Assembly (NCBI GenBank): GCA_012862575.1 | Contig: BLSF01000038.1 | Location: 348,729 to 412,728, forward strand | Source of the DNA: Parietichytrium sp. I65-24A | Taxonomy: Eukaryota; Sar; Bigyra; Thraustochytrida; Thraustochytriidae | Reading direction: 5' to 3' | DNA: 64,000 nt | Shown here: piece by piece, positions 1 to 64,000 of the stretch | Layout of the letters: the number at the start of each line of letters is the position of its first letter | Position numbering within the stretch: the first letter of the stretch is position 1 | The notes under the pieces: generated by a model | What the model was told of the DNA's origin: nothing | Database searches by the model: none | Seen by the model: only the letters and a program-made list of their open reading frames with translations | Translations under genes and position numbers: made by a program

Positions 1-3000
1 ACTCGACTTTGAAGTTGTCGATGAAGCTGAGATATGACTTTGGCGTTTGATACACATTTCGACGCATCTTCTTCTCGTACTCGGTACAGGAGTCCACAAT
101 AATCCGGTGCACAGAAGCCATAAACTCCACGAGATTTTGACGCACAACCGGGTTGTTGTTCATGCCTTCTGGCTCCTCCACGCCCTCTACGGGCTCCGGA
201 GCATCGTTTGAACGGAGATACATCCCGGTCTCTCCAGGATTGTAAGAGTTGATGAAACCGGCTGCCACATCTTTCAGAGCTGCCTCAGGCCATCGCAGGA
301 ACCAGTTGATCGAGCAGCAATTGATTAGTCCCGGGAACTTTCTCGCGCGCTCTGCAAACTTTGGATTCACTGGAGACATGCAGAGGACGACGTGAAGATT
401 GTTCTTGCAAGTGTCAAAGAAGAACTGCCTAAGGCTCGCTGGGTTTACTTCAAAGTCGGCGCCGCGTTCGCGCAGCGCATGGACTTCCAAGTCTGCAGTC
501 AGGCCAATCATATCCTCCTTCGAGAAAAGCCCTGGGATTTCCCCGGTCATCAAAAGAGTGTTGATGACTTCCAAGAACGCTTCGTCTTTGATATCCTGGT
601 CAGTAAAGAGGAAGGTCACTTCGCGTCTCTCCTGGCCTGCGATACGGTACAGCAGACGCAAGTCTTCCATGAGCGAGTTGACGTTGTACGTCTTGGTGAG
701 AGCAATTTGAAAGAGGTGGTGACCGGCGATGTAGGAGGCGAGACGAGTAAGGCTCTGTTTACCGCTGCCGCCGACTCCAACCAGTAGCGCAGAACCTCGT
801 GGCATGTTGATAATTCTCGAGATTCTAATGAGATAGTTGAGCGCATCGTCGAAAAGAACTAACTTGAGAGCCTGCGATGGGAACTCCTGATTTTGTTTTC
901 GCATGCACTCCTTGACTCTGTCGCGAATGTTTTCGATGGATCCACCATGTTCGTACACTTTTGGAGCTTCCGTCACAACGTCGCCATCATCATCGACGAC
1001 ATCGTCTCGTAGAAAGTTGACGAAGGGCTCCGCGGACTTTCGGTATATTTCCTCGGCCATGATTTGATCGTTCCCGTGGGCATCCTCCACCTGCGAAGCA
1101 ACCTGCAGTCCCGACTTTTCGACCTTTTTGGCGATTTCGTCGCCGAATGTGTCTTGTAGAACCAGAGCGGCGTGTTCCAAGTACCTGATTTTGTCGAGCT
1201 GGTCGACCAGCTTGTCACAGAAGACACGCTCACACTCATGGCGCCACAACTTGACAATGGTCATAGCTTGATCTTGATTGGGCTTGACGATGCTGCCATT
1301 CAAAATTGTTTCTTTGGGGCAAAGAAGAATTCCTTGGAACACGCGACTCACATCTCTCATGTTGAACACGTAGTGAAACTTGCGAGGGGTGGGTAAAAAT
1401 TTGCGCTGTGCCCATTGCCATATCTGGATCGTAGCGGTGGTGAGACGTACGACTACGTCAAGCGCTTGTTTCGTAAAATCGCCGCTAGTGTCCGAGGAGA
1501 AGCGCCCAGAAAGCATCTGGCCATAAATATTGTTGATCGACGTGATGGATGGAAGCACCATATTGAAGATGAAAAAGTGTCTCTTCAAGCGATTTGGAAT
1601 GTCATTGTTGCCACCACCTGGATGGGACATCGCCGCCACATATTGAAGATCTTCGCAATGCTTCATGTCGCCACGCTTGTCCTTGTCGAGGAACGCAAAG
1701 CAGCTAAACTCAATGAGATGGCGAGCAAACTCCAAGGTTGGCTGGTCACCCCATTCGTTGATGGAAGGCATCGAAAGGTCGTCCAAGAAAATAGTCATCT
1801 TCTTGCCGCCTGCAGGTCCAAAGTTCTTCCCACCACGTTTGTCGAGCTCGCCCTCGATCGCGCTTTGCAAGCCAATTGGTTTCGTGGCAGAACTAAAGTT
1901 GATCCGCTTCAGAGATTGCGCTGTGCTGTCGAGCTTGGCAAAGTACATGAGAGCGGTTGAAGTCTTGGCAGTTCCAGATCCACCAACCATCATAACTGGC
2001 AACTTGTGCCGATGCGCGCTGTCAATCAAAAAGCAAGCTCTGGTGCTGTCCATGGTTGGCACCAAAAGGTTCGAAAAGTCAAGGGGAATCTCGTCTGGAA
2101 GCTTATCTCCATTTGCATCGCTCTCCTCGCCGTTCGCCACGCGTCCTTGCGCTGGGTATTCCCATGTTTCGGGCTCCCATTGCACCCAGTTAAGAGTGCT
2201 CAGGTCGACGCCGTACTCGAAACAAGTTTCGTCCTTGTTGTCAAGCTCCGGCAGGCTGTCCCTGTCGATCGTTCGAAGGTACTCATCGAACTTCTTGCGC
2301 CCATCTGGCTCGAGATTTCCTCCAATGGACCACATTAGAGACATGACGAAGAGCTTCTCGAGCTCCTCCTCGAACTCTACCGTTGTTTCGCTGAGCTTCA
2401 CTTGCTTGAGCATCGATGTGAGCAGATTCAAGAGACTGGTGACCTTGCCAACGCGCGAAGTTTGGATGACCTCATCGTCGAATTCCCCGCGCTGCATTCT
2501 GCGGAAGATCTCGCCTGGGTCAGAAAAGGTGCAGGTTCCAACCCACTTTGCAAAAAGACTTGCGACAAATTGGGCCACTTCCTCAGGCTGGGTTTGCATC
2601 CAAGCGCGGGAAACCGCGTCCCAGTCCAAGCAAGTCTCTGAGACGTAGATGATTCCCGCGCGAGAGACAGTTGCAGGAGAGGCATTCCGGAGAGATTCCA
2701 CCTCGAAGAGGATTTTGTTTTGATCGGTCATTGGAATGCGATCACCATTGGCCAGCGTCAGAATCTTGTTGTCATCCAACACCGTGTTGAGATCTTCGAT
2801 CCAGATGGCATCCACCGGACCATCGCAAATCAGCCAAGTGTTAAACTTGTTGCTTCGCTGATTCATTTTGGCCCACGTGGCAGCAAAGACACCTGTTGTC
2901 CATTCCCCAGAGACCTTGTCGACTTCGCCATACATCTCGGCAGCACGAATCGCCTTTGGGTTTATGCGCTGGAACTTGAAAGTTGTCGATGTTGTGCGAG

Positions 3001-6000
3001 ACAGGGCAGCTGCAAGTGTGTTGCAAATTTCAGTTTTACCTCCCCCGGCTGGCCCCACGAGCATGATACCATGGCGAACGAGGTACGTTTCGTATAACTG
3101 AACGATCTTCTCAACCCACGACTCCTGCAAAATGAGCCCCTTCTCAAGTACGACATTGTGAATCGCCTCCTGAACATCTGGGTAAGTAGAGACGGGCGGG
3201 GCCTTGCATTTTGGAAAGAGATCGGAGAGCAAAGAGAGAAAGAGAGGAACGTCCTGCGCAACCAATTTAGAGGCATTCATGTCCCTCAGAGTTCTGTACA
3301 TCAGAAACTCCTCCTCCTTGTCCAGGTTCTCACGTTTGTTGGCCCCGCAAGTCCTCAGCACAGAAAGGATGTTGCGAAGTCCAAAATCGTAGTGCTTTTG
3401 ATGAGAGAGCTGCTCCTCGCACAATTTGTACAGTTGAGCAAACTTCTTTGCAAGTGACGGAAAGTACGTGTAGCCAACGCTGCATAGCTTGACCTTCATG
3501 ATGATCATTCGGTCAGGAACCATCATAGCCACACCACGGAAGAGGGACTTGAGGTTCTCTGGCAGCTCCTGTCTTCCAGCGTAACCGGGGTTCATGGTGA
3601 TGAAAAACCCGCACACCAGATTGAGATTGCAAGGGTTTGGATCACCAGGGAAGAGAAACGTGTTTGCATGGGCTTTCTTCGCGATCTGGATGGCGAGAAC
3701 TTGCTGCGCTACCACGGAGAGGACAGGCAAAGTGATGCGATTGAATTCATCAAAGCAGCCCCATAAGCCGCCTTGGCAAAGACCCTTGAAGATTTTTCCA
3801 CAGTCACGGTAGGACATCTGGTCGGTACAATTTTGAACCATCACATAGATTCCGAGCGCGCGGCCCATATCCTTGACCGTCTCGGTCTTCCCAGTCCCAG
3901 CAGGGCCCGCGGGCGCACCACCAAAGCTCATGCCTAATGCTTGAGCTAGAGTAATGTAGCACCGGTCTGTCAGTGGAGTAATTACGAGACGCTCTCGGCA
4001 GCCAAGGTACTCGTATGAGTAATTGAACTCCACATCAGTAATTGAGATCGCAAGCGTTCCATTGTCGCTGATGGTGTCTTTGCCTTCGTTGCGCCATTCG
4101 AACCTGCATTGCTTTTGCCATTCGAAATCTTGTGGATCAGAAATACGCCGTTGTTTGTACAGAGTAAGAATGTCATTTATCACGTCTCGTTGATGCACTT
4201 GAATGGTGACCAGAGACTCGATCTTGATCCTGTTGATCTTCGACCCAAGCTCTGTGAGACACCATCTGGATAACTCGGAGAGTATCTCGGATGCCTTGGT
4301 GCTGCAATCCTTGATTGAGTTCTTCTTGTGTTTGCACACATTCAGCGCTTCTAGACAGTCAGCAGTCCAAATGAGCTGGATCGCAAGAAGGGCAAATTGG
4401 CCAGGCAACGAGTCTACGAGCCCGCGAAGCTGAGAAATGTCGCTAACTGCAGAGGCTCTGGACGCGCACTCCCGCGTGATGTTCTTCATGGTGCCCTGAT
4501 GCTCCACGAGCAGATCCATGAGCCAGTCCTCGATGTTGCCTTTGCATTGCACCTTGTTCGTGAGCGTGATACGCTCCTCATCAGAACCTACACGTGAGAA
4601 GAACGCCTCAATGAACTGAGAGTTGTTGCGCTCGTGCACCACCTCATCGATGCTGTCAAAGATCTTCTCGTAATACGGCTGAATGGCAAGCGGGTCGGAG
4701 CCTTGTGAGAGCACCTGAAGCAAGACTGGATTGCTGACAAAGTAGAAGCGAGGGAACTTGTTCCGCTTTTGCTCCAAGTATCCTTCCAAACTCTTCTGGC
4801 ACTTTTCTAGCTCGTTGTAAAAGACGATCAGATTCTGCTTCAAGATGTCGTTCTGGCAGGCCTGGATGACGTTCTTTGTATCATAGGCTTTGCGCATCAC
4901 CTTGTCAAAGTCCTTGTCAATCTTTTGAAACTTCTTGGCCTCCATTGGAAGCTGCTTTGCAATATCTCCGCCAGAGAATACCGACTCCAGGGAGCACCAC
5001 AAAGTCTGAACCTTGATCCATCGCTCAAGAGTCTCTGCAGTGTCCGAAGTAGTGATGAGCATTGACTGTGCCTCATCCCTGAACGGAGCAACGTGCCTCA
5101 TTGTGAGCATGGTCTGAAGTTGCATCTGTGCTTCTTCCAGATCCTCGACGATTGGTAGCACATTCTTGAAGACATAGATTCCGCGAGACTTCCAAACGAT
5201 AAAGTCAAACTCGCGGAGCTGCCAGGCCTCTGCAATCTCTGCAATTTTGTTTTGGATTGCCAGCTGCCGATCTGCGCTCTCGCAGATTTCCACGATATCT
5301 TCCGCGACCTGGGTCAGTTTGGCCTCCAGCAAGGTGTGGAGTCTAAAGTCAGGGCCCACCACGAGCTCAGTGCCACACTTTCTAGAGACCTCCGTCCAGT
5401 GTCGCTGCATGATACTTGGCTTTGCAAGGGCCTGGAGCAGTGGAAGCGCCACTGTAAATTCGTCAATTTGCTTCTTCAAGTCCTTGTACGCGTCCCAATC
5501 ACGGAGTTTTGGAGGCATCTTCTTGCAACGAGCGGAAAACGACTCCATCTTGTCTGCCATTCCGTCGATATCGTCTCTGACACGCTCCCATTCTACTGCC
5601 TTCCAGTCTTCGATGGTGTCAATGACGTCGGTGTAAAGTTTGTACAGCTGGTCAAGCAGCGCAAGCTCTTTCTTTGTCTTTGTGAGCTCTGGGTAGACTG
5701 TTGGTTGGAGGGCAAAAAGTTCCTCGCCGTTTCGGTAAAGGTTGTACTTGCGCTCCCTAATTTCGTACTCCTCATGAAAGCGGCGAAGGCGGTCCACCGC
5801 CACCTTTGGCGAGATCCCAGGGACCATGGGTCCATTCGCAACAAAGTCGTTGCGAAAGACAATCACGTCATTGACGAATTCCTTGATATCTCGTAGCAGC
5901 TTGCGCTTGAAGCTTTCCTGGAGCTCACTGAGCTCGTCAGTGACGCGTTCGGCATAGTCGACGAGGCACTCCCATCTGTAACGGAGGACTTCCTTGTTGT

Positions 6001-9000
6001 CGTTTTCTTGGTCCCCGAGGCCCTGAGTCCCGACAAAACGCTCCAACATATTGTACATGTCCAATACAGGCGAGATTTCCTGCTCAATACCCGACTCGCG
6101 TTCGCGAATCTCTCGCAGAACATCCATGATGCTAGAAAGTTCCTGCAAGACGTCAGAGTTGCTACTACTGCTCTCCTTTTGAACGAGCTTTTTGATATTC
6201 TCGCTGCGCTTGAGTCGCTGCTCGGTCTGCTTCATATAGTTGTAAAGCTGATCCATATCGTTGCGAGCTTGTTCATGTAGAAACCGGGAGAAGGTAAGCT
6301 TCCAGGTCTGCACCTCGTACCTCAAGTTGTTCTTGAGAGTAGAGGTGTTGATTGAGAGTGCTCCAATGACGTGCATAGAAGTGATCTCGTTGATTTGGCG
6401 ATCCACTTGCTGAAACTCGAGAAGCTTGGCCTCGTATTCGGAGAGATTTGGCTTGGTAGCCATAAACTTGTTGTAAGCGCGATCTTTGTCGTCGCTCCAC
6501 AACCACTGGTATTCGTAGAATCGCTCCAAGTACTTTGTCACGTTTTGCTTCAACCCTTGGACGCTGCCCGTGAGGAGGAGGCAGACCACAGCGATCTGAA
6601 GGTCGCAGGTGATATCGTCAAAGAATGTTCTGCGCTCTTCTTCGACGATTTCGTCTTGGTCCCAGTCATAAAGCGCCTTGGAGCATTTGAGGACAGCTAG
6701 AGCGGACTTATTGATAGCATTTTGCACATCGTCGAGATCTGGCGTAATCTGCACCTTCGGGGTCTGCAAGTTCACAAAGAGCTCGAAGAAAGGGCGCTCG
6801 ACAAACAAGAACCCTCCAGCAGCCCCACCGCGGTTCCCCACACGCTCTTTGATCATGTTGAGGGAGTTCTTGGTGCATTTTAGCAGCGCGCAGTACATTT
6901 TGTAGCGATAGTTATGTTTAACGGCTGCCATCTCCTCTAGAGACACGGGCTCGATGTGTGGGTCGAGAGAGTAGCTCTTGACGAGGTCCATAAGGTCATT
7001 TACTGCGTGTTCGATCTCCACATTCTTGCCATGAAGGAACTTGCTTTGCACACGGATGCGCTTTTCCTGCATGGCGACAAAGTCGCTGAGCTGGGTGCTC
7101 CGGTCTGAAGGGAGGTCCACCAGCACAGTTTTGCTAACGATTTTGAGATTCTTCTCGATGCGATTCTCAATGATGTCGTTGATATTTGTCACAAGTTCCT
7201 CTAGCTTGGCAAGTCCGCTGTGGATGTGGTGCTTGTAAGCATCAATGTTCATCGAAGTCCACGTCAGGGTGATCATCCCTGGCCGAAGCTTGTATTCCAT
7301 GTCGCGCATGTGCGGCTTGAGGAGATCTGCTGCCACGGGAATGACACGACGAGTCACCCTCTCGTACTCCTTGAGCGCGTACTGCAAGTCGTTGTAGTAC
7401 GACTTGAATTTTGACTCTTGGAGCAAAACTATTTTCGCAGACTCTGGGATGTCAATTCCCATTCGATCCAAGCATTTTGCCTCGCGAATGAGCTGCAAGA
7501 TCTCTTGGTCAAAGTTGACGTACAACCTGTTGTCGTCCGGATGACGAATTATGAGCGTGGCTTGGAGCCCCGCCTTGGCCGTTTCGATACTCTGCTGCCA
7601 GGCCTGAAACCAGAGGTACTCAAACGCCACCAGAGTCCGCGCGACCTTGTTGTAAGTCTTGATGATACGCTTGGCGTCCTTGGTGGAGAGGACGTTTTGA
7701 TTGGACTCGAATTTCTTCATTGGCTCCTCGATGCGCTTGAGCAAATGGCGTGACCACATGATGTTGCCACTCACGGGAGGTAAGTTACGCGGGATTGGTG
7801 GGGCGTGCTTGTGTTTCTCGTAAAGCTGTTGAACCACTTCGAGCTCCAACCCGTAGTTTTGGAAGATGATGTTGAACTTGCTATCCAGGTCCGACTTGAG
7901 GTTCTCGCGCTGCAAGATAGCCTGGAACTTTTTCAGGAGGTTGAGTGAGTTCTCGATGGAGGTGATCCTCTCAAAGCTGTCGTTGATAAACTGCTGGAGC
8001 GACGTTTCCAGGTCAGAGATTGCCACATTGAATTCTACATAGTCGCGATCGAATTTATTGTTGTGGTAGTCGAGGAGATCGTGGTTTTTGCGCCGAAACT
8101 CGGTAATAATCTGCTGAAACTGACCAGTGAGCGCCTCCATCCCCTCCAGCTTGTGATTCGCGAGTGCCTTGAACTGATGTATGGTGCTAAACATATCAAT
8201 GAGTTTGATCACTCTGCGGCAGAAGAGATCAAACTTGCCAAAAATTTGTTGCTCCGAGAAGTCAAACTGCTTGCCTTTTGGCATGGTCAGCAGCTTGTCC
8301 TTTGTGAGGCGATAGTTCTCCTGGTACGCGTCATTGAGCTTGAGGCACGACTCGAGATTATGCACCAAAGTTTCCGGGTCTTGAGCCCACAAGTCCGGAT
8401 TGTTGGCAACGATGCAGGTCTTGCAGTTGGTGATCATCTGGTTGGTGATTTTGCTGAATAGGTTGGTCATTCGCTCCGTGGTGTTATAGTAGCGCGCAAT
8501 GGTGTGAATCATTTTAATAGAGTTCATCAAAGCGGGCAACGTGTCAACAATGGATGGCGGGGAGCCAGCGTAAAGGGGCTCGATGAACTTCTCCAGAGTG
8601 AAGAGGTACTTTACATTGTCCTTAGCTTCGTTCGCTGCTTCTGTGATGTTGATGTCAATTTGCTTCCATCTCCGCAAGAGAGAAAAGACCTTTTGGCGGT
8701 TGGCATCCTGGGGGTTCTTGGTAAGGCTGGAGAGTACTCCGATTACAGTCTTGCAGTCTTTTGTCTTGAGCTGTTCAGTGATACTGGTTAATCGCTGCAT
8801 TCTTCTTCTCCACGACTCCAGTTCGGTCATGGGGCCTGCGTCCGAAGACGAACTGTCGTACACGTCGCTGTTGCCCTCGAGGTAGCCTTCGATTTGGTTG
8901 CACCATTCCTCCAGAAGAGCCTCAAAGTGATTCACCAATTCTTGATCCTCTTTGGACCGCTGTGACAAGTTGCGGCCGTCCGCGTCAAATCGCTTGTCTG

Positions 9001-9547
9001 GTTTGCGGAGCTCAAGGCCGCCGTACAGGCTCTTGATAGATTCCTTCAACTCGCTTACGACCTTCTCGCAGGAGTCCAGAAACTCGCGCGTTTGCTCCTT
9101 GTCTGCTCGTCCCCAGTCGGCGCGGCTCTCGCACAGCGGCTTGTAGAGTCTGGACAAGCTCAGCTCCAAGCTCTTGAGAGGATCGTCGCCGATCTCTCCA
9201 TGCACCAGATTCTCACAGCATGGGATGTCCTTGTCAACTGGGCCGAGCCGCAAAAAGTAGCAGGATCGCTTCCCTCTGAAGCGCACCTTGTCGTCAAGCC
9301 CAGCCGAGAAAAGAAGCTTGTTTTCCGGTCCCTTCGGCAGCCAGTCGCCGCTCTCTGTCATGACATACTCTGGTTGGTAGAACACAAAGCAGCTAGCTGG
9401 CCCGCCCTCGTTAAGTACGCCGTCCAGCGTTTCGAAGTTGTGTTGGCTCTTTAGCGCCTCCTCCACTTGTCCGCTTTCAACCGCAAACGTGTCCTGTATA
9501 CGCGCGATGCACCATCGCATCCGCGATGTCACGATCTTGGACGTCAT
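1..9547 (-). CDS. Outer-arm axonemal dynein heavy chain, gamma (DNAH5/DNAH8) type; partial, 3' end outside window
   Basis: This is an ATP-driven minus-end motor of the ciliary outer dynein arm. One uninterrupted frame of 3182 codons runs from ATG 9547 to the left edge; an in-frame stop lies upstream and no other ATG intervenes. The N-terminal tail and linker fill roughly residues 1-1800. The motor follows: AAA1 P-loop GPAGTGKTE near residues 1881-1889 with CFDEFNR after it, AAA2 GPAGGGKTE near 2166, AAA3 GGSGTAKTS near 2521 and AAA4 GVGGSGKQS near 2928. The visible part stops just before the stalk and microtubule-binding domain, so about 1300 residues are missing compared with the usual 4500. 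The phrases LYKLCEEQLS and HYDFGLRNILSVLRT after AAA1 are those of DNAH5/8-type chains rather than beta or cytoplasmic chains. Class assignment is by recognition, not alignment. No intron is seen. Confidence 0.95.
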   Translation of the reverse strand, partial: MTSKIVTSRMRWCIARIQDTFAVESGQVEEALKSQHNFETLDGVLNEGGPASCFVFYQPEYVMTESGDWLPKGPENKLLFSAGLDDKVRFRGKRSCYFLRLGPVDKDIPCCENLVHGEIGDDPLKSLELSLSRLYKPLCESRADWGRADKEQTREFLDSCEKVVSELKESIKSLYGGLELRKPDKRFDADGRNLSQRSKEDQELVNHFEALLEEWCNQIEGYLEGNSDVYDSSSSDAGPMTELESWRRRMQRLTSITEQLKTKDCKTVIGVLSSLTKNPQDANRQKVFSLLRRWKQIDINITEAANEAKDNVKYLFTLEKFIEPLYAGSPPSIVDTLPALMNSIKMIHTIARYYNTTERMTNLFSKITNQMITNCKTCIVANNPDLWAQDPETLVHNLESCLKLNDAYQENYRLTKDKLLTMPKGKQFDFSEQQIFGKFDLFCRRVIKLIDMFSTIHQFKALANHKLEGMEALTGQFQQIITEFRRKNHDLLDYHNNKFDRDYVEFNVAISDLETSLQQFINDSFERITSIENSLNLLKKFQAILQRENLKSDLDSKFNIIFQNYGLELEVVQQLYEKHKHAPPIPRNLPPVSGNIMWSRHLLKRIEEPMKKFESNQNVLSTKDAKRIIKTYNKVARTLVAFEYLWFQAWQQSIETAKAGLQATLIIRHPDDNRLYVNFDQEILQLIREAKCLDRMGIDIPESAKIVLLQESKFKSYYNDLQYALKEYERVTRRVIPVAADLLKPHMRDMEYKLRPGMITLTWTSMNIDAYKHHIHSGLAKLEELVTNINDIIENRIEKNLKIVSKTVLVDLPSDRSTQLSDFVAMQEKRIRVQSKFLHGKNVEIEHAVNDLMDLVKSYSLDPHIEPVSLEEMAAVKHNYRYKMYCALLKCTKNSLNMIKERVGNRGGAAGGFLFVERPFFELFVNLQTPKVQITPDLDDVQNAINKSALAVLKCSKALYDWDQDEIVEEERRTFFDDITCDLQIAVVCLLLTGSVQGLKQNVTKYLERFYEYQWLWSDDKDRAYNKFMATKPNLSEYEAKLLEFQQVDRQINEITSMHVIGALSINTSTLKNNLRYEVQTWKLTFSRFLHEQARNDMDQLYNYMKQTEQRLKRSENIKKLVQKESSSSNSDVLQELSSIMDVLREIRERESGIEQEISPVLDMYNMLERFVGTQGLGDQENDNKEVLRYRWECLVDYAERVTDELSELQESFKRKLLRDIKEFVNDVIVFRNDFVANGPMVPGISPKVAVDRLRRFHEEYEIRERKYNLYRNGEELFALQPTVYPELTKTKKELALLDQLYKLYTDVIDTIEDWKAVEWERVRDDIDGMADKMESFSARCKKMPPKLRDWDAYKDLKKQIDEFTVALPLLQALAKPSIMQRHWTEVSRKCGTELVVGPDFRLHTLLEAKLTQVAEDIVEICESADRQLAIQNKIAEIAEAWQLREFDFIVWKSRGIYVFKNVLPIVEDLEEAQMQLQTMLTMRHVAPFRDEAQSMLITTSDTAETLERWIKVQTLWCSLESVFSGGDIAKQLPMEAKKFQKIDKDFDKVMRKAYDTKNVIQACQNDILKQNLIVFYNELEKCQKSLEGYLEQKRNKFPRFYFVSNPVLLQVLSQGSDPLAIQPYYEKIFDSIDEVVHERNNSQFIEAFFSRVGSDEERITLTNKVQCKGNIEDWLMDLLVEHQGTMKNITRECASRASAVSDISQLRGLVDSLPGQFALLAIQLIWTADCLEALNVCKHKKNSIKDCSTKASEILSELSRWCLTELGSKINRIKIESLVTIQVHQRDVINDILTLYKQRRISDPQDFEWQKQCRFEWRNEGKDTISDNGTLAISITDVEFNYSYEYLGCRERLVITPLTDRCYITLAQALGMSFGGAPAGPAGTGKTETVKDMGRALGIYVMVQNCTDQMSYRDCGKIFKGLCQGGLWGCFDEFNRITLPVLSVVAQQVLAIQIAKKAHANTFLFPGDPNPCNLNLVCGFFITMNPGYAGRQELPENLKSLFRGVAMMVPDRMIIMKVKLCSVGYTYFPSLAKKFAQLYKLCEEQLSHQKHYDFGLRNILSVLRTCGANKRENLDKEEEFLMYRTLRDMNASKLVAQDVPLFLSLLSDLFPKCKAPPVSTYPDVQEAIHNVVLEKGLILQESWVEKIVQLYETYLVRHGIMLVGPAGGGKTEICNTLAAALSRTTSTTFKFQRINPKAIRAAEMYGEVDKVSGEWTTGVFAATWAKMNQRSNKFNTWLICDGPVDAIWIEDLNTVLDDNKILTLANGDRIPMTDQNKILFEVESLRNASPATVSRAGIIYVSETCLDWDAVSRAWMQTQPEEVAQFVASLFAKWVGTCTFSDPGEIFRRMQRGEFDDEVIQTSRVGKVTSLLNLLTSMLKQVKLSETTVEFEEELEKLFVMSLMWSIGGNLEPDGRKKFDEYLRTIDRDSLPELDNKDETCFEYGVDLSTLNWVQWEPETWEYPAQGRVANGEESDANGDKLPDEIPLDFSNLLVPTMDSTRACFLIDSAHRHKLPVMMVGGSGTAKTSTALMYFAKLDSTAQSLKRINFSSATKPIGLQSAIEGELDKRGGKNFGPAGGKKMTIFLDDLSMPSINEWGDQPTLEFARHLIEFSCFAFLDKDKRGDMKHCEDLQYVAAMSHPGGGNNDIPNRLKRHFFIFNMVLPSITSINNIYGQMLSGRFSSDTSGDFTKQALDVVVRLTTATIQIWQWAQRKFLPTPRKFHYVFNMRDVSRVFQGILLCPKETILNGSIVKPNQDQAMTIVKLWRHECERVFCDKLVDQLDKIRYLEHAALVLQDTFGDEIAKKVEKSGLQVASQVEDAHGNDQIMAEEIYRKSAEPFVNFLRDDVVDDDGDVVTEAPKVYEHGGSIENIRDRVKECMRKQNQEFPSQALKLVLFDDALNYLIRISRIINMPRGSALLVGVGGSGKQSLTRLASYIAGHHLFQIALTKTYNVNSLMEDLRLLYRIAGQERREVTFLFTDQDIKDEAFLEVINTLLMTGEIPGLFSKEDMIGLTADLEVHALRERGADFEVNPASLRQFFFDTCKNNLHVVLCMSPVNPKFAERARKFPGLINCCSINWFLRWPEAALKDVAAGFINSYNPGETGMYLRSNDAPEPVEGVEEPEGMNNNPVVRQNLVEFMASVHRIIVDSCTEYEKKMRRNVYQTPKSYLSFIDNFKVE

Positions 9548-9920
9548 ATCGCCGTTTCTTGTGAATGGACTTGAACCAACCACGATCACTTGTTCCGCGA
9601 CACGCCTTGCGCCAGATCTATAGCTATTTCACTCTGGTGTGGCCAGAACTCCTCCGCGGCTAACCAGCTCTTGCCCGTCTCTCCACCCTCCTTGCCGTCT
9701 CTTGGGCAGCACACGTCCTGCGCCTCCGGAACGGACACCGACAGGGCTTGGAGCCCAGACAACCACGCGGGAAACGCCGCCTCTTGCAAGACAAGTCAGG
9801 ACACAAGAGACAGAAGACAGAAGACAAGACCGCACCCTTGCGTTGCAAAAAAGCTCGGAGCCCAGCGCCCGGCACGGTGGTGCTGTCTGTGCTCGAGCTC
9901 TCGCTTTGCGTGCTTCGCGC

Positions 9921-9956
9921 TCAGTCTCAGTCTCAGTCTCAGTCTCAACAGTCTCA
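9921..9956. repeat. Hexamer microsatellite (CAGTCT)n
   Basis: About five consecutive CAGTCT units lie in the presumed promoter or 5' leader of the dynein gene. Confidence 0.85.
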
Positions 9957-11259
9957 CTTGGTCTTCTTGTTCCACACGTGAACGTGCTACGAGTGCTTTG
10001 CTTGCTAGCACCGGAAAGTAGAGCGTAAGAGAGCAGCAGTGCGATGAGACATAAGTTAATGAGACCAGACCACCTCGTTGGTCACGTTGCCGGCAAGTGT
10101 CCGCCCAGTTAGCGGTCGCCAGGCAACGCGCCTAGAAGTCACAGGAACCGTTCGTTCCCTCTCTTTCGAGGTTTCCCTTTTCCCCACCACAATTTCTTCG
10201 CAATTCTCGCGGCTCTTGCGACTTTTTCGCATACAACACCGCCGCCAAACCAGCGACTTGGCCGCTCTTTTTTCCTGCAGCTCCACAAAACCGCTCGGAG
10301 GTCAGTTCCCAGCCTCTTTATACACAAATCTTGGCTCGGTTCTCTCTCGGTACTCCTCTTCGCTATCCACTATCCACTATCCCCAGCTCATCCTCTACTT
10401 TTTAAACCCTGTTGTTATTGTGCTCTTTTATTATTTATATATACCCTTTTACCCTTTGCCCCTTTTCAGAGCTAACCTCTTGTTTTGTTTGGCACATTGA
10501 CAATGGAAAAAGATGGCAAAAAAGCTCGTTTCTTTTCTTTTTGGTCCTTCTATGCGCCGTAGTCAGAAGTAGTCGTTTGGTAGAAGCGGCTTACGAGTGC
10601 GATGATCGAATGACCGTTGAGGCCGTTGCCAGGGTCTTACCGCCGATGATAGTGGTAATTGGTATGTGGAGATGGTAGTTAGAGGTAGGAAATACTGGTA
10701 AGGTGTGGGAAATTTGCGGAGGATGTGCTGGAACACGAATGAGGGGAAAGAACTGAAAGACAGTATGAATGAAAGTAGTAAGGCAAGAAGTCTTGTGCGC
10801 GCGAAGACGAATGGTAGGCTACGTGTAGGTGCCGCTAGTCCAGCAGAATGCGTTTGTTCGCGAATATTCTCTTAAAAGAATAGTGGTTCGTTCTTCCAAT
10901 TGGGTTCCCCAGCTTTCACCACGTGTCCTGCACCCACCCCACCTTCTTCACTTAACTTCACCCACACGAAGTGAGAGTGTAAACAAACCCTATCGGAAGG
11001 TGGGGTACTGAATGGCACTTGGTCCTGCACAACCTTACCCAGCTTATGTGCACTAGCCATCACTAGCCACAGACAGGCCCGTCATTCTACAATCAGTTGC
11101 AGTTCAAAAAACATTTCTTCTTTGTTATTATTTTCCCGCAGTTTTCCGCATTGAACAGATTTCACGGAACATTTCTTTTTGACAGTGAATTCAATTGATT
11201 GGTTGTTGAGAGACTTTTTTTTGTCGAGTGTGCAACGACAGCCCCCTCTCACAGTTTCG

Positions 11260-11322
11260 AAAAGAAAAAAGAAAAAAGAAAAAAGAAAAAAGAAAAAAGA
11301 AAAAAGAAAAAAGAAAAAAAAG
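11260..11322. repeat. Heptamer microsatellite (AAAAAAG)n
   Basis: Roughly nine near-perfect AAAAAAG units form a purine-only strand of about 60 bases. It lies in non-coding DNA. Confidence 0.9.
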
Positions 11323-13911
11323 GAGGTTAATTTAAGCTCATTCCAATTCCGTCTCTAATCTGCGAGAAGGAATTTGTGATTCAGAAGTTCAACACCCGCA
11401 CAAGAGAGATCAGGAGAGGCTACTATGAAATCCGTCGAACCGCCGAAACGCCGACAAGGAGGAGACCTTGATCGACTGTGGAAAAAACTCCATGACCTCG
11501 ACGGGAGCAGAGCGTGAGCCAGGTCAGCGTGCTAAAAACGCAAAGTTGAGTCTTTCAATTCCAAAGTCTCATTGTCTCGGAAAGTTCCGTCTCAATGAGC
11601 TTGAAAGCCGAGCCCCGACCTTAGGAGTGACGGCTACTGAGGAATTCTTCGGCAACCTTTCCAGAGAAGGACATTTTTTTCCAAGTTCTGGCATGAGAAT
11701 TCGCATTTCCTAATATTTCGAAACGCGGATTGAAAGTGGGTAACAAACTTTCCAGAAGTAAAAAGAAAAGAGACATGGATGCAGTTTGGGAGAATCCACT
11801 TCCTCCCACCTTTTTCTCCCCAGCAGACTTGTTGAACTCGAGAATCGCTTCTTCGCAAGGCCACAGTGACGTTATAATTCCATGCTTCCGAAGGAGGACT
11901 ACAATGATGCAGCGACAAACAGGCAGAGACCGGAGTACTTGCTTGTTTCTTTTTCGTGATTCGATCAGATGAGTTTAGTGTAGGGGGAACGTTTTTCAGA
12001 GAGAGTCGGCCATCGTTCACTCTTGCGACTGCTGCTTGGTACAGAACAGACAGACCATTTATTTGCGCACAACTGGATTTACCCTCGTAAACAGCAACTC
12101 AACACTAAAAAAGGGGGGGTCGTGGACCAACTTGTGGTGTCCAAATAATTTCCTCACAGAAGCTGAGCACGATAGACATGAGCAAACCTGTGGCGGATGC
12201 TTCTTCCTGCTTCCATGATTGGGGGGAAACTGAAGCTCTCAGGATCTCATGGCAGAACTTTCCGAGGAACAAGTAAGCCAATCCTACGATCCACAGGTTG
12301 TGGCATCCTCTTGCTTCGCACTACTTGTGGAGCACTACCAAGTAAGATGATGAAAGACAAGCTAACATACTGAGCGACAGTTGAATTGCACCACCCAACT
12401 AACCCACGTGTAAAAAGACTAACTTCTTGTGCAAAACCTTCACGTGGTTGTTGGCTCGGGCGGAGGCAAAAAAGGAAAACCTCCGAATTTGGCGCACATG
12501 GAGGGAATAGTATTGCTCACCCATATTTTATAAAGCTTGAAGAGCCAAAGAATTTGACAGGCAGGCAAGCTCGGTGGGAAAGAAGATCAAAGGAAAGGAA
12601 GGAGTCGGTATGAGCGCTTCTCGGTAAGGCCTAGCCTGAAAACCTAAAGCTCTGCTGCGCCAGAGAAGTTTCCAAAGGGAAATGAAACCCGTTTACATTC
12701 ATTGACAGTCAGTTTGAGACAGGTTGAGAGAGAACCCTGGGAACGCTTGAGCTGTTGCATCTGCATTTTCGCAGGCTTGCGCAGTCGAAACGTCGATCTC
12801 GACTGTGAAATCCAGTGAACTCTTGTTTGTTGCGTCCCTCATGTCTCTGCTACCAAAATATATAGAAGGTACTGAAGAAGGAGGAAGAAGGTGAGAAACC
12901 TGAATTCTGAAATTCAGTAGGGGTGAGCTTTCGAGTCTTAGGTAGCAACGAAAGCTAAATTGATTCTAAGTGAACCTAATCCACAGCCCACAGAATTGTT
13001 AGTACGAATTCAGTGGCGAACTGTTAGGTGCTCTCCAAGCTTTCCTGGAGGGGAAGGTTGAGGTGAACCACATGCAGCTCGGTGAAAGAGTTCGCGGCTT
13101 GCTCTCTCTCTCCTTCTCTTTCCTCAAATATTGTTTTCCTGGCTGCTTTGTCTAGTTTTGTTTTTTCTCTTCTCCCCCGTGTCTTTTTTCTTTTGTTTGA
13201 CAAAAGTTTTTACAAAAAAGTTAAAAAAAAAAGAAAAGTAAGGCATAAAGCAGTCTCTCTCTGTTCTTCCTTCTCCCTTTTCGCTCTGAAAGTTCTGTCC
13301 AATAACCTAGGACCTCTTTCAATGGAGTGTTTTTTCACCTCCTCCTATTGACCAAGTCAAGCGTTTTTTACTTGCTGTTCATATTTCCTCAGAGAAAAAG
13401 AGAAAAAAATTCGCTCGAAAAGTTTCTTAAAGTATTTCTGAATTCTGAAGTTTTGCATGATGTGACGACACGCCTTCGTGATCCCGACTTCCGACAGCTG
13501 GGTAGAACTTTTGTTCTTGCTCCTCCCCTGCTGATTCCCCTTCTTCACTTCATTTTCCATTTCTTTTCTTTCCTTCATATTATTGTTGCTCAATCAATAC
13601 TCCTGGTGCGAGTTGTCTTTTACTTTGTTGATAAATGCATGACATTTCCCCCCTTCCCGATGCTTTTTTTTTTGCGTTTTAGAAACACAAATGGTTTTCA
13701 AAAAATTCTATTTTCCTTTTTACACCGTACTGTGTACTGTGAAAAGCCATCGAAGCTACTTTCCAGCTTGAGTTGTTACGGATTCGTGACTGCATCTGCA
13801 GGCTGTGCCGTGCCAGTCGCTGGCCATGCATAAACGTTGCACGTTCCGACCAATAAATTATGCATAGAGTACCTTTGCAGAAGGCGCTGTGATGACTATG
13901 AAGAGACTGAT

Positions 13912-13980
13912 CGATGGATGGAAGGATGGAGGATGGAAGGATGGACAGAAGGAAGGGATGGACACGAATGGATGGAATGA
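13912..13980. repeat. GGATGGA-type minisatellite
   Basis: Degenerate repeats of ATGGAAGG/GGATGGA run for about 70 bases in AT-rich non-coding DNA, followed directly by an AT-rich stretch. Confidence 0.8.
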
Positions 13981-16900
13981 TGTATAAAATATACAACTTG
14001 GCGAAAATGGAAAATTGAAAAATTAAATAGAAAAGCTCACTTTAATGTACTGTACATTATTCACTACAATGCCATCCATTCAGCGTTCTTCCGGAGATGA
14101 TTCTATTCTCCTCAATATGCATTCTCTCCTATTGCGGCGTGATGGAGTCTGAGTTATGTAAATCGGTTTGTTGCTCTCCTACAAGACGGCGCTCTGGAGG
14201 AGTTCCAAATGTTTTTCCTTCCGGGAGGAGAGCAAGCCGCGAGCGACTGATGGAGAGGGAACAGCTTTCAGGTTGGTGCAATTGTTGTAGTGTTGCTGCT
14301 TACTCACTGTCAGTAGTTACTCCTGTCACGGCTCATGTCTTTTGCGACCGAAAGTGGGGTGTCGCTCCGACGCAAAATAGTTTGGGCTTGTGGAGATATC
14401 GAGCCACAACTTGCGCACTTGTGGGATCGATGAATGAGAAGTCATGAGAACCGGGATTCTTGGATACGAGTCAAGAGCTTTGGGGAAGCTAGGAGCATCG
14501 CCGGCAGCAGTTGTTGCCGTACAGCGCCGTGCAAGCAGCTTCTCGAAGCTACTCCTTTCCGTGCGGCTTTTGAGCAATTGAAACCGCTATTGCAGTCTTA
14601 CGTTGCAATGTTAACATTGCCAAAGCGCAAACGATGTTGAGTTGTCGACTGCAAGTCCAATTCAACTGACTGTGACTCCACTGGAGTCAGGCTAGACTCG
14701 ACAGTGCAACTTGAAAAGGCGATCTGCGCTCAAGTCACATCGTCCGCTCCAGCACCGCACTCCGGTAATGTGGCGGTACTCAGTACTCCACTACCAGTAC
14801 TGACTTGAACAATGCGTTGCAATCGCAGGATTCGGATGCATTCTTTTCTCCATCGAGAATGAAGGAGGTACTCAGTACTCACTGTCAGTACCCGTACTTC
14901 ACCCCTTTTCCCAATTTCACATGCGTCATGAAAGCTTGGTAGGCATCTATAGAGAAGCTCTGTCCAACTCTTGACCAAGAGAATTCAAGAGGGCCTGATG
15001 ATAAGTAGCGTGTAGTCGGTGAAGGGTTCCCCATAGGTTAGGTTTGGTGTCCCTGCCACCCTACAATCCAATAGGGTTTCTTTCCACTGCACTTGGTGTG
15101 TCCTTGCAAAGAGTCGCAAAAGTTGCACTGTTACTGCTCTGCGGTGCACTTTTCCACGCTGTTCAGTGAAAGAGCGGATAATGTTTGTTCACAACTAAAA
15201 TGAGCAAAAGCTGGTTTGTGTCACAAGCGACTCGGATCGGATGAAGTTTTCTTCGAACTAACAGGTCTATGAAAGTCACATTTCACGAGCTCACTCTTAG
15301 TTCAGAGGCATTTACGCTCTTTCTTGCATCGCACGCTCTTAACCATAACAATAGGAGTAGATTCCCCTTCGACTGAGGGGCGGCTACTCTTAGACAAATA
15401 TTACACAGTGTGTGCAGGTGGAAAGCTAGTGATACTCGTTTCCTTTTCTGGCTGGTGATTTCATGTTTTGATTTGCTTCTCTCTTCTGGCATTTACTTGT
15501 ACTCAAGACAGGAGCTTGCATCCATGGTCCGCATTTCTTTTGGAAAGCTAAAGACTAAAAGATTATGATGGATGCGCAACTCTCAAGCACGAAGGCGGTC
15601 GCACTTTGGCTTGTGGATGAAATAAAAAAATATAAAATTAGAAGAAAAAAAAAATGATCGTGGCCAGTACGGAGGAGTTCTTGTTCGTTTTCCAGTTGTT
15701 GATCTCGTTTACAAACTTTTGTCATTTATTTTTTCTCTGCTGCGGGAAAAGAAAAGCAAAGATGAAGCAAGCAAAAGAAAGTAAGCGGGCTAGGTACTAC
15801 TGTTACTTCATCGTCTGTGACTGACTGAAGCACGTGCTGAAAAGCATGCTGCAAGATCCAACTCCTCTGAGTTTTAAATTCTGATTCTGATTCTGATTCC
15901 GTTGTTCTTAGACAGAGTCTTTCAGACATTTTCAGACTGCGACTCGCGGGATCGACGGTAGTTTCGCACAGGAATTTTTCCACAGAGAGGCGAAACGATG
16001 TTTCCATAGAACAACTGAAGTCAACCACCCTGGTGTTTGTGGTAGAAACTATCTCAACCATCTCAACCATGGTTGAGGAGGTGGTTGGGTGGTTTGTCCA
16101 GCACTCTGGTCATGTTAGATTATGTTAACTTGAAATTGTTGTTGTTGTTGGTGGTGGTGGTGATGAGAAGAATGGTACTTGAGTACAGGTGCTGATTTTA
16201 AAGTGTTATATAATGGCGCTGCGAAGGCAGCAGTGACAGGTTTTATACTATCTTGTAAGATTCCAGGAAAGTCGAGTTTTTAGCATTTGCGCTGAGAGAT
16301 CCTGCACTTGAGGTGCTTGTAAAAGTTTCCGACACACGTTGTCACAAAACGTAAACGCCATCACACTTCTCGCAGTAGGTTTATGAACAGTCAAGCACAA
16401 CCAGCTAAAAATCAGTTTCAAATGTAGCCTCTGCTTCACCTCCAGCAGCTGGAGATCAAGTTAAAAAAAATGTCCTACTTCACCGAACGAGGGAGAGAGG
16501 AGTGCGAAAAACTAACTGCCTACAAAAAGAAATAGATCAGTCTAAACTAAAGAGCAACAAAAAAAACAGCGCTCCGGATCGAAAATCGGAAATCCCAACA
16601 TCTGAGGCCATAGTGTGCGATGCTACACTGCGCTCAGCCAAAACAATACTGGAGCGCTGTCAGTGCGCTACGAATGCCCTTCACTAACTTACTTGGAAAC
16701 AGTCTGACAGTAGAGTGCAGAGCCTGACAACTCGAACGTAGGCCACAGTCAGTACTCTTGCCACGGCCAATCAATCGTTTCGATGTTCATGAATTGAACG
16801 ATCGATCGATCTATTCTTTCGAAAGTAGATCGGAGTTTCCCCGGTTGAACTGAAATATCCGTGATGTTGCCGCCGCAGTTCTATGCAATGCCACACCAAA

Positions 16901-17212
16901 AGCCCTCCACGAGCTTGAGCGGATCACCAGCAGCATGGAGAACAGTTTTGTCCCCTGTGTTAGTCCGTGGTCAATGGCCTTCAACACCATGCATATCCTG
17001 CACGCCTCCGTCGCCTCCAAGCGTTTTCCCCTATCGCGGGCTCTAACGGCGCGTAGACTGAACGAGTGACAGAAACAACAATTCCGAGATGTCCCAGCGC
17101 ATCCCAGCATAGCACATCACAGCACGGGAAGAAAGGAACCAGCAGCTGGAAGAGTTCCCCTTCCGAGCCCAGGCCATTCCTGCCAAAATCATCCAAAATC
17201 CTCGAAAGCTTC

Positions 17213-17573
17213 GTGAGGCCCGGGAAGGGCCTGGGAAGTGTGACTTGCCCGCCAAGGGAAAAAAGGAAAAGGGAAAAAAACGGACTATGTAAAGTCTGGC
17301 CTTCTCCTATGCACAAAGGTAGGGAGAACCCGGCGGCACCACTGCTGCCACAGCGCACGCAGCTGGTCGCACTGGAAATGGCTCCCACTCATTCGTCGCG
17401 CGGGCCAGAAAGGATCGACGCTGACCTGGCACCCGACAAGGTTGTGCTGAGCTGAGCCCCCTGAAGGCCTGAGGGGCGACTCACTGTCAAGAGAGTCGAG
17501 AAAAATAAAAAGAGAAAGACGAAAGAATCCGAAGAGCGCCTGAGGCACATACCAGAGGCCCTTCCCGGGCCTC
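17213..17573. repeat. Pair of inverted repeats about 320 bp apart
   Basis: GAGGCCCGGGAAGGGCCT near 17213 returns as its reverse complement near 17551-17573, with one inserted base at the edge. The arms are about 18-20 bases. The interval contains no recognisable gene, so a small non-autonomous element or a chance palindrome are both possible. Confidence 0.5.
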
Positions 17574-17691
17574 GAAACTCAACTCAAATGTCCCGGTTCC
17601 GACCAACTACCAAGCCCCGCGATCCCTAGTCCGCGGCGTGGGCGTGTCGATGGTTTGTGGCGCTTGAATTTCTGGGAAAGGCCATTTAAAA

Positions 17692-17716
17692 TTTGACATT
17701 TGACATTTGACATTTT
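17692..17716. repeat. Short TTTGACA tandem repeat
   Basis: Three consecutive 7-base TTTGACA/ATTTGAC units lie in non-coding DNA. Confidence 0.8.
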
Positions 17717-19292
17717 CATTCGATGTCATGGCTGCCGCAGACAAGCCAGCCACGAAGTATCGACGGAGTACTGGGTAACGCTTAGTTCGAACAAGCTATG
17801 GCCAGCTCGCGCTCCAACGACATGAACAGCCGTCAACGACCGCGCGAGCCTCGACTAACTGGCGACGAACCCGAAAACGAATTTAAAATGGAAGAGAGGC
17901 CTTACGTCTTCAAAGACTAGCGGCGAAAAAAGTGATCTGGGGTGGCCCCGAAATTTCGCTCAGGGCCTTCAATAAAGATGCCTAAGAGTGGCAACCCCTC
18001 AAGTAAAAGTTTGCTTCTCCTCACATGAAGAAGGTGGTTTTTTCCACGAGGCCTTGGAAAATTCGAAGCTTTTTAATATAATTATTCACTAGCTGTGCAG
18101 ACTATACTGCTGTGCGATGGTGGTGGCAACATCGAGATCGATTTGTCAGTGGAAAGTGTATAGAGAAAGCGCTGACCAGAGTTCAGAGCCACGGATCGGG
18201 GCAGCAACACACTCACACTCTTTCTATGACTATTATTCACCAATACCCAGGATATTGCGGAAAGAGGTGGAGGATGAGTCTCGGCACTTGGAGAATTTCC
18301 TCCTGTAGTAGTTCATCAGTCAGCGGCTATGGCTTGACCCTTCTTTCTCCTCCTCCCGGCACTCATTAGCGAAGTAATAGTCGAAAACATAGCGAGACAC
18401 GTAAAAGTTTACACAATGTGACAAAAGAAACAAATTGAGTAAGTACTCAGAGCTGTTTCAACACTGCGTTGCACCTCATTTATTAAGCTTTTCGGTACGA
18501 CTAAATCGACGTCCCGGGAAGGAGGAAGGAGCCTGCAGGTTTGTAACGTAGCAATTTGGCAAATCAAACATAATCAAACTCCCTCTACAAGCCTATTTCT
18601 TTTGTATAGACGTGCCAGTAAAAGTGAAGTTCGTGTCAAACGACGTTTGGTGAGGTCTCTATCGTTACCAGTCGCTCGAGCGCATATGCTCAACCCCGTG
18701 GAGGAGAGTGACGTGTAAGAAAAACCTAAAAAGCAGCAACATCTTCCAAGGTAAATTGCCGAAAAACATTTGGCTTCCATCCAATCGCTCATGAGCAACT
18801 ACTAACGAATTTACTAATCTTTTGCGGGTACTTGGAGCTCCATCCATCTCTAGCTCTTCTAGCACCAGCCTATCTGCCCCTAGTCTGGCTGGCTACACGT
18901 CTTGCTCAAAATAGTAACAGAGGTGACTTCCTTCCTCCTTCCCTACCCCATATGCATTCGTGTGGGTGCACCAATGTCAGGGTAAGCGCCATCGCATAGG
19001 CTTAGGGAGGAAAAGAATTCACAAAATTTTGAATTTTATAAGGATGGTCGAGGGAACAAGATCGAGAGGAGGACTCTTATAGTTTACGCCGTAAAATTAA
19101 ATGGTCGGAAGAAAGGGGAAAGCAGGCGCTGTTGTCTCATTCCAAGTTAATCGGACTTGCGAAGACGGCGAAAATGAGTGCCATCGCGAAAGCTGTGTGC
19201 GATGTGTGGGCTGTGGAGGAAAAGTTGATCTTATTTTTAAAGTTCTTCTCGAATTCATGGGCCAGTGCTACTCACAGTCACGAAGCGCTACT

Positions 19293-19970
19293 CATACCCT
19301 CGAACTGTAACTGAGAGGGTACTACGTTTGACCTACCACTGGCTGACAAGGCTTTATTACGCCTGGCAGAGGTTACAGGGCTGGGCTGATTATTAGATTA
19401 GTTGTTTGATTGAGAAGCAGTGTGTCTTCACACTCTACCAAGTTAAATAAATGATTCGAGGCTTCCGATTTAAATTTTACTTTCGCTTGCACTGTGTTTG
19501 TTTATCATTGTGTAGCAATAGGATTATTAGAAAGAGCAGAGCGATCATAGTTGTACGTAGCAACGTCATTCAGCGGTGCCAGCCGAGTCGGACTACTAGC
19601 AAGAGATCCTATGCATCCATTTTTTCTTCTCCCAGGAAGCTCCTCCGAGGAAATCTTTGTACCGATTGGCCTTCACGAATCTCCTCACAACAATTTCCTT
19701 TCAAAAGCAACCTCTCCTCCCACGACGTTTCCACTCCCTTGCTCCAAGTTTCCTCCTCACACAAGTCGTACTTTGGCTGCTACCTTCTCCTACATCTTGA
19801 GCATCTCTCTCTACTCCTGAATCCACCACACCGAAACCTATCTCTCTCAAACTCCCTCCTTCCCTTTCCCTCCTCTCTCCCTCTCCATCTCTGTCTCTCC
19901 CTCCTACTGCCTTTTCCTCTCCTCCTCCTCCCTCTCCTCCTCCTCCTCCCTCTCCCTCCCTCTCTCACTC
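19293..19970. repeat. Tandem duplication, copy A
   Basis: This is the first copy of a unit with a period of about 680 bp. It starts at CATACCCTCGAACTG and ends in a long CT-rich tract (CTCCTCC...CTCTCACTC). It is closely similar to copy B but differs by scattered substitutions and small indels, so the copies are not identical. No coding potential is convincing. The unit begins with an inverted repeat, TACCCTC...GAGGGTA. Confidence 0.9.
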
Positions 19971-19971
19971 N
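19971..19971. other. Single ambiguous base N at the duplication junction
   Basis: The only N noticed in the window sits exactly between the two 680-bp copies. It may mark a contig join or a collapsed gap rather than a true single unknown base. Confidence 0.9.
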
Positions 19972-19972
19972 A

Positions 19973-20667
19973 CATACCCTCGAACTGTAACTGCGAGGGT
20001 ACTACGTTTGACCTACCACTGGCTGACAAGGCTTTATTACGCCTGGCAGAGGTTACGAAGCTGGGCTGATTATTAGAATTGTTGTTTTGAGAAGCAGTGT
20101 GTCTTCACACGCTACCAAGTTAAATGAAGGATTCGAGGCTTCCGATTTAATTTTACTTTCGCTTGCACTGTGTTTGTTTATCATTGTGTAGCAATAGGAT
20201 TAGTAGAAAGAGCAGAGCGATCATAGTTGTACGTAGCAACGTCAGCCAGCGGTGCCAGCCGAGTCGGACTACTAGCTAGAGGTGCTATGCATCCATTTTT
20301 CCTTCTCCCAGGAAGCTCCTCCGAGGAAATCTTTCTTGTACCGATTGGCCTTCACGAATCTCCTCACAACAATTTCCTTTCAAAAGCAACCTCTCCTCCC
20401 ACCACGTTTCCACTCCCTTACTCCAAGCTTCCTCCTCACACAAGTCGTACTTTGGCTGCTACCTTCTCCTACATCTTGAGCATCTCTCTCTACTCCTGAA
20501 TCCACCACACCGAAACCTATCTCTCTCGTAAACTTCCTCCTTCCCTTTCCCTCCTCTCTCCCTCTCCATCTCTGTCTCTCTCTCCTACTGCCTTTTCCTC
20601 TCCTCCTCCTCCCTCTCCTCCTCCCTCTCCTCCTCCCTCTCCCTCTCCCTCCCTCCCTCTCTCACTC
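19973..20667. repeat. Tandem duplication, copy B
   Basis: This is the second copy of the unit, beginning with the same CATACCCTCGAACTG and ending with the same CTCTCACTC after a CT-rich tract about 15 bp longer than in copy A. The head hairpin is one base pair longer here (TACCCTCG...CGAGGGTA). Confidence 0.9.
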
Positions 20668-21675
20668 TCTCCTATCCTAATGCGGAACAGGTTCAACAAG
20701 AGTAAGAAAGGAGGAAGGAAAAAAGGAGGAAAGGAGGTTGAAGTATGTAGGTCACCCCATCGTCACGTTCCTCTTCAGAAGAGCGCGATGTGAGGGCAGC
20801 TCTTCAACTGTTGGCCGCATTCCGTTTTGCAACGCAAAATTCAAGGAAGAGGAAGACCGTGCTGTCTTGGTATGTCTTGGTTCTGTTGGGCAAGTGAGCG
20901 CCACGGAACAATTGAAGAGCGAGCGGGAAGCGAGAAGCGAGAAGCGAGAGTGAGCGAGGGCAAATAGGAATCAAGGCGAAGCAAATGGATTGGATGTGAT
21001 TGGACGACTTGAGAGTTTCAAGCGATGGACGACTTTGGGCGAATGGACTGAGGCCAGCGACAAAGCGACAAAGCGACAAACGAAAGCAACGAAGGGAGTT
21101 GTGGATGCTTGGAATGGATGGCACAAGTCGGAATCTCGCAAAATTCATGTACCGCAATTGCCGCTCCGCTTCCCACTTCCCTCTTCCCTCTTCCCATTTC
21201 CCACTTGCGCCCAACATGTTTTTCCCCTCTTTTTCATCTGCTACACGTATATATCCGTCGGCGCTTTGAACTCGAACGGTCGAACCAACATATCAGAGTC
21301 GCGTGAACAGAAGCCCTTTTTCCTCTTCCCTGTTTCCTTGATCTTGACCTCGATGGCATGCAAATGCAAACAACCATAAATCCATGCAAACCATAAATAA
21401 ATGAAGAATGAATAATAATAAAAGAATAAAGAATAAAGAAAAGAAAGAAAAGAAAACAGAGTGCGGCTCCGAATCCAGCAACAGCAACAGGGTCCAGCGG
21501 CAGAGCGCCAGAGCGCCAGAGCAGATGAGCACAGATGAGCACACAGATGAGCAGAAACAAAAAGGGCAGAAAGAAGCAATAAACAAGCAACCAGGAGAAA
21601 GCTGAATCCTTGCAAAGGGGGCGGCAGGAGGAGGAAGGTGGCGCCACACGAGAAGCCGTGAGAGGGGCAGGACCT

Positions 21676-21737
21676 CCGGGAGGAGGCAGGAGCGCCGGGA
21701 GGAGGCAGGAGCGCCGGGAGGAGGCAGGAGCGCCGGC
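21676..21737. repeat. 19-bp GGGAGGAGGCAGGAGCGCC tandem repeat
   Basis: Three to four consecutive, nearly identical 19-base units are seen; the array is GC rich and non-coding. Confidence 0.85.
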
Positions 21738-22426
21738 AGCATTTTTCCACCACCCTACGCGCAGCTACCCTCCCGGTTAAGCCTTCTGCCGTAGCGAGCG
21801 GATGGGAGGCTAGTGCTGCTGGAGAGGGCAGGAAAAGTTTCACCCCTAGCGTAGTCCTGACTAGGACGCACAACAGCGAGCGGTTCCCTCAGGGCCGCGG
21901 TTGCAAGTGGCAGCAGGCCCTAGCGCGCAGTCGCAGGCAAGGCTCCAAGGGCCTCTGCGCGGGCGTTAGTGGATCCGCCGCCGGTCTGCCAGCCGCCCAG
22001 TCCCTCCTCACACCACGCACGCTCGCGCAGCCACTCACTGCGGCCGCCCCTCACGATCGCCCGTGCGCGCATCCTTTTTACGCTCCCATCAGGCACGCAG
22101 TCCACGTCGCAGCTGCTTGCTTTCTTGCTTTCCTGTTTTCCTGCTTTTTACCTCGATCCGAATTGCTGGCTTCCTTCTTCGTGTGCCGAGGCAGACTCGT
22201 TTTGAATCTGCCCCATCGCCTGGCTCTGCCGCACGCTTCGAGGACCCTCTCTCGTGCGCTGGGATCCGCGGGAGGCCAAGACTTGTGCGCAGAGAGAGCA
22301 GGAGAGAGTGGGATCCGGCGCATCGCAAGCGTTGGGCACGGTCAAGGCGCAGGGAAAGAGGTGGCGCGAGGCGCGACAAGTAAGATATCGGCGCGATCGG
22401 CGCGGGTCCGGGCGAGTGAGAGGTTT

Positions 22427-22452
22427 TGAGAGAGAGAGAGAGAGAGAGAGAC
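22427..22452. repeat. (GA)n dinucleotide run
   Basis: About thirteen GA units occur in the upstream region of the polyQ protein gene. Confidence 0.9.
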
Positions 22453-23034
22453 AGACTTGGTGGGCCTGCCTGGGGGCGAGGAGGCGAAAAGTGCTATTGC
22501 GAGGCACGAGTCAAGGGACTGTTGCTTCTTTCCAGATTGTGGTTGTGGCTCTTCGCGGTGGCGTGGGCCGAGTTGTGGGTGTGAAGACGTTGCTGTTCTG
22601 GTTCAAGGAACCTACTCACTTTTTTGTTGGCGCTGTGCACCGGCCTGAGAGCCGCCGCATCTCCGTTTCTTCGCTGTGTTTTGTTCCCTCGGACCCCGAG
22701 CCCATTCACTCTCAAGTTCTTTTTCGTTCGTCAAGGAACCAGCCGGACACCGATCTTTCCAGCGACAAGTCTGCACTGATTACTCTCCAGGCAAAGACTA
22801 TTTTTTGGTCTGTGTCAATCAGCGCAGCCCTTTGACAGTTCAACCACGCAGAGGCGCAAAGCAGGGCGGACCCATCTTGTGTCTCTCTCGTGTGTGTCTT
22901 GTCTTTCCATTTAGCCGAAGGGGGTCGCGGCGTACTAGTCGCAGTGGCATTTCGTCATTGCACCGACTTGTGCGACGGAACTCCAGTGCGCGTGTCTGTT
23001 GATCGCGAAATGCTCTCGCTGACCAATTAAAACC

Positions 23035-24756
23035 ATGTCCATGAGCGAAGAAGAGTTTGTCAGTCGAAAAGCAGAGCCGGTCTACCAATCCAATCCTCCT
23101 GCCCCGGCGGTAGGCCTGCGAAGCGTTGGCTCGAACGATTTTGAAGAAGGGGTACAAGAGCAACAGCAGAGACAACAGGCTCCAGCCGGCTCCCCACACA
23201 ATGGCCACAGCAGCCCTCGAAACTTTACCAGCGCCCCAGAGCAAGTCGAGTACCTAGACGGAAGCGCCGTCATATACAACTCGAAGCGTTATGAGCTAGA
23301 AGAGGTGGTGCGCTTGCTCATGGAGTCGGTGGAGGGAAAACGGGACCCTGAGATACCGTGTAGGTACTCAGCGTCCCCTGTTCTAGTTTCCCAGAAACCG
23401 GGGTTCTCCAAGAAACCGCTTCTCTTTTATGTAGTTGAGGACAACAAAGACCAGCATGATGCCGGCCTTTCAAGCGCCCTTAGCGACCCACCGATACTGA
23501 CCGACCACACCGATGACGAGCTTCTCCAGATCTCTGTCAAGTACAAGGATTTTCGGCAAGGCAATCTCTTTTGGTCGGCGGACTACCCACTGTTTGGCTT
23601 AATATCAAGGAGGATCCATGGCCTGCCGCGCAAAACCAAGTCATGCGCAAGGCAGGCTTACGAGCTTTCAGGGTCCCTCTACACCCTGTTGCGCAAAGAA
23701 AGCGACTCCCAGCGCATTTCAAAAGCCAAGTTGAAAACTATCACCGTACCAGGCGCAGCGCGGATGCTAAACTACATGGCGGTTCCAAAGCAGCACTCGA
23801 GCATGCAGGATGACTACTTCGACTACGCGAGAAAGAACACTGCCCAGTTGCAGCAGCACCATCAGCAACAAGAGCAGCAGCAGCAGCAGCAGTTGCAGCA
23901 CCAGCAATCTCCAGCAATGCATGGTGTGCAGACCTCCAACACATTTGCACCCGGCCCTTGGCGTTCTCCACCAATGCCCGCCGCAGGGCCAATGTTAGCT
24001 ACCCGCGCCGCCCCATATCCTGCAGCCTCTCAACAATTCTTGCCAAACAACCCTCAGGGTTTGAATCCCTTGCTCCAGTTTCCGGAAATTGTATCGCTCT
24101 CGTCACAACAACAGGCCGCCGCGCTTGCGCACGGACAATTCGCACCACAGTTTATTCAGCAACATATGTCAGATGCCATGCGAGGAGTCGGGCCCATCGC
24201 CACGCGGCGGTATGGCCCGAACGGAGAGGTCTACGAAACAGATGACGACGGAAGAGGCAACCAGCAGCAAAACTACCGGAGCTCTCAAATGCACCCAAAC
24301 ACGACAGGCGGTTATCAAGACTTTTCTCAGATGCCGTATTACGCTGGCAGAGCATTTCACCAGCCAAACTCTGCGTCCACCTCCCACACCAGTATGGGCG
24401 CCACCTTACCCGGTCATCAGCTAGCCCCGGGCACGCACGGGGCTCATCTTACGCTCCTCAAGACCATCCCTCCAGGAGGTGTCTCAGGCATCAACCACAA
24501 CGCGCTGCAGCCGTCTCAGCACTTCATGCATGCGAGCAGCCTCGAGCCCTCTCTTCACGTGCAGCAGCAACTCCAGCAACAGCAGCAGTACCACCATCAA
24601 CAGCAGCAGCAGCAACAACAATTTATGGATCCCCAGGGCTATACCGGCCACACTTTTGCAAACCCCACTCGCAACCCGTCAAAACGTAACAAGCGCTCTC
24701 CAAGCTCCACGGACTCCAAGCGTGGGCGAAGGAATGCGGGCAACGTCGATTTGTAG
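23035..24756 (+). CDS. PolyQ-rich, probably nuclear protein of unknown family (573 aa)
   Basis: The function is not recognised. The frame starts at an ATG in the context AAACCATGTCC and is a single exon. Residues about 80-235 look globular, with regular alternation of hydrophobic and charged residues. Two glutamine-rich blocks follow at about 270-295 and 505-530, separated by a Pro/Ala/Gln/Met-rich low-complexity stretch. The C-terminus carries basic clusters (KRNKR, KRGRR) that would serve as nuclear localisation signals. Glutamine-rich activation regions plus C-terminal NLS suggest a transcriptional or chromatin cofactor; this is inference from composition only. No zinc finger, homeodomain or bZIP is seen. 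The CAG/CAA mix in the Q tracts argues for a maintained protein tract rather than a pure microsatellite. Confidence 0.85.
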   Translation: MSMSEEEFVSRKAEPVYQSNPPAPAVGLRSVGSNDFEEGVQEQQQRQQAPAGSPHNGHSSPRNFTSAPEQVEYLDGSAVIYNSKRYELEEVVRLLMESVEGKRDPEIPCRYSASPVLVSQKPGFSKKPLLFYVVEDNKDQHDAGLSSALSDPPILTDHTDDELLQISVKYKDFRQGNLFWSADYPLFGLISRRIHGLPRKTKSCARQAYELSGSLYTLLRKESDSQRISKAKLKTITVPGAARMLNYMAVPKQHSSMQDDYFDYARKNTAQLQQHHQQQEQQQQQQLQHQQSPAMHGVQTSNTFAPGPWRSPPMPAAGPMLATRAAPYPAASQQFLPNNPQGLNPLLQFPEIVSLSSQQQAAALAHGQFAPQFIQQHMSDAMRGVGPIATRRYGPNGEVYETDDDGRGNQQQNYRSSQMHPNTTGGYQDFSQMPYYAGRAFHQPNSASTSHTSMGATLPGHQLAPGTHGAHLTLLKTIPPGGVSGINHNALQPSQHFMHASSLEPSLHVQQQLQQQQQYHHQQQQQQQQFMDPQGYTGHTFANPTRNPSKRNKRSPSSTDSKRGRRNAGNVDL

Positions 24757-25604
24757 ATGTACGTTGCGGCTCCGCAGGCGCAGCGCTCAGTCTGGTGTCG
24801 TTAAACTAGATTCCAAGTCACTGCCAAGCAACACAGTGGCTTAGCACGACGCCATAGTGAACCTACTCCGCTCTCCTCTGCCAGGCAAGAGCACTTGGGC
24901 TAGAAGCATTGACCGTCAAAAGCTCGCGAGGGTCATTTTTGTTTTGAGGCGGGTGCGGGTAAATTTTAAGAGTTTTGATGGATCGGCGAAGGTTTGAGCT
25001 GTTGGATTTTACTGTTTGGCGAGGTGTCGGATATATAGCTCTTGGGACGTTGCGCGCGAGAGGCAGTTGGGCCCATAGCCCATAGCCTGCAGTGAAAGAC
25101 ACGTGGGCACAGGGCCAGCTTTTGACGATGGAAGATAAATTCAGACGTAATGTATTGTTCTTGACTGTGAGCTCCGAGGCGAGGTATGCGATGGCGTGAC
25201 CTCACGGACCAAAATTCTGCAATGAAAAGGGAATAGGAAACTTTAATTTTTCGTCGGACGCTGCAATTAGTTCTCACCAGGCAAGAACTAGTTTTCTTTA
25301 GCAAACTTCCGGTTCTGCGGATCGAAAAGGGTGCAAGTAGGTCTGCTTCCAAGTTTGCCAATTACGAATTACTTCTCCTTGCCCTTATTTCCCGAAACAA
25401 AATTTTCAATCAATTTCACCTTTCATGTGACACAAAGTAATTGCTCGCCGTTGAACATTGATCGAGGGGGGGGGGGTTGTTGATCATTTTAGTAATGAAT
25501 AGACTCGGCTTGAGCACACCTACGTCTCAAAAGGAGCGAGGAGGAAAAAAAAAAAAGGAAAGATGGAAATTAGAAATTACACCGGCCGAGGCTTCATTCA
25601 CAGC
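24757..25604. other. Convergent intergenic region
   Basis: This holds the 3' flanks of the polyQ gene (+) and the RRM gene (-). It is AT-rich with a short G-run near 25464. Nothing else is seen. Confidence 0.6.
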
Positions 25605-26894
25605 TCACCCCTTATTTGCCTCCACTGCTTTGCTTTCTTCCTGTGGTGCGGCCACTTGCAAAGTTTGGGGTGCCGGAGTCTTCCCAGGCGCGTTTCCTTC
25701 AGCGCTTTCACTTGCATCGCCTCCGGCCGGCTTCTCTTTAGAATTTTCTATCGCGGTCTCAACAGCTTGCTTGGCTCGAGACACCGCGGTCTTCGCGTTG
25801 GTTATAGAGACCTGTGCGTGGGTGAGCTGGGCCATGAGCAGATTAATGTTGCTCATTAGTTCTGTGCGAAGGCTCTTACTAATTGTTTTGGTGTCCTTAC
25901 CGAGCAGACCGAACTGCTTCTTCTGCGTAGCCAGCTGGCCCATCAACTCTGTAACTTGGTCTTTGGCGGCTTGGAGCTGCTTGGCAGCCTGCTTCTCCTT
26001 TATCTTAGCCTTCAACACCTCCTTATCATTCAAGTTTGGCAAACCAGCTCTACTCCATGTTCGCTTTTCGGGCTTCATTTCCTTCGCCGTGACCACCTCA
26101 GACTTTTGTTTGTTGGCGTTTGTGTCCGTGCTCGGCAGCATCATACTGGAATAAAGATCCGGCGCTCCTCCACTCGCCTTGGAAGTCTGCTGCTGTTCCT
26201 CGCTTTCTCCCGCGGCAGAATTCCCTGCTTGGCCTTTCTCCTTCTCAGTTTCGTGCTCCGCGGCTACAGCTGTGCTCTCAACGAACGGGCGGTTCGGGCA
26301 AGGTGTGGCATTAAGCACCGCCTTGTCGAGGTCTGCTTGAGAAGCAAATGCCACTTCTGCCTCGTCGTCGCCTTTGTCGTTGGCATCCTCGTCACCATCA
26401 TTATCATCGAGGCGATAGAGTCTGATGGCCGGATTTCGCAGCACCGGCGCGCGGTTCACGAACGCCCTATGAGCTGCAGCATGGTCAGTGAACTTGATGA
26501 CTGCTGCGCCGAGGTCCTTGGCGCAGCGCACGGTCTTCACGGGTCCGTAGCGCACAAAGTGGCTCCTCAGCCTCTCCGCCGCGCACATGTCGCTCGGCAC
26601 GTTCGTCACCAGCACTTTACGGCTCGCCTTGCTCTCCACCGCGCCTTGCAGCACCGCCAGCAGCACCTGCGCGCTCGCATCTCCCGCATCAACCGCATTA
26701 ACCGCAGTAACCGCATTAACCGCGCCGCCAGTCGCGCCAGTCGCGCCAGTCGCGAGGCCAGCGCTGTCGCCTCCTGTGCTGGTCCCCTGCGACTTGGCCG
26801 GCGGCTTTGGCGCGGACCACCGACCACCGCTCTCGCCGTCGCTGTTCGCTTCGTCCTCGTAGTCGAGGAGCGCGCCGAGGTCCTCTGCCGACAT
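25605..26894 (-). CDS. RRM protein resembling RBM26/RBM27 (429 aa)
   Basis: This is a probable RNA-binding protein. An RRM lies at residues about 92-162 with RNP2-like VLVTNVP and a degenerate RNP1 (LGAAVIKF). The spacing and the ending VLRNPAIRLYRL recall the RRM of RBM26/27 and fungal relatives, where the fold ends VLNNRFIKVYW. A charged coiled-coil follows at about 284-390, starting NLNDKEVLKAKIKEKQAAKQ, a region also typical of that family. The CCCH finger and PWI-like domain of animal RBM26/27 are absent. The N-terminus is acidic and then holds an Ala/Val/Thr/Gly repeat encoded by a minisatellite near 26690-26765. The start is a clean ATG. Family placement is moderate; generic RRM protein is the fallback. 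Confidence 0.8.
   Translation of the reverse strand: MSAEDLGALLDYEDEANSDGESGGRWSAPKPPAKSQGTSTGGDSAGLATGATGATGGAVNAVTAVNAVDAGDASAQVLLAVLQGAVESKASRKVLVTNVPSDMCAAERLRSHFVRYGPVKTVRCAKDLGAAVIKFTDHAAAHRAFVNRAPVLRNPAIRLYRLDDNDGDEDANDKGDDEAEVAFASQADLDKAVLNATPCPNRPFVESTAVAAEHETEKEKGQAGNSAAGESEEQQQTSKASGGAPDLYSSMMLPSTDTNANKQKSEVVTAKEMKPEKRTWSRAGLPNLNDKEVLKAKIKEKQAAKQLQAAKDQVTELMGQLATQKKQFGLLGKDTKTISKSLRTELMSNINLLMAQLTHAQVSITNAKTAVSRAKQAVETAIENSKEKPAGGDASESAEGNAPGKTPAPQTLQVAAPQEESKAVEANKG
26690..26765. repeat. In-frame minisatellite inside the RRM gene
   Basis: AACCGCATT/AACCGCAGT units and GTCGCGCCA units repeat in multiples of three and encode the low-complexity Ala/Val/Asn and Ala/Thr/Gly segment at residues about 43-70. 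Confidence 0.75.
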
Positions 26895-27639
26895 TGCCGC
26901 CTGCTTGCCTGCCTCCCTTCCTTTCTTCTGCTCTCGTTCTCTGCGCCAAATGTCCGATGCGCCAGCGGCGATGGCGATGGCGAAGCCAAGTGTCCCGGAG
27001 GGTACGGTACCAGGTACTCAGGTTTGCGGGGTACGCGGGACGCAGGATGTGGGACGTGGGACTGGAGTTGCGGTGTCCCCTCTGAGCGAACGCTGGCGCG
27101 AGGACGTGAGGGTACGCGGGGACTAGTTTGACGGTGGAGCTTGGCTAGGACAAGAGCTTACACACGCTGGCCACGGGGCTTGCATGTACTCGAGCAAAGC
27201 CAGTGTCCGCAGAGTAATCAGAGTCGAGTGGGAAAGCTGGAGGAGCTTGCGCTTCGTGGAGTTGAGGAGTCTCCGAAGCCCCGAAGAGTTGGAAGAGAGC
27301 GAAGAGGCGCAAAAGAAATCATTTGGCTTTGGGAGAGGTCACAGACGGAAGAATACAACACTTCGCTGCAAATGGAACGAAGAAATGAAATAGGCTCGCA
27401 TCGGTCGTGAGATATTTGCGCGTCCACAATGCTGATCTGCTCGGTTTGAAGTTCCAAAGCGTGCCTGCAAGTGCGACACAGCGTGGACTCCGCGAAAGCC
27501 AAAAGTCGCGGGCGGCTTACCTTCCATCGCGCCTCGTCTCGGCTACCATGCCGGACCAGCAAGAGGACACAGGGCAGTTTGGCGGCCGTGCATTGCTTGC
27601 ACGTTCCGGGGCATTCGCTGCCTTTGAACGAGGACTGGA

Positions 27640-28195
27640 ATGACCGGTACGAAGAACTTCAATTCTGGCTCTCCTTTCGTCGCTCCCGCCTCCCCAAATG
27701 CGCTGTTTTGCAGGACGGATGACGGCGAGAACAGTGTCTTGGCTGTCTGGCGGCAGATCCTGCTCGAAAGATGGGCAAGCTACGGACTCGGACTCCGAGC
27801 CACTTTGCCTAACTGTAATGACATGACGGGACCTCGTTTAGGCGGCGCCGTTGACAGCGGACATCGTTTCCCAGTGAGAACGAAAACAAATACCTCGATG
27901 GTTCCAAGAGCAAGAACGACAGGTGAGCATCATTCTGATCTCTGATTATTTGCACCTTCAATCTGATCTCTGATTATTTGCACAGCCTCCACCTCTTTCG
28001 CTTCCATGGCGCGCAGTGCTCTTGGACATATCAGAGAACAGCGAGGCTGTTTTCGCCACCCAGTACATCTGCGACGGAAGCTCGTGGCAACGGCCGGCGT
28101 GTGCTTTGCTCGAATGTGTCAAAACCCTCGCCGCATCCGATCCCAAGCTCAAGATCGCCATGCTTCGAACGCCTCAACTTCACTTCACTTGTTAA
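27640..28195 (+). other. Possible two-exon coding segment of unknown function
   Basis: A frame from ATG 27640 runs to a donor-like ACAG|GTGAGC at 27921/27922. Joined to the acceptor GCGCAG at 28013 it continues in frame (ACA G|TG CTC TTG) through a protein-like stretch beginning VLLDISENSEAVF to a TAA at 28193-28195. That would give an intron of 92 bp (27922-28013) containing a 27-bp tandem duplication. No family is recognised, and an alternative acceptor at 27985 opens the same downstream frame but not the upstream one. Transcript data would decide. Confidence 0.3.
27931..27985. repeat. Direct repeat CTGATCTCTGATTATTTGCAC x2
   Basis: Two copies of a 21-base sequence with a period of about 27 bases lie in the candidate intron. 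Each copy offers a CTGAT branch-point-like sequence, and the second ends in CAG. Confidence 0.9.
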
Positions 28196-29288
28196 TGCCT
28201 CTGCCACGTCCATCCTTTTCACGTGAGAACCTCCCTCGATACCCCGACGGACTGACGCGCGAGCACCTGAACATCCACCGCGATCACCGCGATCACCGCG
28301 ATCATGGATGGGTCATCGGCGATCGACCGTGACCTTCATCTTGAATGTTGCAAACGCTCAACTTGGAAAGTGAAACAGGTCAAGGGAAACAAACGTTGAA
28401 CGCACACATGACCGCTCCAAAGGCTTAGCCAGCTGCCGCCGCTTACTATAGCAACCGCCCGACTTTTGTCCGTCGAGGCAGCGCTGTGGAGGCCCCCGGC
28501 GTCTGACCAGCAGCGTAGGGATTGCTTATCCACCAGATAAGGCGCCAGGAGGATCCCGGGGGGTGGAGGAGATCGCACACTCGCGATCGCGAGCTAAGTA
28601 ATTCTCATCTCATGTGACGAGGAGAATTGGAACAAGAATGGACCTTGGAATTTCAGTTCATTCATCGTCTTGGTCGGCGACTTTCTATCAGAACGCAGCT
28701 CTCCCAATCACTTTCGCACTTGTTTCCCATCTCCCAACCCATCAACTGCCTTGAACTCCCATCCACTATCCACACTATCCACTATCGACCATCGGCCGTG
28801 AGGCGCGGCCGGGCCCCGCCCGCACTGCGCTTGTCGCATTGCACTTGCACAGAGAAACCCGCGTAGGTGGTAAGGTAGTCTGCGTAGTGACAGGCCAACC
28901 AAGCTTCGTGTGTGTCGACGCCCTTTATCATTCCTTTATCCCTTTCATTGACTGTGAAATACTGTGAACGAAAAACGTATCATTAATTAAAAAAAGGTAC
29001 TTACTTTGCTTAGTGCCGTTCATGAAAGTGGGTCTGTCTTTCTTTTGAGTCTTTTGGTCTTTTTGCCAAGTCGTTTTCGTTTTTGTCGTTTCGTGTCTGT
29101 CTCTCTGTGTCAGTCGGTCGGTCGCGGAGTTGTAGAGCGCAGTTGGAGAGAAGAGCGACGGTGACGGGTCTGAGTGCAGTGCAGCGCAGTGCAGTGAAGA
29201 TACCGTTCGTTGCGCATTCAGCGAAGGAAGGAAAGAAGGAAGGAAGCGTGGCTTTCGGGCGTTGCAAAAGAGGGCCGGAAGAGAGAAA

Positions 29289-30341
29289 ATGCAGGCGCTG
29301 GTGAGAAAGTGCGCCCGGGACGCGGGGCGGGTGCAAGGATGGCGGTGCATGTCGTCGGCATCGGCCGCAGGGTATTCGGAGAAGCACAGGGAAACTCTGC
29401 AAGGGCTCAAGGGAAAGTCGCTCATGAGGATCGATGACTACACACAGGACGAGCTGCTGGCAGTCCTTGCTCTTTCGCGACACATCAAGGCACTGTACAA
29501 GACCGGTCAGCTACCAGAAGAGCTCAAAGGCAAGAGCGTTGCGTCTATCTATCAGAAGAGAAGTACCAGAACGAGAGTGAGCACGGATACAGGAATGGCG
29601 TTGCTCGGAGGTACGTCCCTGTTCCTGTCCAAGGAGGACATCCAGCTCGGTACAAACGAGACCATCCGTGACACCGCCCTCGTCCTCTCGCGCTTCAATT
29701 CGCTGATCCTCGCACGCGTGTTTGGTCACTCCATTATCGAAGAGCTCGGACAATACGCAACCGTACCTGTCATCAACGCTCTCTCGGACTCACACCACCC
29801 ATTGCAATCCCTTGCCGACTACATGACAATCCAAGAGAAGTTTGGAGTGGAGAATACCAAAGGAAAGACTTTGGCATGGGTTGGAGACGGCAACAATGTT
29901 CTGAACGATCTCATGCTTGCAGCACCGATGCTTGGCATGGATGTGCGGGTTTGCACCCCGGAGCGCCACCGTCCGAACCGCACGATCCGCGAAGACGCAA
30001 AGTCACTCTGCACTACTTACGGCACCAAGATCAGCTTCACCGACGAGCCGATTGACGCTGTGGCCGGCACTGACGTGATTGTGACAGACACATGGGTGAG
30101 CATGGGCCAGGAGGAGGAGGCCAAGATTCGTCTCAAGGAGTTCGCCGGGTACCAGGTGAACAGCAAGCTCGTTTCGCGCGCAAACAGCGATTGTATCTTT
30201 ATGCATTGTCTTCCTCGACACGCTGAAGAGGTCACCGACGAAGTCTTCTACTCCCCTCGCTCGGTGGTGTTCGACGAAGCAGAGAACCGCATGTACACAG
30301 TTATGGCTGTGATGTGCTCCATGCTCGGCAAAACGTTTTGA
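29289..30341 (+). CDS. OTC: Ornithine carbamoyltransferase, mitochondrial (350 aa)
   Basis: It condenses carbamoyl phosphate and ornithine to citrulline in arginine synthesis or the urea cycle. Diagnostic motifs are STRTR (residues 92-96, carbamoyl phosphate), HPLQ (170-173), DTWVSMG, and HCLPRH (306-311; the usual form is HCLPRK) followed by the family C-terminus EVFYSPRS...FDEAENR. The length matches eukaryotic OTC. The chosen ATG (GAAAATGCAG) starts a typical mitochondrial presequence, rich in Arg and Ala without acidic residues at first; the open frame extends nine codons further upstream only through a TTG. It is a single exon, convergent with the helicase gene. Confidence 0.97.
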   Translation: MQALVRKCARDAGRVQGWRCMSSASAAGYSEKHRETLQGLKGKSLMRIDDYTQDELLAVLALSRHIKALYKTGQLPEELKGKSVASIYQKRSTRTRVSTDTGMALLGGTSLFLSKEDIQLGTNETIRDTALVLSRFNSLILARVFGHSIIEELGQYATVPVINALSDSHHPLQSLADYMTIQEKFGVENTKGKTLAWVGDGNNVLNDLMLAAPMLGMDVRVCTPERHRPNRTIREDAKSLCTTYGTKISFTDEPIDAVAGTDVIVTDTWVSMGQEEEAKIRLKEFAGYQVNSKLVSRANSDCIFMHCLPRHAEEVTDEVFYSPRSVVFDEAENRMYTVMAVMCSMLGKTF

Positions 30342-30784
30342 AGCAGTCGTATCCTGAAAGCAGTCCCTACGCACGCATGCAACGCATGCAAGAGTGAAAA
30401 GGTGCGCCGCTGTTCCGTATGCAAATCCGCATGCATCCTGAATCAGATATTCCCGTGCCTTCCCGCGGTGACTGTTTTTCTAGGTCGAGGCTTCGTTCAC
30501 TGAAAAGGATAGCTCTCTTTTGAGTGAAACCGACAGTAATATGCACACAACTCAGGAAATTCGGCATAGAAAAAAAACTCTCACATGTCAATTGAAATCA
30601 ATCTAAACAAAAACAAAATGTAGGTCTACGATTCTCAGCCGCAAGCTGGTGCCGTTTCATTCATTGAACGAACCAACGAACCAAACAAACAGACGAACGA
30701 TATGTACCGTATCATCATGCTGTGAATTTCGTAAAGGAAGGGAATTGTGATTTTGTTTTTTGACAAGATGTTCGAATTGCTCTA
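30342..30784. other. Convergent intergenic region OTC / helicase
   Basis: This is 3' flanking DNA of both genes. AAC/AAAC-rich motifs occur near 30670-30700. No gene is seen. Confidence 0.7.
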
Positions 30785-33700
30785 TTAGTCATCCCAGCCG
30801 GTTCTAGCACTCGAAGCTGTGAAGGTCTGGCCGCCATTGCGTGGTTGCTGTGGGGGATTTGGTGGCTGAAAAGCGTTTTGCTCATGTTTCCAAGAGTTTC
30901 TGCGACCCCTTCCACCTCGGCCACCACCTCGGCCACCACCTCGGCCGCCGCCTCGGCCACCGCCTCGGCCACCACCTCGGGTTGGCTTCCTCCCGCCCAT
31001 ATTTTCAAAAGCTTTTGCTTGGACTGTCACATCTGCCCTGTAATACGGCAAAGAGTCGTTCGAGTCAAACGCTCGGCACAAACCTTCAATAAAGCTTTCC
31101 TCCTCGGGAAGCACATCTGCTCTATCCACCCTTCTCTGAATGAGGTCTTCGATGGCCTCCCGACAGTTTTCCACCAGTTGCAACATGTCGTCGTCCACGT
31201 ATTCAAAGTAGATCCAGTCCTGGATGCCAACATACGTCTTGGATTGATGCGACTCACTCTCCATGTCGTAAACGAAAAACGCACCCTCTTTCACTAGCTC
31301 AAAGTTGTTTGCGACAAGAAAACGACGTATCTTTCCCATACACTCTCGCAAATCGGGTCTAGCTGCCTTCAAAGTCTTGCTCAGCCAACTCATCTTGACT
31401 CTGCCTTCATCACTGGCAGCGATGATCTCACGGATAAGGCGTAGCGCTTCTGCTTGTTGAGGGTTTTTTGTCTGATGCGCTTCCTTCAAGTCACTATGCA
31501 TAAAAGTGGAGAGCCCGGTCCCACTATCCTGGACCTTCGCCTCCCCGAAAAGGATAATAGGAAGGGGGCTTATCTGGGTGCAGTCGTAGAGGTATCGGCC
31601 GCCCTGCGTCTGCACCTTGTCGTGATACATGACCCACCGATGGTCCCATGATTGAGGTGCGGTGTTTGCGTTCACCGACCCCGGGTGCGGCTTCACTAAC
31701 CCGAGATCCTTGATGAATATCTGTGTTGGCATTCTTGCTCTCTTGTCCTGACTGGCCCCGACACGGCCAAGATTGGGGTACAGTCCGGCCATCAAACACG
31801 CTTTCGCAACTGGCCAAAGCTTCGAGTGTCTATTTAGATGAGCCAGGGTTCTGTCGGTGTCTTCGTTCTTGGGATCAATGAGCCCCGCATCGCCGAGCAG
31901 GAGCATGTATTGCGCCTTAAGATCTTGGGCCATGCAGAGCTGTTGGTGATTGAGAAACTTTTTGAAGGCGAAATTCTTTCCCATTCCCTTGGATTCGTGA
32001 TACTCCCAGTCGTCGAATGCGTTCAGCATGGCCATATGGTCGCTCGGATACCCTTCCGCGAAGCTTCTTTTGGCAGCGTCCGCTTGAGACTTGGCCTCCA
32101 TCGGTGTAACAAAAATTGTCCGCTGACTGAGAATCGCAGTGATTGTCACGACAGGATCCAAACACCCAAATATGCAAGCCATAACGAGAGACTTGCCTAT
32201 TTGAGGCCCCATCGGAAGAGTGGACAAGCAACGCCCCAGGGACGTAATATCTTCGTTTTCTACTCGCAGAGCCCCGATCCTGGTGAGGAGCTCAAGTGCA
32301 TTCGACGCCGATTTCTCGCTTGGAGGGGTTAGCGCCTTATTCAGAAAAGAGACGATCCCGCCGGACTGTAGAGGAGCAAGGCCCAAGGCTCGAACCTGCA
32401 GACAAAGTTGCTCCAGAGGAGTGCGTACAATCTCGGGCAGCGCATAATCTTGCAAGTGTGCATCAAAGTACCCCCTCGGCATGAGATGCCAACACTTGCC
32501 GGCACGAACACGACCAGCACGGCCGCGGCGCTGCATTGCAGAGGCCTTGCTTACCCACGTCGGCAACAAGCAGGCAATGTTTGCTTCGGCGTCATAGGTC
32601 TTCTCCTTATGCTTGCAAGAGTCGATCACGTACACCACGTCATCAATTGTGATCGACGACTCGGCAATGTTGGTCGCCAAGACTATTTTGCGTTTTCCAG
32701 GTGGGGGTGTGCGGAAAATCTCCTTCTGCTGCGCAGTGCCCATCGACCCATGGAGAGGACAGAGAAGCCAGCGCCCGTGCTTATTCTTGGCTTGCAACAG
32801 TTCGTGAAGCTTCTTAATGTCATCCCAGCCGGGCAAAAACACCAACACCGCGCTGCTTGCCTCTTCGTTCCCATCAAACTGACGAGGGAGCGGAAAGTCT
32901 CTTTCGATGCGCTCGACCAAAGCCACGATGACCATGAGTGGGATCTGGTTCATGTCAAATCTTTTCAATATTGCGTCTTTAATCTCGTCGCTGCACGGGA
33001 TCCCGCCTTCCGCAGCGTAAGACGACTCCAGTATTGATTGGAGCTCTTTGGCGGCTGCTATTTCCTTCTTGTTGGTGGGCGCTCGGGCCCGCCGCTGTCC
33101 GTTCCCACCCTTCCCTGCGTCACCTGCGCTGAGATCGTGGCACCTGGAGAATTCCATGGCCTCCTCGAGATAAAAGTCTTGGACCGGGAATGCTCGACCG
33201 GGAATATGCACGACTGGAACAGGAGCATCAATTGCACGGGAAAAATACTCTGCAAAAAGGTCTGCGTTCAAGGTAGCGCTCATGAGCACGACGCGGAGGT
33301 CTTGCCGCTGCGCGAGCAGATCTCTGAGAATGACGATGAGAAAATCGGAGTCCATCGACCGCTCATGCACCTCGTCGAGGAGGATATGCGTGACTCCAGA
33401 AAGCTCCGGGTCCATCTGCAAGCGGCGAAGCAGTATTCCGGTCGTACAAAAGAGCATCCTCGTGCGCTCACTGGCGCGCCTTTCCAGCCGAATTTGGTAG
33501 CCCACCACTCCCCCCTTTTGCGACATGATATCCTCCCCGCGCTCAGCCGCCACTCGCGATGCGACACCGATGGCGCTGATTCTCCGCGGCTGTGTGCACA
33601 CAATATTGCAGTGCTCGCCGCGACTCCACGCGTCCTCGAGCACGTACTGCGGTATCTGCGTCGTCTTACCGGACCCCGTCGCGCCGCTGACCACCACCAC

Positions 33701-34273
33701 GCGGTTCCGCCTCACAGCCTCTACCACTGCACCGCGATGCTCGAACGTCGGCAGCTTCCGTCTGAACTTGTCCAATTCCGGGTCTGCAGGCGCCGCCTCC
33801 TGCACCAACTTGTGCACCTCGCGCGACCTCTTTCCCGCCCGCTCCTCTTCGCTGTTCCGCGTCCTCTTTCCCATTTCCGCCCCGAGATTTCTCTGCGCGG
33901 GACGGTGGCCTCGCGCTCGCAAGAGTTCATGCAGCGCATTTTGCAGCTGCTTCCTGACCCGCTCTTCCATTGCGAGCACTTGTGGCTTGGTGTCCACCTT
34001 CTCTTTGTTCGCCGTCTGCTCGTCCTCGTCCAGCTCCTCGTCCAGCTCTTCGTCGGGGTCCTCGTCGGCGTGTTCCGACCCGAAATACCCTGAAGGAGGC
34101 TCCCCGCAGTTCACGCCCAGCCGAGCTAGATCGTTCAGAGCCTTGCGGCGAGCCTCCTCGTGCCGCTGCTGCCGCGACGCCTGCCTCTCCGCAGCGGACT
34201 GCGGAGCGCCGCGCGAGGACCCTCCGCGCAGTGGGTGTCCCCGCGGGAGATGCTTCTGCCAGTGGTAAGGCAT
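30785..34273 (-). CDS. DEAH/RHA-type RNA helicase with C-terminal RGG box (DHX36/DHX57-like, 1162 aa)
   Basis: This is an ATP-dependent RNA or G-quadruplex helicase of superfamily 2. Motifs in order: I GATGSGKT (about 197-204), Ia TQPRR, II DEVH (300-303), III SAT (332-334), VI QRRGRAGR, then HA2 and OB-fold regions. A C-terminal run of GGGRGGGRG repeats (encoded by the 30900-30985 repeat) gives an RGG RNA-binding tail. The N-terminal 180 residues are acidic and low in complexity. DEVH with YQIRLE and LFCTTGILLRRL is typical of the DHX36/DHX57/DHX29/plant DExH1 branch rather than Prp2/16/22/43. The first ATG (MPYHWQKH) is used; the frame opens six codons earlier only with GTG. No intron is seen. 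Confidence 0.95.
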   Translation of the reverse strand: MPYHWQKHLPRGHPLRGGSSRGAPQSAAERQASRQQRHEEARRKALNDLARLGVNCGEPPSGYFGSEHADEDPDEELDEELDEDEQTANKEKVDTKPQVLAMEERVRKQLQNALHELLRARGHRPAQRNLGAEMGKRTRNSEEERAGKRSREVHKLVQEAAPADPELDKFRRKLPTFEHRGAVVEAVRRNRVVVVSGATGSGKTTQIPQYVLEDAWSRGEHCNIVCTQPRRISAIGVASRVAAERGEDIMSQKGGVVGYQIRLERRASERTRMLFCTTGILLRRLQMDPELSGVTHILLDEVHERSMDSDFLIVILRDLLAQRQDLRVVLMSATLNADLFAEYFSRAIDAPVPVVHIPGRAFPVQDFYLEEAMEFSRCHDLSAGDAGKGGNGQRRARAPTNKKEIAAAKELQSILESSYAAEGGIPCSDEIKDAILKRFDMNQIPLMVIVALVERIERDFPLPRQFDGNEEASSAVLVFLPGWDDIKKLHELLQAKNKHGRWLLCPLHGSMGTAQQKEIFRTPPPGKRKIVLATNIAESSITIDDVVYVIDSCKHKEKTYDAEANIACLLPTWVSKASAMQRRGRAGRVRAGKCWHLMPRGYFDAHLQDYALPEIVRTPLEQLCLQVRALGLAPLQSGGIVSFLNKALTPPSEKSASNALELLTRIGALRVENEDITSLGRCLSTLPMGPQIGKSLVMACIFGCLDPVVTITAILSQRTIFVTPMEAKSQADAAKRSFAEGYPSDHMAMLNAFDDWEYHESKGMGKNFAFKKFLNHQQLCMAQDLKAQYMLLLGDAGLIDPKNEDTDRTLAHLNRHSKLWPVAKACLMAGLYPNLGRVGASQDKRARMPTQIFIKDLGLVKPHPGSVNANTAPQSWDHRWVMYHDKVQTQGGRYLYDCTQISPLPIILFGEAKVQDSGTGLSTFMHSDLKEAHQTKNPQQAEALRLIREIIAASDEGRVKMSWLSKTLKAARPDLRECMGKIRRFLVANNFELVKEGAFFVYDMESESHQSKTYVGIQDWIYFEYVDDDMLQLVENCREAIEDLIQRRVDRADVLPEEESFIEGLCRAFDSNDSLPYYRADVTVQAKAFENMGGRKPTRGGGRGGGRGGGRGGGRGGGRGGRGRRNSWKHEQNAFQPPNPPQQPRNGGQTFTASSARTGWDD
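30900..30985. repeat. 12-bp in-frame repeat coding the RGG tail
   Basis: CTCGGCCACCAC/CTCGGCCGCCG-type units repeat about seven times and encode RGGG on the minus strand inside the helicase gene. Confidence 0.9.
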
Positions 34274-34846
34274 CTCGCCAAAGTTCACCACACCGTGCGC
34301 AAGAAATGTATGGATGGCTCCCGAGGACCAAGAGGATCAAGAGGAACAAGAGGAACAAGGGTACTCGGGAGAACGTTCCTGGGAACTCGCGGCAGGCTGA
34401 GTATCTTCGCGAGATTAGCGTACGCGAGGACACTTGCTTGCCTCACTCGAGTGACACCAATAGGGCTCAGTATTGTGCGCCATAGGGGAATTAGTAGGAG
34501 TCTCCGATGAAAATTTGGAAAAAAGAGAGAAACGATTCTGGAATGGGCTTTTGGGTCTTTTGGGCATGAGATTCATGAGATAATATGAGATACATGAGAT
34601 GTGCATTATGTGCATGAACGAAGAAAGCATATGGAAGCATGAGCGATGAGGAGAAGTGATCAAAGCGACCCTCGTGAGAATGGGTGAATGGAGAGGGCGG
34701 GGAAGTAGGCATGGAAAGAGAAGAATAAAGTACCTTTAGCATTGGGAAAATAGATGGAAAACGGGCTGACTGACTGCGTGTTGCGTAAACCTGCAACGCG
34801 GAGGGAAAGTGAAGTGCAGGCCTTTTAATGTTGAGGCAATTGTGTA
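34274..34846. other. Intergenic region between helicase promoter and importin-alpha 3' end
   Basis: This is upstream DNA of the helicase gene and 3' flank of importin-alpha, both on the minus strand. A GAGGAACAA repeat occurs near 34325-34350. No gene is seen. Confidence 0.7.
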
Positions 34847-37045
34847 TCAGTGGATACTTTCGAGAGGGATCGGCGAGTCTTCTGTTTTGCTGTTTTCGTT
34901 CTCATTGATCATTTTCCACAGATCCAAGATGGAGCCATTATTGCTCAGGAATTCGACGTAGTCCGGGTCCCCCTTGTTGTTGTTGTTGTTGTTGTTGCCG
35001 CTAGCCCCAACGTGTTGGCCTTGGGAGTGAACTTCAGAATCAGCGAGCTCTGCGGACATATCTACAGATTGCAAGAGCTTGTCCGCCTCCTCTGCACCGT
35101 TCTTAGCCTGTTGTCGGACCTTCGCAGGTCTTTTACCAGCAGATGCAACGGCTGCCGCAGCAACGGGCTCCTCCTTAGTTTCGCTCTTGGACACCGAAGG
35201 TTTCTGAATTGGCTCGTGCTCCCCTTCGTCTTCAGACTCCGAGTCGCCGCTAGAGCCCGCATGCGAGGTATTATTCGCTTCTCGTGCCGCCGTCTCCTTC
35301 GCGGCAGTGTCCTTCTTCTTCTTCCCCTTCTTCTTCTTTTTCTTACTTGCTTTTTTGGGCTGCTGTTTGCTTTTACTATCGTTCGGAGAAACATCCTTCC
35401 AAAGGGCGTTTTGGTAAGACAGATGGTACACGGAGCAATCGCAAACACTGCAAACGTTACACTTGCACTCGGTGCAAAATTTTGTAGAGGGCGAGTTCTT
35501 CGGGTACGGCGTCTGGCATATCGCGCATATTACGAAATACTGTTTCCAGATTTTCGCGGCGCGTTTGGAAATCGCCGAGTTGCGATGTCTCTGCAAGGCG
35601 TCTATCTTCTCGGTGTCCAGCAAGCCAGCGTGAATATTATTCCCCGGCTCCCCCAACTGCACCGCAATATCTTCTCCAACTTGCAAAATTTTCTCCAGCC
35701 CTTCTAAAGCCATCATCACCATTGAGTCATCATTGAGGAGGTTACATAAAACAGAAACACAACCAGCTTTCACCAAATGATCGATCTGCTCCTCCGCGCC
35801 ACACGATGTTGCGTTCAAAAGAACCCAACATGCTTCTATCTTCACATCTGGATCGGTATTTGCACCTTTTGAAGCCAGCTCCACCAAGGTTGGGATGCTA
35901 CCAGAGTTTAGCACACACTGAATCTGGTCCGTCGTACCGGCAGCGATGTTGCTGAGTGTCCAGCAGGCTTCCTTCTGGATCTCCCGGTTTGAATGCTGGA
36001 TCAGATCGCGCAAGCAGCGCACAGCCCCGCATTCAATAATGTGTTGTGTAAAATCCTGGTCGTCCTCCGCACACACAATATTCCCCACAGTTCGCAGCGC
36101 TGGTTTGACTACGCGCCAATTCTTGCACGACAAAAGTTCCACGAGACGCGGGCACACCTTCGCCTTCACAACTGCTTGGATGTGCGGACTTGGTCCATCG
36201 CACAGGTGGCTCAGCGCCCAGCAAGCGTGGGAGAGAATCTCAGTATCTTCGCTTTGCAGCACCTCTTTGATCGTCCGCAACACAGCACCGACCACGAACA
36301 CTGGCCTGGGCTGCCCGTCGCACAGGTTACTCAAAGTCCACGTCGCAATTCTAAGCAAGCTCGTGCGCTTTGTGTCCTGCATACATCTAAGCAGTGGGTC
36401 AAGTACCCCGGCAGCAAGAACTGTGTCTCTAGCGGAGGTCCCATCCCCAGCTATATTTCCTAAAACCCAGACTGCCTGCTCCAATACCTCCCAGTGGTTT
36501 GAGTCCAACAACGCCACCAGCGTAGGAACAGCATTGTTTTTTATCAAGAGATTTGTGTGCTCTGTTGTGCCTGCCGCAATGTTTGTGAGCGCCCACAACG
36601 CCTCCACTTGCAGCGCCGCGTGCCCGCTCTTCTTCAGAAACTGGAGGAGCTGCGGCACAATATTCTGGTCCAACATGTCTTGTATCGGACCCATCGGGTC
36701 CCGCTCGCCCATGGAGAGCAGCTGCCGAAACTTTTTCGTGCCTGCTAACTGGACATCTGACTTTTCGCTTTTCAACATGACTTGCAGGTTGCTAAATGCC
36801 AGCCGCAGGTTATCCAATTGCTTAACTTGTTTCGGCCCAGCAGGCGGAGCCATTTTGTTCCCGTTACGGGAATTTGTCATGGCGGCTGCAAGCTGCGAAG
36901 CCATGAAAGCCTCCATCCTCAGATTCGACCCTCCCGACTCGTCGTCGTCCTCCGCTTGCAGCCCATTCACGACAACATCCGAGTCTGCACACGGTTTACC
37001 GCTCTCGTCCAGCAGTACTACCTTTGGTTCGTCCGTCCGCTCCAT
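34847..37045 (-). CDS. Importin-alpha (karyopherin-alpha) variant without IBB and with a Cys-rich C-terminal module (732 aa)
   Basis: This is an armadillo-repeat nuclear import adaptor. About ten ARM repeats fill residues 75-490, with the Trp-x3-Asn ladder that binds nuclear localisation signals well kept (WALTNIAAG, WVLGNIAGDG, WTLSNLCDG, WTLSNIAAG, plus RTVGNI and WVLLNATS). The first 75 residues are acidic or neutral and show none of the Arg/Lys clusters of an importin-beta-binding domain. After the ARM region comes a module with eight cysteines and a histidine (C507, C510, C524, C527, C529, C532, C535, C537, H541), then a lysine-rich block (about 566-581), acidic stretches and a poly-Asn run. 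Normal importin-alpha has about 530 residues. The first ATG is at 37045; the frame opens 31 codons earlier with TTG right after a TAA, so a missing IBB could only come from an undetected upstream exon. Confidence 0.93.
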   Translation of the reverse strand: MERTDEPKVVLLDESGKPCADSDVVVNGLQAEDDDESGGSNLRMEAFMASQLAAAMTNSRNGNKMAPPAGPKQVKQLDNLRLAFSNLQVMLKSEKSDVQLAGTKKFRQLLSMGERDPMGPIQDMLDQNIVPQLLQFLKKSGHAALQVEALWALTNIAAGTTEHTNLLIKNNAVPTLVALLDSNHWEVLEQAVWVLGNIAGDGTSARDTVLAAGVLDPLLRCMQDTKRTSLLRIATWTLSNLCDGQPRPVFVVGAVLRTIKEVLQSEDTEILSHACWALSHLCDGPSPHIQAVVKAKVCPRLVELLSCKNWRVVKPALRTVGNIVCAEDDQDFTQHIIECGAVRCLRDLIQHSNREIQKEACWTLSNIAAGTTDQIQCVLNSGSIPTLVELASKGANTDPDVKIEACWVLLNATSCGAEEQIDHLVKAGCVSVLCNLLNDDSMVMMALEGLEKILQVGEDIAVQLGEPGNNIHAGLLDTEKIDALQRHRNSAISKRAAKIWKQYFVICAICQTPYPKNSPSTKFCTECKCNVCSVCDCSVYHLSYQNALWKDVSPNDSKSKQQPKKASKKKKKKGKKKKDTAAKETAAREANNTSHAGSSGDSESEDEGEHEPIQKPSVSKSETKEEPVAAAAVASAGKRPAKVRQQAKNGAEEADKLLQSVDMSAELADSEVHSQGQHVGASGNNNNNNNKGDPDYVEFLSNNGSILDLWKMINENENSKTEDSPIPLESIH

Positions 37046-38668
37046 TCTGTGCCACCCCTTTCTAGTTCCGTCGCCAGCTGACGCTCGCCCACTGCACCGA
37101 CCACACCTCCTGGGCGACTCTGCAGCAACCTTGCGCAATTAAAACAACCTCCACAAACGACGACCAACAACAGACAACTTCTCGTCCCTACTTTTCCAGA
37201 CGTGAGTCACTAGTCCCTCTCTCGCCTGAGATATACTGGGATACTGAGATTCTGAGACACTGAGATACTAAGAAACTGAGATCCTCGTTCCAATTGGCAC
37301 TCGAGATACTTTTGTCGCCTTTGCTTTCCCGCCTTGCTTCCGTCGCTCGTAGTGCTGGAGCAAGGCCGGGACCGGTCCGGATTGCACCGCGAATTTACGA
37401 TTCACACAAGGGCTACGCCCCCTTATGAGCTCACTACACCCCCCTACCCCGCACTGTCCGCGTACGCCGTCCTCCTTCTTTCTCCTTTCGGTCCTCCCTC
37501 ACCTGAGTGTTCTTCCTCCTCCTCTTGCTCCGACTCCGACTCCGAGGGCAAGTGGGGCGGGAGTGAGTGAGTGAGTGAGGCTGATTTCCCTCTCGTGTGG
37601 GGTGCGCGCTTGATGGATTGGTGTACGCGGGCAGGTACCTGCGCTAGTGCTAGATACGCTAAAGCGTAATGCCCCGACGTCCGCGGACACACCCTCTCTG
37701 TCTCCTTTCTATTCCCTATTTTCTGAGGTCTTTTCCTGTGTCATTTCCCGCCTGCCCCGGGTTTGGTAAGATGTTTAGCGGGAGCGCTCACGGCTTGCTG
37801 AGAGGAGGAGTGTGCTTGCGTATTAACGGAACGTCGTACCTGTTGAGAGCTAGCACGGTTCGCTAGTCGAAGATGGCATACAAGGTCTACCAGAAAAGAG
37901 TGCAATAACAAGGGACGAGCGTAGGGGCTCTGGCACACGGAGTCAGCAGGCGACACCCTCGATTTACGCTCTTATGCAAGAACGATTCCTTGTTCGCGTC
38001 CAGAAAGCTAACTCTACTCAGTCGAGGTATCCGTGCAGTAAGAGGCGGGGCCACGCAGAAACGTAGCCAGCGAGTAGGAACGGCGGCGGAACAATCCCAC
38101 CGCGAGCGAAACACGTCACACAGGCCCCTACCGTGACTACATATCTCGTCGTACACCCCTCTAGACGCGTCACGTAGGGACTTTGGAGACGATGAGTTGG
38201 CACTCCGCAGAGGAGGAAAAAGAAGGAGGCGTTGCTCCCGGTGACACCACGTGGAATCAGCGGAGTTAGGAGTAGTCGGTAGACGGGGGTAGGTCTCGTG
38301 GGATGGGTCTAAATTATGACTCTCGAGTGCACGAAAAAGAGAGCCAAAGAAGAGCAGAAAGCGGAAGCAAGTGGTCCGCGATTCATAGATCGACAGATCG
38401 ACAGAGAGACAGAGTGCGTGTTTACGAAAGAGTGGCACGGGCGGAAGAAGGAAAAGGACAAGGAGAACAGAATAAGGGTTTGTGTGCAGTGTGTTGTGTG
38501 TTGTGTGTTGTTGGGCGCTCCAAGTTGAAAGTCGTCGAGGTTTGACGGTGTCTGTGACTTGGCGCGGTCGGCAGTCTCGCTCGCTGGGTTGCTGTGCCCG
38601 TTGTTGGAGTGTGGGTGGGTCGATCTCTGGGTGTGGGTGTGCTTTGTGAACTAGAAAACAGGCTCAAG
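37046..38668. other. Divergent intergenic region importin-alpha / J-protein
   Basis: This holds the promoters and leaders of two divergent genes. A degenerate ACTGAGATA 10-mer array lies at 37228-37290 and a GAGT run near 37560-37580. Open frames on both strands begin with GTG and are composition artefacts. No gene is seen. Confidence 0.6.
37228..37290. repeat. Degenerate ACTGAGATA(C/T) tandem array
   Basis: Six or so imperfect units of about 10 bp lie in the upstream region of the importin-alpha gene. Confidence 0.75.
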
Positions 38669-39679
38669 ATGTTGGGGGGATTTGGCTCTTCGCTGATCTT
38701 GAACACGGTGGTGATATACCCGATTACCACGCGGATTCTTGGGGCAAGTAATAGGTTTCCAAAGGCCTCGGATAGGAAGCTGTTGGCAATTTTGTTTCTC
38801 TCGCTGGTTGGGCTTTTGAGCGTAGGAATGGAGTTGTACGAAGTACTTTTAGAGGACAACTTGTTCTCCAAATTGCAGGTGCCTCGAAATGCAGAGGACA
38901 AAGACATCAGGATAGCATATCAAAGACTTGCGAAGGAGCTTCACCCAGACAGAAATCAAGACAATCCTTATGCACAGGACATGTTTGTGGCCATGAAGGA
39001 AGCGTATGATGTTCTTGCAAATCCAACGCTCCGCGAGATTTATGACAAGTGGGGCTCGGACGGATTGCGATGGGCCGCGAAAAATGAGGACATTCTCACG
39101 CAGGGGCTGCTCTATATAAGCATGACTTATGTGAGTTGGTTTGCGCTTACGATTCTTCTTACAGTGGCGAGCTCTCGCAATCATGCGAGAACAATTTCGT
39201 TGGCTGGGCTCTGCATGATTTTGGCATTGGACATCAACCTACGTACTTCAAAAGTAGCGTTCACAATACCTTTCTTTTCTCACATCGCCGTGCACCAGAT
39301 CACAAAACTACTCATCACCGTCTACCCGACATTTATCGGCGGGACTGTGACATTTCAAAACGTGACCTACGAAGATCCGATTCAGCGCAACCTCTTTATT
39401 TTGAGCAGGGTGGCGCAACTTCAAAACGGTCTCATGAAACACGTTGACAATCTCCAAAGCAACATGCACGCGGAGGCCAGAAGAAACGGCGTCGCCAACG
39501 TATTACCATCGACTCCCTCAGACGCTTCTACAACAAACGACGCACACTCGAACCTTCCGAGAAATGTTCGCGCTCAGATGCAACGCAACAAACCACCTGT
39601 AGCAACGTCAAAGTCTGGCATCCCATCTTATGTCATGATGATCGGCTTTTACATTTTGTTCAACTACATTTTGAAGTGA
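38669..39679 (+). CDS. Membrane-anchored DnaJ (Hsp40) protein (336 aa)
   Basis: This is a J-domain co-chaperone that would recruit Hsp70 to a membrane, most likely the ER. The J domain spans about residues 64-130 with HPD at 92-94. Hydrophobic segments flank it: one at about 38-56, several between about 145 and 250, and one at the extreme C-terminus (MMIGFYILFNYIL). Near the C-terminus an Asn/Ser/Thr-rich linker precedes the last segment. There is no Gly/Phe-rich or zinc-finger region, so it is a type III J-protein. ATG 38669 is used; the open frame extends upstream only to a GTG. I cannot match it to a named subfamily. Confidence 0.9.
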   Translation: MLGGFGSSLILNTVVIYPITTRILGASNRFPKASDRKLLAILFLSLVGLLSVGMELYEVLLEDNLFSKLQVPRNAEDKDIRIAYQRLAKELHPDRNQDNPYAQDMFVAMKEAYDVLANPTLREIYDKWGSDGLRWAAKNEDILTQGLLYISMTYVSWFALTILLTVASSRNHARTISLAGLCMILALDINLRTSKVAFTIPFFSHIAVHQITKLLITVYPTFIGGTVTFQNVTYEDPIQRNLFILSRVAQLQNGLMKHVDNLQSNMHAEARRNGVANVLPSTPSDASTTNDAHSNLPRNVRAQMQRNKPPVATSKSGIPSYVMMIGFYILFNYILK

Positions 39680-40072
39680 GGCCAGCGGCCCGGGCGCTCT
39701 TAGGACCCAAATGAGCAAAAGTACTCGGAAGCATTCGGCTTTTGGTCGGTTTGTGGTTAACGCAAGACTATTCTAAAAGCCAACTCGAAAATTCACACGG
39801 GCAACACCATCGCGGGGATAAACGCTCAGCTTGTTTTGTTTTCTCTTGTCTCGCTGCAATCGGTGATCCAAATTGCAACACCAACACAAACATCAAGCAA
39901 CCAATTATATATGTGTCGAATATAAAATCATCTTCTTGCTTTCTATTCTATTGTATTCTGCGGTAATCGAACTCGCCCGCGGCGTGGGATATATAAAGAT
40001 CATACGTGCGATGAGGACGGTTAAGGACAAGAAAAAAGCAAACTGATATACACGGGTACTTTTGTAATTTCA
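39680..40072. other. Convergent intergenic region
   Basis: This is the 3' flank of the J-protein and methyltransferase genes. No gene is seen. Confidence 0.7.
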
Positions 40073-41197
40073 TCATTGAGCCACCTTCTTCATCTTCTTT
40101 TTCTTTGACGATGCCTTGGCCTTCTTCTCTTTCTGAGCGATTTCGTCTGCTGTAAAAGGTGGCGGCCCACCTTTTTCAAGCGCGAACACATAAGTGAAAG
40201 CGTTGTTGACATCTGGACTCGCCCTCGCAGCAGGATTCGTTCGCACCTCCTGGTATCCCATGTAGTTGTCTTTGTCAAACTTTACCTTTCGAATCAGAGA
40301 GTACCCTTCGTCTCGACCAAGCCCCTCCACGTCCCATCGGTCGTAGAACTCTGTGGAACGAAGGGTGATGTGAACCTCCCCGGACATGTCTTTTGCTCTT
40401 CTCTTCCGTTCTGGCTCCCGCTCACGTTTCTTTCCAGTCAACTTCTCTTCTTTTGCGACAGATCCAGCTGGAGCTGGAGATTGACTGGTGCCCTCTTCGC
40501 TGCCGGGGATCGGCCGAATGACTGCTTTGCAAGCCTTGAAAAAGTACGTCAACAGAGAGCGATTTTCCAGCACGGCCTCTTCTGATGAACCCCCAACATG
40601 GGGGAAATTGAAGACCACCACATCAAATTCTTTCACTCCACCTTCGTGAGCGCATCGCTTTAGTTCGTCCGCGAACCTGGCGTCTACCTCGTGCACTACA
40701 GTACCCCCAGCAGCCCTCACCGCCGCAAGAGCGGCCGATCCCGCCGCGCCATACTTATCTACGACTTGGGACCTCGAGTCCAAGGATGTGGCAACCACCT
40801 TCCCACCACCTAGTGCCGCGCAAATCGAGGCTGCAAAAGAAAAGCTGCCTTCTCCAACCAACAGCATCTTCGCAGCGGCTCCCAGGAGCCCGGCGCGTCG
40901 CGGATTAGGATTACTCAGCGCGCCCCCGCGCAGCAAATCTCCGTCTGCGGACCCAGCCACCACCAGCGCTCTCTGCGCACCGGCATCTCTGCCTTTCTGA
41001 CCATGATTTATCGGGGACGACGAAGACCCACTCACTGGAGCTTTGGCACCGGGTCCAAAGATTGCCGCGCGCATGGCATCTGCATTTCGGCTCTGTTTGG
41101 CCCGGCCCTGCTTGACCTGCTGCTTGCCATTCTTGGGCTTTTTGCGCGCGAAGAAACCTTTGTGTCGCGGGTAGCGTTGCGCCATCTGGTCCTCCAT
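40073..41197 (-). CDS. BMT5: BMT5-like 25S rRNA (uridine-N3) methyltransferase, DUF2431 (374 aa)
   Basis: This is a predicted SAM-dependent, nucleolar rRNA methyltransferase. The Rossmann-type domain opens with LLVGEGSFSFA (GEGSFSFA at residues 115-122) and carries NFPHVGG at 197-203, both hallmarks of the BMT5/FDXACB1 DUF2431 family. The domain continues to about 340, ending YMGYQEVRTNP. An Arg/Lys-rich N-terminus (RHKGFFARKKPKNGK) and a lysine-rich C-terminus fit nucleolar targeting. An insertion of about 45 residues, rich in Ser, Glu and Lys, interrupts the domain near 230-275. Two in-frame ATGs four codons apart mark the start. Confidence 0.92.
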   Translation of the reverse strand: MEDQMAQRYPRHKGFFARKKPKNGKQQVKQGRAKQSRNADAMRAAIFGPGAKAPVSGSSSSPINHGQKGRDAGAQRALVVAGSADGDLLRGGALSNPNPRRAGLLGAAAKMLLVGEGSFSFAASICAALGGGKVVATSLDSRSQVVDKYGAAGSAALAAVRAAGGTVVHEVDARFADELKRCAHEGGVKEFDVVVFNFPHVGGSSEEAVLENRSLLTYFFKACKAVIRPIPGSEEGTSQSPAPAGSVAKEEKLTGKKREREPERKRRAKDMSGEVHITLRSTEFYDRWDVEGLGRDEGYSLIRKVKFDKDNYMGYQEVRTNPAARASPDVNNAFTYVFALEKGGPPPFTADEIAQKEKKAKASSKKKKMKKVAQ

Positions 41198-42152
41198 CTT
41201 ATACTTGGTCTCTCGTTCTCGTTTATCCCGCTCCGTATTTTTATGTTATGTATATGGAAATGTAAGCTCTGTTTCGCTTCGCCTTCGAGCTTCGTATAGT
41301 GTTGTTCTCTTCGCAGCCACTCTTCGCTATGCTTCGACCTCAACTCTATCGGAAGCAACTTGACTATTGTGAGAACAATGAGCAACTTTTTTAAAGGAGG
41401 AGATCTGCTGCGACTTGGCAATTCAAATCCCCACCAATCTCCAATCTCCAAACTCCAAACTCCAATCTTCAATCTCCGATCTCCGACTTTCTCCGACCCT
41501 GCAACAGACGTCTTTCGGGACGCTTTCCTCCGCGTACGTGCGCGTACGTTTGTGGGACGGTGGGACGCAAAACCGTACTACACAGAGTCCTCGCGTACCA
41601 CCCACATGCACACAGCGTACAGCACTCTTTGTGTTTGGTAAACAATGGCGGTACGCGCGGTCCTCTTACAGTCGCGCTACGCCGCGCAGATATTACCACA
41701 CCCAGGGTTATGATAATTGCGTTCCCCAAAAAGAACTGACTTTGCGGGTAGGATGGATTAGGCGAAACGGGTAGGGAATTCCTCTCTGCTGTCTACTATT
41801 GAGTTTTGAGGAAGAAACCCCACAGGTGAAAAGTGTCCGCGGACATCCCGCGGACGCATAGGCAGAGTTGTTTCGGTGAAATTGGGTTCCGGAGTAGCGT
41901 AGTAGCGTAGTATCGTATTAGTGTAGGGCTCGGATAGATGCGGCGGCTGACGGTTTGTTTGGTAACGCTGCCGGAATCAAAGATTTGCTCAGCTTCCAAG
42001 AAGTGCACGTTCGAAAGAAACGGAAGGAACAGAAGGAACGGAAGAAGTGGACTGTTGGCGGCAATAAATTTTCATTCATTGGTCGGTTTGTGATCAAGCG
42101 CTCTGTTGGTTATAGCTGTGGTAGCCCTAAAGAAAGTTTGAAACTGGAGAGA
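41198..42152. other. Divergent intergenic region methyltransferase / mitochondrial carrier
   Basis: This holds promoters of both genes. It contains the CTCCAAT array (41436-41503), a CGTACGTGCGCGTACG palindromic stretch near 41537 and GTAGCGTA repeats near 41895. The carrier frame stays open for 66 codons upstream of its ATG (from 41955) without another ATG. Confidence 0.6.
41436..41503. repeat. CTCCAATCT heptamer-like array
   Basis: About eight imperfect CTCCAA(A/T)CT units occur in intergenic DNA. Confidence 0.8.
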
Positions 42153-43070
42153 ATGGGGGAAGGTATATGGCGTTCGCTAGTTGCGGGAAGCGCTGCGGGA
42201 ATGGCTTCAACAGTAGTGTGCCACCCTCTGGACACGATTCGTACACGGCTGCAAGCTGGGGCTCTGGGAAGCGGGAATGTAGTTTCGTATAGCGGGGCTT
42301 GGGATTGCACGAAATCCACGGTCCGTGAAGAAGGTATTCGAGCACTGTACAAAGGCATGGCTGGGCCGCTGGCCGCGCAGGCGCTGTACAAGGCTGTGAT
42401 GTTTGCTTCGTTTCAAGTGGCCAGTGAGAAGATTGGACCAGGCCTGAGGTCGGTGAGTGGTGGAAGAGTTGGGGAGGGTCCAGCGACTTGGTTTGCAAGT
42501 GGCGTGTTCGCAGGGGTCGTCAATTCTGTGTTTGTTTGTCCGGTAGAGCTTGTCAGGAACCGGCTCATGGTCCAGCGAGACGTGCTCAACGCGGCCAAGC
42601 CTTCTGCGGCGCGAAACGGTCACGGGCAGCCCCAGATGGTATTTTCCGGCATGATTGATTGCATCAGGCAAACGGTGAAGAACGACCCGCGTGGTGTTCT
42701 TGGACTTTGGAAGGGCTTTGCAACCACAGTGCTGCGCGATGGTCCTGGCGTGGGAATGTGGTTCACAAGTTTCCAGGCTTCAAAGGCTGTTCTTCCAACC
42801 ATCACTGGGTTGGAACCAAACTCTAACACCGTTTTACTTGCGAGTGGCGCCATGGGCGGTGTTGGTTTTTGGTTGGTTGCGCTTCCATTCGACACAATCA
42901 AGTCAAACGTGCAGGTGAACCAGCAGGGAAAGCTTACCATTTATGAAGCTATGCAAAAGTTAGGGTTTCGGGGCCTTTACACTGGCATTGGGGTTGCCCT
43001 CCTCCGTGGTATTCCTGGGGCAGGAATTACCTTTTTCGTTCAGAAACGCGTCCTGGACATCTTGCCTTGA
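42153..43070 (+). CDS. Mitochondrial carrier family (SLC25) transporter (305 aa)
   Basis: This is an inner mitochondrial membrane solute carrier. The tripartite structure of three repeats of about 100 residues is clear, each with the signature in its first helix: PLDTIRTRLQ (25-34), CPVELVRNRLM, and LPFDTIKSNVQ. The second repeat carries E instead of D in PxE, a feature shared by basic amino-acid and carnitine/acylcarnitine carriers. The substrate is therefore likely ornithine/basic amino acid or acylcarnitine, but I cannot decide; ornithine import would suit the OTC gene 12 kb away, which is only suggestive. ATG 42153 gives the standard 305-residue length; upstream in-frame sequence is basic and lacks an ATG. 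Confidence 0.93.
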   Translation: MGEGIWRSLVAGSAAGMASTVVCHPLDTIRTRLQAGALGSGNVVSYSGAWDCTKSTVREEGIRALYKGMAGPLAAQALYKAVMFASFQVASEKIGPGLRSVSGGRVGEGPATWFASGVFAGVVNSVFVCPVELVRNRLMVQRDVLNAAKPSAARNGHGQPQMVFSGMIDCIRQTVKNDPRGVLGLWKGFATTVLRDGPGVGMWFTSFQASKAVLPTITGLEPNSNTVLLASGAMGGVGFWLVALPFDTIKSNVQVNQQGKLTIYEAMQKLGFRGLYTGIGVALLRGIPGAGITFFVQKRVLDILP

Positions 43071-43449
43071 AGGTGGCGATGTCCCCTTTCGCAGTCGCAA
43101 GTGCTTGCTTGCCGTGAGAGCTGTTGTTCAAGTAATAGTTGTAGGTACCGGTATTTATGTCCCTTGTAGCAATAATGGTTCATTTTTTCCTCTTTGTGGT
43201 GCGGGTTGCTCAGGCACGGATGAGTCCGCTATTGTGAGCGGCGTTGTGCTAGGCGGAGAAGAAGGAAGCGTGCTGACAGGGTTAAAAAGGTTCAAGTGGC
43301 TGTTTGACAGTGTAAATTCAATTCAAAGGCATATCATAGAGATCGAAAATAAAGTGAAAATCGTCATTCTATTCTTGCACCTTACGCACCCTTTTTTTCG
43401 CCAAAAACATTGCTCCCAATCTACTGCTTCGTCCGGTTCGCCATGCTCT
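43071..43449. other. Convergent intergenic region carrier / TOM7
   Basis: This is 3' flank of both genes. No gene is seen. Confidence 0.7.
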
Positions 43450-43825
43450 TTAAAACAATGGATTTGGGTTGAATGTGCTGAAGAGATCAGGTTTAGGCTC
43501 GCTCACCTTAAATCCGATGTACAAAGTGAGAGGAAGAAAAGTCCAGTGCACCTGCGCAACCAATTGTCAACGCAAAACTGCGGTTAGTATCCCTATCCCA
43601 CCTTCCCCCATCTCCCATCTCCCATCTCCCATCTTCCTTTGCCGAGCTCAATCTACTCGCATCGCCCACTCCCTCGTCATCCCGCACACAGCCACTTGGC
43701 CACTTGGCCACTTGGCCACTTACCACCACCTTGAACAAGTCCAATCCAGTTGTGCATGCACGCTCCACCTTTGGGTACGCCTCCACGAGCGCCTCAGCCA
43801 CAGCGTTGCCAGATCCGCTTCCCAT
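43450..43825 (-). CDS. TOM7: TOM7, subunit of the mitochondrial outer membrane translocase; two exons, 67 aa
   Basis: Exon 1 is 43724-43825 (34 codons from ATG 43825), exon 2 is 43450-43551 (33 codons plus TAA), and the phase-0 intron of 172 bp (43552-43723) has donor GTAAGT, a TACTAAC branch point and acceptor GCGCAG. The spliced protein has the tail-anchored Tom7 signature: an amphipathic start (GLDLFKVV), then HWTFLPLTLYIGFK, which aligns with the conserved W-x-FIPL-x-x-YLGF core, and a C-terminus SEPKPDLFS like plant TOM7 (SDPKPQLYQ). Tom7 regulates assembly of the TOM complex. The intron contains two short repeat arrays. Both exons are too short to appear as complete open frames. A read-through frame of 141 codons over the intron is not the product. 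Confidence 0.85.
43607..43634. repeat. (CCCATCT)4 heptamer repeat in the TOM7 intron
   Basis: Four consecutive CCCATCT units lie inside the intron. Confidence 0.9.
43691..43723. repeat. (CCAAGTGG)n repeat abutting the TOM7 splice donor
   Basis: On the minus strand the donor GTAAGTGG is followed directly by three to four CCAAGTGG units, so the repeat begins at the splice site itself. Confidence 0.85.
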
Positions 43826-45349
43826 TTTCCTCCTCGCTCTTTCTCGCTCTTTTTCGCTCTTTCTATCCGCCTGTCCCTCTCTCCTCGATTCGCGCTCTGA
43901 GCTCCTCTCCTGCGTCTCTTCTCGTCCTCTCAATCCCTCTCTCTCCTCTCATCTCCTCTCAATCTCCTCTCAGACGCACTGTACTTAGTCTTCGCTAAGA
44001 GCTCGCTAGCCCCGTTCTTCGCGACGCTCTGGTAAGCGTTCCTTTGTTCGCTACTGGTAGTGTGACTAAAGCGTAGCGAGAACAACGAACGGATCCTAGT
44101 TCGATAGGAGGGCTAGGCGGTGGTTGTTAGGGCATGGGGAATGGCTCCTTGTTCGCTACTGGAGGATAAAGGGTGAGGATAGGATGCGGAAGTCCCATGT
44201 CTGTCGAGGGGTTTTTGGTAGAGAGTGGTAAGGAGGCAGAGAATTGGTCAAATGAATGAATTTGACATTGACGAGTGAGCTTATCTCGAGAACTTGATTG
44301 AGATCTCTTTATTTTTCTTCATTTACAGTTGATTGAAATCAAAATTTGTGGAGTTTTGATTTTGAAGAGGCATCAAACAAAAGAAAGGGCCAGAAGAGAC
44401 GCGAACTACGGCTGAGCCCACGGAATGTGAACTGTTATTAATTATGAAGGATCTGCGCTGGTTTCTAGTGACTGACTGGCCGGGACGTGGGTTCAGAAAT
44501 GCATATTCACCATCGACGGAACCAGCGCCAAGGACGATACTGGTCGTCGTGTATTTTTCTTGACTGTTGCTTCCTCAGACTAAAGACGGAAAGGAGGATC
44601 ACGAGCTATCGTGGAAAGACGTCCGACATTTGAAAGGGACTCGAGCACCAAAAAGAGACTTCTTGGGAGAAGTCGCTGATCGCGTCCACTGGAGCGAGCT
44701 TAGGCGAACCGGGCGAATATTTCGAGCAGCCCATTCGTCGGTCGCTCAGGACTTCAATGTTGCAAACCACCATCCGTTCCCCGCCGATTTAGAGTCGCAT
44801 GTAGATACCATAGATTCGCAGCCCAGAACAACCGCGCTGAGCAAGGTCCCTTCAATTTTGGACAAGAGCTCCCAGAGCTGCGCCACGACCTCCGCATGCC
44901 TGACAGTGAGCATTCTCGCCGCATCACACAACGTGCGAGTTTCTCGCAAAGCTAAGCTTCACTCTCAGTTGCATCCTACTAAATTCTAAATTCTAAATTC
45001 CAAGAAGCCCAAATACTCACGTGCCAACGCCGGTGCTGGTGCTGGTCCACCCACTCCTGTGCGCCCCGCGAAGAACCCGACGCAGCTCCAAGCCCACAGT
45101 CCATCCATTTCATCCATTTCATCCAACAGACCTTCGTTTGCACCCAAAGCTTTCGCACTTATCTTGCCAACACTCTCCACCCCAAGTCTCACTTCCTTCC
45201 CCACAAACACCCCCCGCAACAAAACCCGCAGCGCCCCTCAAGTCCCCTCAAGTCCCCTCAGGTTCCCTCAAGTGGGCGAGTGGCGTGCAAAGCGCCGCGG
45301 TGTGAGAGGAGGCAACGGGCAAGTTGGAGATCGCGACACCATCGACACC
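43826..45349. other. Divergent intergenic region TOM7 / SAP-ABC-GNAT gene
   Basis: This holds promoters of both genes. Repeats include AAATTCT units near 44981-45002 and CCTCAAGTCC units at 45237-45277. A plus-strand frame at 44567-44989 sits behind a good acceptor (CTTCCTCAG) but is not recognisable. The frame of the downstream gene is open for 97 codons upstream of its ATG without another ATG. Confidence 0.55.
45237..45277. repeat. CCCCTCAAGT tandem repeat
   Basis: Four imperfect units of about 10-11 bp lie about 75 bp upstream of the SAP-ABC-GNAT start codon. Confidence 0.85.
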
Positions 45350-47863
45350 ATGGGAGACGCAAGGTCGGCGGCAGATGCGCTGGACTCGCTCACGAAGCGC
45401 GAGGCACGGAGCATGCTGCGCGAGCTGGGGCGATCCAACTTTGGCCCTCGCACGGCGCTGCTGGAGAGGCTGGCTATGCACGTGCCGTCGGCGGCTGGGG
45501 TGGTCCGGGACGAGAGCGGGAGCGGAAGAACGGAGCTGGTTGACGCAGCAGGCGCGAGCATTTCATTGGCCAAACTCGCGGTGCCAGCGACGGTGGTGGC
45601 CGAAGAAGCGCCACAGGAAGTGGCGTTGGAAGACAGGTTTCCGCAGAGCGAGCTGGTGGCCAATGCAGACCTCCTGGGACGACCGGCGCTGACGGTGAGG
45701 CCGCCACGGACATCGATACAGGACAGCGACGGAAACATGGGGGCCCAGGAGATGATGCTGATGGAGGAGGACAAGGCGAGGTGGAGCGCTGAGCTGGGTC
45801 GGCAGGTTGCGAAGGCCGCTAAAGAGGAGGCGAAAGTAGTGGTGATTGTGGGGGAGTCAGGGGCTGGAAAGTCGGCGGTGATGAAGCAGGCAGCATTGGC
45901 GCTTGGCAAACCTGGAGCAGTGCTGGACGACCCGTTTGAGTGGGACTCGAAAAAGGCGGTTATATCGCAGTTTGAGACCGAGGACGAGGCGACCAAGTGG
46001 CTCATGGCCGCGGGGCTCACGTCTATTCCGTCCTGGTGCAAGCCATATCATATCTTATCCACAGGAGAACGCTACAGAGCTCGTCTGGCCAAGGAGATGC
46101 AGCGCGCAAGCCGATTTGACAGGCCGGTCTTATTGGACGAGTTTACAGGCCATCTGGATAGAGTCACCGCAGCGAGTTGCGCTGCAGTCCTTGCTAAGCA
46201 GCTCCGCAGGATTGGCCACGGCGCGATTTTGGCTTGCAGTCTCATGGACATAATCGCGTACATCCAGCCCGACCTCATCGTGAACGTGCGATTTGGAAGT
46301 CATGAATTGCTAAAGGTCAGGCAGCCCTGCCGCACTGGACCAAAGGTGAGGATACGCTTCAGTGAGACTGCTGCGAGCGAATACGCAGAAGGTGATGCTC
46401 GTCGAGCAGAGGCAGACCGTTGCAGCATCGGGGCGCAGCCTGGAAGCGTGCTTCAGAACCCGGCAGCTGAAGAAGTAGTAAAAGAAGCCTTTCGATTTGA
46501 TATCGACGAAGAGCAAGACCAGCCTGGCGGGACTGTGTTGCACACGAAAGTTGACGTTGACCAGGCAACAGAGATGTGCGACAAGCTCTTCGATCGTGCT
46601 TTCACCGGCCAGTGCGCACTCAAGATCCCGATGATAGACCCGAATTTGGTTGACAGTTCTTTCACATTAGGTGTTATTACAGGTTTATCCGGATCGGCCA
46701 AGAGCGTTGTCCTTCGGAATTATTTTGGCCAGCCGAGCGTGGCCCTCTGGGATGACCAAATGTGTCTTGCAGACCACTTTGACAACCAACAAGTCGCGCA
46801 AGACCGATTTGATCTTGTGTCGCTCGATTGGAACATATACAAAAATAGGCTGTACCATACCCTTAGTAGTGGCGAGAAAGAGCGTGCGGACTTGGCTCGT
46901 CTTATCGACCAGAGCCCGTTGTGTTTAGACGAATTTACAAGCACGCTGGACAGAGATTTGGCGGAGGAAATTGCGAGAAAAGTTGGGAGATATGTCCGCC
47001 AGCACAAAGTGGGCCAGCGTACCGTTCTCGTGTCGTGCCACCAAGACATATTGCGGCTCCTTGATCCAGATTGGGTATTCGACACTGTAGCGGGGCTGCA
47101 GCAACATCAGGTGGACCCCGCCGTGTCTTGTCCGATAGAGATACCAGGCACGAAGGGCAAACTGATCCACTTTGTCAAAGGTGCTGACAACCTCGTCGAT
47201 TTGCAAGTGCCCGAGTTCCTGCTCTCCTTAGAACCTTGTGAGCCATGGCTGTGGTCGCTCTTCCGAGACCACCACTACAAGACGAAAACACTATCCAGAA
47301 ATGCGAGAACCTTCGTGCTTCGCAATGGTGAAGCTCTCGTGGGGTTTGTTGCAGCGATTAAACAAGTTGGCAAGCACAAGGTGAGAGGTGAAGATGGGGG
47401 TGGTTGCAAACGGCTTCGCAAAGGCTCTGTCAGCGACAGCGCGCAGCCGCACGGCGCGGAGGAACAGGCAGAGTCCAGTTGGCGTGCTCATAGAACGGTA
47501 GTTCTGCCGTCCTGGCAAGGTCTTGGGGTGGGTTCTCGACTAAGCGATGCTTGTGCAGAAATGCATCGCCTTGCTGGGAGTGCGTATCTAGCCCAAACCG
47601 TACATCCTCGTTTTGGACAATATCGAGACAACAGTCCACTATGGCAACCGTTGGAGTTCAACCACACCACTCAGCACTACAAAATCGATTCCTGGAGACA
47701 GCGAATGGAGAACGTTCGCGTGAAGCTTCGAGTACCAAAATTCATTTATGCGCACCAATACGTTGGCCCCAGGTCTCCAGAGGACGAAGATCACTTGAGA
47801 AAGAGGCTCCAAATTGACTCGGACGAAAAGAAGGCGTCTACATTGTCTACATTGTCTACATAA
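45350..47863 (+). CDS. SAP domain - two ABC ATPase domains - GNAT acetyltransferase fusion (837 aa)
   Basis: Domains in order: a SAP-like DNA-binding motif (about 14-42, LTKREARSMLRELG), ABC domain 1, ABC domain 2 and a C-terminal GNAT fold (about 610-790). ABC1 has Walker A GESGAGKS (168-175), signature LSTGE (236-240) and Walker B LLDE (D263-E264). ABC2 has Walker A GLSGSAKS (445-452), signature LSSGE (505-509), Walker B CLDE (D527-E528) and an H-loop His564. The D-loop region reads DEFT, not DEPT. GNAT motif A is RTVVLPSWQGLGVGSRL (from 715), then HPRFGQYRDNSPLW. No membrane helices are seen, so it is a soluble ATPase. The ABC plus GNAT pairing is that of COG2401 proteins of archaea, bacteria and phages. 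A DNA- or RNA-linked role is inferred from SAP; the substrate is unknown. ATG 45350 sits in the context CACCATGG. Confidence 0.93.
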   Translation: MGDARSAADALDSLTKREARSMLRELGRSNFGPRTALLERLAMHVPSAAGVVRDESGSGRTELVDAAGASISLAKLAVPATVVAEEAPQEVALEDRFPQSELVANADLLGRPALTVRPPRTSIQDSDGNMGAQEMMLMEEDKARWSAELGRQVAKAAKEEAKVVVIVGESGAGKSAVMKQAALALGKPGAVLDDPFEWDSKKAVISQFETEDEATKWLMAAGLTSIPSWCKPYHILSTGERYRARLAKEMQRASRFDRPVLLDEFTGHLDRVTAASCAAVLAKQLRRIGHGAILACSLMDIIAYIQPDLIVNVRFGSHELLKVRQPCRTGPKVRIRFSETAASEYAEGDARRAEADRCSIGAQPGSVLQNPAAEEVVKEAFRFDIDEEQDQPGGTVLHTKVDVDQATEMCDKLFDRAFTGQCALKIPMIDPNLVDSSFTLGVITGLSGSAKSVVLRNYFGQPSVALWDDQMCLADHFDNQQVAQDRFDLVSLDWNIYKNRLYHTLSSGEKERADLARLIDQSPLCLDEFTSTLDRDLAEEIARKVGRYVRQHKVGQRTVLVSCHQDILRLLDPDWVFDTVAGLQQHQVDPAVSCPIEIPGTKGKLIHFVKGADNLVDLQVPEFLLSLEPCEPWLWSLFRDHHYKTKTLSRNARTFVLRNGEALVGFVAAIKQVGKHKVRGEDGGGCKRLRKGSVSDSAQPHGAEEQAESSWRAHRTVVLPSWQGLGVGSRLSDACAEMHRLAGSAYLAQTVHPRFGQYRDNSPLWQPLEFNHTTQHYKIDSWRQRMENVRVKLRVPKFIYAHQYVGPRSPEDEDHLRKRLQIDSDEKKASTLSTLST

Positions 47864-50800
47864 CACCAGGTTTCCCCGTCCCTCTGTCGCGTTTCCCCGT
47901 TGTGTGTTCGCGTTCCGTGGACGAGTACTTTTTCCAATGATCTCTATCTTTTCTTTGTTCTCCTGTCGCCTTGTCTCATTATCCCAGTCCTTGTGAGTGA
48001 AAGGTGGGGGAGCAAAACACGAGTTGCGGTGAAGTTCTTTCCTCAATCGATCTCTTGCTCTGCTTTCCACCAGAGTAAAGAGAGCCTCGCAGAAAGTTTC
48101 TTTTATCCACCTCCATCTCCTTCCTTCTCAACCTATTTTGATTGATGAAAATCGAAGACACCATCTCCATTATCTCCATCTCCAATTTGCTTGCAAGACA
48201 AGAATTTTAACTCTTCCACATGATCATTCACATTGTTCTTCCAAGAATGCCGTGTTCTTGTCCGTGTTAATGCACCCCTCAGTGCGGGGTGTGGTATCGA
48301 GGTAGCAACCGGATCGGAGGGTAATCGTGCCGAGAAGGGTCCAACCGAGTGTATACAAGAAAGCAGAACGAAGACATACCTACCGCTGCAAGCACAGGGC
48401 AGTTGCGATCATGATCGCAACAATCGCGTCCGACGCCAGATCTTCTCTAACCGGGATTCATTTGAGCTGTCGAACAACTAACTGCAACACATTTCCTCCC
48501 CGAATTCTCCAAACTGTAAATGGAGGATCGTCACGAGTGGCGCAAGAGACACAGCCTTTCCTCCCTTTGGAAGTCTTCTCATTCTGAATATTGCGAGCCC
48601 TGATTTAATTTTTCTGAAATTCTGATACTGAGTACTCGGCCGATTTCTGACCTCCGCAGAAGGAACGAAGATTCAGCCGTTTGCGCTGCCTTCTTCCTTC
48701 TCGCGGCCTCCCAGTATTCCCAGTCCACCAGAGTTGAATGAACAAGAGCAATACAAGAGCAATACAAGAGCAACGAGCGGCCCGAGAGACAGACTCCAGC
48801 GCTGGCTGAGTAACCAATCAAACTCTGCCGTTCGCGACATTTCGCGACTCGGTAGACTCGCTCTTCGTAGGCCCAGCTACCCAAATTCTGAATTCTAAAT
48901 TCTAAATGAATTATTCTAAATTCCCTGCATGTGAGTGTGCGAAGCAAGCGTTTGCGGCAACCGGGGATAAGCTGAGGTCACACGCGTCATTGCATCCATG
49001 AGGATGCCGTTCAAGTTGTCATTCGCACATGTGCGACGCTCTCATGATCTCTCTGTCCACGTATTGTCACAGTACCTTTCCAACAGCATTCTAGTAGTGC
49101 AGGTGAGCCTAACAGACGGCATAGCTGGTTCTGTAAAGACCCCATGGGAGAGTACTATTGTTGACAGTGGCTGCGGTATAGGGACCAAGCTGTGCCAGAC
49201 TTCGGCAAATTACAGTTTCGCCAATCTGGCCAATGGAGAAATAGATAGATAGATAGATACCTGGTACTTTAGAGCACTGTATGAAAAGGCCAAGAAGCTA
49301 AAAGCTTATGGCTGGGGAAACGGCGATGAAAAGCTTGACTGCGAGTACAACTGATGGGTTCTTTGGGTGGCGAAGGAGGTGTGAAAATCCTAAGCGAAGA
49401 ATCTTTGCTCGTGAGGAGGAGGCAGCGAAGAATAAATTCAACTTCTCAATCAATGACTTCAATGGCCCAAGCTAGCTAGAGTGTTTTTTCTTTCTTGATC
49501 AAATCAAATAATAAAAATAATTCCAAATGACATTGAAGAAAGAACCAAATGAAAAAGTTAGGTGAATGAAAAAGTTTCCCGAACTCGGAAATTAAGTGAC
49601 TCGCTCCATAGCTTGTACCTTATCATTATCGGTATCCGCTCTTTAGGATCTGGCACTTTGTTCCTCAAGGATCTCGAAGGTCTCTCAGAGGAGGTCTCCC
49701 CCTCAGTAAACTTACCCACGAAAGCGAACGCCTCCCGTAAGAGGTAAAGGGACTAATTTAGGAGCTCCACCAGCGTCTCCCTACACTGTAGATTGGATTA
49801 GTCTCCCCGCGTCATATCGAGGAGGCGCTCCATACCTCCATCCGCGGGTAGTGGCCGATGCCCCGACTCACATAATATTGCCAGAGTTGCTGTCCACGGG
49901 GGCATTGAACATACCTTTACTTTCACTCGGTGGATCATAACACCCTTTGTCTTGTAACACTTATTGTGAGATGATTACTACATATCTAGGTGATTTGTTG
50001 TGTATATACAATACAAGACACTTAAGGGCAGTGTACAATCTGAAACCCTGACCCACGAAGGTGACGTGAACACTGCGGCGAATTTGGCAATTCGTACATT
50101 GATTCCGGAATTTCTGCACAAGACCTCGACGAGTTCAATAAACATTTCAATACAATATGATAAAGTCTTGTAACAATTATTCCACCACCACACCTGCTCA
50201 CCGGGCTGAATGACGCCCTGAACCTAAAGCAATAATTCTTGTAACATATTCTTCAGGAATAGCCAAGTTTTAGATTAATAATTGCCATTCAGCACCATAC
50301 ACGACCCCGCGCGGCTCTGGAAGTTGTGCGCTCGTGTTCCGTGAGAGTCATCCACAATCCTACTCAAATCTCTAACTACATCACTCCAACCGTGCATACT
50401 GGGAAGGGGGAGACTAAAGCGACCCTAAAGCACTCCCCTCTCACGGTTGGCTAGATGAGAGTAATTCAAATTTTCCATTTTGCACTCCAGCTTCCTTGCT
50501 AAGACTCCATAACCCCACCCAGCGACTTCACTAGCACCCTTAAGCACAGGCGCTGGGATGGCCATTAGGAGAGGCCGTAGGAGACATAACCCCAACTCGG
50601 AGTGAATGAGAGGCAATGGAAACTTTTTCAACTTTCACATTTGATTTTGATTGACAGCGAATAGCCTTCCTTCTTGTCAACCGAGATGCAAAAGGAAACA
50701 AAGAAGAAACACAAGTTGGGTGGTGCGTGAGACACTGTTCAGAAAGCCAAACAACACACTCAGAGAGAGACAGAGAGAGAACTTCACATTGCAGTGTTTC

Positions 50801-51240
50801 CATAGTGCAGTTTGCCTCTACACGTTGCAGCGGCGTATCCTCTCTCTACCGAGTACTCTAGCAACGCGAGAGGGAGAGAGGGAGAGAGGAAGAGAGAAGG
50901 GGTTTCAAACGAAAAGGAAGTAGAGGCAGACTCGAAATAGCGAGGTGGAAGAGCGGCAGCGAAGGTTTGGTCCGCGTTGAACGTGCGAGGACAGTGCGCG
51001 AGAGAGGGATTGTGAAAGCTTTCCGCTCAGGTCTGCGCCGCCGCCTCAGAGCTCGGTGGCAAGAAGCGGGTGGATGGAATTTAAGCCTTCATTCAAGCAC
51101 TCCGCAGTGAAAGGAGGCACCAAGGTGTGAGAGGGCCGAAAGCGTTTGGGATTGTTTGCATTTTGTAAGGCGGGCGAGGACTGCCGACTCCGAGAGCCAA
51201 AGCGGTGTTGCGGAGTTCAGAGAAAAGGAAGGACAGGAAG
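47864..51240. other. Intergenic region of 3.4 kb with possible mobile-element relics
   Basis: No intact gene is seen. Notable items: a TTGTAACA motif three times (near 49951, 50167, 50235), a GATA run (49243-49260), AAATTCT repeats (48888-48925), and on both strands around 49560-49940 short protein-like frames broken by stops, which may be the remains of a retroelement. The last 300 bases should hold the promoter and leader of the epimerase gene. Confidence 0.5.
49243..49260. repeat. (GATA)4 microsatellite
   Basis: Four to five ATAG/GATA units occur in non-coding DNA. Confidence 0.85.
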
Positions 51241-52305
51241 ATGCCTGACTCAGTGAGCGTCGAGAGCGCGGAGGGCTCCTCGTGGAGCAGCTCGGCCAGC
51301 GAAAGCTCGGGCAATGAAAGGAAGGTGGTGCTGGTTACCGGAGGAGCAGGGTTTATCGGCTCCCACACCGCAGAAGCGCTGCTACTGCGCGGAGACAAAG
51401 TCGTGGTGATCGACGAAATGAACGATTATTACGACGTTCGCATGAAGCGCGACAACATCGAGCTCCTCAAGCGGGTAGCCGAGTCCTGCGAGGGCGAGTT
51501 CGTCTTTTACGAGGACGATATTTGCAATCGTGAGGTAGTCTCGGAGATCTTTACAGAGCATGGCATCACCCATGTATGCCACTTGGCCGCGCGAGCTGGT
51601 GTCCGCCCTTCCATTGAGGACCCATTCATTTACGTTCAGTCCAACGTCATGGGCACTGTGGGTCTCATGGAACTCGCTGCTCGTCACAACGTTGTTAACT
51701 TTGTGTACGCGTCCAGCTCCTCCGTCTACGGCGGCTCTATGAAGGAGAAGTTTGCAGAGACTGATCTTGTGGATGAGCCTGTGAGCCAGTACGCTGCTAC
51801 CAAGAAAGCATGCGAGCTCTTTGCGGCAACCTACAACAGCTTGTACGGGCTGAACTGTACCGGGTTGCGCTTTTTCACCGTGTACGGCGAAAGGGGCCGC
51901 CCTGACATGGCGCCTTACAAGTTTATCCACCGCGTACTTAACGGAATCACCATTGACCAGTACGGCGATGGCTCTTCCGAGCGTGACTACACGTATGTAG
52001 GCGACATTGTCGACGGTGTCGTACTCGCAATTGATAAACCGCTTGGCAATCAGGTGCTCAACTTGGGCCGTGGGTCACCGGTCAACCTCAAGACTTTCAT
52101 CAGCACTATCGAGGAGCTGTGCGGACAAAAGGCGATCATCAATGTCATGCCAATGCAGCCTGGTGATGTTCCCCGCACATCTTGCGACACCACCAAGGCG
52201 GAAGAGCTTCTGGGGTACAAGGCTAGAGTGTCTCTTGAGGATGGCTTGCGCGCAACGGTGTCGTGGTACTCCAAATACTCTAAAGAAGAGGACGTCGCAC
52301 TCTAA
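51241..52305 (+). CDS. GAE: UDP-glucuronate 4-epimerase, SDR family (354 aa)
   Basis: It interconverts UDP-glucuronate and UDP-galacturonate, feeding acidic polysaccharides. It is an extended short-chain dehydrogenase/reductase: NAD-binding TGGAGFIGSH at 33-42, the S-S-S-V-Y-G strand (YASSSSVYG), catalytic Tyr184 and Lys188 in YAATKKA, and sugar-binding RFFTVYGERGRPDMA. NDYYDVRMKRDNI after beta-2 and GRPDMA are typical of the glucuronate epimerase branch and not of UDP-galactose 4-epimerase. The N-terminal 28 residues are Ser/Glu rich with no clear transmembrane anchor, unlike plant Golgi enzymes. ATG 51241 is used; upstream only GTG is available. It is a single exon, convergent with the phosphatase gene. 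Confidence 0.92.
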   Translation: MPDSVSVESAEGSSWSSSASESSGNERKVVLVTGGAGFIGSHTAEALLLRGDKVVVIDEMNDYYDVRMKRDNIELLKRVAESCEGEFVFYEDDICNREVVSEIFTEHGITHVCHLAARAGVRPSIEDPFIYVQSNVMGTVGLMELAARHNVVNFVYASSSSVYGGSMKEKFAETDLVDEPVSQYAATKKACELFAATYNSLYGLNCTGLRFFTVYGERGRPDMAPYKFIHRVLNGITIDQYGDGSSERDYTYVGDIVDGVVLAIDKPLGNQVLNLGRGSPVNLKTFISTIEELCGQKAIINVMPMQPGDVPRTSCDTTKAEELLGYKARVSLEDGLRATVSWYSKYSKEEDVAL

Positions 52306-52553
52306 TTAACTAACAGTGAGATCGAATTTCTTTCCTTCCCTCTCTTGACCTTTCCATTTTCTAATTAACTTCTTCTGTGATGAACAGAATCTTGCCTGTT
52401 CTTCCTTTTTGTTAATATTATTATTATCTCCGAAAACAAGTGAGACCGGGACCATGTGGCACATGGGAAAAACAAAAGTAAGAACATCATTTTTAAAAGT
52501 TAACAACGTCACGACGAGGCCACTTCTTTTTTGGATTTTGGTCACATCATCAT

Positions 52554-53606
52554 CTACTCTTGCTTGGACTTCTTCTTCTTGGACTTCTTCTTCTCGAAAC
52601 CGAGGTAATGCGATCGGATGGTGGAGTCATCAATGCGATACCACGTCTTGCCGTTCGACATTTTACCCTTCTGTAACGTGAAAGATATGACCGCGCAGTT
52701 CTCCATCTTGTTTTTGCGAGCCTCGTGCGTCGATACCTTCGGTAGAAAAGTGTCGAAAAAGTAGCGAAAGTATAGCGAATGACCGGCGGTAATGATTGTG
52801 GACTCCTCGCGCTCAAAGCACCAGTCCGCGAATTCCTTGATTCTAGTGATGCCGTGGGAAGTTACCGGTTTGTCACCGTCGTTCTCGAGCGCATTGTAGT
52901 AGCGCTCAGGGGAAAATGTCTTCTTGGTCATATCCACAGCATGTAGCTCTTCGTGCGCCAGCTCAGGGAACCCCTGAGGCTTCGCCAGCGCCACCCCATC
53001 AATGTTGAAAGTCACTTCTTGAAGACAGGACAGAATGTGGATCTTGTCTTGAGTGCGCTGCAGACGATCCCAGAGACCTATGGTGCAAGTCGACAGAGCC
53101 CGCCTCAAGTTGGAGCTAGCGATCACACTCTCGCCTTCCAGCCCCTTGATCACGGCACCAACGCCTTCGTCGCACCCCTCCACGAACGTGGCGAGGCCTT
53201 TGGCTTGCAGGCACCCTTCCTCACTGAGAGGAGCGTCGACAAACACCGAGTCGAGCGTAGGTCCAAGCCGAAACTCCTCAAACAGAGCACGAAAAAGCCT
53301 CACTGGAAAGTCCAGCCCAAAGCCTTTATTGAAGACGAGATTCCACTTACTCTCCGCGTGCCTGATGAACACAATCTGCTTGGTCTCCTCCGCGGGCTGT
53401 GCGATGGAATCTGCGTCAGGCTGCTTCTTCCACTTCCTATCCTTCGAGAACATCAAGTGCGTCACACCCAGCCTCAGCAAGTGAAGTTTGTACACCACGT
53501 TCGCAAAACGCTGGTCAAACAACGACCCAATCCATAGTCCAATCACCGACAGCAACGGCAGCACAGTAAACACCAGCCCCGTCACAAAATCTGCCACGCC
53601 GCCCAT
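52554..53606 (-). CDS. Membrane-anchored histidine phosphatase / phosphoglycerate mutase-like protein (350 aa)
   Basis: This belongs to the histidine phosphatase superfamily. The phospho-acceptor motif is RHAESKWN (82-89; RHA instead of the common RHG) and the second catalytic histidine lies in TAGHS (273-277). S-N-L-R-R-A-L-S-T at about 165-173 is the usual third element. The N-terminus has a hydrophobic segment at about 5-28 that should anchor it in a membrane. The C-terminus is a lysine-rich tail ending KSKQE, which fits a KxKxx ER-retrieval form if cytosolic. The substrate cannot be told. ATG 53606 is taken; the frame opens two codons earlier with TTG. Confidence 0.9.
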   Translation of the reverse strand: MGGVADFVTGLVFTVLPLLSVIGLWIGSLFDQRFANVVYKLHLLRLGVTHLMFSKDRKWKKQPDADSIAQPAEETKQIVFIRHAESKWNLVFNKGFGLDFPVRLFRALFEEFRLGPTLDSVFVDAPLSEEGCLQAKGLATFVEGCDEGVGAVIKGLEGESVIASSNLRRALSTCTIGLWDRLQRTQDKIHILSCLQEVTFNIDGVALAKPQGFPELAHEELHAVDMTKKTFSPERYYNALENDGDKPVTSHGITRIKEFADWCFEREESTIITAGHSLYFRYFFDTFLPKVSTHEARKNKMENCAVISFTLQKGKMSNGKTWYRIDDSTIRSHYLGFEKKKSKKKKSKQE

Positions 53607-53621
53607 CCTCAACAGTGTCTA

Positions 53622-53668
53622 TATCTGTATCTGTATCTGTATCTCTCTCTCTCTCTCTGTCTGTCTGC
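53622..53668. repeat. (TATCTG)n and (CT)n microsatellite
   Basis: Four TATCTG units run into about eight CT units and two to three GTCT units, immediately upstream of the phosphatase start codon. Confidence 0.9.
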
Positions 53669-54007
53669 AAGAGCTCCAAATGGCAAACTAACCACTCCAA
53701 CGTATCCCACAGAGAGCGAACCTTCCACCTGCCTAGACAACGAGACAACGAGACAACGAGACACCGACAAACTGAGAGAGCGAGAAACTGACAAAACGAG
53801 AGACCGGGAGACCGGGAGGCTGTAACCCTTGAAACTCAAGGACGGACGCTCTCCAGCTGCGGCCACGCGCGACTGGGCCTCTCTTCTTTCGTCCTTCGCT
53901 CTTCTCTCTCTTCTCTCTCTTCTCTCTTCGCTCTCGTCGCTCCTCTCTTTCGCTTTCTCTCTCTCTGTACTCTCTGTTGTTGCTTCTCTTCCTCTTCCTC
54001 CATTTAC

Positions 54008-54070
54008 GAGTTGAACATAGTTGAACATAGTTAAACATAGTTGAACATAGTTGAACATAGTTGAACATAG
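54008..54070. repeat. 10-bp (TTGAACATAG)6 array
   Basis: Six tandem units, one with a T-to-A change, are seen in non-coding DNA. Confidence 0.95.
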
Positions 54071-54865
54071 TAGACAACCGCGCAGAAGTTACTAGCAAGC
54101 TAGTTAAGTATAGTAGTTCATTGCTAGGACTACGAATTGCACTAAAATGCACTCGCCTTTGGTAGTACAGACTCTAGCGAGCTAGTCGTTCACACTTTGG
54201 CGCTACAGCGCAGAGTCCTACCTGGTTTTCTATTTAAGTGATAAGAGGTTCTAGCCTGCGCATAAGGGACCATCTCACTCAAGTTTGGTTCTGCGCTGTC
54301 AAGAGGGGTTAGACTGGCATTTAGGAATCGAATGCTAATGGGCACTTATGCCTCGTCATGCACATTTCCGTGGCCAATGAACTATTGTGGACGTAGAGAG
54401 TGTGTGTAGCGATTCTTTATACTTTCCATTATTCGGGGCTATAGGACCATCCCGTTTCCGGGGCAGCCGCACGCTTAAAGCTTACGCTAAGCCCCGAAGC
54501 TCTCGAAAGAACAACCATTTTGTTCATCTTGAAGAACCACACCCTCATCTCTAGCTCCTTGCTCCTTACCGGTTCGACTAACTCACGCCTACCATAAGGA
54601 AAGCAAATAGAGGATACACTGGGACAGCTGACTTGTTCATGCTCTGCGTTTTCAATCTTAAACAGCACCTACAAACATCATTGCCATCCTTATATTTTAT
54701 TAACACCCGGGTGCTCTGGGACCTTTTTTAAAGTTCAAAAACGTAGAAACGGAATGGAATGGGACTCGTTTCTGACTGCGAGTACACACAACGATAGATA
54801 GGTATTTTGCGGGTAGCAAGAGGTGGCAGGAGGAGTACAGAAACGTGAGAAGGTAGCCGTTGGAC

Positions 54866-57800
54866 ATGAGGCTGGGGAGGTTGTGCGCTTTGGCGGCAGC
54901 CTTTGCATATGGGACGTGTGGCGGCGATGGTGTCGTGGAAAGATTTGACGCAGACGCGGTGGATAGATTTGAGTGGCCAGAAGTGGACAATTGGCTGATA
55001 AAGGTGAAAGTTTGTCCTGGCAGCGAAGGAGAGGAGGAGTGTGATGTGCTGTTTGACGAGAATGAGGTCAGGGAGCTGTGCAAGGCATTTGAATTTCGGC
55101 CCCATGAGTGCGATTCGGCACTGGCGATTGTTGAAGTGGTAGCGAGGAATTCCACTGCAGGAACATGGACATTCGTCGGCCTCGATTTGCCACAAGTGAT
55201 GACAATGAACGTCAGCTTGTCGCTGAGCGAGCCCGAGCCTCGGGGTTATTTCGCCGCACTTAACTTCGGTCTGCGAGACAATTATTCGGACGTTGTCACC
55301 GGATTCTGCTCCAGCAATTCGATTGGTTCGGAGGAGTGCGCCGTACTCGTGCAAAATGCTCAAGTGGCCGCAAACGAGAAGAAAGCGCGTCTTGTCCGTA
55401 CCACCGCAACACGGTTGTCCATTGCACAGCAACTCTTGCATGATCTTAACACCAACAAGCCCAAGAGCCATCCCTTGGAGATGTTGCATCACATTGACGC
55501 GGTCCTAAAAATACAGCCGAACAATTTTCAAGCGCTCTATAACAAGGCTCTTCTCCACGCAATGGCCTCGACACGCATCGACATTGCTTCGCACTTAGTT
55601 ACTCACAGCAAGGAAAGCGGTGAAGATTTTGTCGCAGAAGCCAAAGCCATCCTAGAGAGGGGCCTTGAAATAGTACAAAATGCCATTCAAAGTGGGGCCG
55701 CGACAGTGCTGTGCGAAGTCTACGAACCGCTATACTTGCATCAGCTGTCGGAGATAGAGTTCAAGCTGCGCGATGGTGCTCGGTCAATTGAATACGGTCT
55801 GAGCGCGTACTCTAAGATGGAGCAGCTCGCCTCAGAGCTTGGGCCGGGTGGGAAGCTTGAGGATCGTCGCATCTTCACCAAAGAAAAAGTAGCCGAAAAT
55901 CTTTATACTTACGTGCGTGATTTGCTCTCGATAGAGTGCAACATGCGCAGTGGAGTGGGCAACAGGCGGGTTCTTGCACTAATTCCAAGGCTGGAATCTA
56001 CACTAGATGGCCTTCAGGCTCGATTCAACCCATTGCCGCTTTACTTTCGTGCACATACATGCTTTCCGATGGTCTATAAATCAGCACAGGAGATGGAAGC
56101 GTCCATGGTGGACGCAATGAGTTCCCTCGAAGGCCTCAAAGCACTCTTGATTTCGCGCCCTCACCTCGCTTCCCAGGATCGGCTTTACCCTTTTGTAGCA
56201 TTCTACGGTGCATACGGTTACGTAGACAGATTGCCAACCCTGCAGAGGGATCTCAGAGACAAACTTGGCGCCATTCATCGCTTGGCCACCCCGTCGCTGA
56301 ACTATGTGTCTCCAAACTTGGTGCGCCAAGTGAGCAACAGACCGTCACCAGACTCCATGAAAAGTGATCTTCGAAGGGTTGGGTTGCTTACCAGCTATCT
56401 CTATAGTCACTCGGTCGGAAAACTCTTGTGCAGAACGATGAATGACTTGGTTGGGCTCCTTGAGGAGGATAGTGTGGAGCTGATCGTGATTCATGCTGAT
56501 GGTGCTAGCCCAGCAAGAAATTCCCCCTTCACCTGCAGATCGTTTTGGGAAACACTGACAACTCGGAAAAACGCTGCTGTTTACGAAATCTCCACTTCCG
56601 ATAGTGCTGAGAGTAACCTCGCTACTGTCCAACTGCTTTCCAATATGCAGCTCGATATTCTGATTTTCGCAGATATCGGGCTTGCACGCTCCAGCTATTT
56701 TGCATCATTTGCGAGAGTTGCGCCGGTACAACTCGCATTCTGGGGCCATCCGATACCTCCTGGAGTCGGAGAATCGATTGACTTTGTGACTGTTGCCAGG
56801 CCCTTTATTCCCTACTATCTTTTTTCGCCAGAAAAACACTCTGTTGAGCGAGGTGTCCCTATTTGTACGTCCGATCTCCACCTGCTCGGGAGTGTTCGCT
56901 TCAGCCCATTCTCTGAAAAGGTGCTGTGTACTGAAACTCTTCTCTCGAGCTATGCTCCAGAAAGCGAAATTGACGAGGATGTCGACGAGAGTGCCAGAGG
57001 AGAAATTGAGCAAGCCCTGCTTCGCTCAAATATTTCAGAGTCTGTGGAGGATCTACACATCTATAGCTTGCCGCACAAGCTGATGAAGCTGGGCCCAGAT
57101 ATGGACGGCGTCCTTGTATCCATCGCAAAGGAAGATAGCCGAGCAGTGTTTCTTCTCAGTGTGGACTCTCATGAGAACGGTAACGCATTCTCGGCAATAG
57201 ACGTCTCCTTTGATGTCCTCGTCGGTCGGCTTCGAGAAGCAAGTCCTGGCATTAGAATCGCGTGGACGTACCTTGTCGAACAGAAAGTCTATGCTGCGAT
57301 TGCGAAGAGATCGAGCGCAGTTATCGAAGCGTTTGGGACATTCGGGTCGGGGGTGACGGCTGCTGAGCTATTGTATTATGGAATTCCGATCGTGGCATTT
57401 CCCGGTGCTGTGTCAGTATCACCGAGTGCCCATGGATTTTACGAAAAGATGGCGGTGGGCTCCGGCCTGGAGTGGGCTCGCTCCGAGCTCAGCTGTTTTC
57501 AAAAGGATGACTCCGATTGCGTTGTCCAGAAAGCCCTAAAGCTGGCAAATGACCGCGCCTTCAAGGCGCGCTGGGTGACTTTTTTGAGATCCAACCAGCT
57601 AGCTCGAAATGCTGCGTTTGACAGCATGGAACCAGCACGCGAATGGCGCTCGTTATTACATAGCTTGCACGCCAACTATTCTGCACCATGGCGATTCTCA
57701 GATCCGCTGGCTGATCGCCCAGCGCTGGGAGATTTTCCTTTCGGTTCGGACACCATATCCCCCACTAGAAACATCACTTTCAAGCCTCCAGCTTCCAAAA

Positions 57801-57883
57801 ACGATTCCGCCGGCCCTGTATTTAAGGAGCATTGGGTCTACACGAAAGAAGTTCGCGATCGAGACCCAATCCCCCTACTTTGA
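54866..57883 (+). CDS. OGT/SPINDLY-like GT41 glycosyltransferase with N-terminal signal peptide (1005 aa)
   Basis: This is a predicted O-linked sugar transferase. The N-terminus (MRLGRLCALAAAFAYGTCGG) looks like a cleavable signal peptide, followed by a Cys-containing domain to about 190. Helical, TPR-like repeats follow (for example HHIDAVLKIQPNNFQALYNKAL near 210). The C-terminal half matches the GT41 catalytic region: DILIFADIGLARSSYF near 595 and APVQLAFWGHP parallel the OGT segments DIGMDP... and APVQ..WGHP, and GTFGSGVTAAELLYYGIPIV near 825 parallels the nucleotide-sugar binding segment F-x-G-x-T-x-x-E-A-L-x-x-G-x-P-V-V. Known OGT and SPY are nucleocytoplasmic, so a secretory form is unusual. 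Donor (GlcNAc or Fuc) and acceptor are unknown. ATG 54866 is used; a TTG two codons before is the only alternative. No intron is seen. Confidence 0.88.
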   Translation: MRLGRLCALAAAFAYGTCGGDGVVERFDADAVDRFEWPEVDNWLIKVKVCPGSEGEEECDVLFDENEVRELCKAFEFRPHECDSALAIVEVVARNSTAGTWTFVGLDLPQVMTMNVSLSLSEPEPRGYFAALNFGLRDNYSDVVTGFCSSNSIGSEECAVLVQNAQVAANEKKARLVRTTATRLSIAQQLLHDLNTNKPKSHPLEMLHHIDAVLKIQPNNFQALYNKALLHAMASTRIDIASHLVTHSKESGEDFVAEAKAILERGLEIVQNAIQSGAATVLCEVYEPLYLHQLSEIEFKLRDGARSIEYGLSAYSKMEQLASELGPGGKLEDRRIFTKEKVAENLYTYVRDLLSIECNMRSGVGNRRVLALIPRLESTLDGLQARFNPLPLYFRAHTCFPMVYKSAQEMEASMVDAMSSLEGLKALLISRPHLASQDRLYPFVAFYGAYGYVDRLPTLQRDLRDKLGAIHRLATPSLNYVSPNLVRQVSNRPSPDSMKSDLRRVGLLTSYLYSHSVGKLLCRTMNDLVGLLEEDSVELIVIHADGASPARNSPFTCRSFWETLTTRKNAAVYEISTSDSAESNLATVQLLSNMQLDILIFADIGLARSSYFASFARVAPVQLAFWGHPIPPGVGESIDFVTVARPFIPYYLFSPEKHSVERGVPICTSDLHLLGSVRFSPFSEKVLCTETLLSSYAPESEIDEDVDESARGEIEQALLRSNISESVEDLHIYSLPHKLMKLGPDMDGVLVSIAKEDSRAVFLLSVDSHENGNAFSAIDVSFDVLVGRLREASPGIRIAWTYLVEQKVYAAIAKRSSAVIEAFGTFGSGVTAAELLYYGIPIVAFPGAVSVSPSAHGFYEKMAVGSGLEWARSELSCFQKDDSDCVVQKALKLANDRAFKARWVTFLRSNQLARNAAFDSMEPAREWRSLLHSLHANYSAPWRFSDPLADRPALGDFPFGSDTISPTRNITFKPPASKNDSAGPVFKEHWVYTKEVRDRDPIPLL

Positions 57884-58326
57884 CCCCAAACCAAGCCTCC
57901 CGACACTGACGACGCACAACCAACCAAATCAACACACAAACGTCGCACTCTGCAAATAATTGCCGAGCGGCCTCTTCTTTAAACACAAACGTGAGAATCA
58001 CCCTTCACTCCATCTCTTCGGTCTATCCTTCCATCCATCCCATCTTCTCCATCTTAGTATAGAGTTTCCTCTTCAAACCCATAACGAGTCTCCAATTCTA
58101 ACAATTCTAACCGTTCATGCTCATCTCATCATGATTGAACTTGACCTATAACCATGACAGAAACGACAAGAGACGTGTTGACGAGCAGCAAGGCCTGCGA
58201 CACCGCGAAGGCGAGCAAAGTAGCGAGGCAGACGTCCGTGGCGTGCGCCTGCAAATTCTCTCGAGGTCGTGGTTCGCACATTCAAGGTTGGAGGTTATAA
58301 GATCGAAGATCGAGGCTCGGTTTGGC
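57884..58326. other. Intergenic region OGT-like gene / KIFBP
   Basis: This is 3' flank of the OGT-like gene and promoter plus leader of KIFBP, with CCATC-type pyrimidine tracts. The KIFBP frame is open for 64 codons upstream of its ATG but without another ATG. No separate gene is seen. Confidence 0.65.
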
Positions 58327-60150
58327 ATGACGAAGGCGATGGCGCAGGAGGAGAGCGCGAACGCGGTCGGGAGTGCGAAGCTGGCGGATCCGGTGGTAGC
58401 CCCGGCGCCACCAGAGAGGGTTGGAGATGAGGATGGATGGTACATGCGTGTTATGGCGGCCGCGAGTGAGGCGGAGAGTGGGGAAGTGGACGAGGCGGAG
58501 CCATACAAGCTCAAATACCGCGCGCGCAAGAAGCTCCAAGATGCTATTGCGGAACTCCGCAAGGAGGAAGAGTTTCGGCGAGCAGCGAGGCTGCAAGTGT
58601 GGCTGGGAATCAACTTTTATCTGACTGAGGAGAATGCGCAGGGGGAGAAGACGTTGATGGAGGCGGCGGAAATCTTGGAAGGCGCCGAGTCGTGGGCGGA
58701 GTTGAACAGACTATGGACGCAGGGATCTTCCGACAAGGAAGATGCCGATTTGAAGAAAGTAAGGCCAGAGAGTAGCTTGAACGTACAGGGGATCTCGGAT
58801 CTCGTGAATGCCTACAACTACCTCGGTATACTCTGGTCACATCGAGCGATGGGAAACGAGAATGCGCAGCGATACCTTGAAAGAGCGCGCCAGCTTTTTC
58901 TGCAAAGCGACCCTTCGAACGGGGACGAAGAACCCGGTGTTCGCGATCTGGAGGAGGCGCATACCAACACACTCTTCTTTCTTGCTCAGGTATACACGAG
59001 TCAAGCCAAAGCTGCAGATGGTGCTGCATTGTGCGCCCTCACCTTGAATCGTCAAAAGCGGTATGGCCACTCGTTTGACCCTATGCGATGGTCTCGTGAC
59101 GCTATTGGGCTTTCTGCCTACTATGGGATCGGAACTGGGCGAACCAGCCTCGCAGCTCACTTCCTTGACGCCGCAGTTCGAGCGCTCCCAGACGCGTACG
59201 AGACAAATGAGGAGGTGAGGAGTTTACTTTCTGACTTGTTGCGTTCCAGAGGAGCCCTCTATGGGGAGATATTACTTGTGGCATCAAACCTTCACAAAAG
59301 AGGCATCGAGCCGTCCGGGCATTGGAAAAGCGAGGAGGAACAGCGCTACGTCGACGAAGCTTTGACGCTTGACGACGATTTCGCCCGTGACGAAATTCCA
59401 CCATCCGTACAGTCGCTCTCTTCTTTTGAAAAAGCAAGAGACGTGTTTAAACTGGCGAATGGGGCTTTTGAGAAGGCGAAGGAGTATTTTGTGCTTGACG
59501 GATTTGCTTCCGACCATCTGAAGATTTCACAGTCTCAGAGTCAGCTGTATCGCAATCTCGCTTGCTACGAAGACGATCGCAAAAGGTTTATTGCAATGCA
59601 ATCTCGCCGGGAGAAGCTCCTTTCTCCTCTATTAGATCAGCTCAATCCGGAGTTTTATGGTGTTGAGCACCAGGAGATCTCCTACGAGCTTGGCGAAGCA
59701 TGTCGCGAGATTCTCAGCGCATGCACTGTAGAAAAGGACATGCCCATGAAAGAAAGAGACTCGGTAACCAAGAGGTTGAACGAGAGTGCTTTCAAATCCA
59801 TTAAATACTACTCACAATTTATCAGCTCGTTTGAGGCTGCCGAAGAGAAAGACAAAAAGAATGGCCTGGGAGACACCTCACCAGAAGACTCGGTCCCGCT
59901 TCTTTACAGCCATTTTTGGATCGCCCATGCCTATCACAAGATCATGCCAGCGGAAAAATTCTTACCACAGGGCCGCACAACGCTCCTCAACGCTAGCCTT
60001 CAATATTTCCAAAAGGCTCTGACGCTTGCCAAGGAGCGCATCCCGAAGGACTCGCATCTCTTCGAAAAGGAGCTGGACATTTGCAAGCAGATGGCGCAGC
60101 TGCTTCCTGTGCAGATTCACACCATCACGACCAAGGGGATCCTCATATAG
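58327..60150 (+). CDS. KIFBP: KIF-binding protein (KIFBP/KBP family, 607 aa)
   Basis: This is an alpha-helical TPR-like protein that binds kinesin motor domains and blocks their contact with microtubules in animals. Characteristic segments are all present in order: EPYKLKYRARKKL near the start, RLQVWLGINFYLTEEN, NYLGILWSHR, HTNTLFFLAQVYTSQAK, FDPMRWSRDAIGLSAYY, SFEKARDVFKLANGAFEKAKEYFVLDGFASDH, LLSPLLDQLNPEFY, SAFKSIKYYSQF, and the C-terminal ELDICKQMAQLLPVQI. The length (607) is close to the human protein (621). ATG 58327 gives a sensible N-terminus. The gene suits a ciliated cell with kinesin-based transport, like the dynein gene at the left end. Single exon. Confidence 0.93.
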   Translation: MTKAMAQEESANAVGSAKLADPVVAPAPPERVGDEDGWYMRVMAAASEAESGEVDEAEPYKLKYRARKKLQDAIAELRKEEEFRRAARLQVWLGINFYLTEENAQGEKTLMEAAEILEGAESWAELNRLWTQGSSDKEDADLKKVRPESSLNVQGISDLVNAYNYLGILWSHRAMGNENAQRYLERARQLFLQSDPSNGDEEPGVRDLEEAHTNTLFFLAQVYTSQAKAADGAALCALTLNRQKRYGHSFDPMRWSRDAIGLSAYYGIGTGRTSLAAHFLDAAVRALPDAYETNEEVRSLLSDLLRSRGALYGEILLVASNLHKRGIEPSGHWKSEEEQRYVDEALTLDDDFARDEIPPSVQSLSSFEKARDVFKLANGAFEKAKEYFVLDGFASDHLKISQSQSQLYRNLACYEDDRKRFIAMQSRREKLLSPLLDQLNPEFYGVEHQEISYELGEACREILSACTVEKDMPMKERDSVTKRLNESAFKSIKYYSQFISSFEAAEEKDKKNGLGDTSPEDSVPLLYSHFWIAHAYHKIMPAEKFLPQGRTTLLNASLQYFQKALTLAKERIPKDSHLFEKELDICKQMAQLLPVQIHTITTKGILI

Positions 60151-60815
60151 CTAGCTGAAAACCTGCTTTTGGACGTGAGGCCACGTGTGTGGCCACAATA
60201 GTAGTTAGAAACTTGAACTCCCAACAATTCGAGCCGCAAAATTCCAACCGACAACAGAATGAGCCAATTTCGAAACAATCGATTCCTATTAGATCTACGC
60301 TCTCCACTCCCAGCTCGCTTTCGCACTACGTTTCCCCCCTCTCGCCTTGCACATAACGACACTCATGACCCATTCCAACCCAAACAAAACCCCAACTTCA
60401 ACCATCTTCAACCTGCGACCGTCGTCAAACCATCCAGCAGAATCCCATCATCTCGACGAACGGCACACATAAACACACACGTACACACGCACACTTTCTC
60501 TCTCTCTCCAAGTCTCTCAGACCGTCTAAACCTTCTCGTCCGCCATAACCTCGGTCTTCAAGTTGCAACTCACTGATACTCTGACAACTCTGATACTCAC
60601 TCTGGCACTCGGCAAACCTCGGCAACTCCATTGCTTACCGGTACCGGTACTAACATCGCACATCATGTGATCATGTGATGATCATGTGATCATACATTCA
60701 CACATCACATTCATACATTCATCACATCACATTCATCACATCACATCTGTCAAAGTATGTCAAGTAACGAGTAACGAAAGCGGAAGACGCGGCGAGTAAG
60801 GCGCTAAACGGAGGG
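60151..60815. other. Intergenic region KIFBP / APC11
   Basis: This contains CA-rich and CATCACATT repeats (60660-60745) with the self-complementary GATCATGTGATCATGTGATGATC region. An open frame of 105 codons at 60259-60576 is repeat-derived (ACACACAC). No gene is seen. Confidence 0.65.
60660..60745. repeat. ATCATGTGATC palindromic units and CATTCATCACAT repeats
   Basis: Overlapping self-complementary ATCATGTGATCA units run into ACATTCATCACATC direct repeats, ending about 70 bp upstream of the APC11 start. Confidence 0.85.
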
Positions 60816-61213
60816 ATGAAGGTGAAGGTGGTAAGATGGCGCGGTGTGGCGAACTGGCGCTGGGAAGTTGACGACGACTGCTGCGGGATCTGCCGGTGAG
60901 TTGGGCTGGTTTTGAAGGCAGGGAGGATGGACGTTGGGGAAAGGATGGGAGCCTAGAAGAGAAGATGGCGAGACTGACGGGACGGCGATTTGACGCGGAC
61001 GAATGGGCTGGCGCGTGTTGGCGGACGGCGCGACGCAGAATGGCGTTCGATGCGTGCTGCCCTGACTGCCTGGTGCCGGGAGACGAATGCCCGCCGGTGT
61101 GGGGGAGTTGCAACCACGCGTTCCACATGCATTGCATTGTGAAATGGATTGACTCGCAGCAGACCACGCGGCATTGCCCTCTGTGCCGGTCGGAGTGGAC
61201 TTTCCGGGCATAG
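60816..61213 (+). CDS. APC11: Anaphase-promoting complex RING subunit APC11; two exons, 84 aa
   Basis: This is the catalytic RING-H2 subunit of the APC/C ubiquitin ligase. Exon 1 is 60816-60895, exon 2 is 61039-61213, and the intron of 143 bp (60896-61038) has donor GTGAGT and acceptor CGCAG. The join is CG|A, giving GICRMAFDACCPDC, as in known APC11 (GICRMAFNGCCPDC). The start MKVKVVRWRGVANW matches MKVKIKCWNGVATW. The RING residues follow: CCPDCLVPGDECPPVWG, C-x-H-x-FHMHCIVKW, HCPLCRSEW. The total of 84 residues equals the usual length. The longest open frame there starts with GTG exactly at the splice donor and is not the protein. Confidence 0.96.
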
Positions 61214-61343
61214 GTTGATTTGCGTATTTGCGTGTACAGAGCTGAGAGAGAATGAGAGAGGGAGAAGGAACAAAAGTTATAGTGTCTCTTATATAAAAAT
61301 TCAAAAACAAAAAGTGTCATTCTAGCAATAAATTTGCCTCGAA

Positions 61344-63286
61344 TCAGCTCGAGAAGGCCTCTGGATTTGGTTCACGGTCAAAAACAGGTTCAGATAACAG
61401 TGTATCGACTTCCCAGGCCACACGCCGCGGCAGCTGCTTTGTCAAGCGCTCCCCATTTGATGCGCAAATCTGAACTGCTGGATTGCATTGCGAAGCTTCC
61501 CATGCACACGGCCACACGTCGTCAGTAGGGCAAAGGTCAGCCTTGAAAGACTCGACTTCAAACACGGTCTCTACTTCGAGGGGCGCCCAGCACAGAGGAT
61601 ATTTCTGTCTATGCGAACCTTTTCTCAAGGTACTTAATACCCCAGTATGTTCAAAAAGGTTAAAGCGAAAGCCGATGTGCGCCCTGTTGCCCTTGTAAGC
61701 ACTTGCTTCTTCCGTTTCCCCAGCAAACCACTCGGTTGCCAGGTGGTCAGGGGGTCGTCTGGCTTGATGTCGCTCCAAGTACGCGCCAAAAGTACCCATA
61801 TCCTTGCCATGGAGGAGGATACCATTTAACCCAAATGATGCCCTCACAGCAAGCCATTCGTTGTTGTGAAGTGTAGCTCTAAGGTTCGCAAAGGTGAAAT
61901 GTGGAAACGCGAGTACACAAAATTAGTCTGTGAGAGAAATTCCAAGATTTTCGAGAGACCATACCCTCAATTGACAACACTGTCAAAGAGGGTGAAAAAT
62001 CAAACTTACCTGTTGATGATGTAGCGCAGCGCCTCGATACCATTAGCGCACAAGTTGAAGTCATCCTCCATCAACAAATAGTACGTCGGCTGGTACGTTT
62101 CCCATGTGTATCGTAACGTACTCACCACATCACGCGTCTGCTGCTGAACACGGCTCTCTGGACGCCGTTGGGGGCGCGTCTTTGTGCCGGTGGCGACAGT
62201 GTCCTTTTCCGCCTTCCACTCGCGCGCCACGGCGAGGGCCGAATCCGGTGTCTTTGTAACTCTTTCCACATTGTCGACAAAGTCAAAGTACTCGCTCAAA
62301 GGTCCTGATTGGTAAAGCTCGCGATTCTCCTTGAAAGCCTTATGAGCCCCCGGCTCATTGTTGAATACCACGATTTTTATACGATGGAAGAGGGGGTCGG
62401 AATACACCGATGGCAAGTGCTCCGCCAGATTCTGCAAAGTTGTGGTTAAATACTCCACCTGGTTGTCTCTGCGCGGCACCGTAGGAATACCTATGGCCAG
62501 CCAAGTGGCAGACGTCATCATGGCCGCTTCATCAACGCTCGCACTGCTTCGCGAGGGTACCTCTGGAGCTAGATTGACTTTCTCCGCCTCCTGTTCCCCA
62601 TACTCATCGGTCATTTTTGGCGGCCTCAAGTTTTCTTTTTGGGAGCGGATTTCTCCGTTTGCTAACGCTTTATCGTTGGTCTGGGCTGCCTTGAGCTCGT
62701 CGTCCTCGATTACATTCTGGAGCTGCTGCTGCAGCCTCTTGGCGTGCTGCACTGCCTTTGCGGTCGCGTCGATCTGGGAGTCCAAGTCCCACACGCAGCG
62801 ATCTAACCGCGTTGTGAGCGACTCTATCTGCTTGGAGTGCTCCTTTCGGCTGTTAAAGTACTTTTGTTTGGTCTCATCCACTGTGCGAAGGCAGGTTTCG
62901 TAGTCTGACTCGTTGCAACTTAGAGTCAGTGTCTTGATGACCAGTTGCGAGCGCTCGTAGTCCTTTTTGAGCATCTGCAACGAAACTCTCATGTCATCAC
63001 AAATAAGCTCCGAAGAAAACGCCCCGCTCAGTATATACAGTGCCTCTGCGCAAACGATCGCCAATAGTATGCGTATTATGTGTCCGGACTTTAACCACTT
63101 TGTGCTCTCCGGCTTGACCGCATTGTTGGCCGTCCAAGACCCGTAGCGTTTCAGTGGCACCTCGCAGCTCGGTATCCCAGAATATGCCTTCCCATTGCTC
63201 CCATTCACAGCGTACGCCGACAAATCCGAAGAGTGGCCGTTGCACGTCATCTCCGGGCCGTTACCCGTGCCGGCTCTCCTGTGCAT
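61344..63286 (-). CDS. GT54/MGAT4-like Golgi glycosyltransferase; two exons, 603 aa
   Basis: This is a predicted type II Golgi enzyme of the alpha-mannoside N-acetylglucosaminyltransferase IV type. Exon 1 is 62010-63286 (ATG 63286), exon 2 is 61344-61878, and the intron of 131 bp (61879-62009) has donor AACAG|GTAAGT and acceptor CTTAG. The join makes IINR-ATLHNNEW and keeps the frame. A cytoplasmic tail of about 65 residues, a membrane anchor (HIIRILLAIVCAEALYILSGAF), and a coiled-coil stem (about 90-200) precede the catalytic domain: IGIPTVPRRDNQVEYLTTTLQNL, then YYLLMEDDF with the acidic motif that would bind metal and nucleotide sugar. Exon 2 supplies SFGLNGI and FNLFEHTGVLSTLRKG, which resemble the MGAT4 C-terminal half. 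Family assignment by recognition; donor unproven. The intron boundaries are inferred from sequence. Confidence 0.87.
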
Positions 63287-64000
63287 GCTCCGCCAGCCCG
63301 CCGCACCACCAAACACTAGTGGCCGGACTGCGCTTCGCCCACCAATTCACCACGATTACACCGTATCTTCACAGCCCTTCCTTTCACTTGTGCTTGGGGC
63401 ACTGATCCGAGTGCCCCTCCTCCACCTTCTTCCACCTACCCACACCTTCCACGACAAATATGCAATATGCAATATTCAAAATTCAATATTCGATCCCCAA
63501 TGTTCCAACTCTTGGGTCCGAAAAGTCCGCCCTCGGCAAATTATATCACCCCGAAGAGTCAAGATTCAAGATTCAAGTGTCAAGAGTCAAGTGTCCGCGC
63601 TCGATGAGCCGCGTCCGTTGTTGACTGCCACCCGCTTCAAAAAATGCGCCGTTGCCTTGCACCTTGCACGCAAGGATAAATGATGCCCACGGTCACCGGC
63701 CGCCAACAGCAACGTGCTCCGCGAGCCTCCCTCTTTCCCCGCAGTCCCCTCCTCTATTGTTCCCCCCGTTCCCCACACCTGCTACTGTACGCGGGCTCCC
63801 ACAGCTCCTTCTGCGATTCCCAATGAGTCAGCGGTCGCTTGCCTCTCCCGTAGCGGCTAGCCTTTTCAGTAGCACAGTCCTACGGGAGCCAACCTTGCTC
63901 TCAGCGGAGTCCTAGCGAAAGGCGTAGAAGAAGCCTAAGCCGCGGGCGGGCCGGAGAGGAGACGGTGACTCGAAAAAGTGTTTGTTTGTTTGTGAGAGTC
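63287..64000. other. Upstream region of the GT54-like gene and window edge
   Basis: This contains AATATTCAAAATTC and AAGATTCAAG-type repeats near 63468-63590. No gene is supported; the right end may be the leader of a gene outside the window. Confidence 0.6.

Follow-up and report, generated by a model that had tools for sequence, protein, structure and literature searches.

The 837-codon open reading frame at 45350..47863 (+) of the window, by which we mean the whole 64,000-nucleotide stretch analysed from contig BLSF01000038.1 of Parietichytrium sp. I65-24A, is a single frame that runs from an ATG in the context ACCATGG to a TAA stop. From N- to C-terminus, the encoded protein has a weak SAP-like motif, then two ABC ATPase domains and then a single GNAT domain. 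The original prediction had described an intron-poor gene in eukaryotic nuclear DNA, and the frame is indeed open over all 837 codons in a contig that also carries a mitochondrial carrier gene and a gene for a BMT5-like rRNA methyltransferase. Two flanking genes had been named as well: the epimerase was confirmed, and TOM7 was not recognised by eye among ATG frames of at least 45 aa between 43100 and 51200. The codon usage of the full frame correlated at 0.94 with that of ten neighbouring genes, which themselves gave 0.80-0.94 by leave-one-out, and the two parts of the frame taken alone gave 0.83 and 0.80. The other forward frames reached 0.74 and 0.71 and the three reverse frames 0.81, 0.74 and 0.62. 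With this host-like codon usage, the frame has the appearance of a coding gene that is well established in its host.

The protein clearly belongs to phrog_11143 (E 1.4e-97, 328 bits), a family of ABC-GNAT proteins from phages and prophages that is annotated as being of 'unknown function' and is probably COG2401, a term for which no mention was found in the literature searched. A family HMM built without the Parietichytrium protein matched it with 411 bits in total over four stretches, corresponding to ABC1 (residues 154-325, 133.8 bits), ABC2 (residues 396-585, 146.5 bits) and two segments of the GNAT domain (residues 618-677, 38.2 bits, and 704-828, 87.8 bits). Pfam ABC_tran matched two stretches at 35.2 bits (cut-off 25), and Acetyltransf_1 scored 23.1 bits against a cut-off of 20.7 when only the C-terminal 217 aa served as query and 20.1 bits, just below the cut-off, with the whole protein. 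These matches agree with the two soluble ABC modules, the GNAT domain and the prokaryote- or phage-type core that had been proposed; a negative GNAT profile, named beforehand as one result that would speak against the proposal, did not occur. Placement of the ABC domains with ABCE, ABCF or transporters, another contrary result named, is not favoured by the scores. A total of 126 NCBIfam families matched at E<=1, and the best 25 of these, ABCF included, reach at most 54 bits, all far under their cut-offs (54 of 261 and 38.9 of 380, for example), and we rejected a transporter, ABCE or ABCF identity on these scores. The best fold match in BFVD was a GNAT protein of phage LE4 (E 1.2e-24). In the ABC parts, the best identity to relatives was 38% for ABC1 and 43% for ABC2. 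Searches of viral_contigs with the protein and with its parts, and of genome_contigs with the protein, revealed no close relative; both collections are without eukaryotes, and one search of viral_contigs gave two loci that were 30% identical.

The two ABC domains have lost different motifs. ABC1 (45809..46324, +; residues 154-325) retains an intact Walker A, GESGAGKS (45851..45874, +; residues 168-175), together with the G-S-P-W-P element. Its H-loop His is replaced by Leu (L298), the Cys preceding that His by Ser (S297) and its D-loop Ser by Gly (G267). ABC2 (46535..47104, +; residues 396-585) retains DEFTS, PDW and CHxD, the last as an intact H-loop CHQD (47036..47047, +; residues 563-566) whose His is found in 125/125 relatives. 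Its Walker A, GLSGSAKS (46682..46705, +; residues 445-452), carries Ala (A450) where 125/125 non-redundant relatives have Gly, a substitution that could cripple nucleotide binding, and the G-S-P-W-P element preceding the signature is also changed. Across the 25 ABC columns that are at least 98% conserved, ABC1 departs at six and ABC2 at five with none in common, and the full motif set is reached only by counting both copies together. This lack of overlap is not significant (0/25 columns shared versus 1.2 expected, P 0.22). All five ABC2 changes lie before the signature and five of the six ABC1 changes after it, a split that was chosen after looking at the changes and is suggestive only.

Each of 161 full-length relatives has one ABC domain and none has two, as determined from phmmer hits and a motif count in collections that hold no eukaryotes and therefore say nothing on eukaryotic kin. 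Because the relatives examined have one ABC domain, the doubling looks derived. ABC1 and ABC2 are 25% identical to each other, and the best tree keeps them apart on long branches without rejecting a sister origin (p-AU 0.331). We also considered that the segment past ABC1 might be the start of a lost GNAT domain, an idea that was dropped because the ABC1 match stops at residue 325.

In the GNAT domain (47201..47833, +; residues 618-828), all 12 columns that are at least 98% conserved among 125 relatives are kept (W635, F638, H642, Y643, R715, V717, P720, Q723, G724, G726, G728 and W765), as are 19 of the 23 columns at 90% or more; the departures, R620V, L644K, D721S and R797K, fall in columns conserved at 90-97%. 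The HHY motif at the start of the domain (47270..47278, +; residues 641-643) includes H642 and Y643, present in 125/125 relatives, and H641, present in 92%; the residue that follows, Leu in 97% of relatives, is the Lys of L644K. Further along lies the QGLGVG loop (47516..47533, +; residues 723-728), presumably the acyl-CoA pyrophosphate loop by comparison with GNAT enzymes, with its Gln and three Gly residues 98-100% conserved in relatives. The GNAT phrase and motif that had first drawn attention to the domain are both present and contain columns invariant across the family. The predicted model has pLDDT blocks of 86-97 in the GNAT core and lower values in the C-terminal part and in an insert (47399..47467, +; residues 684-706), which carries a basic KRLRK that, read by eye, is a possible nuclear signal.

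A SAP motif had been predicted at the N-terminus. The match (45380..45481, +; residues 11-44) scored 15.9 bits with Pfam SAP (PF02037; E 0.0099), which is below the gathering score of 23.9, yet SAP was the sole family at E<=10 for that fragment. Short helices are predicted at residues 16-28 and 34-43, with a low block pLDDT of 48-70 up to residue 40. We call the motif SAP-like. No SAP match was seen in the four relatives scanned with Pfam (L006, L008, L090 and L115).

The relatives split into a bacterial and a phage group, and in the tree the Parietichytrium protein groups with the phage relatives on a long branch (2.8 changes per column). A ParB-like gene is adjacent or fused in 71/78 bacterial loci, as counted with an HMM that was seeded and iterated on the same loci, and two of these (L092 and L150) are single-frame ParB-ABC-GNAT fusions; a terminase-like gene is present in 38/80. 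The ParB-like proteins of L106 and L098 had no Pfam match at E<=0.01. The best PHROG for the L106 protein is a family named DNA methyltransferase, and a PADLOC type II methyltransferase model aligns with this protein over the model's N-terminal part (E 4.7e-6). Among viral loci from IMG/VR, ParB is adjacent in just 1/79; of 80 loci, 16 carry DNA polymerase A, 12 carry UvrD helicase and 12 carry primase. A Mom gene is found in 6/80, abutting downstream in four and confirmed as PF25680 for two. In the window itself, 1308 frames gave zero ParB matches at E<=1. Relatives are encoded on at least 595 IMG/VR stretches (among the 600 matches listed), and 893/72,556 plasmid records match. Among the 12 plasmid matches listed, query coverage is 33-37% in nine, 21% in one and 56% in two, from Delftia and Paraburkholderia, which extend into the GNAT domain; plasmid L188 has the gene order ParB-ParB-ABC. 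In a few relatives, genes for aspartate decarboxylase adjoin the ABC-GNAT gene.

The original prediction had suggested ATP-gated acetylation of a nucleic-acid-associated target, such as an RNA or a ribosome or chromatin component. The ParB-like, terminase-like, replication and occasional Mom neighbours of relatives point to a nucleobase as the target more than to a ribosomal or chromatin protein. Against a nucleobase, ParB is nearly absent and Mom a minority in the viral group to which the protein belongs. We infer a substrate and function as follows: a phage-family ABC-GNAT enzyme was captured by a eukaryotic nuclear genome and serves as an ATP-gated acyltransferase on DNA (or RNA) bases. We hold this reading tentatively, at a little short of even confidence. 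A published prediction points the same way: a passage of PMC7824862 repeats, from earlier work, the proposal that phage ABC-GNAT proteins acylate DNA bases, and the paper also discusses Mom and ABC-GNAT proteins as phage DNA modifiers. The literature consulted describes no activity for any member of the ABC-GNAT family.

Mechanistically, two copies of a phage protein with one ABC domain would come together to close a pair of ATP sites, and in the Parietichytrium protein the two ABC halves may pair inside one chain to form two unequal sites. Site I would have the ABC1 Walker A but lack the ABC1 H-loop, and site II would join the ABC2 H-loop and the ABC1 signature to an altered Walker A; with two unequal sites, one probably holds ATP and the other turns over slowly. 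ATP-driven closure would then clamp nucleic acid, which would be held by the SAP-like motif and not, as in the bacterial relatives, by a ParB-like partner. The clamp would present a base to the GNAT domain, which would move an acyl group from acyl-CoA onto it, in a working mode like the ATP-driven base acetylation of TmcA/NAT10 or the GNAT-type DNA adenine modification of Mom. A bolder version, in which the nucleus holds a phage-descended ATP-gated enzyme that marks DNA bases with an acyl group in a way not yet described, with a homodimeric phage ABC-GNAT turned into a single-chain pseudo-heterodimer and a SAP-like motif gained where bacterial relatives use a ParB-type partner, seems to us doubtful. 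Under that version, the aspartate decarboxylase neighbours hint that the group transferred could be related to beta-alanine.

The enzyme might instead acetylate a protein, with ATP-dependent closing of the ABC pair setting the GNAT domain on a chromatin, replication or ribosomal protein and the SAP-like motif merely recruiting it to DNA. Most GNATs do modify amines, of proteins or of small molecules, and ABCE and ABCF proteins, which are tandem ABCs that act on the ribosome, are among the PDB fold matches. We nevertheless regard a protein substrate as unlikely, given that the best 25 NCBIfam scores stay below cut-off and that polymerase, primase, terminase-like, ParB-like and some Mom genes tie the relatives to DNA.

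An RNA base, in tRNA or rRNA, would be the target of a TmcA/NAT10-like enzyme, in which case the phage versions would act on tRNA or mRNA. PDB matches from Foldseek include TmcA (2zpa; rank 21, E 3.4e-6) across both parts, in keeping with the shared order of ATPase then GNAT, and phage Jace has six tRNA genes ~5 kb from its ABC-GNAT gene. However, the TM-score is only 0.14-0.17 with no rigid fit, the ATPase modules are of different classes and the gene neighbours of relatives point to DNA, which makes RNA base acetylation quite unlikely.

A role in conflict or defence, with the ABC part as a sensor of foreign DNA ends or structures that switches on the GNAT domain to inactivate a host or invader component, appears highly unlikely. 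The PADLOC model mad3 matched with 60 bits (E 6.9e-17) in two stretches, the best at residues 490-565 of ABC2 (model positions 249-323 of 374), and with 27.6-44.9 bits in three relatives; mad8 matched as well. Relatives are patchy: at E<=1e-20 they turn up in 22/199 genomes from the phylum to which L111 belongs, and roughly half of these genomes match little past the ABC part. OLD-type ABC ATPases act in defence systems according to a passage of PMC12839542. Yet the mad3 match lies in the ABC part, mad3 and mad8 are both weaker than the family's own profile, mad3 by far, and many relatives sit in modules for phage replication or packaging. A scaffold role for a decaying or non-catalytic relic, which the long branch, the lost Walker A Gly of ABC2 and H-loop His of ABC1 and the four changed GNAT columns might suggest, is similarly improbable in an open frame with host-like codon usage, an intact set of the most conserved GNAT columns and ABC losses at different columns in each copy.

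Returning to base acylation, the nuclear gene encodes an enlarged form of the phage protein, in which an acetyltransferase is joined to an ATP-driven clamp, and which is suspected of tagging DNA chemically. Known eukaryotic DNA marks are few, and this remodelled ABC-GNAT gene could lead to a mark on DNA or RNA that has so far escaped notice, providing a concrete starting point from which to seek a new acyl mark on eukaryotic nucleic acids. It also offers a second lineage for working out the role of a large, uncharacterised phage family.

Several known systems share parts of this architecture. ABCE1 and ABCF likewise have two ABC domains in a single soluble chain, whereas the Parietichytrium protein carries a GNAT domain and has no FeS domain in Pfam. 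Mom of phage Mu (PF25680), a DNA adenine modifier, has a GNAT-type fold (published) and a short W...HY stretch as here, and its gene adjoins ABC-GNAT genes in some viruses. In contrast, Mom is without an ABC domain and shows no significant profile similarity to the GNAT domain (hhalign probabilities of 0.8 and 17.7). Membership of the Mom family was rejected, with no Pfam Mom match at E<=1 for the whole protein or at E<=10 for the GNAT part, and the fold match to Mom is weak (BFVD rank 34, E 0.018), with ordinary acetyltransferases ranked above it. TmcA/NAT10, which carry out ATP-dependent acetylation of a base, place an ATPase module before a GNAT domain in one chain, but their ATPase is of the helicase type and that of the Parietichytrium protein is an ABC. 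The SSU5-type phage-plasmid cluster has a related ABC beside two ParB-like genes, and in plasmid p009_B this ABC is also near a terminase, although the ABC frame of SSU5 (212 aa) is without a GNAT match in Pfam. The phrog_11143 family has the same order of ABC then GNAT and the same DEFTSxxDR, CHxD, LSxGE, HHY and QGxGxG motifs, and its members differ in carrying one ABC domain and, in bacteria, mostly a ParB-like partner.

The protein is encoded by a single coding frame of 837 codons (45350-47863, + strand) with an ACCATGG start; upstream of 45350 the frame stays open to 44990 and an in-frame ATG is absent. Measured against ten neighbouring genes, codon usage scored 0.94 in the coding frame, 0.74 and 0.71 in the other forward frames and 0.62-0.81 in the reverse frames; two parts of the coding frame taken singly gave 0.83 and 0.80. 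The neighbouring genes mark the contig as eukaryotic. Upstream come genes for a mitochondrial carrier and for a BMT5-like rRNA methyltransferase; the epimerase claimed to flank the gene was found downstream. By eye, one further frame is DnaJ-like and three long uninterrupted frames resemble a DEAH helicase (30785-34273, -), importin alpha (34847-37045, -) and a KIF-binding-protein-like gene (58327-60150, +). The GC content of the window is 51.5%.

The original prediction of two ABC modules joined to a GNAT domain was borne out. With the whole protein, Pfam matched ABC_tran in two stretches and gave weak GNAT matches; the C-terminal 217 aa alone passed the Acetyltransf_1 cut-off, and hence the negative GNAT profile that had been named as a refuting outcome did not occur. 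The proposed SAP motif stands only in part, in that SAP was the only match of the N-terminal 67 aa and its 15.9 bits lie below the cut-off of 23.9. The top family by a wide margin was phrog_11143 (E 1.4e-97), annotated "unknown function", and a family HMM built with the protein left out scored 133.8 bits for ABC1, 146.5 for ABC2 and 38.2 + 87.8 for GNAT. Family, domain order and the doubled ABC are solid. An AlphaFold2 model from 70 aligned sequences had a mean pLDDT of 69.5 and a pTM of 0.55; in ten-residue blocks, pLDDT was 48-70 for the SAP-like part, 62-89 for ABC1 (53 at the end) and 78-97 for ABC2 (62 at the end), while the GNAT had 86-97 in its core, 44-57 in its insert and 37-91 in its C-terminal part. 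A BFVD fold search ranked a GNAT protein of phage LE4 first (E 1.2e-24), with several ordinary acetyltransferases from rank 12 and Mom at rank 34 (E 0.018). Fold matches in the PDB were many kinds of ABC proteins, ABCE1 and ABCF among them, with TmcA at rank 21 and a poor TM-score. A profile search of PDB sequences likewise returned ABC proteins (best 47 bits), with no ABC-GNAT family member among the best 60 of 258 matches.

Relatives were sought in phages, viral contigs and genomes. Of 50,697 phage records, 80 matched the protein (tblastn, E<=1e-3), some, by coverage, over the ABC part only. An alignment query found relatives encoded in 595 of the 600 IMG/VR stretches listed, that is, in at least 595, and in 329 of 362 genome stretches. 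Seven phage records, 80 IMG/VR stretches and 80 genome stretches, the last titled mostly as Planctomycetota or its subgroups, were retained as 167 loci. These held 172 matching frames, of which 161 were full length and 11 were excluded as partial, split or under the coverage rule. All 161 full-length relatives have one ABC followed by GNAT. They span 329-433 aa except for four frames of 524-611 aa; two of these four join a ParB-like domain to ABC-GNAT in one frame (L092:5149-6984 and L150:5344-7098). Phages pT24 and TR-TP1 encode ABC and GNAT in separate adjoining frames. PADLOC mad3, of the MADS defence system, matched 45350-47863 and the compared loci L001:5995-7173, L008:2117-3202 and L106:5181-6350 at 27.6-60 bits. 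A tree was built from 92 rows: the window protein, 57 viral or phage rows and 34 of the 68 bacterial rows. One branch, supported at 100/98, divided it into 36 rows, namely 33 bacterial rows and three phages (L002, L006, L007), and 56 rows comprising 54 viral or phage rows, the bacterial L088 and the window protein. This grouping favours a phage-type ancestry, with the donor unnamed by the tree; the protein sits on a very long branch, its letter composition is unusual and it lacks a starred neighbour, and the bootstrap of the tree had not settled.

We next consider the genes that accompany the relatives. A ParB-like HMM, whose seeds came from phages Jace and EastWest and which was then iterated on the very loci counted, placed a ParB-like gene adjacent or fused in 71/78 bacterial, 1/79 IMG/VR and 2/7 phage loci; these totals exclude a few loci where the frame was only partial. 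Neither of two bacterial ParB-like proteins scanned had a Pfam match at E<=0.01; one matched ParB-like and methyltransferase PHROGs. A good part of the bacterial loci look like prophages, since they carry a terminase-like frame (38/80; the single one scanned matched Terminase_6C below cut-off), a lambda-type portal (29/80; the single one scanned matched PF05136, 5.9e-22) or a small-terminase-like frame (18/80; labelled by eye, with no Pfam match). The 80 viral loci also hold DNA polymerase A (16), primase (12) and UvrD (12). Mom genes occur in 6/80 viral and 0/80 bacterial loci, and on four viral contigs, two of them nearly identical, they abut the 3' end of ABC-GNAT (L009:6068-6991, L063:6134-6604, L081:5577-6224 and L082:3123-3770); in L009 and L063 the two genes share four bases. 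Starting from the Mom gene of L081, 9/17 Mom loci had ABC-GNAT inside the flank, but these nine are near-identical and include the L081 and L082 contigs. Aspartate 1-decarboxylase genes lie near ABC-GNAT in three separate genomes (L002:7125-7550; L128:1508-1891 and L123:7103-7393, from one assembly; and L025:3132-3641, about 1.2 kb upstream), a proximity that suggests a possible link to acyl donor or CoA supply.

According to PMC7824862, which cites Iyer 2013 for it, a GNAT coupled with an ABC ATPase was predicted to acylate a DNA base, a modification described as uncharacterised; the paper also names phage pT24, which encodes one of the relatives found here. In the portions of the literature covered, including PMC7824862, PMC10853773, PMC12839542, PMC8670742 and PMC5512222, we met no report of a eukaryotic member. 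The phage family is already known, though uncharacterised, and what is new is a variant with a doubled ABC in an unexpected host. The best-supported reading is that the protein acts as a nucleic-acid base acyltransferase, with DNA favoured over RNA as the predicted substrate because of the gene context of the relatives.

Conservation was measured on 125 non-redundant relatives. The window protein keeps all 12 GNAT columns conserved at >=98% and 19 of 23 at >=90%, differing at residues 620, 644, 721 and 797. Of 25 ABC columns conserved at >=98%, ABC1 differs at six (the H-loop His, the preceding Cys, the D-loop Ser, the PDW Trp, one Leu and an early Gly) and ABC2 at five (the Gly that precedes the Walker A Lys, and G, P, W and P ahead of the signature); all 125 relatives have both the Walker A Gly and the H-loop His. 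No changed column is common to both modules, against 1.2 expected, which is not significant (P 0.22). ABC1 and ABC2 share 25% identity, versus up to 38% (ABC1) and 43% (ABC2) with viral copies. ABC dimers assemble head-to-tail, and since the changes differ between the modules, we propose two unequal ATP sites. Which of the two would hydrolyse ATP we infer only; the altered ABC2 Walker A may weaken site II, which joins it to the ABC2 H-loop and the ABC1 signature. Among known systems, the SSU5-type phage-plasmids L187 and L188 carry consecutive ParB-ParB-ABC genes, with a terminase nearby in L188, and the ABC protein of SSU5 is akin to the ABC-GNAT family but lacks the GNAT. The unequal ATP sites proposed here resemble those of heterodimeric ABC proteins.
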